A DNA stretch of 64,000 nt from Zychaea mexicana (Eukaryota > Mucoromycota > Mucoromycetes > Mucorales > Lichtheimiaceae), in NCBI RefSeq assembly GCF_025766255.1, contig NW_026516775.1:1-64000 (forward strand), written 5' to 3'. The position numbers were made by a program, and so were the translations under genes. Below the pieces are notes generated by a model. That model searched no databases. It worked only from the letters and a program-made list of their open reading frames with translations, and was not told where the DNA came from. Below are positions 1 through 64,000 of this stretch, piece after piece; position 1 is the first letter of the stretch; every line of letters starts with the position of its first letter.

Positions 1-3000
1 AGTAGAGTATGTGTAGAGGAAATAACATTAGTGGGGTTGAAGGGAACGTTTGAAAATACAGAAAGCCAGTGTACTCGCCAGATACCAACCAGGATGCCGG
101 TGAGGAGCTGAATCGGAGAAAGCCAAGACCGATGAAGGCCCCAGCGAGGTATCACCAAGAAGAAGATAGCGTCGAAAATCATTGTGCGGTGTACAGGTAA
201 AAGAACACAGTCTTGGATAACACTCTGCCAGACGTGCCACTTGGTGGGGCAGTCCAGTAGAAAATGTTCTTGAGTGTCGAGAGCAGTTGTGCAGATTCCG
301 CATTCAGAAGAGAAACGGTCGGGCAGAATCCGATGTAAATTGGCATGACAGGAGATTTTGTGATGGAGAACACGCCACCAGATGGTCCGTGCGAGGGGTA
401 GAATACGGGCACGCCAAAAGGATTTCCATTGTTGCGGTGAGAACGAAGGATAGTTTGTATCAGCAATCGCAGACTGAATGTCGGGCAATTGGCGTTGTAG
501 CCGAAATGCTTGGGTACTACAAGAGGCCAAGGGCGTATCGTTGATAGCGAAGCGATCGTAGAAAGGTGTGAGATCAACGGACCCCAAATACGATCCAGCA
601 TCGGAAAGAACTGGGACACCAGGTAAAAGCGCGCGGTAAAGAAACAAAGTAATGAGTGCCTTGCCAGAGTCCAGAGCACGGAAAAGGTGAGAAATTGAAT
701 TACGACCCGTTGTGATCTCATCGTGGGTACGTCGACGAAGCCGGTTAAGCGAGCAGTCAAATAGGTACGCGTCAGAGACACGCAAGGTAGCAAGAACCTT
801 CTTCGGTGTAAAGGAACCAGGTGTAGATTCTTGTATGACAAAGGACAGAGGCAGACAAAGACACGTGGCCAATGACGGATCAGACTTCAATTCACCAGGA
901 ACGAGCGAGTCGATGGCACCAAAAAGAGGCGATAGGGTCGGAAAAGACCGGAATGCTGGCGAGCGCAGTGGCGGGAAAAGGAAGGGAAGTAGTGGATCAA
1001 TACAATTTGAGAGAGAATTCAATAGATAAGAGAGAAAAGAGGAAAGAGAAGAAATGGTAGATTGTTGACCAAGAATATGAGAAACCCATCTGATTTGCAA
1101 TGCCTGTTGTTGGATATTTGAATCTAATATGCCTAAACCACCTATAGATTTGGGAAGAGTGAGTATAGAATAACGAACAGGGGGAAATAAGCGATGCATC
1201 ATGAATTTGGTCACCAAACTGCGTATTCGGTTGTGACATGATTGTGGAACAGGGGTCACACGCAGGCATGCCAAAGTTTTGAGAGCACCAGGGCGTTAAC
1301 GACAGTAGCACGGCCTTGGACTGACAAGCCGCGTTGCAAGTGGATGTCACAAGCAATCTTTATCTTGGAAAGTAAGCCGTCAAGGAAAGCCATTAGTTGT
1401 GCAGTAGTAGAGGCCAGTGGATATCCAAGATACACAATGGCGGACAAAGACCGATAATCATGCCATGCCCGTATACCCGCAGTTGCCAAAAGTATCTGCC
1501 AAGCAGGTTGCGCAGCCCCGGATAAGGAAATGGCTTCGGTTTTGTGGTAATTGATGCGAGCGTTCGAAGCACGACTGTAAACAGCGAGAGAGTCTTGTAG
1601 ACGGCGAAAATCTTCTGGGCCATTCAAGAAGAAAAGCGCGTCGTCGGCGTATGCCAAGACTTTAACTGGTGGAGGGCAAGCAGTAGGGAGCGTCCCCATT
1701 GGTTGGCCAAGAGTGAAACCCAAGAAAGACGGATCGGCCAAAACTGTTCGCAGTAACGGATCAAACGCCAAATTAAACAGAATTGGGAGAGAGGATCGCC
1801 TTGTCTTAAGCCCCGACCTTGGGAGATAGAGTCGCTGAGATAGCCATTAACAAAGACAGAGATGGAGGTACTAAAAAAGAGAGTGCAAAGTGAAAGAACC
1901 AGTGACATGGGGAGGCCGATGTGCAAAAGAAGAAGGCGAAGATAGGTAGGATGGACCCGATCATAAGCCTTTTCTTGATCTAGCAACAAGCCAACCCTAG
2001 GAAGACGGTGATATCGTGCATATTCCATGACAAGGCGAGCAGTGAAACCGTTTTCCGCAATGAACTTACCAGGAAGAAAACCGGATTGAGCAGATGATAT
2101 AACAGGCCTTACCGCTGGAATAAGACGAGAGTTGAGCAGGCGAGAATAGACTTTGGAATCTGTGTTACTCAAGCTGATGGGACGCTAGTTTTCAAGGCGA
2201 GAGAGATCATTCCGCTTGGGAAGTAAACAGAGGCGAGTCTCGGACCAAGACAATGGGAAAACTCCGGCGAAAAGTGCATCATTATATACAGCAACAGCAA
2301 TGGATCCAGCAATATCATGATCGAAGAGAACCTTCAGAATGGGATACGGGAGTCCATCACTACCAGGACTACTGGCATGGGGAACCCGGCGTGCACCCAA
2401 GCGAATGTCTTCCAGAGTGAACGGCGCCATGAGGTGAGATTGTATGTGGGGGTCGTTGAGCGTAGCACATGGTACCACGCGCAATAACTGCTGAATGGCA
2501 TCATGATCAATGGGTTCCGGAGAGTAGAGCTTGTGATAATAATGGCGAGCAGCATCAGTCATGGAAGTAGGATCTTGGCAAAGGGAGTCGGTAGCAGGAT
2601 GGCGCAAGTGCGGAATGGTGCGTTGAGCTTGACGAACAGCGATGGTCCGCTTAAGGTAGCCCGCCGACCTTTCTCCATGCTCGCGCCACTTGAGGCCAGT
2701 ACGAAGGGCGTCAGTTTCTGCTTGATCGTTTTGCGCAGCTGCTATTTCGGCCTCCAAAGAGATCAAATACGGGTCAGATCGAGCAGACGTAGCGGCTGTC
2801 GTCTTGAGCACCTTTCGTCGTTCTTTTTGAAGAGCCCAAAGGCGGCGGTTGTGGTATGCTCGTTGGTCCTTGTTAAACTTCCTTGCAACTCGGCCAGTCT
2901 CCTTCTTGACTAGATCCCATTGTGCTTGTACGGAGCACCCCTCCGAAAAGGAGGCACATAATTTGTCCAGAGCTTGGTACAAAGCATGTCGGAAAAGAGG

Positions 3001-3759
3001 GTTTGAAGCAAGAGACGGGTGACACCGCCACATGCCAGGACCAACTGGTGCCTTACCAAGGCGAAGCTGGGCGGTAAGTAAGTGATGATCTGTCCAAAGT
3101 GGGTTAATAAAATCAATGACAGGGGATGACGAAAAGGAACGGAAGTCCGAAGACATAAAAATATAATCAATGCAAGACCGGGAGGAGTTACGTAAAAATG
3201 TGGGTGAAGGACAATGGCTGGGAGGGGTGATACAGTCATGCCAATAGGCGAGTAAATGTGCCTGCCAAATAGCCGGAACACCGCGAGGGGAACGGCTTAA
3301 AACTTGGTAATTAAAATCACCAAGAAGAACGCTACGTTCAATCACTCGTGAAGAGAAAATAGGTAAAAGGGCAAGGGATTCAAAGAAAGGTTGACGTGCA
3401 GATGCACGAGCAGGTGCATATATAACGAAAATGTTGAAAGGGGCAGATTCAAAAGATGAGTGAGAGGCAGTAACGTGCAAGAAGCGACCGTCAAGCTCCC
3501 AGGAAACAAGTGAAAAGGTAACGGATGAATTAAGAGAAACGAGTCCAACATGGTTGGACCAGAAAGAAGAGGTAGATTGAAATTGCATGTTGAAGCGAGA
3601 TTGAATATCAGGGTCCTCGGCATGAGTTTCCTGTAAGGCTAAAATATCAAGTGCTTGAGATCGAAGAAAGCGAATAAAATGTTTACTGTTATCAGGCTCG
3701 TTTGTCTTGGGTAGACCTCGACAGTTGAGCGTACCTATTTTGATATTGATGTCTTTCAT
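1..3759 (-). pseudogene. LINE ORF2: APE endonuclease, reverse transcriptase, C-terminal zinc domain (disrupted)
   Basis: Begins at 3759, overlapping the ORF1 stop. Residues 1-240 are an APE-type endonuclease: LNCRG, LQETH, LLGDFN, CIDYIF and TDHH motifs in order. The reverse transcriptase follows (PGSDGLPY; RPISL; GLRQGDPLS; active site YADD near 1645). Breaks: an in-frame TAG at 2185-2187 where the family has N-W-RPISL, so Trp TGG became TAG; a one-base loss right after GLRQGDPLS near 1787; and another frameshift near 1268. After that the thumb motif GGLGILDSN resumes. Near 240-300 a C-x2-C...H-x4-C zinc element (CGIC...HFLLDC) marks the usual C-terminal domain of LINE reverse transcriptases. 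The frame is open to base 1. It makes target-primed cDNA in the nucleus in active relatives; this copy cannot. Confidence 0.88.
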
Positions 3760-5159
3760 TGATTATATTTTGGATTCGGTTTGGATTGGCGAGTGCTGCA
3801 GCGTTCACCCTTGTCGTTGGTGGTGAGCCCAAATAGGGCAACGGCAGCGCCAGTGGCAGATTGTAACAACGAGTGATTGGGTGGTGGAGCAGGAGTACAG
3901 TCCTCCGTGTCCTTGTCTATTGTAGTATTGTTATCCTCCAAGGGAATGACCCCGTTGGAGACAGGAGACGAATCCTGATTAGATGTGTTTGCATAGAAGT
4001 CATTACTGTTACCGGTAGGGGAAGGAGGGCCCGGTATAGAGGGTCCCGATTCTTTGGGTAGCGGCGAAGAAATCGCGGAGTTCACGGGAGAAGGCGACTC
4101 AGTAAGGCCGCCCGAGCCGTTATCAACCTCCATATCCTCTGCGGTCAAACGAGGAGAGTTGTGTGCAGACGAATAGTCGGTCGCGCTTGCCTGATCATCA
4201 TGCGGAGGCGAAGGAATGCTAGTTACCAGGGAAACACCAAGAGCTCCTGCGGGCAGGCCTGGCACGCCAGAGTAACCAATATCACCAAGCGTCTGAGAGG
4301 CGGCAACAGGTGCGGGCAAAGACGGGAAAGCGGGCTGTGTGCGTTGCGGACAAGACGACTGAGTATGACCATAGATTCCGCAACGGGAGCAGCCTTGAAC
4401 ATGTCGAGACTTGGCTTTAGGGCAGTGTTCCTTTTCATGAGTGTCGCCACGGCAAATGCGACAGTAAGGTGGAGAGCCATCCCAAAAAGCGCAGACGAAA
4501 TGATCGTCGAAATCAGGGAATGGCAACGTGTGTGTGAACAATGGCTGATCAGAGTGTGTAACATCCATAGAAACACATCCTTGGCCCATGAAAAAACCGT
4601 GTTGGGCAGATCGGAAAAGACTGATGTCGAGAATCTTGCTGTATGGTCCAAGCATAGTTTGGATAGAGCTACTAAGCATTGTTTCAGTGACGTGAGGCAG
4701 ATCGTACAGGTTCACTGTCAGAAAACCCGAGCCTTTGCGGATTGCAGGAGTACCAAAGATGGCATGATTATTGATCTTTAGGCCATGTGTCTCCAGTTCA
4801 CGACGTTGTTCATCGGTCGCGGGAGTGATTTCCACAACAACGCGACGATCTTTGAAGCGCATTTCAACGCCCAAGGGAGCAGTGTTTGGGAATTGAGCAG
4901 CAATAGCATCAAGAATGATCATACGGTCAAGTGTAACCGATGTCGTCTCAAAAAATAGACTTGGGTTGACAGATGGAAAATACGTGTTGGTGCGTGTGTG
5001 TGGCCCAGTGATATTGGGCAAAGAGCACGTCGAGTAGATGGAATGTCTGACACTTTTGATGACAGGTTTGGTGGATTTTGGACGGGCTGATGCACTGTGG
5101 GACTTGTGCGCAGATGATGATGATGGATTGTTGGGTTTTAGACGTTTATTGCGACTCAT
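3756..5159 (-). CDS. LINE ORF1, gag-like nucleic-acid-binding protein with two CCHC knuckles
   Basis: Uninterrupted 467-residue ORF. The N-terminal quarter is basic and Ser/Pro-rich (MSRNKRLKP start), followed by a central region of about 150 residues that could be an RRM-like fold. Two CCHC zinc knuckles follow around residues 225-270: C-x2-C-x4-H-x4-C twice (CRIC...H...C and CSRC...H...C). The C-terminal third is a low-complexity Ser/Pro/Asp tail. In LINEs such proteins coat the transposon RNA and form the cytoplasmic ribonucleoprotein. The stop codon overlaps the ORF2 start as ATGA at 3756-3759, which fits termination-reinitiation coupling. ORF1 is intact while ORF2 is broken, so it could in principle still be made. 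Family assignment is firm; the RRM idea is inference. Confidence 0.85.
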   Translation of the reverse strand: MSRNKRLKPNNPSSSSAHKSHSASARPKSTKPVIKSVRHSIYSTCSLPNITGPHTRTNTYFPSVNPSLFFETTSVTLDRMIILDAIAAQFPNTAPLGVEMRFKDRRVVVEITPATDEQRRELETHGLKINNHAIFGTPAIRKGSGFLTVNLYDLPHVTETMLSSSIQTMLGPYSKILDISLFRSAQHGFFMGQGCVSMDVTHSDQPLFTHTLPFPDFDDHFVCAFWDGSPPYCRICRGDTHEKEHCPKAKSRHVQGCSRCGIYGHTQSSCPQRTQPAFPSLPAPVAASQTLGDIGYSGVPGLPAGALGVSLVTSIPSPPHDDQASATDYSSAHNSPRLTAEDMEVDNGSGGLTESPSPVNSAISSPLPKESGPSIPGPPSPTGNSNDFYANTSNQDSSPVSNGVIPLEDNNTTIDKDTEDCTPAPPPNHSLLQSATGAAVALFGLTTNDKGERCSTRQSKPNPKYNQ

Positions 5160-5199
5160 AGGCGGAAGAGATGAATGTCGGACACAAAACCGCCCATTC

Positions 5200-5541
5200 C
5201 CCTGAAAGTTTCAAACTCAATATTTCAGAGCCACAGTGTGTGCTTTTAAGCAGCACTGTTTATCAACAATCAGTACATCATAATCATCAAGAAAAGGCAT
5301 AGTTCGAAATGCCTTTGAATAGAACTGAGAAGCGTCCAAATAGTACCTGACATCAGACACTTGACAAAAAAAACAGAACTGAAGGAAAAGAAAGCAACAA
5401 AGTAATGATGAGACGTGGTGCCATGCACTTATCGTTAATAATTTGTATATGTCTTTTCTTGATGATTATGATGTACTGATTGTTGCTGCAATAGAGCACA
5501 CGCTGTGGCTCCTGAAATCTTTGAGTTTGAAACTTTCAGGG
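5200..5541. repeat. 342-bp fold-back (MITE-like) inverted repeat
   Basis: The outer 21 bases are perfect inverted repeats (CCCTGAAAGTTTCAAACTC at the left, its complement at 5522-5541). The similarity continues for about 90 bp per arm (for example CAACAATCAGTACATCAT at 5263-5280 against its complement near 5472-5489), with a spacer of about 150 bp. It sits between the LINE start and the pseudogene at 5674. I could not find a convincing target-site duplication. It may be a MITE, a solo fold-back element, or a promoter-associated palindrome. Confidence 0.65.
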
Positions 5542-5673
5542 TAATCTTTGATAAAACGGGGTGACGTGAGGGGTTTTTTTCCGAAAGTGCAGTACACCAC
5601 AAAGAAAAGCTTTTCACTGCTTTCTTCTCACCCACACTTGCACCAGCTTTCTCTCTCTCTCTCTCTCATAAAC

Positions 5674-6170
5674 ATGTCCACCACAACCAACAACATCGAC
5701 GTCTCCGGTGCTTACTTCTCGACCTGGCCTTCTCCCGTGCCCCGCCCAGGAAAATTACCTAGGAGGAACGTCAGCGCGAGGCCTGGCGCCAGTACAAAGC
5801 CATGGCGAAGGAGCTCGCAGAAGGAGCTCAGGAAGCCCAGGCCAAGAGGGCATACTTTGATCGGGTCAAGGCCCAGAAAGCATACACTTGGACTGGCGCC
5901 CACCAACCCCGCCCGAAGCCTGGTCAAGCCTTCCACCACTGCCGCAAGCACCAGAAGGGGTGGAACAAGTCGCGCCCCATCGACTGCCGGTTCGCCACTC
6001 TGGACGAGAGTACGGGCGCCATCCGTTTTGACAGCAATGCAGCGATGGCAGAGCGCGAGCGCGTCCACAACACGTATATGCAGCTTAGTGCTGCATATGC
6101 CTGGGACAAGGACGGCGTTTCCTGGCCGGACATCTACAAGAATGAGTTCCCTTTTGCTCAATATGAGTAA
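5674..6170 (+). pseudogene. Unknown small protein gene, frameshifted and with one in-frame TAG
   Basis: A GC-rich coding stretch of about 165 codons preceded by a CT-rich promoter-like tract (5650-5668) and followed by an A/T-rich tail. It opens with MSTTTNNIDVSGAYFSTWP at 5674. The codon usage and charged helix then continue in another frame (AWRQYKAMAKELAEGAQEAQ, from about 5763) and end at 6170 with FPFAQYE. Joining the two needs one extra A in the AAAA run at 5751-5754, and a TAG at 5760-5762 would then sit where CAG (Gln) is likely. Alternatively only the downstream ORF from 5802 (122 residues) is used. I do not recognise the family. The protein is basic and rich in Ala, Gln and aromatic residues, with no membrane segment. 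Confidence 0.45.
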
Positions 6171-6183
6171 TAAAAAAATTTAA

Positions 6184-7138
6184 AAAAATACTACTAGTAT
6201 CTGTTCATTGTGTATATATGTTTATTTGGTATTGGTGGGAGGTGGGGTGTTATTCTTGGGTATTCTGTATGGAAAAAAAGGGTGGGTGGGATGCTTGAAT
6301 AGAAAGCAGGTGGTTGTGTGTAAAAAGGTCATGATGGGCGAGGTAAAGGCAGTAGACAGTCAATTTCGTGGTGGCTCATATAAAAAGATGCTTGGTTCTA
6401 TTTTGCGCCTTTCTCTTTTACTCAAAAAATTACCCAGGTCTACTTTATAACTCTTTGAATCTTGACACTATCCGACAACGTCGCTTAGCACTTTTTGAAG
6501 AAGAGGCAATCCGTTTAGGGTATACCCAAGAAAATAGAAACACCACACAATGTAGCTACTCCGCTAGATCATAACTATGTACCTATGCTACGTATCTGTC
6601 TAATAAACCTATGTCGGACACGATTAAGCAGGGAAAGAAGCAAAATGACAGTGACAAACCCTTTTTGGATGAGTGACGAAAAGGAAACCGCGGTTACGAA
6701 AAGGGAACAGTGGTAACGAAAAGGGAATGGTTGGGAAAATGACAAGCAGTGAACCAAAAGGGAGCAATGACAAGCGGAGTGACGCTTGAAAACGAAAAGG
6801 GCAAGAACCGAGCATAGCACAAGAAGTGAAGAAATAAGAACTAGTCGAGTGGAGTAACGCATGAAGACGAAAAGAAAGGGCGCAGCACAAGCAGTAAGGA
6901 AAGATAGCATGAGAATATGACAAGAGCTAAACGAAAAGGAGTAAAGCCGCGGTTGTCAAGGCCACTACTGCTTATTGGTAAAGCGAGATTGAGCAAGCGT
7001 GAGGAGATGGTGATGAAGAACGTCGAAAGATGAAGCAATGTTGAGTGATAGTGAGCAGCAAAAGACTTTGGAAAAACAACAGTGGTGCCCCTTGCTTTAG
7101 GTATTTATAACCTCCTGGGACTCTGAAACAACAGAGCA
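6184..7138. other. No gene seen; scattered ACGAAAAGG repeats
   Basis: No supportable coding region. Between about 6675 and 6945 the motif ACGAAAAGG recurs at irregular spacing at least six times, giving an imperfect purine-rich repeat field. A TATA-like stretch (TATTTATAACC) occurs near 7100, just upstream of the decayed gene at 7139. Confidence 0.5.
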
Positions 7139-7998
7139 ATGAACCATCGGAAGAAGTGCTTCCCCGCCACTCGAACATTACGCGTCTTTGTCATCTTCAC
7201 TTGCTACGGCTGCTCTGTCCTTGCCGTCAACAAAACAATGTTTTTACCTGTCACTACCGTCAATCGTGCTGGCTGCCATCTGTGGTGACGCTATCCTGCT
7301 CTTGTATATGGAATCAGCAATGCCGGCGCCCATGTTGCTCTGTCACCTGCAATACATACTCTGGTTTTTTTGGCTGTCGTATACGTTGCTCCATCTCACA
7401 TTTCTCTCACTATCCAAGAGCGCGGACGTGTATATTCTACTCGTTGTACAGCCGAATTCCTTTCCTTGGGTGTCTTAAACTCTGCCGAACGTATTGTGGC
7501 TCTACTTGGCGTCTTTGTTTCCAAGGCTCCTTTGCTGGACGGTCTTGTTTCTTGGTTTTCCTGTGCTTACCAACGATGCTGTGCATAGATGCTGCTCTGC
7601 CGCTCCAAACGGATGACCTGTTCTCATAGCGTTCCTGTGTATGCTTAAGCTGTATGCCTTCATCCGCCGTTTTGGATTTATCAAGATCAAGGTTGAGACT
7701 GTGTTGTTGCCGTGGCTCTCCATGGATGAACTATGCTTTTGTTCGGACACATGCGTTTCCCTCATGGGTCCTACTGTGTTTGCCGAAGTTATGATCTACA
7801 TGGTAAGTTTTTCTATTTTAAAATCTCCCTTTATATTTGCTAGTTAGAATTGTTTTATTAAAAACCAGAATGTTTAACAGGATGAACGAGTGCATGTAAA
7901 CGTGCGATCGAATACGGCAGCCATTGTGGGTATTGGCGACGGTGGCAGAGAAATTTGGATGGGCAGGTTATTCTGTTTGTTTATGGAACAGATGCTAG
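7139..7998 (+). pseudogene. Decayed hydrophobic coding region with one recognisable intron
   Basis: An ATG at 7139 opens a short Cys- and aromatic-rich frame. It passes by frameshift into a frame reading SNAGAHVALSPAIHTLVFLA (near 7320-7370), which continues to a TAG at about 7588. A third segment from about 7640 ends at a consensus 5' splice site (ATG then GTAAGTTTTT at about 7803). A TTTAACAG acceptor at about 7881 leads into an exon ending in GQVILFVYGTDARP by another frameshift. The middle segment is hydrophobic enough for one or two membrane helices. I do not recognise it. The breaks suggest a dead host gene or transposon passenger; chance ORFs cannot be excluded. Confidence 0.3.
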
Positions 7999-8993
7999 AC
8001 CGTTGACCGTGTAGCCATATCAAGATGCTGTTGGTGTGATAAGGTACTTTACGTTTTGATATATGTGTATTGCTGGATCAACTTGAGCTATTCTAATTCG
8101 AGGCTGTGGTTTATAATGTAGATACTACGTTTTGTATCATTGTTACGTGTGAGGATCCAGGTAAGTGGTCAAAAGTGATTGCTGGGCAGGATCTGTTGTG
8201 TTGGGCATACTGGTGGTGGATAAGTGGTGTGGGTATATAATTCGAGTGCCGGTCTTTGTTTGCTGAAGGCAACAGTGTTGGACTAGAAGGATGGAATTCT
8301 TAAATAGAGACGATCAATTTTGAAAAGAAAGCATAATGTTTTGAGCGGGTTAGAAGATGTGCTGTGAACGGCAGTTCTTTTGTCGGATTGCTGATACGAC
8401 GGATTGTGTGAGGGCACTAGTAAAAGAAATAAAAACAGAAGGCTTTCTGTTTTATAACTTGGCTTGATTACCAACGTACATATGGATAACCAAACAACGA
8501 TGACATCCGAATATGACAAAGACTATACTGAACCATGATGATCGTGCTGTCTTTGAGTGACTGTGCTGCTGAAAAAGAACAGCACAGCTCTGAATATCAC
8601 GAACGCTCCCAGCCATCCATCGTATTAGCACCTCTGACAACTCAGCATACACTTTTACTGATATCACTGACATCGTGTGCTTCTCACGAATGTTTGCATA
8701 CAACGATTTATCTGGATGACGATTAGCAGATTATCTCGCCTGCAACGGTATAATATATAGAGTGTTGGCCACGCGTTTTTATCATATCAAAGTAACAAAA
8801 CTAAGGCGGCAGTTGTACCCACAACACTCGAACACTATAAAAACTCTGACGAACGAATATACAACACACGTTTTACACAATTCCTCAGTGGTCATTCCAA
8901 TCACTGTCAAACCGGCGTTTTCTGATATCAGCAACGCCATTGCACGTACAGAGGAACTCGTAAGTATATATTCTATGCCAGCCGGTATTTTTT
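7999..8993. other. Nothing recognisable
   Basis: No ORF with coding character, no terminal repeats and no tRNA-like box. This stretch is the left flank of MULE-B. Confidence 0.5.
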
Positions 8994-9085
8994 GGGCAGA
9001 TCTATTTGCACCCCCCCCCTCGTGCATCCCCCCAGTCACTGCCCGGCCCGGATTTTTAATTTGCACACCCCTCCTACCGGAACAC
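8994..9085. repeat. MULE-B left terminal inverted repeat
   Basis: GGGCAGATCTATTTGCACC followed by C-rich blocks (TGCATCCCCCC, TTTGCACACCCC). Its partner is inverted at 19286-19405, truncated at its outer edge. The arrangement matches the 121-bp repeats of MULE-A. Confidence 0.65.
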
Positions 9086-10251
9086 CTTTATTATGCAGAG
9101 AAGGAGTTATGAAAAAATCATTGCTATTTTTGACGAGTCTTTTTCATTTATAAAGCCCGTACTATTAATCATTCCAAGCAACGACAGGAACATTCAAAGC
9201 ACTCATCCAGTGATTCCTTTTAAAAAAAAACAGCTCTAAAATAGGCCGTGTGTGGGCGGGTAGGTTATTTTTATGCAACGAGACTAAAAGTCTTAGCAAC
9301 GATTTCAACTAGAAAGAACAAAAGGAAACTTGTTTTGCTTTCTTTTGCTTTTAATGCTATAGGTGACAAGACTTGAACAAATCTACAAGCATTCAATGCT
9401 TTCATCGGGGCTGACAAAGAGATTATCGAAATTTACAATGTAAAGATGGTAAATTACAAAAGAAACCTGATTTTCTGTTTATTTCTTCATGCACTTTGGC
9501 TTCTTTGTCGGTACTAAGGCGGTTCCCTTACAGACAAATCAGCATTGTGCTGGATGAAAAATGAATATGACTAGAGTGGTGTGATTTGAAGGCGATTGGC
9601 CGTTGTGCGGGTGGGCTTTATATGTTCGCTGGTGCAGTGGACTATGTGTTAAGGAGAGGAGTATATCTTTTATGTGGTCGTCCTTTCTCATTTTTTCTTC
9701 TAAAAGTCATCTTAAAACGACGAAGCAAATATCGATGATGAAACTGATGACTGCAACTGGTATTAAATGTCATTACACTCGAAACATTGTGTACACATTA
9801 AATACTTTTGACGAACTATGCGAGTGTATCTCTGTTTTCCCTTGGCTATTACCTAGATGGCAAGATGAACTCCAACATTGAACAGACACCATATGGATGG
9901 TCCGACATATTCAAGGAACTAAAGAGTCCAGTAGAATGCGCAAGGGGTTACTGTTTTTTGCATACACACACACACACGCTGGCAGTCTACTGCTCATGCT
10001 GATAAAAAATGGATTGTAAACAAAAGTTAGAAAAATAATAAAGGAAGTGGTATCATCAGACTATCCATCCTATTCAATGAACTAGTACTTTGCAGCCTCA
10101 TGGGTTCACCTATTCCTGGTCAATGTATCTATCGGTTTAAACATGTGTATATCGGATTAATTATATGAATATCAAAAAAAGAGAGAGGAAGAAAAGTAAA
10201 GGAAGAGAAGAGAGAGAAAAGAAAGAGTGGGCAAGAAGAGACATTGTGCTA
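9086..10251. other. MULE-B 3' internal region without a clear gene
   Basis: Between the left terminal repeat and the end of the transposase gene. It contains a (CA)n microsatellite at about 9964-9978 and a purine-rich tract at 10177-10235. A short plus-strand ORF (9808-10002) has no recognisable motif. Extra DNA compared with MULE-A suggests small insertions. Confidence 0.45.
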
Positions 10252-11929
10252 CTAAACATGATAAGGTCCAGTTAGGTCAACTGGCTTATAATCAGAATGT
10301 TCTGCTTCAGATCCAGATGAAAGAGAATGTGCATTTAAGTTTTCTGGAAGGGGAATAACCACATAGATCATGCTTTCGAATGCGTCTTGGAATAAGGGAT
10401 ACCATTGATCACCTCGGATTCTGGCACCACCATCTTTGCGGCCTTTACCTCGAGCATAAGGGTAGCAGGCAGGCCATTCAATCAACGCACCCGGCCTGAG
10501 CTGGATGAAAATTATGTGGTTGTGAATATGCTGCATGACGATTGGAGTTGTACGTATTGCTTGGGATGGTTTGCTTAGTAAGGGGCAAAATAACGAGGAT
10601 TCAGTGCCAAAGAATGCTATAGGCGTGTTGAACGCATCTGAGGCGAGCTGAGCACACTCTGGATAGTAAAACTAATGGTGCGCACTGGGATAAAGAACAC
10701 TAAGCATTCTTTCAGCGTCGAAACTCTCATAGATACTTTTTGTGCGATTTTTGATAAAGAACTCGCGCATTCCGGCCTTGATATCAATATATCGTTTTTC
10801 ATCTCCAAGTAAAGTAACAGCTAATGAACGGAAACCACAATTTCCATCTGGCTTCGGATTGTGCACTAAATTCACAGTAGAGCGTGGAATTGCATCGCAG
10901 ACCATGTCCAGGTTTGGCACAATAGGTGGATCAGCAGACGGAAAAGGTGATGGTAAAGAAGCGGGCAAAAAGGATGACCAAAAAGGTGGCATTGTAAGTT
11001 GTTGTTGTTGCTGTTACTGTGGTGGCGGTGGCGGTAGTGGTATGGTAGTGATGTCAGCTTTAGCTTTATGCTTGCCCTCCCTTAGTAAACCTAGTCAGTA
11101 CTGTATATCTAATAGCAATAGAAGATCAATTACAGCAAGGATTATACTGTTACTAACCAAATATCGGCTGCTTCGCGACCCGCGTTTGTTTTGGCTTTCT
11201 TGTTGCTTTCGTTCTGTTGGTGTTCCAAAGCAATAAGATCGCGCTTCGAGCTGCGCTTAGGTTTGCCTTTCGTTGGTCGAGATTTTGGCTGCTTCAGTTG
11301 CTTGATGTCTATAAAAAGATCATCGCTGATGGCTTGCATATGACGTAGAAGAGTTGAACGTTGCTTTTGATCAGGTAATCGATGCAACATAGTGGTGATA
11401 CGCGTGAGCTCAGCCTCGATTTGACTCTCCATGGTGGGAGCAGAATATGATTGCGAAATCGCTAGAATGTTGCTGCTACTGTGGATTGTTTCTTCCTCTA
11501 CATAAGGTTATCACATCTTAGTATAACACGTAAGAGTGGTATTAGATTATCCATACCTTCAGGAGCTGTCTTTTCAGGATGGAGATGCCAGCGTCTAGGG
11601 ATAATAATCAAAGGAATTTTTCCTTTAGGTGGTATCATGTGACAACAAGAAATTCCGTAATGAGCTTTGGTTGCACATCGACAATTGTCATTTTTCAACG
11701 GATTTGGATATACAAGCTCCTTGCGAATTGCATTAAAGGCGAATTTTGATATATGGCGCTGTAAATCTATGAGCCTTTCCTATTGACTTGGCGGGTTATG
11801 AAAGTTTACACCGAAATGTTCGCTGTCCAATTAACGATCCCAACTTAGATTCTGCACAGGCAAAAGCAACACACAGCGAACACGATTAGCAATGAATGTG
11901 CGTAGAACAAGATTGTAGGTAAATATCAA

Positions 11930-11932
<3 letters not shown>

Positions 11933-11970
<38 letters not shown>
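11933..11970. repeat. (AT)n microsatellite
   Basis: About 19 uninterrupted AT units, inside the presumed intron that follows the FYRLKV exon end of the MULE-B transposase. Confidence 0.9.
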
Positions 11971-11974
<4 letters not shown>

Positions 11975-12105
11975 CTTTAATCTGTAAAATTCATCGATTT
12001 GCTCAAAAGCAACGTATAGGTTACCACTGGCGGACTGTATGGCCTTCTTCATATTGGCGTGCGTTCCTTCAACTCTATTGGTGGTACTATTCCCAAGATG
12101 CTTGA

Positions 12106-12437
12106 TGTAACGGTGCATACCGTTACGACGATATCCAACCTGCATGGTTGACGATCGACAACGCATGGTTCAAACGATAGGATGACTTGCGGTCAACCGC
12201 ATGGTTGAATATGGAGTAATAGGCGTGGATATTCTGGATAGAAGTTATGATGTAGATCAATACTTAGACGATAGCTAGCCCCCTATTACTCGACGTATAT
12301 ATAAAGACGGGATCCTGAGTTATATGGATCCCTATCGTTTTGTCCTTTGATATATCCGAGTCTCACCTTATTCATTGATCCACACTGTCTACCCATTCAC
12401 ATTCACGATTGTAAGTATCTGGGCCGACACTGTTACA
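12106..12437 (+). repeat. 5' LTR of the chromovirus
   Basis: 332 bp, TG...CA. It contains a TATATATAAAG box near 12294 and the palindromic GGATCC...GGATCC stretch around 12310-12332. The start has an internal palindrome (GTAACGG...CCGTTAC). Confidence 0.95.
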
Positions 12438-12504
12438 TCTGATAGCGGAAGCGGTTTTGTAAAACCGTGCTTGACGTTCTGAGCAGAGACTATATCAAGA
12501 CGTA

Positions 12505-13128
12505 ATGCACACGACTTCTCTTGGTCGCACGATCATCAAGAGTAAATTTTCAAACGAGTCTTCTCTTGATCTCGGACACCACTCGTATCCCGGAGCGAAA
12601 ATGGCAGAAGACCATCAACTCCGCAATCTAAACCAGACGACTGGCTGTGCTTCGTTCTCGCCGGCCATTGGACGTTCATGCGGTCCGAGTGCCCATGCAG
12701 CACATGCTGCAGACGATGCTGCATCCTCAGCGACGGCTACCTCAGGGGCAACCCTCGAGCGTGTAGCAACCACGACCAGCGCAGGTACTGCCGATCAAGG
12801 GGCAACCGCGGCGGCGACGACGCCCATTGTCGATCAGGGGCAGCCAGCCGCACCCCTTAGTGCAACCATTGCGACGACAGTCCCTCCCACGAACACCAAC
12901 ATGGCGACGGCCATTGACGCGTTGCAACGCCATGCAGCAACGACGCGCCAGAACTTCGAGGGCATCCGGTCAGACCTCGACGCCATCAATAGTCGTTTTG
13001 GTCGCCTGGAGGAGGCCGCCACCAACACAACTGCAGCTGTCGACAATCTGACGGCGCGGTTGGGCACCCTCTCATGCTTTCTCTTTAACAGACGCTACTG
13101 CTCATATGGGAGAATTGGAGTTTGCTAG
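12505..13128 (+). pseudogene. gag remnant of the chromovirus (N-terminal part only)
   Basis: 207-codon ORF: an Ala/Thr-rich N-terminus followed by a heptad-like segment (IDALQRHAATTRQNFEGIRS region) that looks like a coiled coil. No capsid core and no CCHC knuckle are seen before the frame runs into the start of pol. In related elements gag is at least twice as long, so an internal deletion that removed the capsid and nucleocapsid regions and fused the remnant to the protease region is likely. A splice-like TTTAACAG at about 13089 is an alternative explanation for the join. Confidence 0.6.
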
Positions 13129-16100
13129 ACATATCTTGATCCGACGAAATGGCTTTATTAGTGGGCACAAAGCAAGGATTTTGATTGATAGCAGGGCAAC
13201 ACATGATTTTGTGACGGCTGAGTTCCTGAAACAAACAGGACTCATCTCCGTAACTCAATCAACACCTGGCTCTTTCGTAAAAGTTGCCGATGCACGAACA
13301 ACCGATTCAACATGCTACTTGGACGCAACAGTAGTAATGGACGACTTTTCAACACCTATTCGCCTTTTTTCGGGAATACGCAGCGACGACCATGACGTTA
13401 TTTTGGGAAAAAGCTGGCTGTATGACGAAAACCCGGAAATTGACTGGCGTACGAATGACGTTCACCCACGACCACCACCTACACCAAAGGAAATACAATA
13501 CGTTTCTCATTGTACTGGCAACAAACTCGTTAATGACGTTACTGATGACGGTTTTGTTGTATTATGTGCAGAGAAAATTATGGTGGACGGCGATCGTGTT
13601 TTTGTTCCTGGACTTGACGACATATTGGAAAAATACGAAGATGTTTTCCCAGACGACGTTCCCAACGGTCTACCACCTAAGCGCAGTGTCGAACACGCCA
13701 TACCTTTACTGCCAGACGCCAAAGTACCAGCTCATCGTATGTATCGCCTTTCTACGCATGAGTTGGCTGAGCTCAAGAAAACGCTTGACGACTTGCTGGC
13801 TAACGGTTGGATTCGACCGTCGACGTCACCTTACGGTGCTCCTGTCCTGTTCGTCGCAAAAAAGGACAAGACTCTGCGTATGGTGATCGATTATCGGTCC
13901 TTGAACAAGACGAGTGTACTATCCAAATGCGCTCTACCAGCGTGCGAAGATCTCATGAACCAGCTTCTTGGGGCGCGCTATTTGAGCAAGCTTGACCTCC
14001 GCTCCGGCTATATGCAACTCCGGGTCAAGGACGAGGATACACACAAGACGGCCTTCTTGATGAGATGTGGGCTTTACGAGTACTTAGTAATGCCCTTCGG
14101 CCTATCATCGGCGCCCGCTACCTTTATGCATTTAATGTCAGACGTGTTTAGGCCATATCTCGACGTATTCGTGATTCTCTACTTGGACGATGTCTTGATT
14201 TACTCCAAGACGGCCGACGATCACGTCAAGCACCTGAAGTTGGTGTTGGAAAAGTTGCGGCACCATAGACTTTACGCGAAGCGGTCGAAATGCCAGTTTG
14301 GGATGCGCTCCGTCGAATTTCTTGGCCACATTGTTTCAGGCGACGGCATCAAATGCGACCCACATAAGCTCGACGCAATATCCACCTGGCCACGACCAAC
14401 GAAAATTGCTCATATCCAGAGCTTTTTAGGCCTGTGTAATTTCTATCGACGCTTTTGTGATGGATATGCTGGCCTCACTGCCCCTCTCAATCGCTTACTG
14501 CGTAAGGACGTTCCTTGGGAGTGGGATGATGCTTGTGAAAAATCCATTCAGGAACTCAAGCGACATTTATGTTCCGCGCCGGTGCTTGCAATCCCGGATC
14601 CCGACCGCCATTTTTACGTACACACGGACGCTTCATCAACGGTGTCAATTGGTGGTATCCTCTCACAGGAGCAGGACGACGGTTTATTGCATCCGGTTGC
14701 TTATGCTTCGAGGACGTTGAAGGGCGCAGAGATGAATTACCCGGTACACGAACAAGAACTTTTGTCAGTGTCGTACTGTTTAGAACAATGGCGACATCAT
14801 CTGGATGGTCAAAAGTTCACAGTGTTCACGGACAGCCGCGCCATCTCGACGTTACACGCCAACAACAAGAATCTCTCCAAGCGTCAGATCCGCTTGTTGG
14901 AAAAGCTGATGGCCTATCAGTTTGACGTGCATCATATTCCTCGAGAACAGAATACTGGTGCAGACGCTCTATCAAAACGACCGCCCAACGCTCCTTCTCA
15001 CCCCGACGTCTCAATGGAACTTTGTGCTGTGGTCCTCACAGTGAGGGGGGAGACGCTTGGCAAGGAATGCACTCAGCACTACAAGGACGATTCTTTTTGG
15101 GCAGACGTTTTGACTCGGCTTCGGACGAACGACGACGACGAAGAGTTCGAACTAGCCGACGGCATCATCTATCGCAAAAAAGATGGACGACGCCAAATCT
15201 GTGTGCCGCGCATGCCAACGCTTCTCAACACCCTCTTGCATGACGCACACGACGCACCAATCGCCGGTCATCGCGGCATCGATGCAACGGTCGAACGACT
15301 TGGACGAACTTACTACTGGCCACATATGAACAAAACAGTGCGACGTTATATTGCGACGTGTGACATGTGCCAGCGTACCAAGTTACCAAATGCCAAAAAA
15401 GCAGGCTTGTTGCAGCCATTGCAACTAGCTTCTGGACGATGGACCTCGATTTCGGTTAATTTTATCACACACTTGCCGAAGACGCTACATAAGTTCGATG
15501 CAATTGCCGTTTTTGTGAATCGGTTTTCAAAGCGCGCACATTTTGCTCCATGCAAGACGACTGATACAGCAGAGGATTTTGCTCATCTGTTTTCGCGTGA
15601 GATATACCGACAGCACGACTTACCATCAGACGTAGTCTCGGATCGAGATGTCCGCTTTACTTCTAGATTTTGGAAGGCCTTGACGACGATGCTTGGGGTA
15701 CAAAGAAATTTGTCCAGTAGTCTACACCCAGAATCAGACGGACAGACGGAACGCACGAATCGAACGCTTGAAGATATGCTTTGTCATTACGTTGCATATA
15801 ATCAATCGGATTGGGACGAATGGCTGCCGGTCCTCGAGCACACCTACAACGACGCCAAGCACGCTTCTACAGGGGTAACACCCTTTTACGCTGACTTGGG
15901 ACGACAGGTGTCACTCGCTTTGACCACGGGATCTGCCTCCTCCGATGTTGATTCAGCAGACGTTCTCGCTACACGTTTGGAGTCTATCCGTCTTCAAGTC
16001 ACTGAGGCAATCAAGGAAGCAACGGATCGCCAAGCCAAGTATGCCAATATGAAGCGACGTAATCTGGAATTCGACGTGGATGACGACGTATTAGTCAAGA

Positions 16101-16591
16101 CGACCCACTTGAATCTTGATGTTTATTCCAACGCTCCCGCCAGAAAGTTACTTCCACGGTGGGCGGGTCCTTACAAAATCCTTGAACGTATTGGATCCGT
16201 GGCATACAAGCTTGATTTGCCGGCTTCGATCAGGGCTCACAACGTTTTCCATGTGAGCGCCCTCAAGAAATATTTGGAACCTGACGATGTGGGACGCAAG
16301 CCAGAACGGCCACCACCAGTGATCACCAATGTTTCTGACGACGAAGACGAATGGGAAGTTGAAGCCATTCTCGACGAGCGCAAGCGACGAAACAAGCTAC
16401 AATATTTGGTTAAGTGGAAAGGTTATCCCTTACACGAGGCGACGTGGGAACCCGCCGAACACCTTTCCAATGCGCCCGAGGCTCTTCAAGACTTCAAACA
16501 ATCCAAGGAAGCGACGCCATCAAAAGCTTCGGATACGAATTTACTTCCTCGACGCCGTGGTCGTCCGCCCAAACACAGACGAAACAGGTAA
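13106..16591 (+). CDS. Chromovirus pol: protease, reverse transcriptase, RNase H, integrase, chromodomain
   Basis: 1161-codon open frame. Aspartic protease motif near residue 27 reads DSRATH where the family has DSGATH, so the active-site Gly is Arg. Reverse transcriptase spans about residues 220-400 (YLDDVLIYS). RNase H follows with HTDASS, HEQEL, FTDSRA and GADALSK. Integrase has the HHCC zinc motif (H...HRG...CDMCQ, near residues 710-755) and a core reading SVNFITHLP where the first catalytic Asp is expected but Asn is found; the second Asp (VVSDRD) and the Glu (DGQTERTNR) are present. A chromodomain ends the protein (EVEAILDERK...LVKWKGYP...TWEP), the module that steers chromoviruses to heterochromatin. 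Both substitutions are G-to-A changes. The frame is intact but function is doubtful. Confidence 0.92.
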   Translation: MGELEFARHILIRRNGFISGHKARILIDSRATHDFVTAEFLKQTGLISVTQSTPGSFVKVADARTTDSTCYLDATVVMDDFSTPIRLFSGIRSDDHDVILGKSWLYDENPEIDWRTNDVHPRPPPTPKEIQYVSHCTGNKLVNDVTDDGFVVLCAEKIMVDGDRVFVPGLDDILEKYEDVFPDDVPNGLPPKRSVEHAIPLLPDAKVPAHRMYRLSTHELAELKKTLDDLLANGWIRPSTSPYGAPVLFVAKKDKTLRMVIDYRSLNKTSVLSKCALPACEDLMNQLLGARYLSKLDLRSGYMQLRVKDEDTHKTAFLMRCGLYEYLVMPFGLSSAPATFMHLMSDVFRPYLDVFVILYLDDVLIYSKTADDHVKHLKLVLEKLRHHRLYAKRSKCQFGMRSVEFLGHIVSGDGIKCDPHKLDAISTWPRPTKIAHIQSFLGLCNFYRRFCDGYAGLTAPLNRLLRKDVPWEWDDACEKSIQELKRHLCSAPVLAIPDPDRHFYVHTDASSTVSIGGILSQEQDDGLLHPVAYASRTLKGAEMNYPVHEQELLSVSYCLEQWRHHLDGQKFTVFTDSRAISTLHANNKNLSKRQIRLLEKLMAYQFDVHHIPREQNTGADALSKRPPNAPSHPDVSMELCAVVLTVRGETLGKECTQHYKDDSFWADVLTRLRTNDDDEEFELADGIIYRKKDGRRQICVPRMPTLLNTLLHDAHDAPIAGHRGIDATVERLGRTYYWPHMNKTVRRYIATCDMCQRTKLPNAKKAGLLQPLQLASGRWTSISVNFITHLPKTLHKFDAIAVFVNRFSKRAHFAPCKTTDTAEDFAHLFSREIYRQHDLPSDVVSDRDVRFTSRFWKALTTMLGVQRNLSSSLHPESDGQTERTNRTLEDMLCHYVAYNQSDWDEWLPVLEHTYNDAKHASTGVTPFYADLGRQVSLALTTGSASSDVDSADVLATRLESIRLQVTEAIKEATDRQAKYANMKRRNLEFDVDDDVLVKTTHLNLDVYSNAPARKLLPRWAGPYKILERIGSVAYKLDLPASIRAHNVFHVSALKKYLEPDDVGRKPERPPPVITNVSDDEDEWEVEAILDERKRRNKLQYLVKWKGYPLHEATWEPAEHLSNAPEALQDFKQSKEATPSKASDTNLLPRRRGRPPKHRRNR

Positions 16592-16953
16592 CTGTATGTG
16601 CAATGGGTTGTGGTGTTAATTTTTTTATAGTTCCTCTGGGTCTATTTCACCACGACGACCACCTTTTGGGATCTCTCGCGACGTTTTAATTTGCGGGGGG
16701 AGAACCCTAGACCGGGACGATTTCTATCCAGTCGACGCACAAAACGATCCGTCACTGCTGTAGAAGAGTTCCAGCATACGAACCCACTTGGACGCGCATA
16801 AGGACGGTGCATACTACTCGCAGAACGACGCACAGACATTAACGAGCTACAAAGGACGGTGATTGAAACGACGCAAATCAAGAATTACTTTGGACGAGTC
16901 GACGGATCGACGGCGAGCACCTGACGTTTTACTTCGAGTTGACCTCTTGAAGT

Positions 16954-16966
16954 AGATGGGGGAGGA
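16954..16966 (+). promoter_or_regulatory. Polypurine tract next to the 3' LTR
   Basis: Purine-rich GATGGGGGAGGA immediately before TGTAAC of the 3' LTR, in the position where plus-strand priming occurs in LTR retrotransposons. Confidence 0.7.
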
Positions 16967-17298
16967 TGTAACGGTGCATACCGTTACGACGATATCCAAC
17001 CTGCATGGTTGACGATCGACAACGCATGGTTCAGACGATAGGATGACTTGCGGTCAACCGCATGGTTGAATATGGAGTAATAGGCGTGGATATTCTAGAT
17101 AGAAGTTATGATGTAGATCAATACTTAGACGATAGCTAGCCCCTTATTACTCGACGTATATATAAAGACGGGATCCTGAGTTATATGGATCCCTATCGTT
17201 TTATCCTTTGATATATCCGAGTCTCACCTTATTCATTGATCCACACTGTCTACCCATTCACGTTCCCGATTGTAAGTATCTGGGCCGACACTGTTACA
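16967..17298 (+). repeat. 3' LTR of the chromovirus
   Basis: 332 bp, same length as the 5' LTR and nearly identical to it. It is followed directly by the CTTGA target duplication and the resumption of the MULE-B transposase frame. Confidence 0.95.
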
Positions 17299-19587
17299 CT
17301 TGACATCTGCGAGGTATCGGCCGACTCACTTTTCTTTATTGGAAAGCTTACTGCAAGCGAAAGTATACACATAAGCATAGTGTCCAAGCAAACGATCTCT
17401 AATAAGAATCCAATATATAGTTACCTCTCGAGGTATGCTTTCACTTCTTCCGGCTTTTTGGCTTTCCTTGCAGCCTCATTGTACATGCCGATCGCCTTTT
17501 GTTCAAAATCCTCATCTGGAACCAACTACTTGTTCTAGAACTTATCATCATATTCGTCAGCCATTAGGTAGTTGATGGCTTTCAGGAGCGCCTCAAAGTC
17601 CTCTTTAACTTCAAAAACCTTTTGGAGCTTGACTTGAAAATTGCGTCTGATGTGGTTAGTGCAGAGCAATTTTTTAGAGCTGGGAAAGACATGGTCCAAG
17701 GCTTTCATCAACGCGGGTTTGCTGTCGGTCACAAAGACTTTTGGGGACACTAGCTGCTCGGCTGGTCAAACAACTTGCTCAAGCTTTTTGACAAACTAAT
17801 CGTAGCTGTCATTCGTTTCTTCAGACAGCCATCCATCAGCAATACAGAAAGTTTTCAACTCTGGATAACCAACATTGCCTGTACCGACGAAATTAAAAAA
17901 AGGGAGCCAATGTCTGTTTGTCTTGTACATGGCATCCATGATGATGGTTCAAGGGAATTGGCGAGCAAGTAATATTGCTGAATGATGAGCAAAAAAGAGA
18001 GAGTGCAAGAACCCATTTCCCCCATCTTGCTTGGACTCCCATTCAACAACGTAGTCCTTGCCCTATAGCTTGCTGATAAGCTTAAACATGGTATGATCAG
18101 GATCGTTGTTGAACACCATCTGTCGCATATTCGTGATATCCTTGGGGTCGACAACCGTATTGTTGGCAGCAAGGTATGACACAATTACAGTATTACTGGC
18201 GTGCCCTTTGATCATGCTAAAAACAATTTCGTGCTGCTTCCCATCGAGCTGACGAGGCATTGGATACGACGAGAGCTCCTTTGCAATCTCATAATTGTGA
18301 TCACCATCGTAAAAGGAGACAACGTGCCATTGCTGGCCATGCTCAATGGCCACAGCTTGATCTCAAACTCGCATCCAATTCGCTGAGAGTATTTCTCGCG
18401 CCGTTTCTTGCTGTCCTTGCTGTTGGATCGAATGACATCACGTTTGTCGTTCGCCAAGATGGTTTCTACTGTCGTAGTTTTGCCATCGTCATACACCTCT
18501 TGATTGGTGGGTTGTCCAAAGTGCTTGCAAACAAGACGGAGGACTCTTTTCTCTCCTGTACGCGTACTTTTCAAGGTACGGAGGGAAACCTTGTTCTTTA
18601 TCGCCCAGTCGACGCAAGCTTGCTTGGCAGAGTCAAAGTCGTCATAAGTGACTCGAAGTTCTTCAGAAATTGCGCTTGTTGTTTTCGACATTGCGATGGA
18701 AATGAGTTGAGACATTAGAGAAATATGCTTGTTTGTTTATGGGAAGTAAAAGAAGCAATTTTTTAAGATACGCTCCAATTTCCATTTTCACTTCCTGAGT
18801 ACCATGTAGTATTAAAGATGATGCGAAAGACCACGATAACGTACAGGTCAATGTGTCTATGGACTATGTAAATACGGACTATGTATGTAAATAAATATAC
18901 TGCTATTTAAAGGATTTTGCATTAATGCAATCTCAGTTTCATATGCATTATGTAAGACGTGTCAAATCAAAAGTTTATTTTCTTTTGTTTGTTTAATAAT
19001 CCTCTTGGCCTCCCTTTCTGTTCTACATCGTTTTTCAGTTCATCATTAGCATATTACTCGCATATTCTGTCCATGCATCTAGGACACTCTTCTTTACTAG
19101 CAAGTAGCAGTTGCCAGTGCTATATTTCATTGTGCGTGTGTGTGTCTCCTTTCTGACAATTTACGTTGAAAAGGCAAATGCATACATTTAGTTTATAGCT
19201 ACTCATTTTATGTTACTTGGTACGATGCTAACGGTTCGTTCTTCAATCTTGTGTTAAATATTGCTTCAATTCGATCTGTGATTGAGGAATGTGGATGAAG
19301 TGGTGTGCAAGAATTGGTTCGATGAAGGGGGGGTGTACGAAATGGTTCGGTGGGAGGTGGGGTCCAACTAAAATCCGGGCCGGGCAGTGACTAGTGGGTG
19401 CACTCAATTCATTTTCATTGCGCAGCACATCAGCACATCCCCGCCCCATATTTGACTCCACTGTGACAACATGTAGCTTCGTGACTGTGATTGAGCTTTT
19501 GCACAAATAGAAAACTGTGCTTGCGACAACACTATTCCCCGTATCTCATAATCTTTTTCTTCATAGGATGCTTGCGTCCGAGTGCTG

Positions 19588-19835
19588 GTTCATCAGATGG
19601 CCTTCCTGGGCTTTACTAGGGAGATGTCCCTCTCACGGGTGGACAGTGCGTTGAAGTTCTTACTTTTTTGTCCTTTTAAAGAATGCGTTCATCCGATGGC
19701 CTTCCCGGGCTTTACTGGGGAGATGTCCCTCTCATGGGTGATGCTTCGCTCGGTTTTTCTTGTTGCGGTCACTTGATGGCCTTCCTGGGCTTTACTAGGG
19801 AGATGTCCCTCTCAACATGGGTGGCGCTTCGCTCT
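19588..19835. repeat. Three dispersed direct copies of a ~45-bp GC-rich motif
   Basis: GATGGCCTTCCTGGGCTTTA and the following AGGGAGATGTCCCTCTCA block occur at about 19595-19640, 19697-19735 and 19776-19815, spaced roughly 100 and 80 bp apart. Each is followed by a GGGTG tail, and the last two by a GCTTCGCTC element. GGGAGATGTCCC can form a small hairpin. The copies differ by only a few bases. No coding frame runs through all three. Confidence 0.7.
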
Positions 19836-20611
19836 TTTTTATTATTTCTCCATATAAATGATGTACTGTTGACGGCCATAGAGATCGAACCGCTTACTTG
19901 TTCCACACAGAACTCCCATTTTAATAAAGTTCAAACGCAGGAAACAATTTGTTTAAAATTGTAATCTTTGCTGTAGCTGACTACATAGTATCTTATCAAT
20001 CTAGTACATAACCGCTCTTGTAGTGATCAATAGAAATATCATGTTTTATTATGAGCCACGTACAGATAAGTTTACTAATGTTGGGGTATGATTGAACATT
20101 ACGTGTCTGGATGGATAACACAAAATATAGATAAGCACTTGGTACGGTTGGCAAATCAAGTATACGAACACGCAAAGCAAGGAGTAATTGTATATGCTGT
20201 GTTGCTTCGTCAGATAGTACAAGCAATGATGTCGGATACAGTGTTTTGGTTTCTGGCCGGCACAAGGCTGTGGTTGAATCCATGTTTGGAGTGCTATGAA
20301 GCGACAAAACAATACCAAGAATACGTAACAATTGATGAAGATGATTCTCATAGAAAAGGTATAACTACTATATATTATGTAAGATGGGGTGCTATGAATT
20401 TTTCATGTAACTAAACGATTGTGTAGGACTCGTGAACGGATGGCTGTTCCTCTTAGTTTGTAAGACAAGGTGCTGACCAACGTGATCCAGCAAACTGCTA
20501 AAAAAATTGCTATGCAAACTTTTATGACCGGATTCGTCATTTCCAACAACATTTTAGCATGTATTCTATAGTCCAAATAAAAATCTTTCGACGCTTACAT
20601 ACATCTTTTCA

Positions 20612-22958
20612 TTGTTGATGACTTTGTTTTTGGATCGAATTCCTGATATCTACACTAGTCAAGCAAAAAATTACACTCAATGTATAAAAACTATATTGAG
20701 ATCTCTAAAACTTTTATATTGGCAGCGCCTGAAAATCGATACTTGTGAAACACAGAACACTAAGGGACTGATTGTTCGGATTCTAAATTTTGCGTTTTGT
20801 GCATTGAAAGGAAGAAACGACACTACGTGCAGTGTTCTTCGGCCAAAGCAAAAATCTTTCAGTTTCCTAGCAACGAAATTGCCTCCTAACTACCAGCCTG
20901 TTGCTATGGTTAATCTCAATGACAACTACAAAGACGGTTAGTTTCTCTTGTAGGCAGCTGCGTATCTAATACAGCGTCAATTTTTACGTGTCTGGATACG
21001 TTATTAACATATAAAGGCGTGATCCGACGATCCTATTTAGCCATTGTCCCGGTACTACGCGATCTAGCGACGCGTGAACAAATTGATCTCCAAGAGATCA
21101 TTGACGAGTTAGAAGATCTTATTGTAGACACATACTCCGAGTCGCAATCGCAATATAAAAGTGACTGGACGAACAACGTGCTACTTTGCGCAAAATCATT
21201 GAATTAACCTTGGTGAGTAAGAAGAAAAGGTAAAGAAACTAGTAGGTTAGATTCTCTAACAACATCTTCGTGACAATTCTTATGAAGTCCTCGAAAAAAA
21301 TCAATTGGAAAACGATACAAACACGTATCGATCGCAAGCTGGCATTTAAAACATCCGAAACTTCAGCCAGCACAACAACCAGTTTCAAAAAAACTGCGTC
21401 GTCCTCGCAGCATCACAGAATCCTCTTGTCAGATAGCGACAAAAAGAAGGTTGAGAATATGCTGGTTGATTTGGACAAAAGAGAATACTGGGTTTTGGAG
21501 GCCACAAAAGCTAGGGCGAAAGAAACGGGTGAACAGCCAAATTCTGTAGAAGAAAAGATCCATGGTTTTGCTGTCAAGTACCAGTTCTACCAGTAAGTAT
21601 TTATCGCTAAGATATGTGGAAGGAAAGGCCTACATAATTACGTCTAATATATCATGTATGTAGCCCCTGCCAATCGCTGATTATCGATCTTGCGGATAAA
21701 CATTGGGAGGACGTTTTCAGCAAAGAAGAACTTGATGAGATGCGATCATTTGGTGATCCTATTCTTCGGGAAATCCCTCAAGAATTGGCATTACAATTGA
21801 GCGAACTCGGGAAGATGGTAATACGATGTCATTGGAGGCTGGAAACATTTTTATTTCTTGTTAATACAGAACCAACTGTGTATATGTATAGACAAGTGCA
21901 GTCGACGCATACAACTTTGCGAGAAAACTCGACTACAACATCGTTACTGAACCGCTGCTAGCATGGTTGGCGCTGAGTGTGATGAATACAGCAAAGTATT
22001 TTATTGATTCAACATCAGAAACGACAAGCTCGCTTTTAGAAAGCGATAAACTATACTACTTGTGGGGCTTTGTCAACACAGTTTTCGACCGCACTGAAGT
22101 AAAGGCACTCGGGTAAGTTGCTGTGTCGATATTAGGCAATACTTAAAAGCATCTAGTCCAACATAATTTTCAAAAAGCAAAGAGATTTCTAGCGAGGCCA
22201 ACGCAACGGCTAGAAACACCAAGCGAAAACTATCCGCAATCGAGCCCATAGCGAACAAAAAGATGGGCAGCCGTACAGACATCATATACAAGATTAGCAA
22301 CATCGAGCTCGGCTGCTTGGAAATTGGAGGAAAGGTCGACGCAACGAAAGAATATAAAGATAGCATGATCAAGATGCCACCAGTGCTCAAAGACATGATC
22401 ATTGCGGTAGCTGAACGAAAACGGGCGAGTTTGCGCAAGATTCACGTCCTCGGCTATAATATCAACGGTAAGTTTATATACTTAATGAATGATAAGAAGA
22501 CGTTACGGCATTTACGTCTAATACCGGACAGGGTTAGCTGTTCTTAGCCATGGCCATTCAAACCCACATGTATTTAAGGCGTGTACTAAATGCATCTTGC
22601 ATAACTCAAATCATCAGGTGACTCAATCTCTCTGCTCGATGTCGACGCCCCCAGAGGCTTTGTTACACGCATACGTCGTATCAAAGACGTGCCCTTCCCA
22701 TCTAGCAGCAGCGATTACGCCACAACGATTGTCCCGCTCTTACAACTTGCGATAATTGGCAAGTGTATCATCGATGATACATGGAAGCAGTTCTGTCAAA
22801 CAGAAGCAAGCTTGGCCGATTTTGTAAGTCAAGTCTCCCCACTGCCACCATGTTTCATACCAGAAGCACTATCCACATCAAACAAGGCAGCATCGTCAAC
22901 CCCATCCACATCGCCAACTTCTGTCGCTTCTGAATCAACTAGTAAAAAACGAAGATGA
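20612..22958 (+). CDS. Multi-exon gene of unknown, possibly nuclease-fold, family
   Basis: Best-supported exons: 21282-21593, 21664-21817, 21892-22112, about 22179-22469 and 22620-22958, with GT-AG introns of 65-150 bp whose junctions keep the frame (for example acceptor TATGTATAG at 21891). Upstream exons at 20612-20939 and 21017-21207, and perhaps 20088-20358, are plausible but not proven. The protein has a helical N-terminal half (KKVENMLVDLDKREYWVLEA), a central GxRxD segment (MGSRTDIIYK) followed by ELGCLEIGGK and a KMPPVLKDM motif, and a Ser/Thr-rich basic tail ending STSKKRR. The D...E-x2-K order resembles PD-(D/E)XK nucleases, which is only inference. No in-frame stops were seen in these exons, unlike its neighbours. 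Confidence 0.55.
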
Positions 22959-23196
22959 GCCAAGCCTGAGCCTGATGAACACCAATAAGTAATTGTAACA
23001 TATAACGTTTCAGCCATCATCACAAATTGCCGCATCGTTGTACCTCCTGAGCTGTTTACTTCATTTTATATCCTCTACATTGACGACTTATTCTGTACAT
23101 CGACAATCATTTATACATACAAAAATTTGGCTTTATTATATTTCAAGGTAAAACCCGTTACTCTGACAATTACCCGCAGAAGATGGAGTAACCACC

Positions 23197-24303
23197 AATT
23201 TACTTATATTGCCACCAATATAAGAGCTGCCTCCCCCCCACAATTTAAATCTCTTTTGAAAGTCAGAGAGTCGATGACGTTGGTGGAGCGCGCTATAAAG
23301 AAAATTTCAGGAGAAAGAACAGTGTCTCCTCTTAGTTTTGGCCAATACAGCAGTATAAAAAGCACGACGATAATTGACTGAATGGAGCGAAAGCAATTAA
23401 GGCACAGTATAAACACTTTGCTTATTTCTATGAATGGCCAAAAGTAGTGCAGTAAAGGGCAGTAGAATCGAGGGGCATTGCAACGAGTGAGTTTCTGTTC
23501 CTTTCTCTGTAGAGCTGCCAATTGCGACATGCCACAAGGTCTTTGACGATTTCACGTACAAACAATTGAAGAATGCACATCTTAATCCACATGGACCTTC
23601 AGCAGCAGATTTAGTAGCAGCATAATGGAAAAGAGAACAGTGCCTACAGGTATGTCGTATTGCAGAGGAGACAGTTGCAAACGCGGCTTTTTTTGAAACT
23701 TTGTCTGTGTTTTTGACACAGCACAGCTAACAAGAACGCTACGCCATTTCGAATAGAATTGCCTGAACGATTGATGGAAGGATTGAGGGAAACGGCAACT
23801 AATTGCAACGGCCTTGTTGAAGCAAGGATAAGGGTAATATTGACGGGTTTATATTGCTCACTTTTCGTGTGCTATTATGGCTTCTTTTGCGACCGCTGTT
23901 TGGCCATTACTATGCTACTACAGGGCACATTCCACACACTGAGCGATTTCTACATGGCGTAATAACTGGGCAGAATGGGACCAACGCGATCAACAGCACA
24001 GCATGTAAAGTACGACTGTTTCAAGATGATCAGCTGTGGGTGAAGTTGTTCTGCCTCCTCCACCAAACTCGTTGCTGATCTCTAGACTCTATTGTTACCA
24101 CAACAAACATTCAACTGCCAATGACAAACGCCGTTGCCATTGCCGCTCATGACGCGACTCTAGTGGAAACTACTCCTGCGACTCAGGCTTGCCGTCAGTC
24201 TTTTCCTCAAAGCATCCACACCTAGTCATTATTTCACACAGAAGCTAAAAATCGCGGTTGGATGGAACATGGCATAATTATGGACGTAAGTCAAAGCACA
24301 GTA
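23197..24303. repeat. MULE-D left long terminal inverted repeat
   Basis: Matches the reverse complement of 30868-31895 plus 46333-46416. It carries a 67-codon and an overlapping 74-codon ORF (near 23759-24078), repeated identically at 31090-31409 on the other strand. These may be passenger sequence or chance. Confidence 0.8.
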
Positions 24304-24593
24304 GGAGAAATAAGAGATATAGGACTGATATTGATATGTATACAGAATAAAGAAAGAAAAGGATAATGAAATGACGTTAATGGTTCTGGCGTTGGAAGTT
24401 GGAATTGGGAGGGAGAGTGAGGGCGTCGGCCATGCGTTGGTTGAAGGTAGAGTAGCTATGTTTCATCTGTTTAGCGTCCTCTATTATGGCGTCAAGAACA
24501 TCGTCTTTGCCAGGACGCATGATCGATTTAGAAACGAGTCGTCTAGAAGCTACGATCTCTTTGTTGAGCGCTAAAACAACCTGCTCTAATTGC

Positions 24594-24715
24594 GGGCAGG
24601 TCTATTTGCATACCCCCTCATGCACACCCCCAGTCACACCCAGGTAGGATTTCTGTTACACACACCCCGCTGACATTTCTTTCGTGCACACCCCCTAACA
24701 CCCTTTTGACTGAAA
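24594..24715. repeat. MULE-A left terminal inverted repeat
   Basis: About 121 bp. It holds four phased CA/C-rich blocks (TTTGCATACCCCC, TGCACACCCCC, TTACACACACCCC, GTGCACACCCCC), plausible transposase-binding repeats. Partner at 28255-28375. Confidence 0.9.
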
Positions 24716-24995
24716 ATTGTGCAAAATATTTTGGTCATGCACTCCTTTATTAAAGTTACAGTAATGCAGCTTATTCCTGAAGCTATGCGAACTTGCAATA
24801 AAGAAATGATCCAGCATAAAGTATATGCTTAAATAGAAATATATATGAGATACCTCTTTGCCTATCATCATTGTATATGGGTATACATTGGACGGACAGT
24901 TTTATTATGTAAAATTCCAGGAACATTTGATGTGATACAAACGCGCTTTTATTTATTAAAATTTCTACCTACCTCATTACTGCTCATTAAACGCA

Positions 24996-27900
24996 ATGTC
25001 AAAAACAATGACCTCCATACCAGAAGAACTTAACACTACATGGGATGGATTCGATGCCGCAAAGACTGCCTGCTATGCATGGGGCAAAGAAAATGGTGTC
25101 TCGTTGCGTACTATTAGAAGTAATAAGATGGGAAATAAGAGGAAGCTCCAGATTGCTTGCAAGCATTATGGTGAGCCAGTCAACAAGGGCGTATGTGAAG
25201 AGCAGAAGACCACGACAAGACAAATGGTTATTGTAGATGACGAGGGCACGGCCATTGCATCATCCAAGGATAAAAAGATCGACACTCGTCAAAGGGACTC
25301 TCAGCGGTTTGGTTGCAAATTCGAAATGATCCTTCGTCCTTTGAACCAGACCAGCAACCAATGGCACATAGTCTCTTTCTATGATGGCGGTCATAACCAT
25401 GAGTTGGCAAACGAGCTTTCGTCATACCCAATGCTCCGTAGACTCGATCACGATGAGGAGGTCGTTATGAAGATGGTACAAGCGCATGCAACCAACAAAG
25501 CTGTATTGTCTTATCTTGCCAGCAAGAACAAGATTGCTCATCCTAAGGACATCACCAATCTTCGTCAGCGCATCTTCAACAACGACCCAGATCATGCAAT
25601 GTTTCAGCTGATCAAAAAGCTTCAAGAAAACGAGTACGAAGTCCAATGGAAAGCAAAACAAGAAGGCGACAAACGCTTTTTGCAGTCTCTCTTCTTTGCG
25701 CACAAATTGGCAATCGCACTCGCTCGCCAATTCCCGGACGTTGTTACCTTGGACGCCACTTACAAGACAAACAAGCACCGGTTGCCATTTATCAACATTG
25801 TTGGAACTGGCAACATTGGATATCCCCAATTGATGACTTTCTGCATTGCTGGCTGCTGGGTATCAGAGGAAAACAACGACAGCTACGATTGGGTGATTCG
25901 CAAGCTTCAAACTGTCGTTTGGCCACTTGATCAGGTTTCGTCCCCTGGTGTGTTTGTAACAGACAGCGAATCTGCTTTGACCGGTGCTCTCGACCGCGTT
26001 TTTCCAACGGCGAAGAAGATCCTATGCAAGATCCATATACGACGCAACTTCAGGGTCAACCTACGCAAGCTTTTTGATGTCAAGGACCATTACGAGGAAC
26101 TCGAGAAAGCTATCAATTTTTTAATGGCTAGTGAGTATCAAGACAAGTTCAACGATATGCGATCCACAATTTCGAACGAGAAGCTCGAAGAAAAGGCAAT
26201 GAAGATGTATGAGGAGGCTGCTCAAAAAGCAAAAAGACCCGACGTTGTCATGGACTATTTGCAAAGGTGTGTAAAATTGAATAAGCACGGATTTTTTGAC
26301 CACATGATACTTGGACTTAAACATGTTTTTTCGGTATACAGAAAGCTTGCTTCAAAAGACAAGTGGGTAGGCAATCGCCTCACTTATGTAAAGCATTTCG
26401 GAAATGACAGCACAAATAGAGTCGAAGGGACGCATGCCAACATGAAAAAGGCAATCATGTCCTCAAGTGGCAATCTCCTAACTGCCTTTATGCAAATTGA
26501 CTAGTTTTATCGATTGAAGGTTTATCTCTTATAGTAATTATATTGATCCGTTAGTGACGCGGCTCTTACATGCTTTCTTCCTTATATTAGAACTTGAATT
26601 GGAAGCGCCAGATCGACAAGGAAAGTTTTGGCGGAAACTCGCACATCCCACCACAGCAAAAGCAGCGTTTGGCAGCTTTGGAACGTAAAATTTCCAAGTT
26701 CGCTTTCTATGCCATCCGTGACGAGCTAACCGTCAATAATCCGTTAAAAGACTGATCACTGCCGATGTGCAATCAAGTATCATTATGATATTCCGTGCTG
26801 CCATGTGCTTCCATCACAGGGTGAAATCCCCTTAAGCTTAATTCCCAGACGCTGGCACCTTTATCCTGAGAAAACGGCATCTCAAGGTAGCCATGGCTGT
26901 TATGTAAAAGCTGTTATATTTGTAACGTACAGTATCTGATTTTTGTTGTTATTAGGAGAACCAAACACAACAAGCAATAGCAATAGCAATAGCAATAGCA
27001 ACATTTTGGCGATGACTGGTTCATTTACAGCCCCAAGCCTGGAATCGCAAATCGAAGGAGAGCTCACACGCCTCAACAATCTTGTACACCGCTTTCCAGA
27101 TAATCAACAACGTGCAACTCTCCTCGCGCACCTACAATCTATCAATGATGATATGTTCATCGACGTTGAGCAGCTTCAGCAGCCAAAATCAATCCCCAAA
27201 AGCACCCAAAAACCACAAAACAGCAGCAACAAGCGTGAGCTGATCGCTTTAGAGCATCAAGACTCTCAAAGCCGAAAGAAAGCAAACACCGGCATTGGTC
27301 GTGATGCTGCAGCAATATGGTAAAGTTTTATGCATTAAGATGTATAGCCAATTCTTTACTTAAATTTTTAATATCTATAGGAACGGAAAGATGGAGCCAA
27401 CAATAGCAAATGAAGCAAACAACATGGCACTCACCATCCCTCCTCCTCCAAAAATTCGCTTTGTACCTAACATCAACCTTGTTTGCAAATGGATCCTCCA
27501 CCAGCTGTTGAATTGGTGCATAATCCCATGCCAGACGGTAACTGTGGCTTTCGGGCCTTAGCTGTTGAGCTGTATAACACAGAGGAGCGATACGTCGATG
27601 TCAAGACCAAGATGCTCGATCAGTACCTCTCCAACGCCATACGCTTTACCAATACTATGACAAGGGTCGTTTACTAAAAGTACTCGATCCATATTCAAGT
27701 GAATGGTTCGTCTCGCCTGAATGCAGTCAAGTTGCCGCTGATACGTTCGAAACGCCAATTGTTATAGATGGCGCACAATCGCACATTTTCTTCCCTTTAA
27801 CGAACAACCCAGTACACGCCAAGCGCACCCACCCAATCGTCCTACAGCTTATTGGAAACCACTTCATACTCGTTATGACCAAAAACGACGCAGCTATCCA

Positions 27901-28102
27901 GTGGCCTGAAATATTCCCTGAGGGTCGTGGACCACACAAAAGCATTCGCGATGATCCTTGGTATCCCCTTTTTGAAGATTCTTTTGAACGGTCTATTCGA
28001 CCGTTTCCCGATTTCACGATTCCCAATGACGAAGAAGTGCATCCCATTCACGCATCTGATTCTGAGGGCGAAGACTTAACCACCTGTAACCGAAATAATT
28101 AA
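24996..28102 (+). pseudogene. MULE-A transposase-SWIM-OTU gene, lightly decayed
   Basis: Start at 24996 (MSKTMTSIPEEL). Residues 1-140 form a FAR1/WRKY-GCM1 zinc domain (C-K-H...G-C-K-F...H-N-H-E). The MULE core has VTLDATYKTN, VFVTDSESAL with CKIHIRRNF, and NRVEGTHANMKK. The first exon ends in a TAG at 26502-26504 where MULE-B has Glu (QIDEFYRLK). Introns follow near 26518-26590, 26897-26956 and 27322-27380. A SWIM-like C-R-C...C-C-H near 26765-26815 follows a one-base insertion. Then come a coiled linker and an OTU-like domain: PDGNCGFRAL (Asp and Cys) near 27535 and GNHFILV (His) near 27855, ending at 28102. Frameshifts lie near 27490 and 27655. The OTU part resembles deubiquitinating proteases; its role in the transposon is unknown. 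Confidence 0.87.
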
Positions 28103-28254
28103 TCAGCTATTTGACACTTGATCCTCTTACTTTTTCGCTACCTTTCTTACTTTCCCTGTCACTTTCTCTTTTTTTATTCTTTTTGCCAACACCTTATACT
28201 TAGACTAATAGACGAATCCTGTATCAATTTTCTTTATGCATTCTGCCAATTCTT

Positions 28255-28375
28255 TTCAGTCAAAAGGGTGTGAGGGGGTGTGTACGAAAGAAATGTCAGC
28301 GGGGTGTGTGTAACAGAAATCCTACCTGGGTGTGACTGGGGGTGTGCATGAGGGGGTGTGCAAATAGACCTGCCC
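28255..28375. repeat. MULE-A right terminal inverted repeat
   Basis: Reverse complement of 24594-24715 with few differences. Followed by the CTAATTGC duplication and the MULE-D frame. Confidence 0.9.
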
Positions 28376-30867
28376 CCTAATTGCTGTACTTTATCTTGGT
28401 CTTGTTGTTCTTGACCTTCTTGTGCAGTTGCTGTTGATGATGGTGTTGTTACAGTCTGTTGAGCCCACTGTTGCTGGGTCTCCCAGGAAGGACGCACAGT
28501 AAGACTTCCGACATGATGCTCTACCAAAAACATGTGCTTACAAGGGAACAAAGTCAAGGAGAATTATGGACACGTACAGGTGATCACCTGGCCATTATTA
28601 GCAGTGACCTACATTAGAAAATATAGAACACTATGTGAGAAATAACGTACAGGAGATTACTAGTATGGTTTTCTTACATTGTATGTAAAATTGTTGCCTG
28701 TGAACGATGCAACAATGTATTGCGCTTCTGGCAGCACTGTAGTTACCATTCGCGCAATCATCTTCCGTTTCTTCTCAGCCTTAATTTCCTCTTTTCGTGA
28801 AGAGTGCTCATGGGCACTCATGCGGCCAACGTTTGCTGTTAAGCGTCTTATTTCGGACTGAACGTCGAATGCGATGTCAGAGGAGAGGATTTGAACGAGC
28901 ATATCGAGACGATGCATCCTCTTGCGCTTCAAATACAGAGTCTTTAATTGGTTGTGCCAAGATTCGACGTAGTTGTTCGTTTGCATGTTGGTGTATATTT
29001 CTGGCTGATAACAACTGGCCCAACGTTCAACAGCTGCTCCATTCAAGGCCCTGATCCAATACTGGTCGAAATAGTCGTGGAATAGGCGATATTTGCGCCG
29101 AGTGTAACCAAGAAAGTCTTCCAGTAGGTCTCTAAAGCGCGCTTGGTTTGGCTCATACATAAGAGCACGCAGCCGTTCACGAACATTCTTCTTGGCCCTC
29201 GCGCCAGTCACCTTTTCTTGGACATTCTTTGTCCAAGCACGCATAACGTGCCAAAGGCAGTGTTGAATGCTGCAAGTTGGCCACACCTCGGTAATCGCGT
29301 TATCCTCAGCAAGATCACGATGATTGTTATACGCTGAGGATTCAAACCAAGAGAAGCAAGGAAACGGAACCAACCAAGAAGGGGGAGAGATGACTTATCA
29401 TCAGTTATGAGATAAGTGACAGGAACGCCACGACCAGCAAGAGGATGGCGGATAACCATCGTGTATAGAACACCACTTGCATATCGCGACACATCATGAG
29501 TCGCATCCAGACATATGAAGCCGCCACTTCTGCTAAGCAACAATGCTTTCTGCCAAGGAGCCAAGAAACCAAAGGTGAACCGTTGAGCAGAAAGAAGACG
29601 CAGACCAGCTCCATTGGTGTCAATCCAAACATTGTAGCCCTGTGTTTCAAGGGAAGCCAACCATTCTTCAACTGATGTAAAGTCATCGGTGTCTTTAGTA
29701 CAGTGTTCCTGTCGATACTTATAGAATATATTATAAACATCGACAGAATTGACGTAGGAATCCTGTTGGTTTGCATCCAGATGCCCAAGCGTGCGTTGTA
29801 AGTGGGTGCGGATTTCACGGACGTTGTACCCTTTACGCAATTCGACGAGTATCTTTTCCTTGAGCTCGTCAGATGCAGGAAGGTACTGAACATCTTCAAC
29901 GGTGCCAGGTACATGCCCAGTATGCTGACCTTTGTACTCGAATCGCGCAGTTGTTGGGTCTTCAACGTCTACCTTGATCGATAGCTTAGCACCGCATCCA
30001 ACTTGCTTAGACTTTTTCTGGATTGGCCGACGACGGATGTTATCATCGGTCCCTTCATCAGAATCATCATCCGAGTCAACGTCAGAATTACGCCCTTCTA
30101 GATCGCCATCTTGCTGCGGTTTTGCATAATCTTTACGATGGCAAAAGTATCTGATGGTCTTGATGGTTTTCGATGGCCTATTTCTTTTGTTGATAGGCTC
30201 GCTGTTTTCCTGAGCAGCAGCTGCTTGTGCCAATTTTTGCTCTATATGTCGTTGCATAAAATAAAGAATCACAATAAGCACCAAATCAATGGCATATTTC
30301 TAAGCATTCGCTCATTATTCATACCCTTTGCTTTAGCAGGGTAATAGGTGGAATGATATATCCAAGATTCACCAGTGGTATGGGGTTGCTGCGCGAGTAT
30401 CTCTTCATACTCGTCGATGTGGCTTGAGATAGGACGCGCAGCAGACTTAAAGGTAAAAATAACTGCTTCGCTAAGAGTAGCAGCAGCAGTAGTAGTGCCG
30501 GTGTTGGTGGTAGTAATGGCGGATGTGTTTGTGGACATGTCAGTGCTAATGGCGAATGGCGAATGCGAGATCGGAAAGTAAAGCGTTTAGAATTACCAAA
30601 GAGAAAAAGAATTCAGGCACAACTGTTTATTTAAATATCATGGTGACACGAGCAGACATATCTCGCTTTTTGATATAGGACACACTCTATATAATGGCAA
30701 CACATAGAACATATAGGCATAAACAAAACATCAACTTTATTGAAGTAAAACTCTCTCTCCACATACCAACCATGATATCATACTCCCGATCATACGTATA
30801 CAGTTTCACCCAGTAGTCCAACATATAACCCAGCTCTTCTGCTATTTATAACCGTGTTCCACAGTAC

Positions 30868-31895
30868 TGTGCTTTGACTTACGTCCATAATTATGCCATG
30901 TTCCATCCAACCGCGATTTTTAGCTTCTGTGTGAAATAATGACTAGGTGTGGATGCTTTGAGGAAAAGACTGACGGCAAGCCTGAGTCGCAGGAGTAGTT
31001 TCCACTAGAGTCGCGTCATGAGCGGCAATGGCAACGGCGTTTGTCATTGGCAGTTGAATGTTTGTTGTGGTAACAATGGAGTCTAGAGATCAGCAACGAG
31101 TTTGGTGGAGGAGGCAGAACAACTTCACCCACAGCTGATCATCTTGAAACAGTCGTACTTTACATGCTGTGCTGTTGATCGCGTTGGTCCCATTCTGCCC
31201 AGTTATTACGCCATGTAGAAATCGCTCAGTGTGTGGAATGTGCCCTGTAGTAGCATAGTAATGGCCAAACAGCGGTCGCAAAAGAAGCCATAATAGCACA
31301 CGAAAAGTGAGCAATATAAACCCGTCAATATTACCCTTATCCTTGCTTCAACAAGGCCGTTGCAATTAGTTGCCGTTTCCCTCAATCCTTCCATCAATCG
31401 TTCAGGCAATTCTATTCGAAATGGCGTAGCGTTCTTGTTAGCTGTGCTGTGTCAAAAAACACAGACAAAGTTTCAAAAAAAGCCGCGTTTGCAACTGTCT
31501 CCTCTGCAATACGACATACCTGTAGGCACTGTTCTCTTTTCCATTATGCTGCTACTAAATCTGCTGCTGAAGGTCCATGTGGATTAAAATGTGCATTCTT
31601 CAATTGTTTGTACGTGAAATCGTCAAAGACCTTGTGGCATGTCGCAATTGGCAGCTCTACAGAGAAAGGAACAGAAACTCACTCGTTGCAATGCCCCTCG
31701 ATTCTACTGCCCTTTACTGCACTACTTTTGGCCATTCATAGAAATAAGCAAAGTGTTTATACCGTGCCTTAATTGCTTTCGCTCCATTCAGTCAATTATC
31801 GTCGTGCTTTTTATACTGCTGTATTGGCCAAAATTAAGAGGAGACACTGTTCTTTCTCCTGAAATTTTCTTTATAGCGCGCTCCACCAACGTCAT
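30868..31895. repeat. MULE-D right long terminal inverted repeat (inner part)
   Basis: Reverse complement of about 23280-24303 at very high identity. The outer 84 bp of the arm lie at 46333-46416 because MULE-C is inserted at 31896. The 30539-30867 stretch between gene and repeat holds no ORF of note and is the likely promoter side of the transposase gene. Confidence 0.85.
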
Positions 31896-32399
31896 CGGGA
31901 ACGGCTATTTGCACCACCCCACCTGCACCACCCCTCGGGTAGTGACCAGCTTTTCGGAGGTGAAATGGCATGGCGGGTGGTGAGAAACGATGAAGGGTGG
32001 TGAGAGGAGGCATGTATTTCAATGAAATCTTTATAATGGGTCTATCTGTTATTGTTCAAGGTAACTAGACTACACGTTAACTATCAGTAAAGTACCGGTT
32101 TTTCTTTAAAGTGATCTTCGATTTTCTTATAAATCAAAGTGCTGCAATAGTACGATTACAGCAAGACCATAACTATTGTATTATGGGTGTTTACATAATA
32201 TATCATGTTTTCATGGTCTGATTGATAATTAGTACACTTCTTTGACACTGTTTTCTTTTTGCTTACATTATTCGATTACACATCTTGTAGCAATATTGCT
32301 GTTTGCGAGCTGGTTGTTTGACGTTTTTAAAGTAAGAGAGAAGGGAAGAGGTCTATTTTTTGTGGTCGATTAAGTAGGAATGGTTGGTGAAGTTGTGGC

Positions 32400-35300
32400 G
32401 GGTACAAAAGAGATTATGGGAGCGATGGACAGAAGGGTACACAACTTGGGCAGCTGGTCTAAAAGAGACATGGTAGAAATGAAAATTGCTCAACTGCATA
32501 CTGATAGGTTTACCTGTAGGAGCGGAAAGGAAAGGTATGTATAGAGTTGAGAATTCAACAGAATACCAAGCAATGGCTTTTGAGAACGCATTGGCAGCTA
32601 GAATTGCACAAGAATGATTGAAATATGAAGCAGTATTGCAAGGAGAGGAGCGATCGGATAACTTATGCTACACTGAAGCCAGTTCATCTTCTCTAAAGAG
32701 ATGTAAGAAAATAGCGCGATTCTGCTGCAAAAACACAAACATATCGTCTTTGATGGATGGCCACATATCCTCATCGTTTTTCAAGGCCAAAGCCAAGACA
32801 CGAAAACCACAATTACCATTAGGCTGAGGACTAACAATAGTGGCGACTTGCTGCTTGGGTACATCGGTGCTTAAGACACCAGCCAATGGCACCGCCAGTT
32901 CCTTGCCCTTTCCTTCCCTATTTTAACGGCCCACCACAATCAGCTTATATTATACACTGGAATGATTGGTACATACCATGTGGCTGCTGCGTCAGCTCCG
33001 AAGCCCGTCTTGGCCTTTTTTGCTTTGCTCATCTTGGATTTCGAGTGTAATTGGCAAGCGTTTGTTGTTATTACTGCTGTTGCTGCTGCTGCTGCTGCTG
33101 CTGGCGTTATTTGCAGTAGTGCGAGCTGTTGTTTTCTTTGTTCGCACAGGTGGAGATTGCAGTTCATGCATATCAATGAACGAATCATTACTGATTGCCT
33201 TCAATTTATGCAAAAGATCTGCTAGTTGCTGCTGGTTTTGGAGATTGAATCCTAGGTTTTCAATCCGGACAAGCTCAGCGGCGACTTGCTTTTCGATCGT
33301 TGGCTTCTCGTGGTCGTCCACAACTGCTATAACGTTGGGTGCAGAGAGCACATCGACAAATTCGTCTATTGCAAAAAAGAAGAAAAGAAAACCGGCTCAT
33401 AAATCGTCGGTGAACATACTCACCATTGTTTTAAACTCTGCAATAGCCATACCATTGAGATTCGATGCTGTTTTTTCTGGGAACAAGTGCCAGCGCCGAG
33501 GGATAATCGACAATGGAATGGGCCCGTCAGCTGGATACATATGACAGCATGGTATTCCGTAATGGATCTTTAAGGCACACTTGCAATGCATCGTCTTCAG
33601 CACGTTCGAAAATCTCAACTGGTCTTTGATGGCTTCAAAAGCAAAGCGAGATATATTACGACTGAGGAGCTCAAGTCGCGTTTTATATGCCTCAGGAAGA
33701 TGAGAATTAGCACTCAATGCTTCCTTATCAACCTACTGATTCCAGTTGGTGTTCTACAAAAGCGGCTATCATCAATTACACAGTATTGCTTATCGCAAAC
33801 CCCAAACGTGCCGATACTTAAATATAAGTATGCAACAACATGAATTGATGCGAACATTTCTCAGTAAAACGTATGTATATATACCTTGTCTTTATACCAC
33901 ATATTCAGATGTGTGAAAAAAAGATGAAGGCTGCTGGATGGATCGATGTACTTTTTGATTTCGGCGTGAGCACCTTCAGCCCGGTTGGTACTCGTATTTC
34001 CAAGGTGTCGCAGTTGGCCAGTCTCACTACCAACCCATTTTTCCCCAAAGGCAAGTTTACTATAGAAAGAGTATATGAGCTAGATCAATCATAAAGCCCC
34101 ACAAGGATTTGGACAACATTCAAAGGTACACTAATCATCTACCTTTTCAAGTAGCTTCGTGCCTTTTCAGGATCTGAACAACACAGTATTGCATTTTCAA
34201 ACATAGTAGGCGCCTTTTGCTCTAGTTTTGCATCAGACACCTTCTCCATCATATCATCGAACTTGTCCTTGTAAGAGCTAGACATCAAAAGGTTGAGCGC
34301 CTTTTCTACCTGGTCCCATTGTTCTTGAGTGTCAAAAAGCTTTCGAAGGTTCGTCTTGAAGTTTCTATGCAAATGGATTTTACACAGTATCTTCGTAGAC
34401 TCAGGGAAAGTGGAATCAAGCGCAGTCATTAATGCCGCTTCACTGTCTGTGACGAACACTTTTGGATAAACCGCTGTCGAAGACGAGTAAACAACTGACT
34501 TTAGCTATTGAGCAAACCACATATACGACCCTGTGGTCTCATTCGAGACCCATCCTCCAGCTACACAAAAGCTTCTTAACGCCTTCACGCCAACATTTCC
34601 GGTACCAATCACATTTATAAATGGCATTTTGTTGCGATTGGTCTGGTAGGTGGCATCCATGGAAATCACCTCTGGGAATTGGTTTGCAACCTTTATAGCA
34701 TCGCCATGGGCAAAGAACAACGCATTGAGGAAAATCTTTTCCCCTTCTTGTCTCGAGTCAAAACGGACGTGGTAATCGTTCTCTTGCAGAAGGTTGATCA
34801 GGTTGAACATTGCACCATCAGGGTCGTTGTTGAACACTGTTTGACGAATGTTTGAAATATCCTTTGCGGTGGTACCAGAATGGCCTTTGCTGCGTAGGAA
34901 GTCTGTGATGACTCTGTTGGTGGCATGGTTGAGGATTAAGGTACGCACTGTCTGGAGAACGTCTCCTTTCAAGCGGCAGTGCAGTGGGTAGGCACTAGGT
35001 TCGAAAGCCATATGGTGATTGTGTCCGCCATCATAGATACTCACTACATGCCATTGCTGGCTCTTACTGTCTAATGGTCGTAGCATCAGATTGAGAGGGC
35101 AACCAATCCGTTGAGAATCCTTGCTACGTCCTTTCTTCTTTTTCTCGGTGCTGCTCAGAATGCCACCTTCCTCGTCAATAACAATTGTTGTTTGTTGCTG
35201 CTGCGATTGTTGCTCTTTCGGTGTCTGGTCACGGGGCTGACCAAAGTGCTTACAGCCAAGTTAGCACCTTCGCTTGGGGCCTTTTTTATCAGCTCTGATT

Positions 35301-35425
35301 ACTGAAAGCTGGAACTTGTTATTCAACGCCCAAGATTGCAAGGATGTAATTGCAATGTCGTACGATTCGTACGTTTGGTTGATTTCCTCGGGGATGTTTG
35401 GTGATCTCGTCTATAATGTCGACAT
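32400..35425 (-). pseudogene. MULE-C transposase with SWIM and OTU-like modules
   Basis: Likely start at 35425 (MSTL, then an in-frame TAG at 35411-35413), followed by PEEINQTYESYDIA, which aligns with the start regions of MULE-A and MULE-B. Core: SMDATYQTNRN near 34660, VFVTDSEAAL near 34450 with CKIHLHRNF, and STNRAEGAHAEIKK near 33960. A SWIM-like C-K-C...C-C-H lies near 33540-33590, a Gln/Ser-rich coiled linker at 33000-33350, and the OTU-like motif reads PNGNCGFR near 32810, with Asn where the other two MULEs have Asp. An in-frame TAG at 34505-34507 and several frameshifts disable it. The 3' end is uncertain (about 32340-32400). Confidence 0.78.
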
Positions 35426-35732
35426 GCTTGCTGAATGGAAAAGGAAGGACGCGTTTTTTTTCCTTGTCACACAAAATTATAGAAAGGATCACATCTTTAA
35501 TTCTCAACTCAAGCCTCTCTGATTGTTTCGGTAGCAACATCCTGGTTAGTGTGTCATAGTCTTTAGCAAACGTTCTCATCAACGATAGTGCTCAATACTG
35601 CGATGACTGTAGGCTACTACTGATGATTTACATTATTTTGACAGATAGTGTATTTAGCCGCGTTTTTTTCTCACTAGTGTTCCTTTTTTTAAAAAAATAG
35701 ACATTTATGCAGCAAACTCGTAATGTTTGTAT

Positions 35733-36303
35733 TGTAACGTGTTAGTTTGGGTAAGAGTTACGAATCCCGTTTAATAGGATGGATAGTATAATAAAAGGTG
35801 ATAAATGTGGGTGAAATGCTAAGTATTAAGCAAAAGAGATGAAATAGAAGTGTGGGAGTTCAACAACCAGGAATTATTACGTCTGGAGCCACAAAAGACA
35901 ATCCTTTTGATAGGAAAGGGAAAAGCTAAAGTTAAGAGAAAGAGAAGCTAAAGAACTGACCTGTTTATTATTCAATACAAAATATTGGTCTATTTATACT
36001 AATTCTAATACACTATCTATATCTAATATAATTGGTGCTTGATCCAATGGATACCGCAGTAGTGCGAAATGGTTTTGCACCTGGTGTGAGTTGTTTTTGC
36101 ACTCGCAGTAAGAGTGGTGTTGCGCAGTAAGCGTATTGTTGCAGGTGTGAGATAAATTTGCACTCATAGTTACACCAAGTCTGTGATGAAAATGATAGAG
36201 AGTAAACTGACAGATAGTGATACAAGTAGATTACAAAGCCAATACTAAGGGGAAGAGCCCGTTTATTGATTTGAATGTATTGGGGACAACAAGGTAGGTT
36301 ACA
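35733..36303 (-). repeat. Left LTR of the inverted pair (minus orientation)
   Basis: Reverse complement of the right LTR. Its TATA box (TATAAATAG, near 35990-36000) directs transcription leftward, out of the element. GTGCAAA...CACACC direct repeats occur upstream of the TATA box. Confidence 0.85.
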
Positions 36304-37147
36304 ACAACAAGCCGCGGCCACGATTAAGATATCTCAGGAAAATCAGAAGAAAACCATTGACAAGAAGGTGCTAGCTAAACGCAACCACCTATTGCAACCA
36401 CCATTTAGTGTCGGCGACGTTGTCCTTGTATATAACAATGCAATAGAAACATCTTGGAGTGGAAAACTCGAACTCAAATGGCTGGGACCTTATATTGTCC
36501 ATCAAGTTAACAACAAAAATGGTTATCAGATCAAAACCTTACAAGGAGACATGCTACGCGGAGTATTTCACGGCAACAGATTGTGTATATATAAGTTGCC
36601 AGATGTCCACTTTAGACCTACACTCACTGCCTCTCCACCGGTCAACCAGTCTCTGACCCTCATGGACCATAACACAGCGCAACAAGCCAGCGACATGGTC
36701 AATACCATGCCTCTCGCGGTAAACACACCTGACGATTGTATGGAAAACTCTTCTGCTGCGACCACCTTCGACATCCAGCAGGTGCTGGCGTTTTTGGGAG
36801 CCCCCCTGGATGACATCTTGCCAGCCGATCTGGTACAGATGATTCGACAATTGGCAGAATGGGAAGAGGCCAGAATTCGACTACCCGCACATAGAATCAA
36901 GACGGCCGAAACACTGTATCAAGTAATCCAGAATAGTCCGCATTTACGCAATAAATGCGCTAATGCACAAAACCGCTATAAAAACTTATGTGACATTTAC
37001 CAACTCAACGACTTACCAATGACGCAACTGGCACGAGGCAAGAGTTTTCGTAATCTATTGAACAAGCATTTTCCAGAAGACGACACAAATCCCAACAAAC
37101 GACGAAAACTCAACAACGAGCCATCGCCCCACCTCTTTATATCATAG
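36304..37147 (+). pseudogene. Retrotransposon pol C-terminus (integrase tail)
   Basis: The frame from the LTR edge reads ATIKISQENQKK, then an integrase C-terminal domain of Ty3 type (FSVGDVVLVYNN...LELKWLGPYIVH...GVFHGNRLCIYKLP). A Gln- and Ala-containing extension of about 170 residues follows, 290 codons in all counting the fortuitous run through the LTR, stopping at 37147. The catalytic integrase core, RNase H and reverse transcriptase are absent: the 5' part is cut off at the LTR boundary. Basic KRRK near the end could be a nuclear signal. Confidence 0.7.
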
Positions 37148-37162
37148 TCGTCAACATCACTA

Positions 37163-39528
37163 AGGTGCAAGTCAGCTAGAAAGGTCCCTCAGATGCAAAA
37201 AAAAATCTTAAAATAAAGTTTGGAATTGCCTTTATTGGAAATCGGAGAAATCTAAAGTTGGGGGGAGGCGACGATGGCTCTTGTACTTTTTCACTGCCCA
37301 TTCAGTATGACGCATGTCGAGACCTCTGCTGTACATCTCGATAAACCTCCAGGCACGATTCTCATAATGGATCATGTGCTTGATGCTAATGCGTTTTGGA
37401 AGGTCCTTTACGTGTTGTTGCAATGATGAGAAAGAATAGTCACATTCGCGCCGAGTGATGCTTTTCATCTCGGCCTACACTCTTTCGATCCAGTTACACT
37501 CGCAATGGAATTTGGGATATAACTCGAATATCATGTGATGCTTCTCACAAATTTCCTGCAAGAGCGACTTCTGCTGCTGGAAATCTGGTTGGAAGGCTAC
37601 GATATGTACTGCGCAGCAATTGACAGTTTTCTCTTGCTTGCAATGACGGATTAATCCCTGTGCGGGCCAAAGGTTCCTCTCCTTGAGTATGGCTTGAAGT
37701 CCCCGAGGCACACCATTAGCATCCACCATCGGCTGCACAATCCATTCTCCGTTGTTGCCATAGTAACCGCCGTTTCTTGATACATTCTGTTTTCTGCCCG
37801 GGCTCATATTCATTCTGTACGCATTAAGCGCATCATCGGGCATTGCAGAATGGTTGGAGCTCTGGTCAAAGCAGAAAACGCCAACGCAGTTAGGATGCAA
37901 TCTTTGAAACTCTTCTATTGCTGATTCAAGCTGGTTGGCCATGTCGGTCTTTTTCCAATAGCCGTCGTTTTGAGCGCCAGGAATGATCGTCTTGTATGAA
38001 AAAAGACCATGGCAGGAACAAGCAAAAGCACTGAGCATGATTGCACGGCCCTAACCTTTCTTTCTGATCAGGCTCTCGTTGGAAGCCAAATACACGCCTC
38101 GCTTGCAGTCGTTGGCGTAGAAGTAGGTCTCATCGTGTGTGACCAGTACTTTCTCATGCTCCCAAACCCTGGTAACCGCTCGTTCTGCTTCATCATCCTC
38201 ATCATACCTCGTCATAAGCTCTCTGTGCTCAAGCATTCTCGTTGCCCATTCCTTGCGATAAATTACGACGTCTTCTCTTTCATGACCGTCGATGTATGGC
38301 GCTTGGGCTTTGTCTTCGATTTTAAACCCCCATTTCTTAAGGTATCGTCGTACGGTGGATTCAGATACGGCAATCCCAATGCGCTGTTCAGGGTTGGCCT
38401 CATCTAGTACGAGGTCATGTAGAATGAACTCTCGCAATGCAATAACTGTTCTCTTTTCGGGCTTTATTGACCTGAAAAAAGCAACGCATTTGTCCTTAAT
38501 ATGCTCGTCAGCAAGCATAGACGCGGTCTTGATGTGGGGTCCTTTGACAAAAGGTGTCAATCTCCCGGTTCTCAGATACTCGTTCGCCCAACCTCGGATC
38601 CTTTTCGCAAACCGTTGACCACGATTCCAATGCAGCGTGCTCAGCTTCTCAGATGCGCCTGTCTTCTCCTCTTTTTGTGATATCATCGTAAAGTAGTGAT
38701 ACAAAGTGGCGAAACGCGCTCTCTGCAAACGATCAACATCAGGCGTTTTTCGATATAGGTCTGCATAAGGCCTAAGCGCTGCGATTGCTGATTCGACTTT
38801 GTCGTCATCGGCCCGCTTTTCCTCTTCTTTCTTGATCTTCATCTCGACCCTCTTTTGCCAAAACATCTCATCCATGCGTAGGCAGCCTCGCTGCATTCTC
38901 TCTCTCTTTTCATCAGCCTTTTTAACTGTGCGCTTTGAGTCTTTGGCGTAATAGGTGTTGCGTCCTTTCTTATCAGCGCCAGGAACCCACATTAACGCGT
39001 CGCTCAGGCTTTTTTCCACGCTGACAAGGTCGACCTCAGGGATCTCCAAGTCGTATTCTTCGTTCTCGTCGTCTTCCGTGATTTCTTCTTCACTATCCTC
39101 GACATCGCTGACAGTCGCGTCTTCTTCGAGATCTTGTGTCGACTCCTGCTCTGCCACTTGCGTTACTCGTATCTGTTTGGCGCGTTTGCCCTCAACATAG
39201 TTAGATTTGCCAATTCTGGAGCGTTTTTTCGGTCTGGCCATGTTGAATTGGTGCAATGAAAGCTAATTTAAGTAATGTATAGAGGGATGGTATGGAAGTA
39301 AGGTGCTAAAATGCTAAGTTGCCCAGCTAAAAGTGACCAAATAAGGAAACTTCAGACGTTAATTGCTCAGCCAGTTTTTGAGCAAAAAAAATCAGTGGTA
39401 GTGGATTTTGTTCCTCTCCTCAAAAGCTTTCGTTTCCACTATCGTTTGCGGTGATCACGTGTGTTAATGAAAATTTATTAAGGTTTAAAGTCGGGGCTCA
39501 TAAGGACCTTTCTAGCTGACTTGCACCT
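37163..39528 (-). mobile_element. Tc-A: Tc1/mariner-like element, 2366 bp
   Basis: Perfect 25-bp inverted ends starting AGGTGCAAGTCAGCTAG at 37163 and, inverted, ending at 39528, flanked by TA on both sides (37161-37162 and 39529-39530), the signature of the IS630/Tc1/mariner superfamily. It sits just downstream of the pol remnant. One minus-strand transposase gene fills it. Confidence 0.9.
37232..39256 (-). pseudogene. Tc-A transposase, DDE type, two nonsense codons
   Basis: About 670 codons, long for this superfamily. The acidic, Lys/Glu-rich N-terminal half starts MHQFNMARPKKRSRIGK at 39256, followed by helix-turn-helix-like segments. The catalytic core has VTHDETYFYAND (first Asp), GVFCFDQSSNHSAM (second Asp) and YPKFHCECNWIERV (Glu), parallel to the D-D-E order of Tc1. 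An in-frame TAG at 38051-38053 replaces the Gln seen in Tc-B (SQGQS). A TAG at 37475-37477 replaces the Trp of WIERYWG in Tc-B. Removing neither would restore a function here. Without these two transitions the frame is otherwise continuous, so death may be recent. Confidence 0.85.
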
Positions 39529-39530
39529 TA

Positions 39531-39586
39531 TACATATAATAGAAGATAATCAATAACACAAAACAAAACAAAACAAAAAAAAAATA

Positions 39587-39617
<31 letters not shown>

Positions 39618-39978
39618 AACATCATATACACTTTCAAACTCGTCATTTGATCAACAAGTAATCAAGCCACAACAACCTGTCAAAGTGCCCCACAAAGCTT
39701 ATTTGGAGCTGGTGGCACAAGTACACCGAGCTGCTCCAACCCCACAAGTACACGAAGGTGTACAATCTTTTCACACCTCGCTATTATGAAGGTGCACAAT
39801 CCTTTCACACCTCGATAACCCGACAAGTGTAAAAACATTTCACACATCACTACCAGGAAGGTGCAAAATCACTTCACACTTCATTCGGGCCACCATTAAT
39901 CTAAAGTATAAATACCCCGGAATCTGTGAATGAAACCAAAGAAAATATAATACCTAGACCACACTAAACAGCCTTAGC
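39531..39978 (+). promoter_or_regulatory. LTR-like promoter block between pol end and gag start
   Basis: AT-rich leader with (AAAAC)n and (AAAAT)n simple repeats at about 39558-39616, then three or four imperfect tandem units of the type AGGTGCACAATC...TTTCACACC (39755-39885). A TATAAATACC box lies at about 39907, and the gag ATG is about 70 bp downstream. The GTGCAAA...TCACACC units resemble those upstream of the TATA box in the 571-bp LTRs, suggesting a diverged LTR of a related family. Confidence 0.5.
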
Positions 39979-40602
39979 ATGTCCCTCTTTTCGTCACCCT
40001 ACGAACCTACAACTCCGGACTTTTCGGGCATGTTCCCGGATGCGATCTCGGTCAACAGCACCCCTGCCTGGGTTCACGGCGAACCTACACCGCACTCACT
40101 CGACACGACACCAGATACAACAAACAACACCCAACAACCGGCTCTGCAGCAATATCCCTCACCCTGGGGAGGTAATACCGACGCGCCTGATCCTCGCTTG
40201 GTCCTAAACAACAATGGACAAGTCGAGTATTGTTCAGTTGACCCGGAATTTGTACCACCCGCATTGGATCCAGAAGCTCGGAACCGCTGAGCCGAGATGG
40301 GCCTTTACTACGATCTCATACAAGATTGCGTGTCACTACACCTCTGGCAACAACAGCTAAAGGAGGATCTCGACACCAACCGCCACTTACTAGCAAATCG
40401 TATCGCACACTATCTAGCCATAGTACTGTCAAGAATTCCGAGCGAACTAGAACGCCAAGGAGCCATCCGCGTGTATCTTAAACAACACATACATGACACC
40501 TACATCACCGGTGATTCTAAGCTCCACGCTCTTATACATAGTTACTACAATACCTTGTCATCTACAAATACGTTTGCTTTCGCCCAGGACGTGCGTCCTT
40601 AA
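39979..40602 (+). pseudogene. gag-like ORF with one in-frame TGA
   Basis: MSLFSSPYEPTTPDFSG start at 39979, Pro/Thr-rich. A TGA at 40288-40290 interrupts, and the same frame continues AEMGLYYDLIQDCVS to a TAA at 40602, about 207 codons in total. The second part is helical. No capsid or zinc knuckle is seen, so only the N-terminal portion remains before the right LTR begins at 40616. The stop fits CGA to TGA. Assignment as gag rests on position after a promoter block rather than on a domain. Confidence 0.45.
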
Positions 40603-40615
40603 GGGGCCCAGGATA

Positions 40616-41135
40616 TGTAACCTACCTTGTTGTCCCCAATACATTCAAATCAATAAACGGGCTCTTCCCCTTAGTATTGGCTTTGTAATCTACTTGTATC
40701 ACTATCTGTCAGTTTACTCTCTATCATTTTCATCACAGACTTGGTGTAACTATGAGTGCAAATTTATCTCACACCTGCAACAATACGCTTACTGCGCAAC
40801 ACCACTCTTACTGCGAGTGCAAAAACAACTCACACCAGGTGCAAAACCATTTCGCACTACTGCGGTATCCATTGGATCAAGCACCAATTATATTAGATAT
40901 AGATAGTGTATTAGAATTAGTATAAATAGACCAATATTTTGTATTGAATAATAAACAGGTCAGTTCTTTAGCTTCTCTTTCTCTTAACTTTAGCTTTTCC
41001 CTTTCCTATCAAAAGGATTGTCTTTTGTGGCTCTAGACGTAATAATTCCTGGTTGTTGAACTCCTACACTTCTATTTCATCTCTTTTGCTTAATACTTAG
41101 CATTTCACCCACATTTATCACCTTTTATTATACTA
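40616..41135 (+). repeat. Right LTR of the inverted pair (plus orientation, first 520 bp)
   Basis: TGTAACCTACC start; TATAAATAG at about 40921; AATAATAAA shortly after. The last 51 bp are at 46078-46128 beyond the Tc-B element. Reads outward, to the right. Confidence 0.85.
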
Positions 41136-41222
41136 TGGTGCCTGCCACCTAGAAACGACAAGTGGACATTTCAAAATTTTTAATTTCCGCCTCTATAAAC
41201 TTCTATTTTTAGCTAGCGGTAT

Positions 41223-44200
41223 TTATTCTTCGTCTGTGAGATCATCAATATCGAAAATTCGCCGGTGGGATTTATATTTCTTCACGGCTTTTTCTGCTTT
41301 TCGTCCAGTGAGTCCTTTCTCATATGCGTCAATATAGCGCCATGCTTTTCGCTCAAAGCGACGTATCATAGCTAAAGGAATGCTATCTAAATATTGTGTA
41401 ATGTTTTGGGAGAGGGATCTGAAGCTATAATCACATTCTTCCCTGGCAATTCTCTTTACAGCACCCCAGTATCTTTCAATAAAGTTGCATTCGCAATGAA
41501 ACTTGGGGTACAGATCGAATACATGGCCAGCATTTTCAACAGTTTTTGCAAGAGCTGTCACCTGTCTCCGAAAATCAGGATGGGACCCAAGAAGATGACG
41601 AGCGCAACAGCAGCTATCAGATGTACCAGGGCTGTTCTTACATGTCAACAATAGACCAGGAATCCATGCGCCACGCTCTTGCAAGATCTAAACCATTTTA
41701 TAAATGATAGATACAGGACAAGATCTTGGTGCACAGAAAACATATATATCGGCATTAGCTTCAAGCTAAAAAAATATGATCACTTACTCTTTTGATGCCT
41801 TTGAACTTCAGTTGTCCATTATCATCTTTGAAATACATGTTTTGCGGCTTTGGTACCCTCCCATACCCGGAGAGCTCGGTATAAAACCATCCGGACTTAA
41901 AATGGTTGCCAGGATCGGCATCCGCGTCTGTGGGATGCAGACTCATTCTATTAACGCATAACGCATCTGGTGCAAACGCGTTATGATTGCTACTCTGGTC
42001 GAAGCAGAAAACAGCTACTTACGATCGTTAAAAACTCAAAATCAAGTAATATATAATATTCTCCCTTCACGTGCACATACCAATGCAATCGTCTCCATGT
42101 AGTGCATTGAAGATCGGGATGGCTCGCTCGCGTAACTGCTTCACCATATTCATGCTAGTCCAGTAGCCGTCCCTATTCGCGCCAGGATAGAAGATTGCTC
42201 TGGATTCCTTGAATTGGAGATCACCAAATCTTTCATCATCTGGATCAATCTTCAACGATCCATGGCAGGAGCACATAAAATCAGAAATCATTATTGATTG
42301 ACCTTGACTTTTAGGTGTCAAAACGGTTTCTTCCTCAGTGAACCATGCAGATTTGACACCGTCGTTCGAATAGAAAATGCATTCGTCGTGTGTAACTAGC
42401 ACATAACGGGTATCGCCATTACGTACAGTGTCCGGAACACACTCGATTTCCATACTCTCGCCAGTGTATGTGACCATATTTTTGGCGTATGTCAGCATTC
42501 TCTTGGTCCATTCCTTTCTATATTTCACCACATCATCTCTTTCGTGACCATCGTAAAAAACCTATAAAAGAATCTGAGCTCAGCCTACAATATCTGCTCG
42601 ATCTGTACATCCACTCAACTTATAAATCCGTTCAACCGATATATCCACTCAATGCATATTGATAGTCAAATGGTAAAAAGCATTCATACGTACATTCTTC
42701 ATATTTCTTCGGAATTTGTATCCCCACAAGTGCAAAGCTCTCGCAACTGTTCTTTCACCAATCGACACCGGCACACCGAGCTTTTGTGGGATGATATCTT
42801 CTTGCAGTTTTTTTCTGATCAGCTCCACTTTTCTTTGCTGTGGGGGCTGCTCTTTGATCCACTTGCAAATTGCAAGCTTGATATCCTCATCGGCAAGCAG
42901 AGAAATTCGCTTAGAATGCTTGCCTTGGCGATGAGCAGTTACTTTGCTAGTGAGAACATATGATTTGGTCCACGATCTGATTGCCCGACCCAAATACTGT
43001 ATGGAACCACCACCTAATTGTTTCGCAATTCTTTCAGATTCGACGATTTTCTGTTTCTTTTGGCCTTGGTGCTCGATTAGATATCCCAGGAATTGCAAGA
43101 CACAATTGTACCGTAGGACATCGTATGGCTTCATTTGGCCTGATGGCGACTGCTGGTTTCGGCTGGTCTGCATCAGTTGTTGCAAAGCCGCATGTCTCTC
43201 CTTCATTAGCGATTGATCTTCGAGAACGATCAAGGCTTCATCTGCAGCTGACAATGACGATGGATCGGTGGTCGATGACGCAGCAAAGAACTCTGTTATT
43301 TTTCGATGCTTTTTACCCAATGCAGCGAGCTCTCTTGCATTTCTACGACGGCGCTGTGCAGTTTTTTTGCCATTTCCTGTATTTGGAAACGACTGCAGTA
43401 AGAAGATGAACCAGTCAACAAACAAACTAGAAGAAATAAGTCAATCACACCTCTATAGTCTGGAAGGTAGTCATCACCATCTCTCCACTCAAGACTCAAA
43501 TTGGTGGCAGAATCTACTAAGAAGAATAAACTTTAATTATAGATAAATCTTTTATATGATTAACTTTGTAAGAATTATAGCTTAAAAATTATATGAAAAA
43601 TTTAAAAACCTTTATAATATATATCCTTTAATTATTCTTATATTAAAAAGAAAAGAAAAAATAGTTTATCTTTTTAAAAGTTATTTCTTTTTATTTTATT
43701 TATTTATTTTTTATTTATTTATTGATAAATCATTTAAAGTTTATTATTTTATAAATAAATTTAAAAAAGATATAGATTAAAAAAGATAAATTATATAAAT
43801 GTTATATCATTAGATTGATAAATCATTTAATAATTAAAACTTTTAATGATCAACAAATATATCTTTTATTGATTAAAACATCCCCGGAATGGTAATGAGG
43901 ATATTAAGTTACGGTAGTAACTTGCTCTCTCCTTAAGTTCTCAAGTCGTGACTTGCGAACGCGACTCTTTGGTTATTTCTCTAGAGAAAGAACTTATAAC
44001 CTTCGAAACTCTATAAAAAATCTATGATTTTTGTCTTAGCAGTTTCATATTGATATTACTTTATAGATAAATCTTTATATTATCATTCTTTTATTGATTT
44101 ATCATTAATGATTAGTCTTCGATAGATATTTCTTTTCATATTTCTCTATTGAAATTAGCAGAAATATGTAATATCTTTATTAAATTAATATCTTTTAATG

Positions 44201-45651
44201 GTTAAATGTGAAGCTGATGGAGGGCCCCTTTAGGGTGGATGCCTAGCTGAACATAATGAGTTATCTTTTTAATGATAAAAAAAATAAAAGATAAATATTT
44301 TAGGATGAAACATTTAAGGGTTTAAACTTTATAAAAGAAAAAACTTGATATATCTTTTTTAAATTCTTTTGAAATATCAGAATTTTTGGGCATGGGTAGC
44401 ATGCGGAAGGGTGGGAGGAAAAATTCTGATATTTCTTTTTCTTTTAATTTTTTTAACTTTTATAGATACATCTTTTATTGATATATCTTAAAAAGATAAA
44501 CTTTTTAGCTGATCGGTATATCTTTTAGGTGATACAAATCCTTTATATTATGATTACCTTTTTTAATTGAGAACATAAATAGATAATGATTTATCCTTAA
44601 TATTAAAACTTTAAAAATATAAATCTTTTTTTTAAAAGACTTTTTAATGTTTCATATTTAAAATGAATAAACTTTTATTCATATATGAAACATTTAAGGG
44701 GTATAACTTTTTAAAGATAAGGGGAATAATCTTTTTTTATAGATAAATCTTTTATATGTTTAACTTTGTAAAGATTATAGTTTAAAGTTTATATGAAAAA
44801 TGATATAACCTTTATATGATATATCTTTATATATTTCTTTAATAGAAAAATAATATAAAATAGATATATCTTTTTTAATGTTATTTATTTTAATGAAAAT
44901 TCTTTTATTTAATCGTTTATCTTTTTATTATGAAAAAAAATTTATTTTTTTGATTATTAACTTTTAAAATATTAATGATTAAAAAAGATAAAATATATAA
45001 TGTTATATCATTTGAGTGATAAATCATTTAATGATTAAAACCTTTAATGATAAATAAATATATCTTTTATTGATTAAAATACCCCCCGGAATGGTAATGA
45101 GGATATTAAGTTACGGGAGTAACTTGCTCTCTCCTTAAGTTCTCAAGTCATGACTTGCGAACGCGACTCTTTGGTTATTTCTCTAGAGAAAGAACTTATA
45201 ACCTTCGAAACTCTATAAAAAATCTATGATTTTTGTCTTAGCAGTTTCATATTGATATTACTTTATAGATAAATCTTTATATTATCATTCTTTTATTGAT
45301 TTATCATTAATGATTAGTCTTCTAAGGTTGTTGCAGAAACTCCAAGCAGCTGCCAGTCCTCTGCATCAGCAGCGTCTTGATTGGTACTTTCGGCAGTATC
45401 CTCCCACATTTCATCGTCGAAATCGAAAAGCTCATTGTATTCACTTTCGTTCACGTTATCCACAAGTGGTACCCAAGTAGGCTCATTAACGCTAGTAATG
45501 AGGGGTAGGATGACTTAATGTAAACAAACTACTCTCAAATGATTCTTAAAAACTGACAGTTCTCTTTGAATGCACAAGAAATTTACTTGAGTGTGTTCTT
45601 TGACTCTTGCATGCTTTTAAGGTGCTTCTGGCGCTTGTTGAGTCTCCCCAT
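41223..45651 (-). CDS. Tc-B transposase, multi-exon, with AT-rich insert
   Basis: Start at 45651 (MGRLNKRQKHLKSMQESK). Intron 45492-45586, then an acidic exon (VNEPTWVPLVDNVNESEYNE...). The reading is then broken by the AT-rich block 43512-45325. Further exons lie around 43447-43510, 42700-43408, 42085-42560, 41770-42020 and 41223-41690. The core shows VLVTHDECIFYSND (first Asp), IAVFCFDQSSNHNAF across a frame-keeping intron ending at about 42021 (second Asp), and YPKFHCECNFIERYWG (Glu). KKYKSHRR ends the family-typical C-terminus. I saw no in-frame stop in the core exons, in contrast to Tc-A. It could encode an active enzyme only if the AT-rich block is spliced out, which its ends do not clearly support. 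Confidence 0.7.
43512..45325. repeat. 1.8-kb AT-rich insert with two ~590-bp direct repeats
   Basis: Very AT-rich block inside the Tc-B transposase gene. Two direct copies, about 43530-44125 and 44735-45322, are nearly identical over their last 270 bp (CGGAATGGTAATGAG at 43885 and 45087). They contain GC-richer islands with perfect small palindromes (AAGTTAC...GTAACTT, CAAGTCGTGACTTG). Two other GC-rich islands lie in the spacer near 44215 and 44390. The outer ends are imperfect inverted repeats (CTTAGAAGACTAAT against CTAAGAAGAATAAA). No ORF. Nature unknown: intron, MITE-like insert or organelle-derived DNA. Confidence 0.6.
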
Positions 45652-46416
45652 TGTATAGAATGTTTTGGAAGAAGAAGGAACAATAAAACTTTGTCATCCT
45701 ACTTATAATTTACATGGCACCATTACAGTCAATGTTGATTGGAAGGCTGAGGTATATATTGCACCAGCGCTTATCACTAATGTTACACTACCTTCCTAAT
45801 ATGGAGATCGCCGATTCAATGTCATACACTAGTGTATGGTGGGGTGGACATTCTGACAAAATCCTCTGCTAAATTTTCGAATCTACCCCAACTTCGACGC
45901 TTTATTTCTCAATTTTTTTTGCCTGTAAGTAAATAAAAACGCTTCATAGAATTGCTCTTTGAGCCTCTCTCTATCGTTCTATGAAGCCAAAAAAGTAGGT
46001 TGTATAAGTGAAAAAAGTTGAAATAAAGCATCAAAAATTGGTCCAAAAATTTACGTTTCTAAGTGGCGGGCACCATATCCATCCTATTGAACAGGATTCG
46101 TAACTCTTACCCAAACTAAGACGTTACAGTATGATCACTATGTTTCTTATAGTTATGGATACAATTGAAAAACGTGGTGGTACTGCTACACATATTTATG
46201 CATTAAACAAACAATACGCCATAGTCTCGTTTCACATTCATCTCTCACCACCCACCATGCCATTTCACCTCCGAAAAGCTAGTCACTACCCGAGGGGTGG
46301 TGCAGGTGGGGTGGTGCAAATAGCCGTTCCCACGTCATTGACTCTCTGACTTTCAAAAGAAATTTGAATTGTGGGGGGGAAGGCAGCTCTTATATTGGTG
46401 GCAATATAAGTAAATT

Positions 46417-46679
46417 GCTGTACTTACCTTCTATTGAAAATTGGACCTGTGGCTGCCCGGTATCTAATCTGCAAGCATCTAATCCACCATTCTAATTACC
46501 AACAACTTGCAGCTAGAACATATTTCATCTTGCGACAAACCAGTGTTCCGTTTATTTCATTTAGACCGGTATATATATATATATATATTAAGAAATCGTA
46601 GTGTGCTGTATTTTTTAATGTAGAAGGATAAATAACTCTTTACTGCTTTTAGTACACCAATAACGTTTTTAGAGACTTG
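46417..46679. other. No gene seen; right flank of MULE-D
   Basis: Contains a short (TA)n run at about 46570-46588. No coding signal or terminal repeat recognised. Confidence 0.5.
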
Positions 46680-47203
46680 GGATTCGCTAACGACAACGAC
46701 AATGGCAACAGCGATACCACAAATGCTAGCATCATCCACACTACACCTCCTACTGCTGCTACTATCACTACTATCACTACGACCTTGACCCACACTCTGC
46801 TACTGCTAATCGCAATATTGCTCGTGTTACTCCTCCTCCTTCCCGACCAAGCATCATCTTTATCAGTGATGATGAATCAACAACAGAAAGCGACTTCAAT
46901 TCTCTTCAAACTGCAGTTCTATAAGATAGGGAGCAAAAATCGCACAACTTTGAAATAGAGATGCAATGGAGCCGGGAGCGTTGACGACGACTTATGTTAC
47001 AACTAGAAGAAGAAGACAGGCGTTTTGATGAAGTTGCTGATTTATACAGAGCTAGCATAAGCGAACAGTAAGGCAACCAGTTCAATCAGCAACTGTTAGG
47101 TGGCCACAATAACGAATACCTCAGTGATGTAGCCCAATTACGCTGCAGACGCACATTGCTCACCACTTACTACGAAACAAATGCTAACACGCGACATGCA
47201 TAA
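46680..47203 (+). pseudogene. Unknown coiled-coil-like protein gene with three in-frame stops
   Basis: From about 46790 one frame reads with strong coding character: PSRPSIIFISDDESTTESDF, then EQKSHNFEIEMQWSRER, LMLQLEEEDRRFDEVADLYR and NEYLSDVAQLRCRRTLLT, to a TAA at 47201-47203. It is interrupted only by TAA at 46922-46924, TGA at 46982-46984 and TAA at 47069-47071. These sit where Gln, Arg and Gln codons (CAA, CGA, CAA) are expected, so each is one C-to-T change. The upstream part is Thr/Tyr/His-rich and its frame is uncertain. The Glu/Arg-rich middle suggests a coiled coil. Family not recognised. Confidence 0.45.
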
Positions 47204-47894
47204 CTATGGTTTCTATCTTTTTTTTTTCTATATAGGGGATAAGTCGGAATCATTTCGTTGTCATTATTATCTACAAATAACCTAATAAACCTTGATAAAG
47301 TAATACAATCTTAGATTATGATATAATTATAAAATATATTTGTTAAATATTAATAATATTCTAAACTATAACTATCTTAACTTTGAGAAAAATGTAAATA
47401 TCTTATATTAAAATCTAGAAATAATTTAGAATTTTTAGAGAAAAAAAGATTTTGATAATTAAAATTTACCTTAAAAATATAATAATATTGTTTTTATTAA
47501 AACCCTAAAAATATAAAAAATAATGAATACATAAAATTTATATATTGCAAATAGCTTTTATTAATTGTATTTAATTATATTTATTTTCTTAATTTCTTTA
47601 AATTTTTAAAATTTCTAATATAATATTTGTAAAAATAATATTAAAGATAAAATGTTTGGAATAATTAATTAAAAACTATTAGAATAAGAATAATCTTAGA
47701 ATTTTTATAGATCTTTTCCAATTTATAATTAAAAAACTTTAATAAAAGTATTTATATTTACTAATTAAATAAAGCTTTTATATCATCATAAAAACATTCT
47801 AAGTTACATTGATAAAATCCTTTAATATTAGGAAAAATATCTTCATATTTGCTATACAGGATTTTTCATCTCCTAGTGGACGTTTAAACTTTTA
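47204..47894. other. AT-rich DNA, nothing recognised
   Basis: Strongly AT-rich with no ORF, intron signals or repeats beyond simple A/T runs. Confidence 0.55.
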
Positions 47895-48330
47895 TTTAGG
47901 CAGAGTGGACATGAATGTTAGTCTGAGTGGATGTGAACGAAAGTTAATCTGGACATGAATAAATAATTAATCTGGACATGAATAAAAATCGAGCTGGACA
48001 TAAATGAAAATCGAGCTGGACATGAATAAAAATCCATCTAGATATGAATGAAAATCGAGCTGGACATGAATGAAAATCCATCTAGACATGAGCTGGACAT
48101 GAATAAAGATCGATCTGGACATGAATATACATCGACCTGGACATGAATATAAATCGATCTAGACATAAGTAAAATCAATCTAGACAAAATAAAAATCAAT
48201 CTGTACATGAATGAAAATCATTCTGACAAGAACAATAATCAATTTAAACATGAATAATAGACAACCTGGACATAATAACAGTCAACCTAGACATAGTTTT
48301 AGTCAACTAAGACATAATTAAAGTTGAAGT
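47895..48330. repeat. Satellite of ~20-24 bp units
   Basis: Fifteen or more diverged tandem units of the type CTGGACATGAATAAAAATCG, best preserved at 47950-48180 and fading toward 48330. No ORF. Confidence 0.85.
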
Positions 48331-49507
48331 AGATAATATATTAAGTGTAGCAGAGCAGAATATATGAGTACTTAAGATTTTCAATTCAAGTCAAGACATG
48401 ATAGAAGTTAAGCAGTACAAAGCCAATGTCAAGATATAGTAGTATGGCTGTTTCACTCGTGACAAGAAGCTTGTAGGCTAATGTACAGGAAATGGTAAGG
48501 GTGCGTCAGAGACTCACTGTGCACATAAGGCATAAGCCTATTTTGCTGCTGTGGGAATAGGGCCTGAGCGTTTCCCCTCATTTCACTTTACCCGGGTCGA
48601 GTTTGAAACAAATTGGAGGCTGGTGGCAGAGGTAGGTGGAAAGTGTGGGGTTTGTTAGCAGCAGCAGGGATCTTTTTTTTTCTCATTACCATTCGCCATG
48701 GCAAATCAACAGCTGCGACGCACACTTGTAAATGGCTCCTACTCTCTTCACGATGAACAAAAAATAAGGAAAATAAAACGGCGCAATCTACGGATTTTTT
48801 GAAAAGCGAAATGAAGGTAACTGTTTTCTTAAGAAAAGCATGGGCTCAAGATTTGTAAGGAGTAGACCGCCGTTACTGCTGCTTAAAGAAAAAACGCTGA
48901 GTAAGTGAACAAGGGAAGGAAAAGGTTATCGGTTGTGCTTGAGGTATAGCTTTAGTGGAGATATTATCATTCAGAATTACTGCTTCTTTCTCATTTTCTC
49001 TGTATATACTTGATGCACCATCTTGCACCAATCCAACGTCAAACTTACGTGTGTAATACAACATCGTCCTCTACCTGCACAAACCATTCGTACCCACAAC
49101 AAGAACGATGCAACAATTTTCTTCTCCATTACTCATACACAATTATATACAACATGACGCTGATCCGCCATTGACTTGTAAAATATACAGCCTGACGCGA
49201 TTACTTTTACCTTTTGCATATACCAATGTTAACATCGCCGGTCTTTATGGAAAATGAGCTGTAGATAGCAGGAAGGATAACTGATGGGTTTCTTTCCTTT
49301 TGTGTTGCTGTGGATTGGATGAAAATCAAGTATGTTGACCGTTATATAAGAAAGACAACGAAGAAGGTTCTACAAGAGTCATACAGGTGCGAAGGATGTT
49401 GTTTCGTGGTGAAGGATGGTTATTGTAATTATTGATATTGCGTGGCAGAGCATCTGGTGCCATGCACAGTCTCGCGTTTGTGAGCCCATTTGTAGGAACA
49501 CAATTAA
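48331..49507. other. No gene supported
   Basis: No ORF with coding character. Downstream of the large minus-strand pseudogene, so any helicase domain expected after a recombinase-like region of this family is missing here. Confidence 0.5.
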
Positions 49508-51292
49508 TTATGATTTTACATGTAAGGATGATGATGTACCTTGCGGAAGTGCTAGAGGTGCCGAAGTGGTTGTTGATTGGCGCCTGTCCAAGTCACTTTG
49601 CACTTGCAAACGGTGTTGCATCTCAAGCAATGCCACATTCTCTGCAGCAGCCACGTTTGCCAAGAATTTACCATGCTGGGCAGCAACTTGGTCTTGTTCC
49701 GCCTGCAGAATAGCACCTGGAAAGAGATGACGCCCAGGGCTGACACCTATAATTGACGAGTGGTGAATACATTTCAATGATAGGTTGTGAAATTATGAGA
49801 ACAAAGATAATATACCAAGAAAATCATGCCACATTTCTGAAGCATTAAAGTACTCCTCTATTGCTACAGAAGAGAGTGCATGCGAGTCTGTTGTTGCCTG
49901 TGCGTAATTGTGTGTGGCAGTTCTGGACGAGTGGCCTGCCTGCAGGTCCACTGTATAATTTCTGCTGTGATGTGCGCGCAAATGTTGGATATGATATCGT
50001 GAGAATGCAATGGACACATGGCGATAATCTTGAAAGCTCAAACGAGAAGGAAGGAGCAGATGCCAGCGGGCTTGGAAATGCGTGCGGAGAAGGTCGGCCG
50101 ACATTTTTGCACCGTTGCACACAAAGAAGTATGCCATTGTGTCAAGCATTTTTTGGTTTGAATTTGAGCATTCATAAATGAAGAGGCTAGCGAAATAAAT
50201 ACAGTTGGACATTGCATGGTAGACTTTTAGAGTGAAATGTGGATACCTTTCTATTGGTCGGATAAATATGATATAGTGGAGGAACAAGCAGACAAGAGAG
50301 TGAAGAATGAAACGGGCGATGGCTTGGTCTCGTTGCTTGATATTTCGTGTTTTCTGATATGTGGTTAGAAGCATCAATGTTTGATGTTCGTTTAACCAAT
50401 ACAGGTTGCGTGTTGTGTGTGTTGTGTTTTGAAGTAAGGTGCCTTCTAGCTCTGTGGCCCGAGCTGTTTGGCCATATATAAGATGCATGAGCATGAACTA
50501 ACCACGTTGGATTTGTTCAGCTGTTGTAATGAATGATTTGATGGCGGACGGATTGTATGTAGTGCTGTTGTTACTTATATGTTGAATATAAGTATGGGGT
50601 AGGCGTGGTGTGCTGTGTATGTGATGAAGGATGTGGCCAAATTGATGCCGGAGGTTGTTCTTTGGGTCATGAAAAATGAATAATTGATGTCACGATTGTT
50701 GAAATTGTCGTATAGGTGGATTGGTTTATTGTTGCGGAATTGAAGGAGATTGTCAAGGTCGATGTTGAAGGTGAGTTTATTAATGTTTTGCTGTATACTG
50801 GTTCTTAAGTTGGTGACTAGGAGACGCAAATCATGTACATGAATGCTCTCGTTTGTTTCGACCATAGCAAGTGACAGATGGTTTGTGTGTGGTGTCCATA
50901 TTATTTTGTCAGTGACAAACTCTGATGAGTCAGAGATTGATGCAATCTGGCTGTATTCGGCAATAGCAGTATATGCAGACGACTTGCCATCGATCAAGAA
51001 ATCTTGGCACGGATAACACTAATGGGGCCACGCCGTCCAATGAAACTAGACCTTTACATTTAAGCTCTTCCAATAAAACCTGACCTTTACATTTTGCGTG
51101 TAACAATTTTCTGTGAGTGTAACAGTTTTTTGAAACAGAGAACACCCTCTGCGCCCACTGCGCCTACGGCAACGGCATCTGCTGCATAATAAAGTACGAC
51201 TGTCAAGTCCTTCTGGTAGTGTCAAACTCTTATTGTCATTTTTCAACCTTTATACTCTTCTAAACACTTTACTCTCAATTGTACCATTTCTA

Positions 51293-54200
51293 ATGCCATT
51301 GAACGAGAAAAAACGCGGTCGACCACTACACAGAAAGAACGCACCGGGCCACAAGGCAGGAAGACCACGAAAAGATGAAACAAGGTCGACTGACTTGCCA
51401 AAAGGGCAACAAACACTCAATTTCAACAAAAACGGCTCCAATCTTGCTGAGCCTATTGAAGATTTTGGCAATGATCAAGATCTGTATGAACCTGAAATCG
51501 TCGTACCTGAAACCAATGATTCCGCGGAAAACCAGTCCACGACAGATATTGCGACGGAGACTGTTGTTGGCGTCGACGAGTTGTTATCAATCCGTGAGCT
51601 ACTGAACAACAGGAGCAGCAAACAGCTGAGGTTGATAATAACAGCGCAGATATGGAGTTTGACGACGATTACGTTGACGAAACTGCTCCTATACCAGAAG
51701 ATGATCTGCCTGAAGGTGAAGAATCGGATAGCGTATTGAAAAAATACTTCCTTGAATTACAACGACGCTTCCAAGAGAAAGACAACGGATATCCAAGGGA
51801 ATATCGCAACGGTACTTTTTGGGTGACTCCAAAGGATCCTTATTTCGCTTTAATGGATAACCTTGACCCAGACGAACTTTACAAACCACGCGTGTTCTTA
51901 TGGTTTCCTCACCTCCTTGTCAAAAACTTCGAGTCATTAAAATGTACTCTCTGCAAGTCGAATCTTAAAGTCAAGGGATACACAAAAACACCATGTGCAC
52001 GTCGTGTGGTCGATCTTGACAGGTACTAGTTTCATTTACATAGTGACATTGTACTTGTCATTGTGCTTACACTACATTACTATATCTTAGCTGCTTTTAT
52101 ATTATGGGCATGCGTTACGAATGTACCAAAAAAGAATGTGGAGCTACCATAATCAGCAACGATCCAGATATAATCCGACAATTACCTTACATGTTGCAAT
52201 GTGAATATCCTGGTTACATGACTCATCGCTGCGGCCTAGCAAAAACAGTTGGTGATTTGTATCGACCTTGTGTACAAAACTCGGTGGGACCCAAACGTTT
52301 CCAAAAGATTCTGCGTGAAATGCACTGGCTTAAATACTCCAGAAGAAAATTTCAGTATTATCAAGCCGTCCTCTTTCGACGCCTCAATCCAACTGTGTCT
52401 CAGACAGGAAACAACAACGATGCGAAACGTTTTTCTGATTTCAATGATCAATCCAAATATGCCGGTCGTATACCATCACCACAATATTTCCGTACATTTT
52501 ATACTGTTTTTATCGGTGAAATACGACGACTATTGGACAGGCAGATTGAGATCCTTGACGGTGTTTATTTAAAAGGTGATCACACGTTCAAGTTGATCAA
52601 GCTCATGAGCAAGATAAACGGCCAACAAGCTTTCGCTGCCCTCTATACGGTACTGAACGAATATGAGGAAGTACGCCTTCAATTCCTTGTGCCATCCAAG
52701 GCATTATATCACTTACAATACGCATTTGATGCAATGCGTAACGCGTACGATTTATATGGTTATGAGCATCCGCAAGTTTTTTTTTACGGATAATGTAACC
52801 GGTGATCAACAATTTCTAAAAGACGCGTTACCATCACTTACAAAGGATGTTACGCCAGTTATCGAAAAAGAGCCAGAAGCTGTACTCAATGCCCGTACAT
52901 ATCCGTTACTCCAAATTCCAGATCATGTTGGCGTTCACTGCATCCGTAATCCTGAGGAAATTGACTCTTCTGTTACCTTGCTTCTTCGACAAGCAGAAGC
53001 ATCGTCTTCAATTGGCAATGGTCAATCTGAATATAAGTCACAAGCAATTGGATTGGATTGCGAATGGCCATTCAAAAGAGGAAACCGGCGTGGAAAAGTT
53101 GCTACTATACAACTTGCATACGATGACACGGTGCTGGTATGCTGCGTCAGCCAGTGTGACAAGTTGCCGACTTCTTTAAGTGCTCTACTTTCAAGTAACC
53201 GAATCTTGAAAGTCGGCCGTAATGTGAGCAAGGACCTCAGCAACATCGAAGAAGATTTTAATATACGATGTAAAGGAGCATGTGAACTCGGTGCATTTTG
53301 CAAGAGCCAAGGCGCGATTCAGGATGGAAGGATGGGATTGAAGAATATGTGTGAAGTGATATTCGGACGAACACTTTACAAAGGTGATGATGTCCGTCAA
53401 AGCAGCTGGGATGCTCTGGACCTTACGGAGGATCAAGTGCATTATGCGGCATTAGACGCGTGGGCCTCTTTACAAGTTTTCGAAGAAGTGAGAAGCCATG
53501 GTGTCATTGGACTGCCCATCTCTCAACCTACTGAAGGTAATGTTTATTCAATATAGCAAAAGTTGATACTCTTATTCTTTTTCTGATTGATCCTGTGGAT
53601 GCTTTTATTAGGCACTGATATCTCATTTCATCCTGGGCGTATGAAGGATGCTGCTGCTTATGGGGAGATAGCAAAGCAATACAACGAGTTGAATGGAGTC
53701 CAAGTCAAGAAAAACCAAGTCATCATCACTGTTAAAAGAGTCCTTATCCCTGGTGCAATGATAGCCGCACACGATAAATGTTTGCGTAGCTTTGAGAGAC
53801 CGAAATTCCAAGTTATCGTTAGGTTAAATGAGCTACGCACATATAAGAAAGTATCAGTCCAACATGAAGAATTACCAAGTCCTCCTTCGACAGCAGCGGT
53901 GACAACTAGCTCAAGAATACCAGAAGAACTTGATCCGGACACAGAGAACGTATATATACACTCACTTCTCTTCTTTTGCTTTTTAAACACGCCAATTGAT
54001 ATTAATGCATTCTCTGTATATACAAATATAAGCTGCTATTGCTGACGAAGACAGCGATGAATCGATTGATGGAGAATGTGAGGACGATATAGAAGCAATC
54101 GACGATGAGGAAAATATTCAAGTATTATCATCGGGCATCCATGAAGAAAGCCAGCAATATGGCCATCGACAATTCCAGCAACTTCGCGACGGCCAACACA

Positions 54201-56267
54201 CCTCACCAAACAGCACTAGTGGACCCATTCGATCAAGAATCCTAAAGGATATTTTTCACCTGATGGACATAATCAAAGTGTCAAAAAAGCATGGTCTATC
54301 AAAGATATTTTCACGCGCTTTCCGCGATGCACTTTTTATCATTGACAAGAGTGATAAAGAAAAAGTGAAGAAGGTACTAGCAAAACAAGGAACCACGTGG
54401 AATAAGAAGCTTGGTGAAAACCCGAATTGGATTTTCCGTAGGGTTAGACGTAAGTTTATCATCGTTAAAGCTACACATTTTATCCATGACGTAAGATAAA
54501 TCCTGACATATATGTACGATATTGTTAGGTGTTGTACCGCCTCCCGAAGAACTGTATCCAACAGTCAAAAAGTTGTTTGAAACATACGGTCCATTGATTT
54601 GCGCTAGAACAGGTCGTCCTTTGTTCGACTATGACAACTGGCGACAAGCAAAAAATGTGTTGACAATCATTCATCAAGGCCATGTATCTGATCCTCCCGG
54701 AATTCCATTTTATTTCGTTAAAGGAAAAGACAAGGATGGCTTAACTCTGTATCGCTGCACTCGGGGAACCAACTCCCTTGAGGGAGGAATTCATCAGAAT
54801 CTGATCAGAAGTTTTGGCTCATTTGGTGCCAGTGTAGAGCTTGTTGAATCTGCTTTGGCGGATTATCGCCTACGGCACAATACTAATGTAAGTTATTCAT
54901 CACTACGTTGTTCGAATATTTGAAAATCTTGAATGTGAATATAAATACGATTTTTTTGACTGTAGGCTGGATCTCTTAATCGATATGGTCGTGTCCATGA
55001 TGGGCATTATGACCCTTGGTTGGATCAATATATCAACGAACTGGAAATCGCTCTTAATATACAAGGTACACAACCTGGTCTGCATCAAAACCCGCTTCAC
55101 GTCTTATCGTCCTACGAAACATTTGGAATATCACCATTGCCAACTGATATGATGGCGAATTTTGGGATACAAGAGCAATCTCGCATCCAACCTGCAACCA
55201 ATATACGTGAAACATCATCTTTCGAGATTTCTACACTTATTATCATCAATAGTTCCACGAGCACAATATAAGTTTATTGCTGCACGCCAAAAAGCAGCGC
55301 ACGCTTTGGTGCCAGTTCATACGCCATCCGAGAAAGACTTATTCACGGATCTTTTAGACAAGCATTTCCCGCATCACAAATCCAAATCCGTCGATTATGT
55401 CAGGCTTACAAAGATTTGGTCACAGCATGTCAATGGAACAGAAATATTTTATAAAGCACCAGAGCATTTACGAAGCCGACATAATCTTACCAAAGAAAAA
55501 GATAATACCGATAAAACAATCAAAAACAACAAAGAAGAACTGGACGAAATGCGCAATACACTCAACTCCTCGTCGAGAAAAAGAGCAGCTCCATCTCCAC
55601 AGCAACAACAACCATATCACCAAAGTCATCCCGCACTCAGCACTTCCAGTCACAGAATGCACCAGGCGAAGTCATTCATACCACTTCACCAAGCTCCCTT
55701 TTAACGCGCCCAATATCTAACACTAGCATCCGACCACAACTCCCTCCTATCCTAGCACAACAGCTAAATCAGCCGATACAATATCACACACAAAACCAAG
55801 GCCACGCTATATCTCAACAGCAGCAGTCATTATTCACATACCAACAACAACAGCAACCGCATTATCTTTTACAACAGCAGCAAATGCATTTAACCAACTT
55901 CCAACAGCAGCAACTACCTCTACCACAGTATACTTTTGTGCAGCATCCAAGTTTAAATCCATATCAACCACAATATCAAACGCATACTTCGTTTCAACAT
56001 CAACTACGAAATCCAAGTGGTATTCATCCTAATATACAACCAATAATACCGAAAAACATAACAAGTAGCAACTCTTCTGCCAGCACCAATATACTTAGTG
56101 GGCTGCGTAAGTGGCACGAAAAAACATGCAAGATATGTAAACGATCAGACTGGAACGGCAAAAACAAAGGTGCTCAAAATTGCCAGCATATGTGCGCATG
56201 GTGTCGCAAACCGAACTGCCTTGGCAAAACAAGTGGCGCACAATACTGTCAACATATCGACGATTAG
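51293..56267 (+). pseudogene. DDE transposase with inserted DEDDy 3'-5' exonuclease (frameshifted)
   Basis: Exons 51293-52022, 52091-53536, 53612-53949, 54033-54449, 54529-54887 and 54966-56267, all GT-AG introns. Order: basic AT-hook-like N-terminus (KKRGRP, AGRPRK); a zinc-ribbon-like region (CTLC...C...YEC...C) of the DUF6729 kind; DDE motifs LKGDHTFK (first Asp) and FFTDNVTGD (second Asp); a complete RNase D/Werner-type exonuclease (IGLDCEWPF; VGRNVSKDL; HYAALDAW, that is D-x-E, D, Y-x3-D); an acidic linker; RCTRGTNSLEGGIH (likely third acidic residue); a helical region; a Gln-rich stretch; and a C-terminal Cys/His cluster (CKICKR...CAWCRK...CQH). Frameshifts lie near 51600, in a nine-T run at 52777-52785, near 55163 and around 55580. 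Several are in homopolymers, so assembly error is possible. No in-frame stops otherwise. The nuclease activities are inferred from motifs. Confidence 0.72.
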
Positions 56268-56486
56268 CTCTACATATTTAATATCATTTCAACACCATAT
56301 TGCTATCATTAACTATCTCTGAAACGTTCTCTTAAAGTATAGAAAATAAGCTCCTCTCTCAACGCCCTTCTTTCATTGTTATCCAGCATATAGTATGTCT
56401 GCTATCATATTTTTATCCAATACAATCTTCTTCCTATAATAACAATTGATTTATGCTATATATTAGTTAATTCCTTTTTTTTTTCA

Positions 56487-56513
56487 GAAAAGTTCCCCTT
56501 CGGGGAACTTTTC
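56487..56513. other. Perfect 12-bp hairpin near the right end of the exonuclease-DDE element
   Basis: GAAAAGTTCCCC, loop TTC (or a CTTCGG tetraloop), GGGGAACTTTTC, with a T run before and an A run after, so the symmetry extends slightly. It lies about 50 bp from the inferred end. Could be a subterminal recognition structure or a transcript 3'-end element. Confidence 0.8.
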
Positions 56514-58235
56514 CAAAAAAATGAAATTAATTCCCTTGGCCCCATACATACTACCCGAGCCGAAATCTTGGTAATTTGTGGTAAAGCTAAAAAAGAGTTT
56601 ATTATGCAAGTGTGGAAGGTGTAATATAGAATGGAAAAAGCAAAGAACTTACACTGTAATTAAGTTTTGATTTGTATGGCATATGTAAATATTATTAAGT
56701 AAAAGTAAGCGGAACCAGTACTTGATCTGCGAAATAAAAGGTGCGATGGAGCTGACATCTTTGAACTGCCCATTGAATTGCAAGGACGAAGCAATAACAA
56801 ACCGAGCAATGGTATATCCGTTGGTAGCGACATCAAAAGGTTTTTCTTCTTTTAACAAAGCAATCCACAATTTACAAATTTGCGATTCAATGTTTGCAGC
56901 AGTCTGTGATGACAATTGGGCTAGATTGACATTTGCTGATAGCGTTGCAATATTGGTGAGGATCGTATCAATAGTTGAAGACCAAGTACCCAAAACAGAA
57001 GACCAGTGAAACGACGGATGTGAAGTAAAAAGGTTAATAGATTGGCACCAGTTTGGGTATACCGTTGGATAGTGGGCCGCTCAAGTTAGTTGAATCCATG
57101 ATCAGGGAGTGGTTCGGAGAGCCTAAAGAAAGCAAATAAGTTAGAGTGGATGACTGAAACAAAGTAGATAGTTTCGACATTTACTTTTTCTGTTTAAGAT
57201 AACGACGAAGGGTATAGTCTTTTTCATGAATACAGTTGTGCAAGCGGACAAAAAGCTACTTATTAACTTTTGCTCCAACTTTTAGTACATTTTCCTCTGC
57301 ATGGATTTTCTTTATTAAATCATAGATAGTGACAGGGATGTTTCTTGATGTGCGCTTAGGATGTTGTTTTTAGTGTTGGTTGTGTGCTATAAAGAGAATA
57401 GTGAGCAAGTTGACAATACTATAAATGTAGAATAGCTATCAAAGTAAAAAAAAAGTACCTGTTTCCCACTATTCGACAATGTCATACCACTTTGTGTGAG
57501 TAAAAAACCATGGGATCAGCTTACGGTCAGTATCAATGTTTGACGTTTGGCCAAAGGCAGGTTCCAGACGAGTAAAAGCATTGGCAATGATTTCATGATT
57601 GCTTAATAATGATACATCTGGTGCAGGTACAGTGACAGTTGGTTGCTCAGTTAGTGCAGCTACTGGTAAATCACAGTTTTGACAGTAGCGCTGCATTACT
57701 TGAAAGTGGGTAGTTTTGAACCCACAATGGCATTAGACACATCGCTTAGCATCGACTAGAAGTGCAGTTACATTTCCTATAAAGTCATCAGTATTTCAAT
57801 GTAATATAAAAGGTAAACGTCATAGGAAAGATACATACCGTTATAGTTGGGATACTTGATATTTACTTTTTTCTGGTGTGTTTTGCAAATGTGTCGCTTA
57901 CGAGCAGATTTTGAAGAAAAATATAAATTACACTCTTCAATTCCACAAAGCACGCCTGAATGCTGTGTGGGTTGCGATGTACCCGGCTCTGTACTGTCGC
58001 TTTCAGTACCGCTGTTGTTGCTAGATTCACTTTCTGAACCACTAGATGTTGAGGAATGTGCTGAACGACTAGGGCTATAGTCACTGCCGCTATCAGGTAT
58101 GTTTGCATCAATGATTGTTTTATGTAGACGGTGGGTAAAGGATGATGTTGATGAAGGCAGAGCTAATTGGCGATGAGATGCCTGGGCAGACTGTGGTGCA
58201 GAAGAGATCACAGGAGCAGGACGTCTTTTGAAAAC

Positions 58236-58610
58236 TATGAAATTTAACTCATAGTTAAAAGAAAATAAAAAAGTTATAAATTATTTATAAATTATAATAT
58301 TCCTTAATTTAATAACTTTAAAAAAGATTTATTTAAATAAAGATATTTTTTTTTAATTTGTAATTTTTAATGTAATTTGTAAACTCTAAAAAGATTGACA
58401 ATCTTCATGAATATGAAAATTCATAAACTAGCGGAATGGTAATGAGCAAGTCCCTTCTCTAGCCGAGGAATACTTGGACGAAGGCTAGCTTGATAGAATA
58501 GAACAATATCATAAATTTACAGTTTACTGTAAAATTTATATATATTATTTATTCTCCTATGTAGATGTAAAAAATTAGAGATTGTAAAAGAGTAAAATGA
58601 CTATAGATAC
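58236..58610 (-). other. AT-rich intron-like block with a structured GC island
   Basis: In the large minus-strand pseudogene, a GTATGT donor (about 58608) and a TTTCATAG acceptor (about 58236) bound a 370-bp AT-rich segment. Its island at 58430-58490 contains CGGAATGGTAATGAG (58432-58446), shared with the Tc-B insert, and a CTAGCC...GGCTAG hairpin. A palindromic stretch (58495-58556) resembles 61927-62005. Confidence 0.5.
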
Positions 58611-59494
58611 ATACTTTTGCTTGGAGTACCCAGTTTGCGATTATCTGAAGTGTTTTGAAAGTTTGACGATTGAATTATTTTTAGTAAGTAGAAAATGATA
58701 GTGTGAATACTTTTATAAGTTTACCTTGACTGATATCTGAACGCTCTGAAATTGCAATTGATGACTTTTGGGTAGATTGCAATACCGGTTGCTGTGTACG
58801 TACAGCACTGGGCTGAGCCCGGAACTTTCCTTTTTCCAAGGCAGAATGACGAGGAGCGACTAGCGGCTGGTTTGTATGAGTACCAGAGATACTAGAACCA
58901 GCATTTCATACTGGAGAGCTTGATTCTATAACCTTTCTCTTTTTCAACAAAGGAGGGGAAGCAGTCTTGGGAGCTAAAAAAAGAAGTGCATTTTCATTTT
59001 CAGAGAATCAGATGTAAATAGGAAAGAAAAATGAGAGAGGAATGATATTTACAAGTAGCAGCCTCTTGGGATTCGTCCCAGCTAAAATCCGAAGGAAGAC
59101 TTTCCAAGGAGTTTCTACGTTCCGGACAAGGTGAACAGTTACCCTGGCGCACAGGGGGCAAAGCAATAGCTGGAGAAGCCAACAAGGGAGACGATTAGGC
59201 AGCAGGCAAAGCAGGGAAAGGCTCTTGCTGCGGCAGCGAAGGCGAAACTGGGTCCTTGATAGGCAACTGGCTGTTACTAGTGACGAACGACTTTGCAAAC
59301 GAAGCCCACAAGTGGACCTTCGAGGCGTACGAGTTGGAGTTGTTGGTGGACATGTTTGATTTTATAGAGGTTTTCTTGAAAAAGCTATTAATAAACGATT
59401 AGTATAAGTATTTACATCGGAATCACGTAAAAAAATAAAGGGAAAAAGATGATTTTCAAATAATGGCTAAAGAGTGAAAATGTAACTGAATGGC

Positions 59495-59840
59495 AGAAAT
59501 TGAAAGAGAGGAGAAAAATCCACCTAAATGTCCCAAAAGGAAAGAAGGGAGAAAAATCTACTAAAAGAATGGAAGGAGAAAATGAGAGGGGAAAACTCTA
59601 CTTAAAGAACAGAAAAGGAAAGAAAGGGGAAAAATCCTCCCAAGTGACTGAAAAGGAAAGAAAGGAGAAAAATCCACTAAAATGACTAAAAAGGAAAAAA
59701 GGAGAGAAATCTACCCAAGTGACTAAATAAGAAAGATCCACCAAAATGACTAAATAGGAAAGAAGGGAGAAAAATCTACTAAAATGACCAAATAGGAAAG
59801 AGAGAGGAAAAACCCACTAAAAAGACAGAAAAGGAACTAG
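59495..59840. repeat. Purine-rich minisatellite, ~35-bp units
   Basis: About nine diverged units built on GGAAAGAAGGGAGAAAAATC followed by a CTAAAATGAC-type spacer, just upstream of the large pseudogene start. One 61-codon frame through it is an accident of the repeat. Confidence 0.85.
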
Positions 59841-60356
59841 GACTTTTATATAGTAAAGAGCAGCTGTACACTCACATTTTAGTAACTAAAAGTTGGGGGA
59901 AGGAGAAAAGTGTTTCAAACGTTGGCTCTTTATATACTGATGCGTAGTGGGATAAAATGATGTTTTTAGTATCTCCGTAACTCTGCATTTCAGTAGTACA
60001 CATGACTTTTGCTATTCCCTATTTCTACCACTTCATTGTTATTCATCATTCTTTACCCTTTTTCTTTACTCTTGATATCGCACATTTATCTGTAACTTTG
60101 ACCAGTCTGTAGTACTGGTGAGTATATCTTATCCAACTTAACAATCCAGTCCAATATTCTAACATATCAAATAAAGGTCATTTTCTGTGTCTTAAATTTA
60201 TTACGGGTCAATACTTTTTTCTGACTTTAAAAACTGAGCTTTAAAGAGATGGTGACTGGTTTTGATAGATTGCAGAAGGTTCTACAGTATCTTAATAATT
60301 TTTTCAAAAGGCTATTGTTTGCTATATTTTTTTGTTAAGACATGTTTTTTATTTAA
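59841..60356. other. No gene seen
   Basis: Intergenic between two minus-strand pseudogenes. No convincing ORF or repeat. Confidence 0.5.
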
Positions 60357-61722
60357 GACATTGATGATTTTATTTGGTGGAAAAAGAGAAGAAAGTTATG
60401 ATGGAAAGGGAGAGAGAGAGACAAAATGTATTCTCTAATGACCAAAAGTATGATAATAACGGCCATAGGCACGTTCTGACTCTTAGCTTCAGCCATCATA
60501 TTTACTAATGACTGAATATAATGTAGGAAGAAGCCAACATTCTCGAATGATGTTAAGTAGTTCATTGTAGGAATTATTGGTGTAATCAAAGGACGCAAAG
60601 GAGAAAAGTCATTTTCCTCCAAATAGGCCTAGTTGTCTGAGGAGAACTAAAGAAAGTATGTTAGTAAAAAGGAGGGTAAGAAAGAAAAAGGTTACGTACA
60701 GAGAGGAAGAAAGGCCAGTTAAACTTGTCTGAAAAGAGGATTGGCTAGGCGCCAGCTTGCTTATAGAAAGCCAGCATACGATAACCGATGGTTATTGTAT
60801 GGCTAGGCTTGGCAGATCTTAGCAATCCAACTAGAAAAAGAGGAATTAGAAATAATTTGTGTAAGTTTGTATTTGGGAAGTACCTTTAGCCAATTCATTC
60901 AGTTTTCTCTTGTAGCCAAGTTGATCAAGGCTACCACTATTCTTGTAATGCAAGTATGCACACAGGATAGCTCGGATGGACTTGATTAATTTTTGGTCCA
61001 AAGCTTCAAAGGGGGTTCCACTGATTGCGTGGTTGATAATTTGCTCTAGTTGCTGCTCGTTGTAGTTACGGATATAACTAAAAAAGTTGACGCCTTCTAT
61101 ATCTTTGTCTCTGTGAATGCAACAAGCTGATGCAGTAGCAACCGTAGTAGTATTGAGCTCGAGGATGACCGAAGTGAGAGGAGCACCCTATTTAGGGGTA
61201 GCCAAAGTATGGAACTTCTTGTAGACTATACTTGGATGAAGGAATATTAATAGACTGAGAAATAATGGGATAAAGAAGGGTTACCTTCAGCTAGTTGGTT
61301 ACTTGTGGACCAAAAATTGCGGTAGAAGGGGTCCTCGCACATTGCTGCTTCCTAGGGTTAGAATTTCTCAACGTCGGAGCTACATGTTATTTAACTTTAG
61401 TAAGGAAATGATCATTTTTAAGTATTAAAAATGCTTACGCTTCATCTTTAGTAGGAGTCAAGTAGACAACTTCTTCTTCGACGTCTTCTTCTTCTACGTC
61501 TTCTTGTTCTTGTTGTTGTCGCTGTTGGACCAGAGCTTCACAATCAGCCTCCATTTGCATAAGATCGTTGAGATCTGCGAAGTAACCTCTAAGGGCCTCC
61601 TTGGTAGTTTCAACTGGGACTAATATAAGTATGTAAGTATGTGATAATTTTGTAGTTAGCAGTTACTTGTGCTTATCACGATCCATTGCCTCCAAAATGG
61701 CTTCGAAGGAGGGGTAAGTCTT
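60357..61722 (-). pseudogene. Unknown multi-exon gene with four in-frame TAG codons
   Basis: Read on the minus strand: TYPSFEAILEAMDRDKHK (to about 61681); an exon with LRGYFADLNDLMQMEADCEA and an acidic Glu/Val run (61440-61620); a basic exon (LRNSNPRKQQCARTPS); an exon with HRDKDIEGVNFFSYIRNYN and LDQLGYKRKLNELAK (60885-61240); then IGYRMLAFYKQAG and FNWPFFLS; and a last exon to about 60357 with VGFFLHYIQSLVNMMAEAKS. TAG at 61291-61293, 61198-61200, 60745-60747 and 60629-60631 interrupts otherwise open frames, each explicable as CAG to TAG. Some could instead be acceptor sites ending in TAG. Family not recognised; a helical, possibly transposon-borne protein. Confidence 0.4.
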
Positions 61723-61724
61723 AG

Positions 61725-62060
61725 CATTATGATTTTAGCAAAATGATTATTAGCTAAAAAATTATAAGTAATATAATTTTTAAATAATTATAATAAATCA
61801 TGAAATTAATTTTTTGTTAAAAAAATAATTTCTTAACCCTTATGGTTATTCTCAATCACTAAGTTTAGGAAAAATCAGGCTAGAACCTTAGTTCGACGCC
61901 TGAAGTGAATGAAATGAACGGAGCTTGACAGAATAATAAAATATCATAAATTTGTTATTTATAACAAAATTTATAGATATTGTTTATTCTTCTAGTATGT
62001 GAGATGAGAAAGGCCTTGTGCCTTTCCATCTGTATGGTGTCACACACACACACACACTTG
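61725..62060. other. AT-rich block with a long palindrome at a gene edge
   Basis: Begins next to the first exon of the 60357-61722 gene. The palindrome at 61927-62005 pairs AGAATAATAAAATATC with GATATTGTTTATTCT around TTGTTAT...ATAACAA. A similar palindrome sits at 58495-58556. It ends near a (CA)n microsatellite (62041-62056). Confidence 0.5.
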
Positions 62061-62441
62061 TTCATTTTAATAATATATAAAGTTAGCTCGCTACGCAAGC
62101 TTTTAGGAGGATGTTTACTAGTTGAAGTTTTTCATCTAAACTAAGCTTAACAAAATATTTAAGGTTTACAAAAGTTCCTCATGTTTACAAATTTATTATA
62201 TTTTTAAAATTGAATATAAAAAAAATTGAATTTTAATTAAATATAGAAATATATTACAATAGATAACCAACAAATAGATGAAAAGATTAATAATGAAGTT
62301 AATAAAATTATTGTTAATAAGTGGATATATTCATAGCCATAAGTAATAATAATTTTATTAATAAGGAGATTATTTATAAATTTATAATTACTATTGTATT
62401 TCTAAAAAAAAATTGAATTTCTATTTATTAAAAAAGTAATA
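62061..62441. other. AT-rich flank, nothing recognised
   Basis: No ORF. Upstream region of the HARBI-like gene. Confidence 0.5.
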
Positions 62442-63965
62442 ATGATGGATGTTAATAGCTTGATAACAAATGAGATTAATTCAATTCTTATAAATCATTG
62501 GATTTTTTTGAATAATAATTGGCCTGTTATTAATCATAAATATAAACATAGAACTGAATTAAAACATATAAATTATATAGACATCATTAAAAAAAATTAG
62601 TAGAAAAATTAGGATATATTGCTGTATTTTTCTTTTTGATAGTATTATATAGCAATAAGGAGTACCCTGGACCTTACTATGAAATTGAAAAAGGTTTATT
62701 CTTATTATACCATTTAGTTTCGGTATTGCTGGGAAAGAAGAAATAGATAAATATCTTCCGCAAAGTACATTTCATCGCTTTTATAAAAAATTTTGGATGG
62801 ATGAAGATAATTATAAAAGGTTAAACAAAATTGTTAATGAGTCATTAGATACTATGTTTTCTAATATAAGATTAAGAATATTATCAGCACATAAATACAA
62901 TCCTGATTTGTTTAAACATATTACTTTAATTCTTGACGGTCACGATTCAAGAATCAATTATGTGGATATAGAAATTAAGCATAGCAGATTATATTCTTAC
63001 AAATTTAAAAAAAATGGATTAAGAACACAAATCGTTAGTGATATTAATGATATGATACTTTTTATATCCAAAAGTAATTTTTGTTCAGATAGTTCAGATG
63101 GTTCAATGTTTCTTAATATGAAATTATATCACAAAATGGATGATAAAGATACTATTGCTATCGACGGCGGATATACTTTGTTTGTAAACCAATTTGTAGA
63201 TTTAGCTGTTGAAAAAGGTTATACATATAGTGATTCTAATTTTGTTTATCCTATTAGAAAAAATGTTAATGAAAGTTTATCTATAATTGAAGACCATTTT
63301 AATAAGACCTTTGGAAGTTTTCGTTCAAAAATAGAAAATCAGTTTTCAGAGTTAGGTAATAAATTTTATAGATTTAATAACAATAAATCAGTTGTTAGAA
63401 TGGATAATATAAAGTTTTACAATTTACAATTTAAGGTTGCCTGTTTATTAAAAAATATTAGTATTTTTGTAGATAAATTTAATGTACCAATTTTACCCCA
63501 TCATAAACTATGGGAATCAGATGGATTTGAATTTCCTGTTGAAAAAAAATTATTAGATATTGTAGTAAGTAATGATAAGCAAAATAAAGATAAATTAGAT
63601 AAAATGCTTGAATTACAAATGAATTTCTTAAATATGAATGTATCAGAAAATTATATAGTTATTGATGAGTTTTTAGATGAAGATTCTAATAATCATAAAG
63701 ATATTTCAAGTGAAGGTGAAGATGTCCCTAAATTCAATGAAAGGTCTAAAAAAAGAAAATTAAAAGGAAAACAAAAGGAAAAAAATTATAAATCCTATCA
63801 AATTGAAGCTGTTGTTGACCATAAACTTAAAGATTATTATATACATTTTTAGTTAAATGGAAAGATTATTCCGATATTGATAATAGTTGGCTAACAAGAG
63901 ATAAATTTAATGAAAAGGAAATGTTAAATAAATATATTAAAAATAATAATCTTGGTGCATTATAA
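62442..63965 (+). pseudogene. HARBI1-like DDE transposase with frameshifted chromodomain
   Basis: Very AT-rich codon use, unlike most of the window. N-terminal fragments (MMDVNSLITNEINSILINHW from 62442; YPGPYYEIEKGLFLLYH near 62660) lie in different frames. From about 62720 the main frame reads IDKYLPQSTFHRFYKKFW and continues through the ATG at 62797 to 63852. Catalytic order of the DDE_Tnp_4/HARBI1 type: LILDGHDSR, IAIDGGYTLFVNQF, then SKIENQFSELGNKF with the Glu. A basic tail (KKRKLKGKQKEK) precedes a chromodomain, QIEAVVDHKL, which after a one-base loss in a T run near 63846-63850 continues as LVKWKDYSDIDNSWLT and ends about 63965. The motif set is firm; terminal repeats are not visible inside the window. 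Confidence 0.75.
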
Positions 63966-64000
63966 ATAATTCGATAATCTCCCCCTCCTATATACAAATG

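Follow-up and report, generated by a model that had tools for sequence, protein, structure and literature searches.

The window analysed here, a 64,000-nucleotide stretch of DNA from Zychaea mexicana (Mucorales; genome size, 50.3 Mb), contains a DNA transposon insertion whose transposase gene carries a DEDDy 3'-5' exonuclease inside its DDE core. Its insertion with an 8-bp duplication, its defined ends, its mobility and its coding content were all observed in genomic copies. We consider it probable that this is a cut-and-paste transposon of a Dada-like exonuclease branch, combining a DDE core, an 8-bp stagger and an accessory exonuclease that most likely trims 3' ends.

Insertion of the transposon with an 8-bp duplication

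The whole element occupies positions 51006 to 56561 (all features given here are on the + strand) and has GGC...GCC termini, deduced from near-identical copies of the sister families E and B, in which the exact ends are 5' GGC and 3' GCC. The initial annotation had proposed a span of 51008 to 56561, of which the right end is retained and the left end is moved to 51006. An 8-bp target site duplication, GAAATCTT, flanks the element on the left (50998 to 51005) and on the right (56562 to 56569); the repeated 10-mer GAAATCTTGG is this duplication plus GG, the element's own GG matching by chance. The joined empty site was continuous at 11 paralogous places with 93 to 96% identity and at 7 further places with 74 to 77% identity, and a single target copy, GTAATCTT, was present in all five empty paralogous sites that were read. 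Since the empty site exists at many places, the element evidently landed in another dispersed repeat.

Sub-terminal inverted repeats of 9 bp lie at 51022 to 51030 (ATGGGGCCA, nt 17 to 25 from the left end) and at 56537 to 56545 (TGGCCCCAT). Those of the window copy, family B and family E (9, 8 and 9 bp) start exactly at base 17 from both ends; among 5,000 random end pairs, 35 had an 8-mer at near-equal offsets. In the ends of family F, no inverted repeat of 8 to 9 bp was found, and only CTGGG at base 17 could be recognized by eye.

The segment encoding FFTDN and the exonuclease had 82 matches in the same genome, several of them being pieces of one locus. Genome-wide pairing of ends yielded 11 copies, seven of which carry a perfect 8-bp duplication (AATATAGG, AAAATTTT, CCAGTATG, AGGCTTCT, GTTTTTTT, AAGAAGTG and CCATTTGG). 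No exact duplication was found at the other four, C101, C277 (an internally deleted copy of 2.1 kb), C240 (a duplication with two mismatches) and C291. With family F, where one of two copies has an 8-bp duplication (GAATTTAC), and the window copy, the total came to 9 of 14 copies with the duplication and 5 without an exact one; copies were located through their ends, which calls for caution in claiming that the ends are exact. Insertion thus occurs with a stagger of 8 bp, and the sites used are unrelated. In family E, two copies showed no difference over 5.04 kb (100% identity), a third being 99.8% identical, while five copies were 99.9 to 100% identical over the 3.7 kb first compared. Such near-identity at different sites indicates that this family moved recently, and its recently moved copies keep the exonuclease residues. 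The identification of the locus as a transposon was therefore borne out by the duplication, the empty paralogous sites and the multicopy sister families with duplications of their own.

The transposase gene and its predicted fold

In the public gene model, the transposase gene spans 51293 to 56267 and has ten exons, which mapping of the model peptides places, to the nearest codon, at 51293-51562, 51613-52020, 52089-52736, 52825-53538, 53614-53751, 54032-54451, 54531-54887, 54966-55064, 55252-55647 and 55758-56264. The corresponding public protein, P0012 (Zychaea mexicana BDB00DRAFT_877589, 1321 aa), has the same sequence as the window exons. The initial annotation had described one spliced gene; in this copy the reading frame is broken in a T-run (52777 to 52785) between the two Asp motifs. 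This stretch is spliced out as an intron in the P0012 model, which for that reason lacks the second Asp. The break in the window copy may be a mutation or a sequencing error, and sister-family copies that are open through this region exist.

The gene encodes, in order, DUF6729, the first and second Asp, the exonuclease, DxxH, the Glu and a Cys cluster, and homologues from other fungi have the same motif order; together with the 82 genome matches, this rules out a chance assembly of motifs. All DDE motifs named initially were recovered in place, with the catalytic residues at 52578 to 52580 (first Asp, LKGDHTFK), 52789 to 52791 (second Asp, FFTDNV) and 54780 to 54782 (Glu, NSLEGG). The DUF6729-like zinc ribbon claimed to precede the core is likewise present, as an N-terminal C4 ribbon (51943 to 52139) within DUF6729, which Pfam matched on two adjacent exon pieces (E values of 1.7e-4 and 2.5e-6), and C-terminal Cys clusters (CxxC...) follow the core at 56127 to 56249. 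The exonuclease was matched at 53032 to 53490 (PF01612, DNA_pol_A_exo1; E value of 9e-16) and is complete, with D and E in 53056-53064, D at 53233-53235, Y at 53443-53445 and D at 53455-53457. The remaining Pfam matches of the gene were weak and below the cut-off; the MULE matches likewise stayed below it. A DxxH motif (DIFH), which the initial annotation had not named, lies between the exonuclease and the Glu at 54248 to 54259.

In a predicted model of a homologue (pLDDT, 83.7), the elements follow the RNase H order and the exonuclease is an insertion behind the second Asp. We infer that the core is probably an RNase H-fold DDE transposase of the MULE/hAT/P/Kolobok/Dada type. By sequence, the homologue P0011 matched no solved structure up to an E value of 10, and in the fold comparison with solved structures the best 50 matches listed were all to the exonuclease, so that in effect only this domain was compared. 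Its best match by both sequence and fold, and hence the closest solved exonuclease, was WRN, whose exonuclease sits in a repair helicase rather than in a transposase; RNase D, RRP6 and mut-7/Nibbler, which have the same fold, were also matched.

Like this element, hAT transposons make 8-bp duplications. The hAT dimerisation domain was absent from the 23 Pfam families matched by 49 members, under filters that can miss weak matches.

Relationship to Dada and other transposon groups

The initial annotation had taken both the arrangement and the idea of end trimming to be undescribed, but both were already published by Kojima and Jurka in 2013 (PMC3706591); here and below, statements on published elements refer to the accessible parts of the texts. 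That paper reported an exonuclease fusion in Dada elements of Laccaria bicolor and Ectocarpus siliculosus, and in its accessible part only in these, and proposed a role in 3'-end processing. The fusion of exonuclease and transposase, its position and its proposed 3'-end role are therefore known. The word "exonuclease" is absent from a 2022 paper on Dada (PMC8869645).

As described, the exonuclease-bearing Dada elements share with the present element a DDE core with DxxH, a DEDDy exonuclease between the second D and DxxH, an N-terminal C4 finger and introns, and in some of the proteins the C-terminal knuckle is of similar spacing. The hosts are similar as well: agarics and a stramenopile (a diatom) are among those of the relatives identified here, compared with an agaric and a brown alga in PMC3706591. 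The same order of transposase motifs is described for Dada of fish, Daphnia, Perkinsus and others, which target U6, U1 and tRNA genes. Spacing varied among the 28 proteins that carry an N-terminal CCCC pattern; that of Dada-U6_DR (4-34-2) recurs in P0006 (4-34-2), while the window protein has 2-33-4. Of 19 proteins with the C-terminal pattern, 11 have CxxC-x4-C-x8-C and 4 have CxxC-x9-C-x8-C, the 2-9-8 spacing of the latter, with Cys for His, equalling that of Dada-U6_DR (CxxC-x9-H-x8-C). Using the P0095 core as query, a search of proteins for a link to animal Dada found, among 301 candidates, no match other than P0095 itself.

The ends and targets agree only in part. Dada elements are described as having 6- to 7-bp duplications and, instead of terminal inverted repeats, short sub-terminal ones (PMC3706591). 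The 8- to 9-bp repeats at nt 17 in the window copy, family B and family E, equidistant from the ends, resemble the latter, whereas the 3-bp GGC/GCC ends and the 8-bp duplication (9 of 14 copies) differ from the description; apparent 8-bp duplications of Dada-U1 and Dada-tIA were argued in the same paper to be 6 bp. Moreover, every Dada element with clearly definable ends is stated there to sit in small RNA genes, targets of the snRNA and tRNA type that were not found at the present sites by either Rfam or ARAGORN. With Rfam, neither the window nor any of 20 flank loci gave a match; the one tRNA that ARAGORN called across 22 flank loci lies 1.2 kb away from the element, and it called none in 8 joined sites. 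The genome does carry small RNA genes, with at least 4 U6 and at least 55 tRNA matches over the cut-off. Because of the 8-bp duplications and the lack of small RNA genes at these sites, we call the element Dada-like rather than a target-specific Dada. It probably belongs to an exonuclease-bearing, Dada-like branch, as judged against Dada's published description.

KolobokD, a transposon group reported from mollusks, arthropods and cnidarians (PMC9587614), also consists of DNA transposons with a 3'-5' exonuclease and belongs to the C/DxxH group of DDE transposases. Its exonuclease is of the DEDDh type, in contrast to DEDDy here, and Kolobok makes TTAA 4-bp duplications, unlike the varied 8-bp duplications observed here.

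Conservation and role of the exonuclease

Complete homologues were defined as proteins with D1, D2, DxxH and E by pattern, which gave 46 out of 114 (P0012 lying outside the 46). Of proteins with a letter at the DEDDy position, 44 of 46 have Tyr rather than His. All five DEDDy residues are present in 37 of the 46 complete homologues. Among the nine without the full set, three Apophysomyces gene models (P0011, P0013 and P0018) have only 13 to 52 residues between D2 and DxxH, where the exonuclease may truly have been lost or may have been spliced out by the models; P0006, P0027, P0076 and P0090 are altered or gapped at one or two of the five positions; and P0010 and P0084 have dead sites, with NIQNA and SVQNI in place of DEDYD. 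The latter two form a supported lineage (100/99, in a tree with four distant rows left out). They are the only two dead sequences, and both are metagenomic.

Distances in the exonuclease and in the core correlate (r = 0.76; 0 of 2,000 permutations; 36 shared rows; three core rows lacking an exonuclease and five exonuclease rows lacking a core counterpart, outgroups in two cases, were set aside). The main close groups are common to both trees. These comparisons indicate a common evolutionary history of exonuclease and core. On the question of a single origin of the exonuclease, the two cellular outgroup rows grouped, with long branches, within the transposon exonucleases. pN was 0.30 in the exonuclease and 0.20 in the core between the window copy and L002, and 0.30 and 0.23 between L005 and L008; pS in these two pairs was 0.74 to 0.88, so that synonymous sites are near saturation. 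More distant pairs gave 0.27 to 0.42 for the exonuclease and 0.19 to 0.37 for the core. Divergent genomic pairs thus point to constraint on both parts, read at near-saturated synonymous sites. The recent copies gave no sign of selection: dN/dS was 2.2 for L008/L009, from a handful of changes and with a stop in L009, and 0.86 for L005/L029, with a stop in L029.

In the mechanism that we propose, the zinc-binding ends of the protein would bind the sub-terminal repeats at base 17, and the predicted RNase H-fold core, judging from fold and homology, would cut and join the DNA. Placed shortly after the second catalytic Asp, the WRN-like exonuclease could reach DNA in the active site and might trim 3' ends made by the transposase, on the donor or the target side; we regard the chances that it trims 3' ends made during transposition as evenly balanced. 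Most copies have exact ends and duplications, which makes random degradation of the element's own 3' termini unlikely, and 3' overhangs at the donor site or gap ends at the target would be better substrates. The dead and missing cases suggest an accessory rather than an essential step: the exonuclease is conserved in most homologues, dead in one lineage and apparently absent in another.

It is possible, though clearly less probable, that the domain serves the transposase mainly as a structural or DNA-end-binding insertion and that its catalysis is secondary. The dead lineage is consistent with this, its exonuclease region being still 43% identical (61% and 71% in the core), and in eight of nine live pairs, too, conservation is lower in the exonuclease than in the N-terminal part of the core, in similar proportion (47% against 67% and 73% in an example pair). 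The domain can thus apparently be kept without catalysis. The retention of all five residues by most complete homologues, the small number and metagenomic origin of the dead sequences, and the ninth live pair (P0042/P0037), whose exonuclease is better conserved than the N-terminal core, all argue against such a role. Somewhat more doubtful is the reading that the exonuclease-bearing elements form a branch of their own, apart from small-RNA-targeting Dada, with 8-bp duplications and no specificity for RNA genes. The exonuclease, once captured, would there have become a component of the transposition complex, with a fold that is needed even when the nuclease is dead, and would act as both sensor and trimmer of DNA ends. 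We think it improbable that RNA, such as small RNAs silencing the element, is the substrate of the exonuclease in place of transposition intermediates. The matches to RNase D, RRP6 and mut-7/Nibbler speak for RNA, but the best match, WRN, is a DNA exonuclease, and the location inside the DDE core and the common history point to the DNA handled by the transposase itself. That the gene is a single-copy host gene, a domesticated transposase, is hardly credible even though the window copy lacks a close sister (58% protein identity to the next best copy), given its 8-bp duplication, the unoccupied paralogous sites, the recent multicopy sister families and the broken frame, and for the family this insertion evidence rules it out.

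Trimming of 3' ends by an accessory exonuclease remains our preferred reading. A literature search, with most subscription papers outside its coverage, found in the accessible texts no experimental test of this role, no DUF6729 and nothing joining transposase, exonuclease, Mucorales and transposons. What seems new is the 8-bp insertion at sites other than RNA genes in the exonuclease branch and the retention of a dead exonuclease domain. Ends, duplications and insertion sites are now available for a branch in which the Laccaria and Ectocarpus families were given without ends or targets in the accessible part of PMC3706591. Recent copies with intact exonuclease residues, dead relatives and gene models without the domain, with the DDE motifs conserved throughout, together constitute a natural experiment.

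Insertion site and neighboring sequence

The element interrupts another dispersed repeat, whose two parts lie in the window before position 50998 and after position 56569, and of which we found 11 unoccupied copies at 93 to 96% identity. Four minus-strand open reading frames (ORFs) in these flanks had no Pfam match over the cut-off. An ORF matching DDE_Tnp_4 (E = 1.9e-8) is located on the plus strand at window positions 62689 to 63852, in AT-rich surroundings (23% GC in window 62001 to 64000). By eye, the bases following this ORF had a chromodomain-like appearance.

Gene model and exonuclease domain

In the public gene model (P0012; BDB00DRAFT_877589), a short GT-AG intron at about window 52738 to 52822 removes the second catalytic Asp, and its motif, FFTDNV, is thus masked in the automatic annotation. 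Two metagenomic homologues, P0010 and P0084, retain a catalytically dead exonuclease within a transposase whose other parts are complete. In P0095, the EukProt Partr homologue, the DDE-plus-exonuclease protein additionally carries an Ulp1-type peptidase (Peptidase_C48, E = 3.6e-5) at its C-terminal end (residues 1150 to 1230).

Deleted derivative of family E

An internally deleted, 2.1-kb derivative of the sister family E was observed at G000:C277:14670-16762, with both ends present and without an exact duplication. It is possibly a non-autonomous copy of this family.
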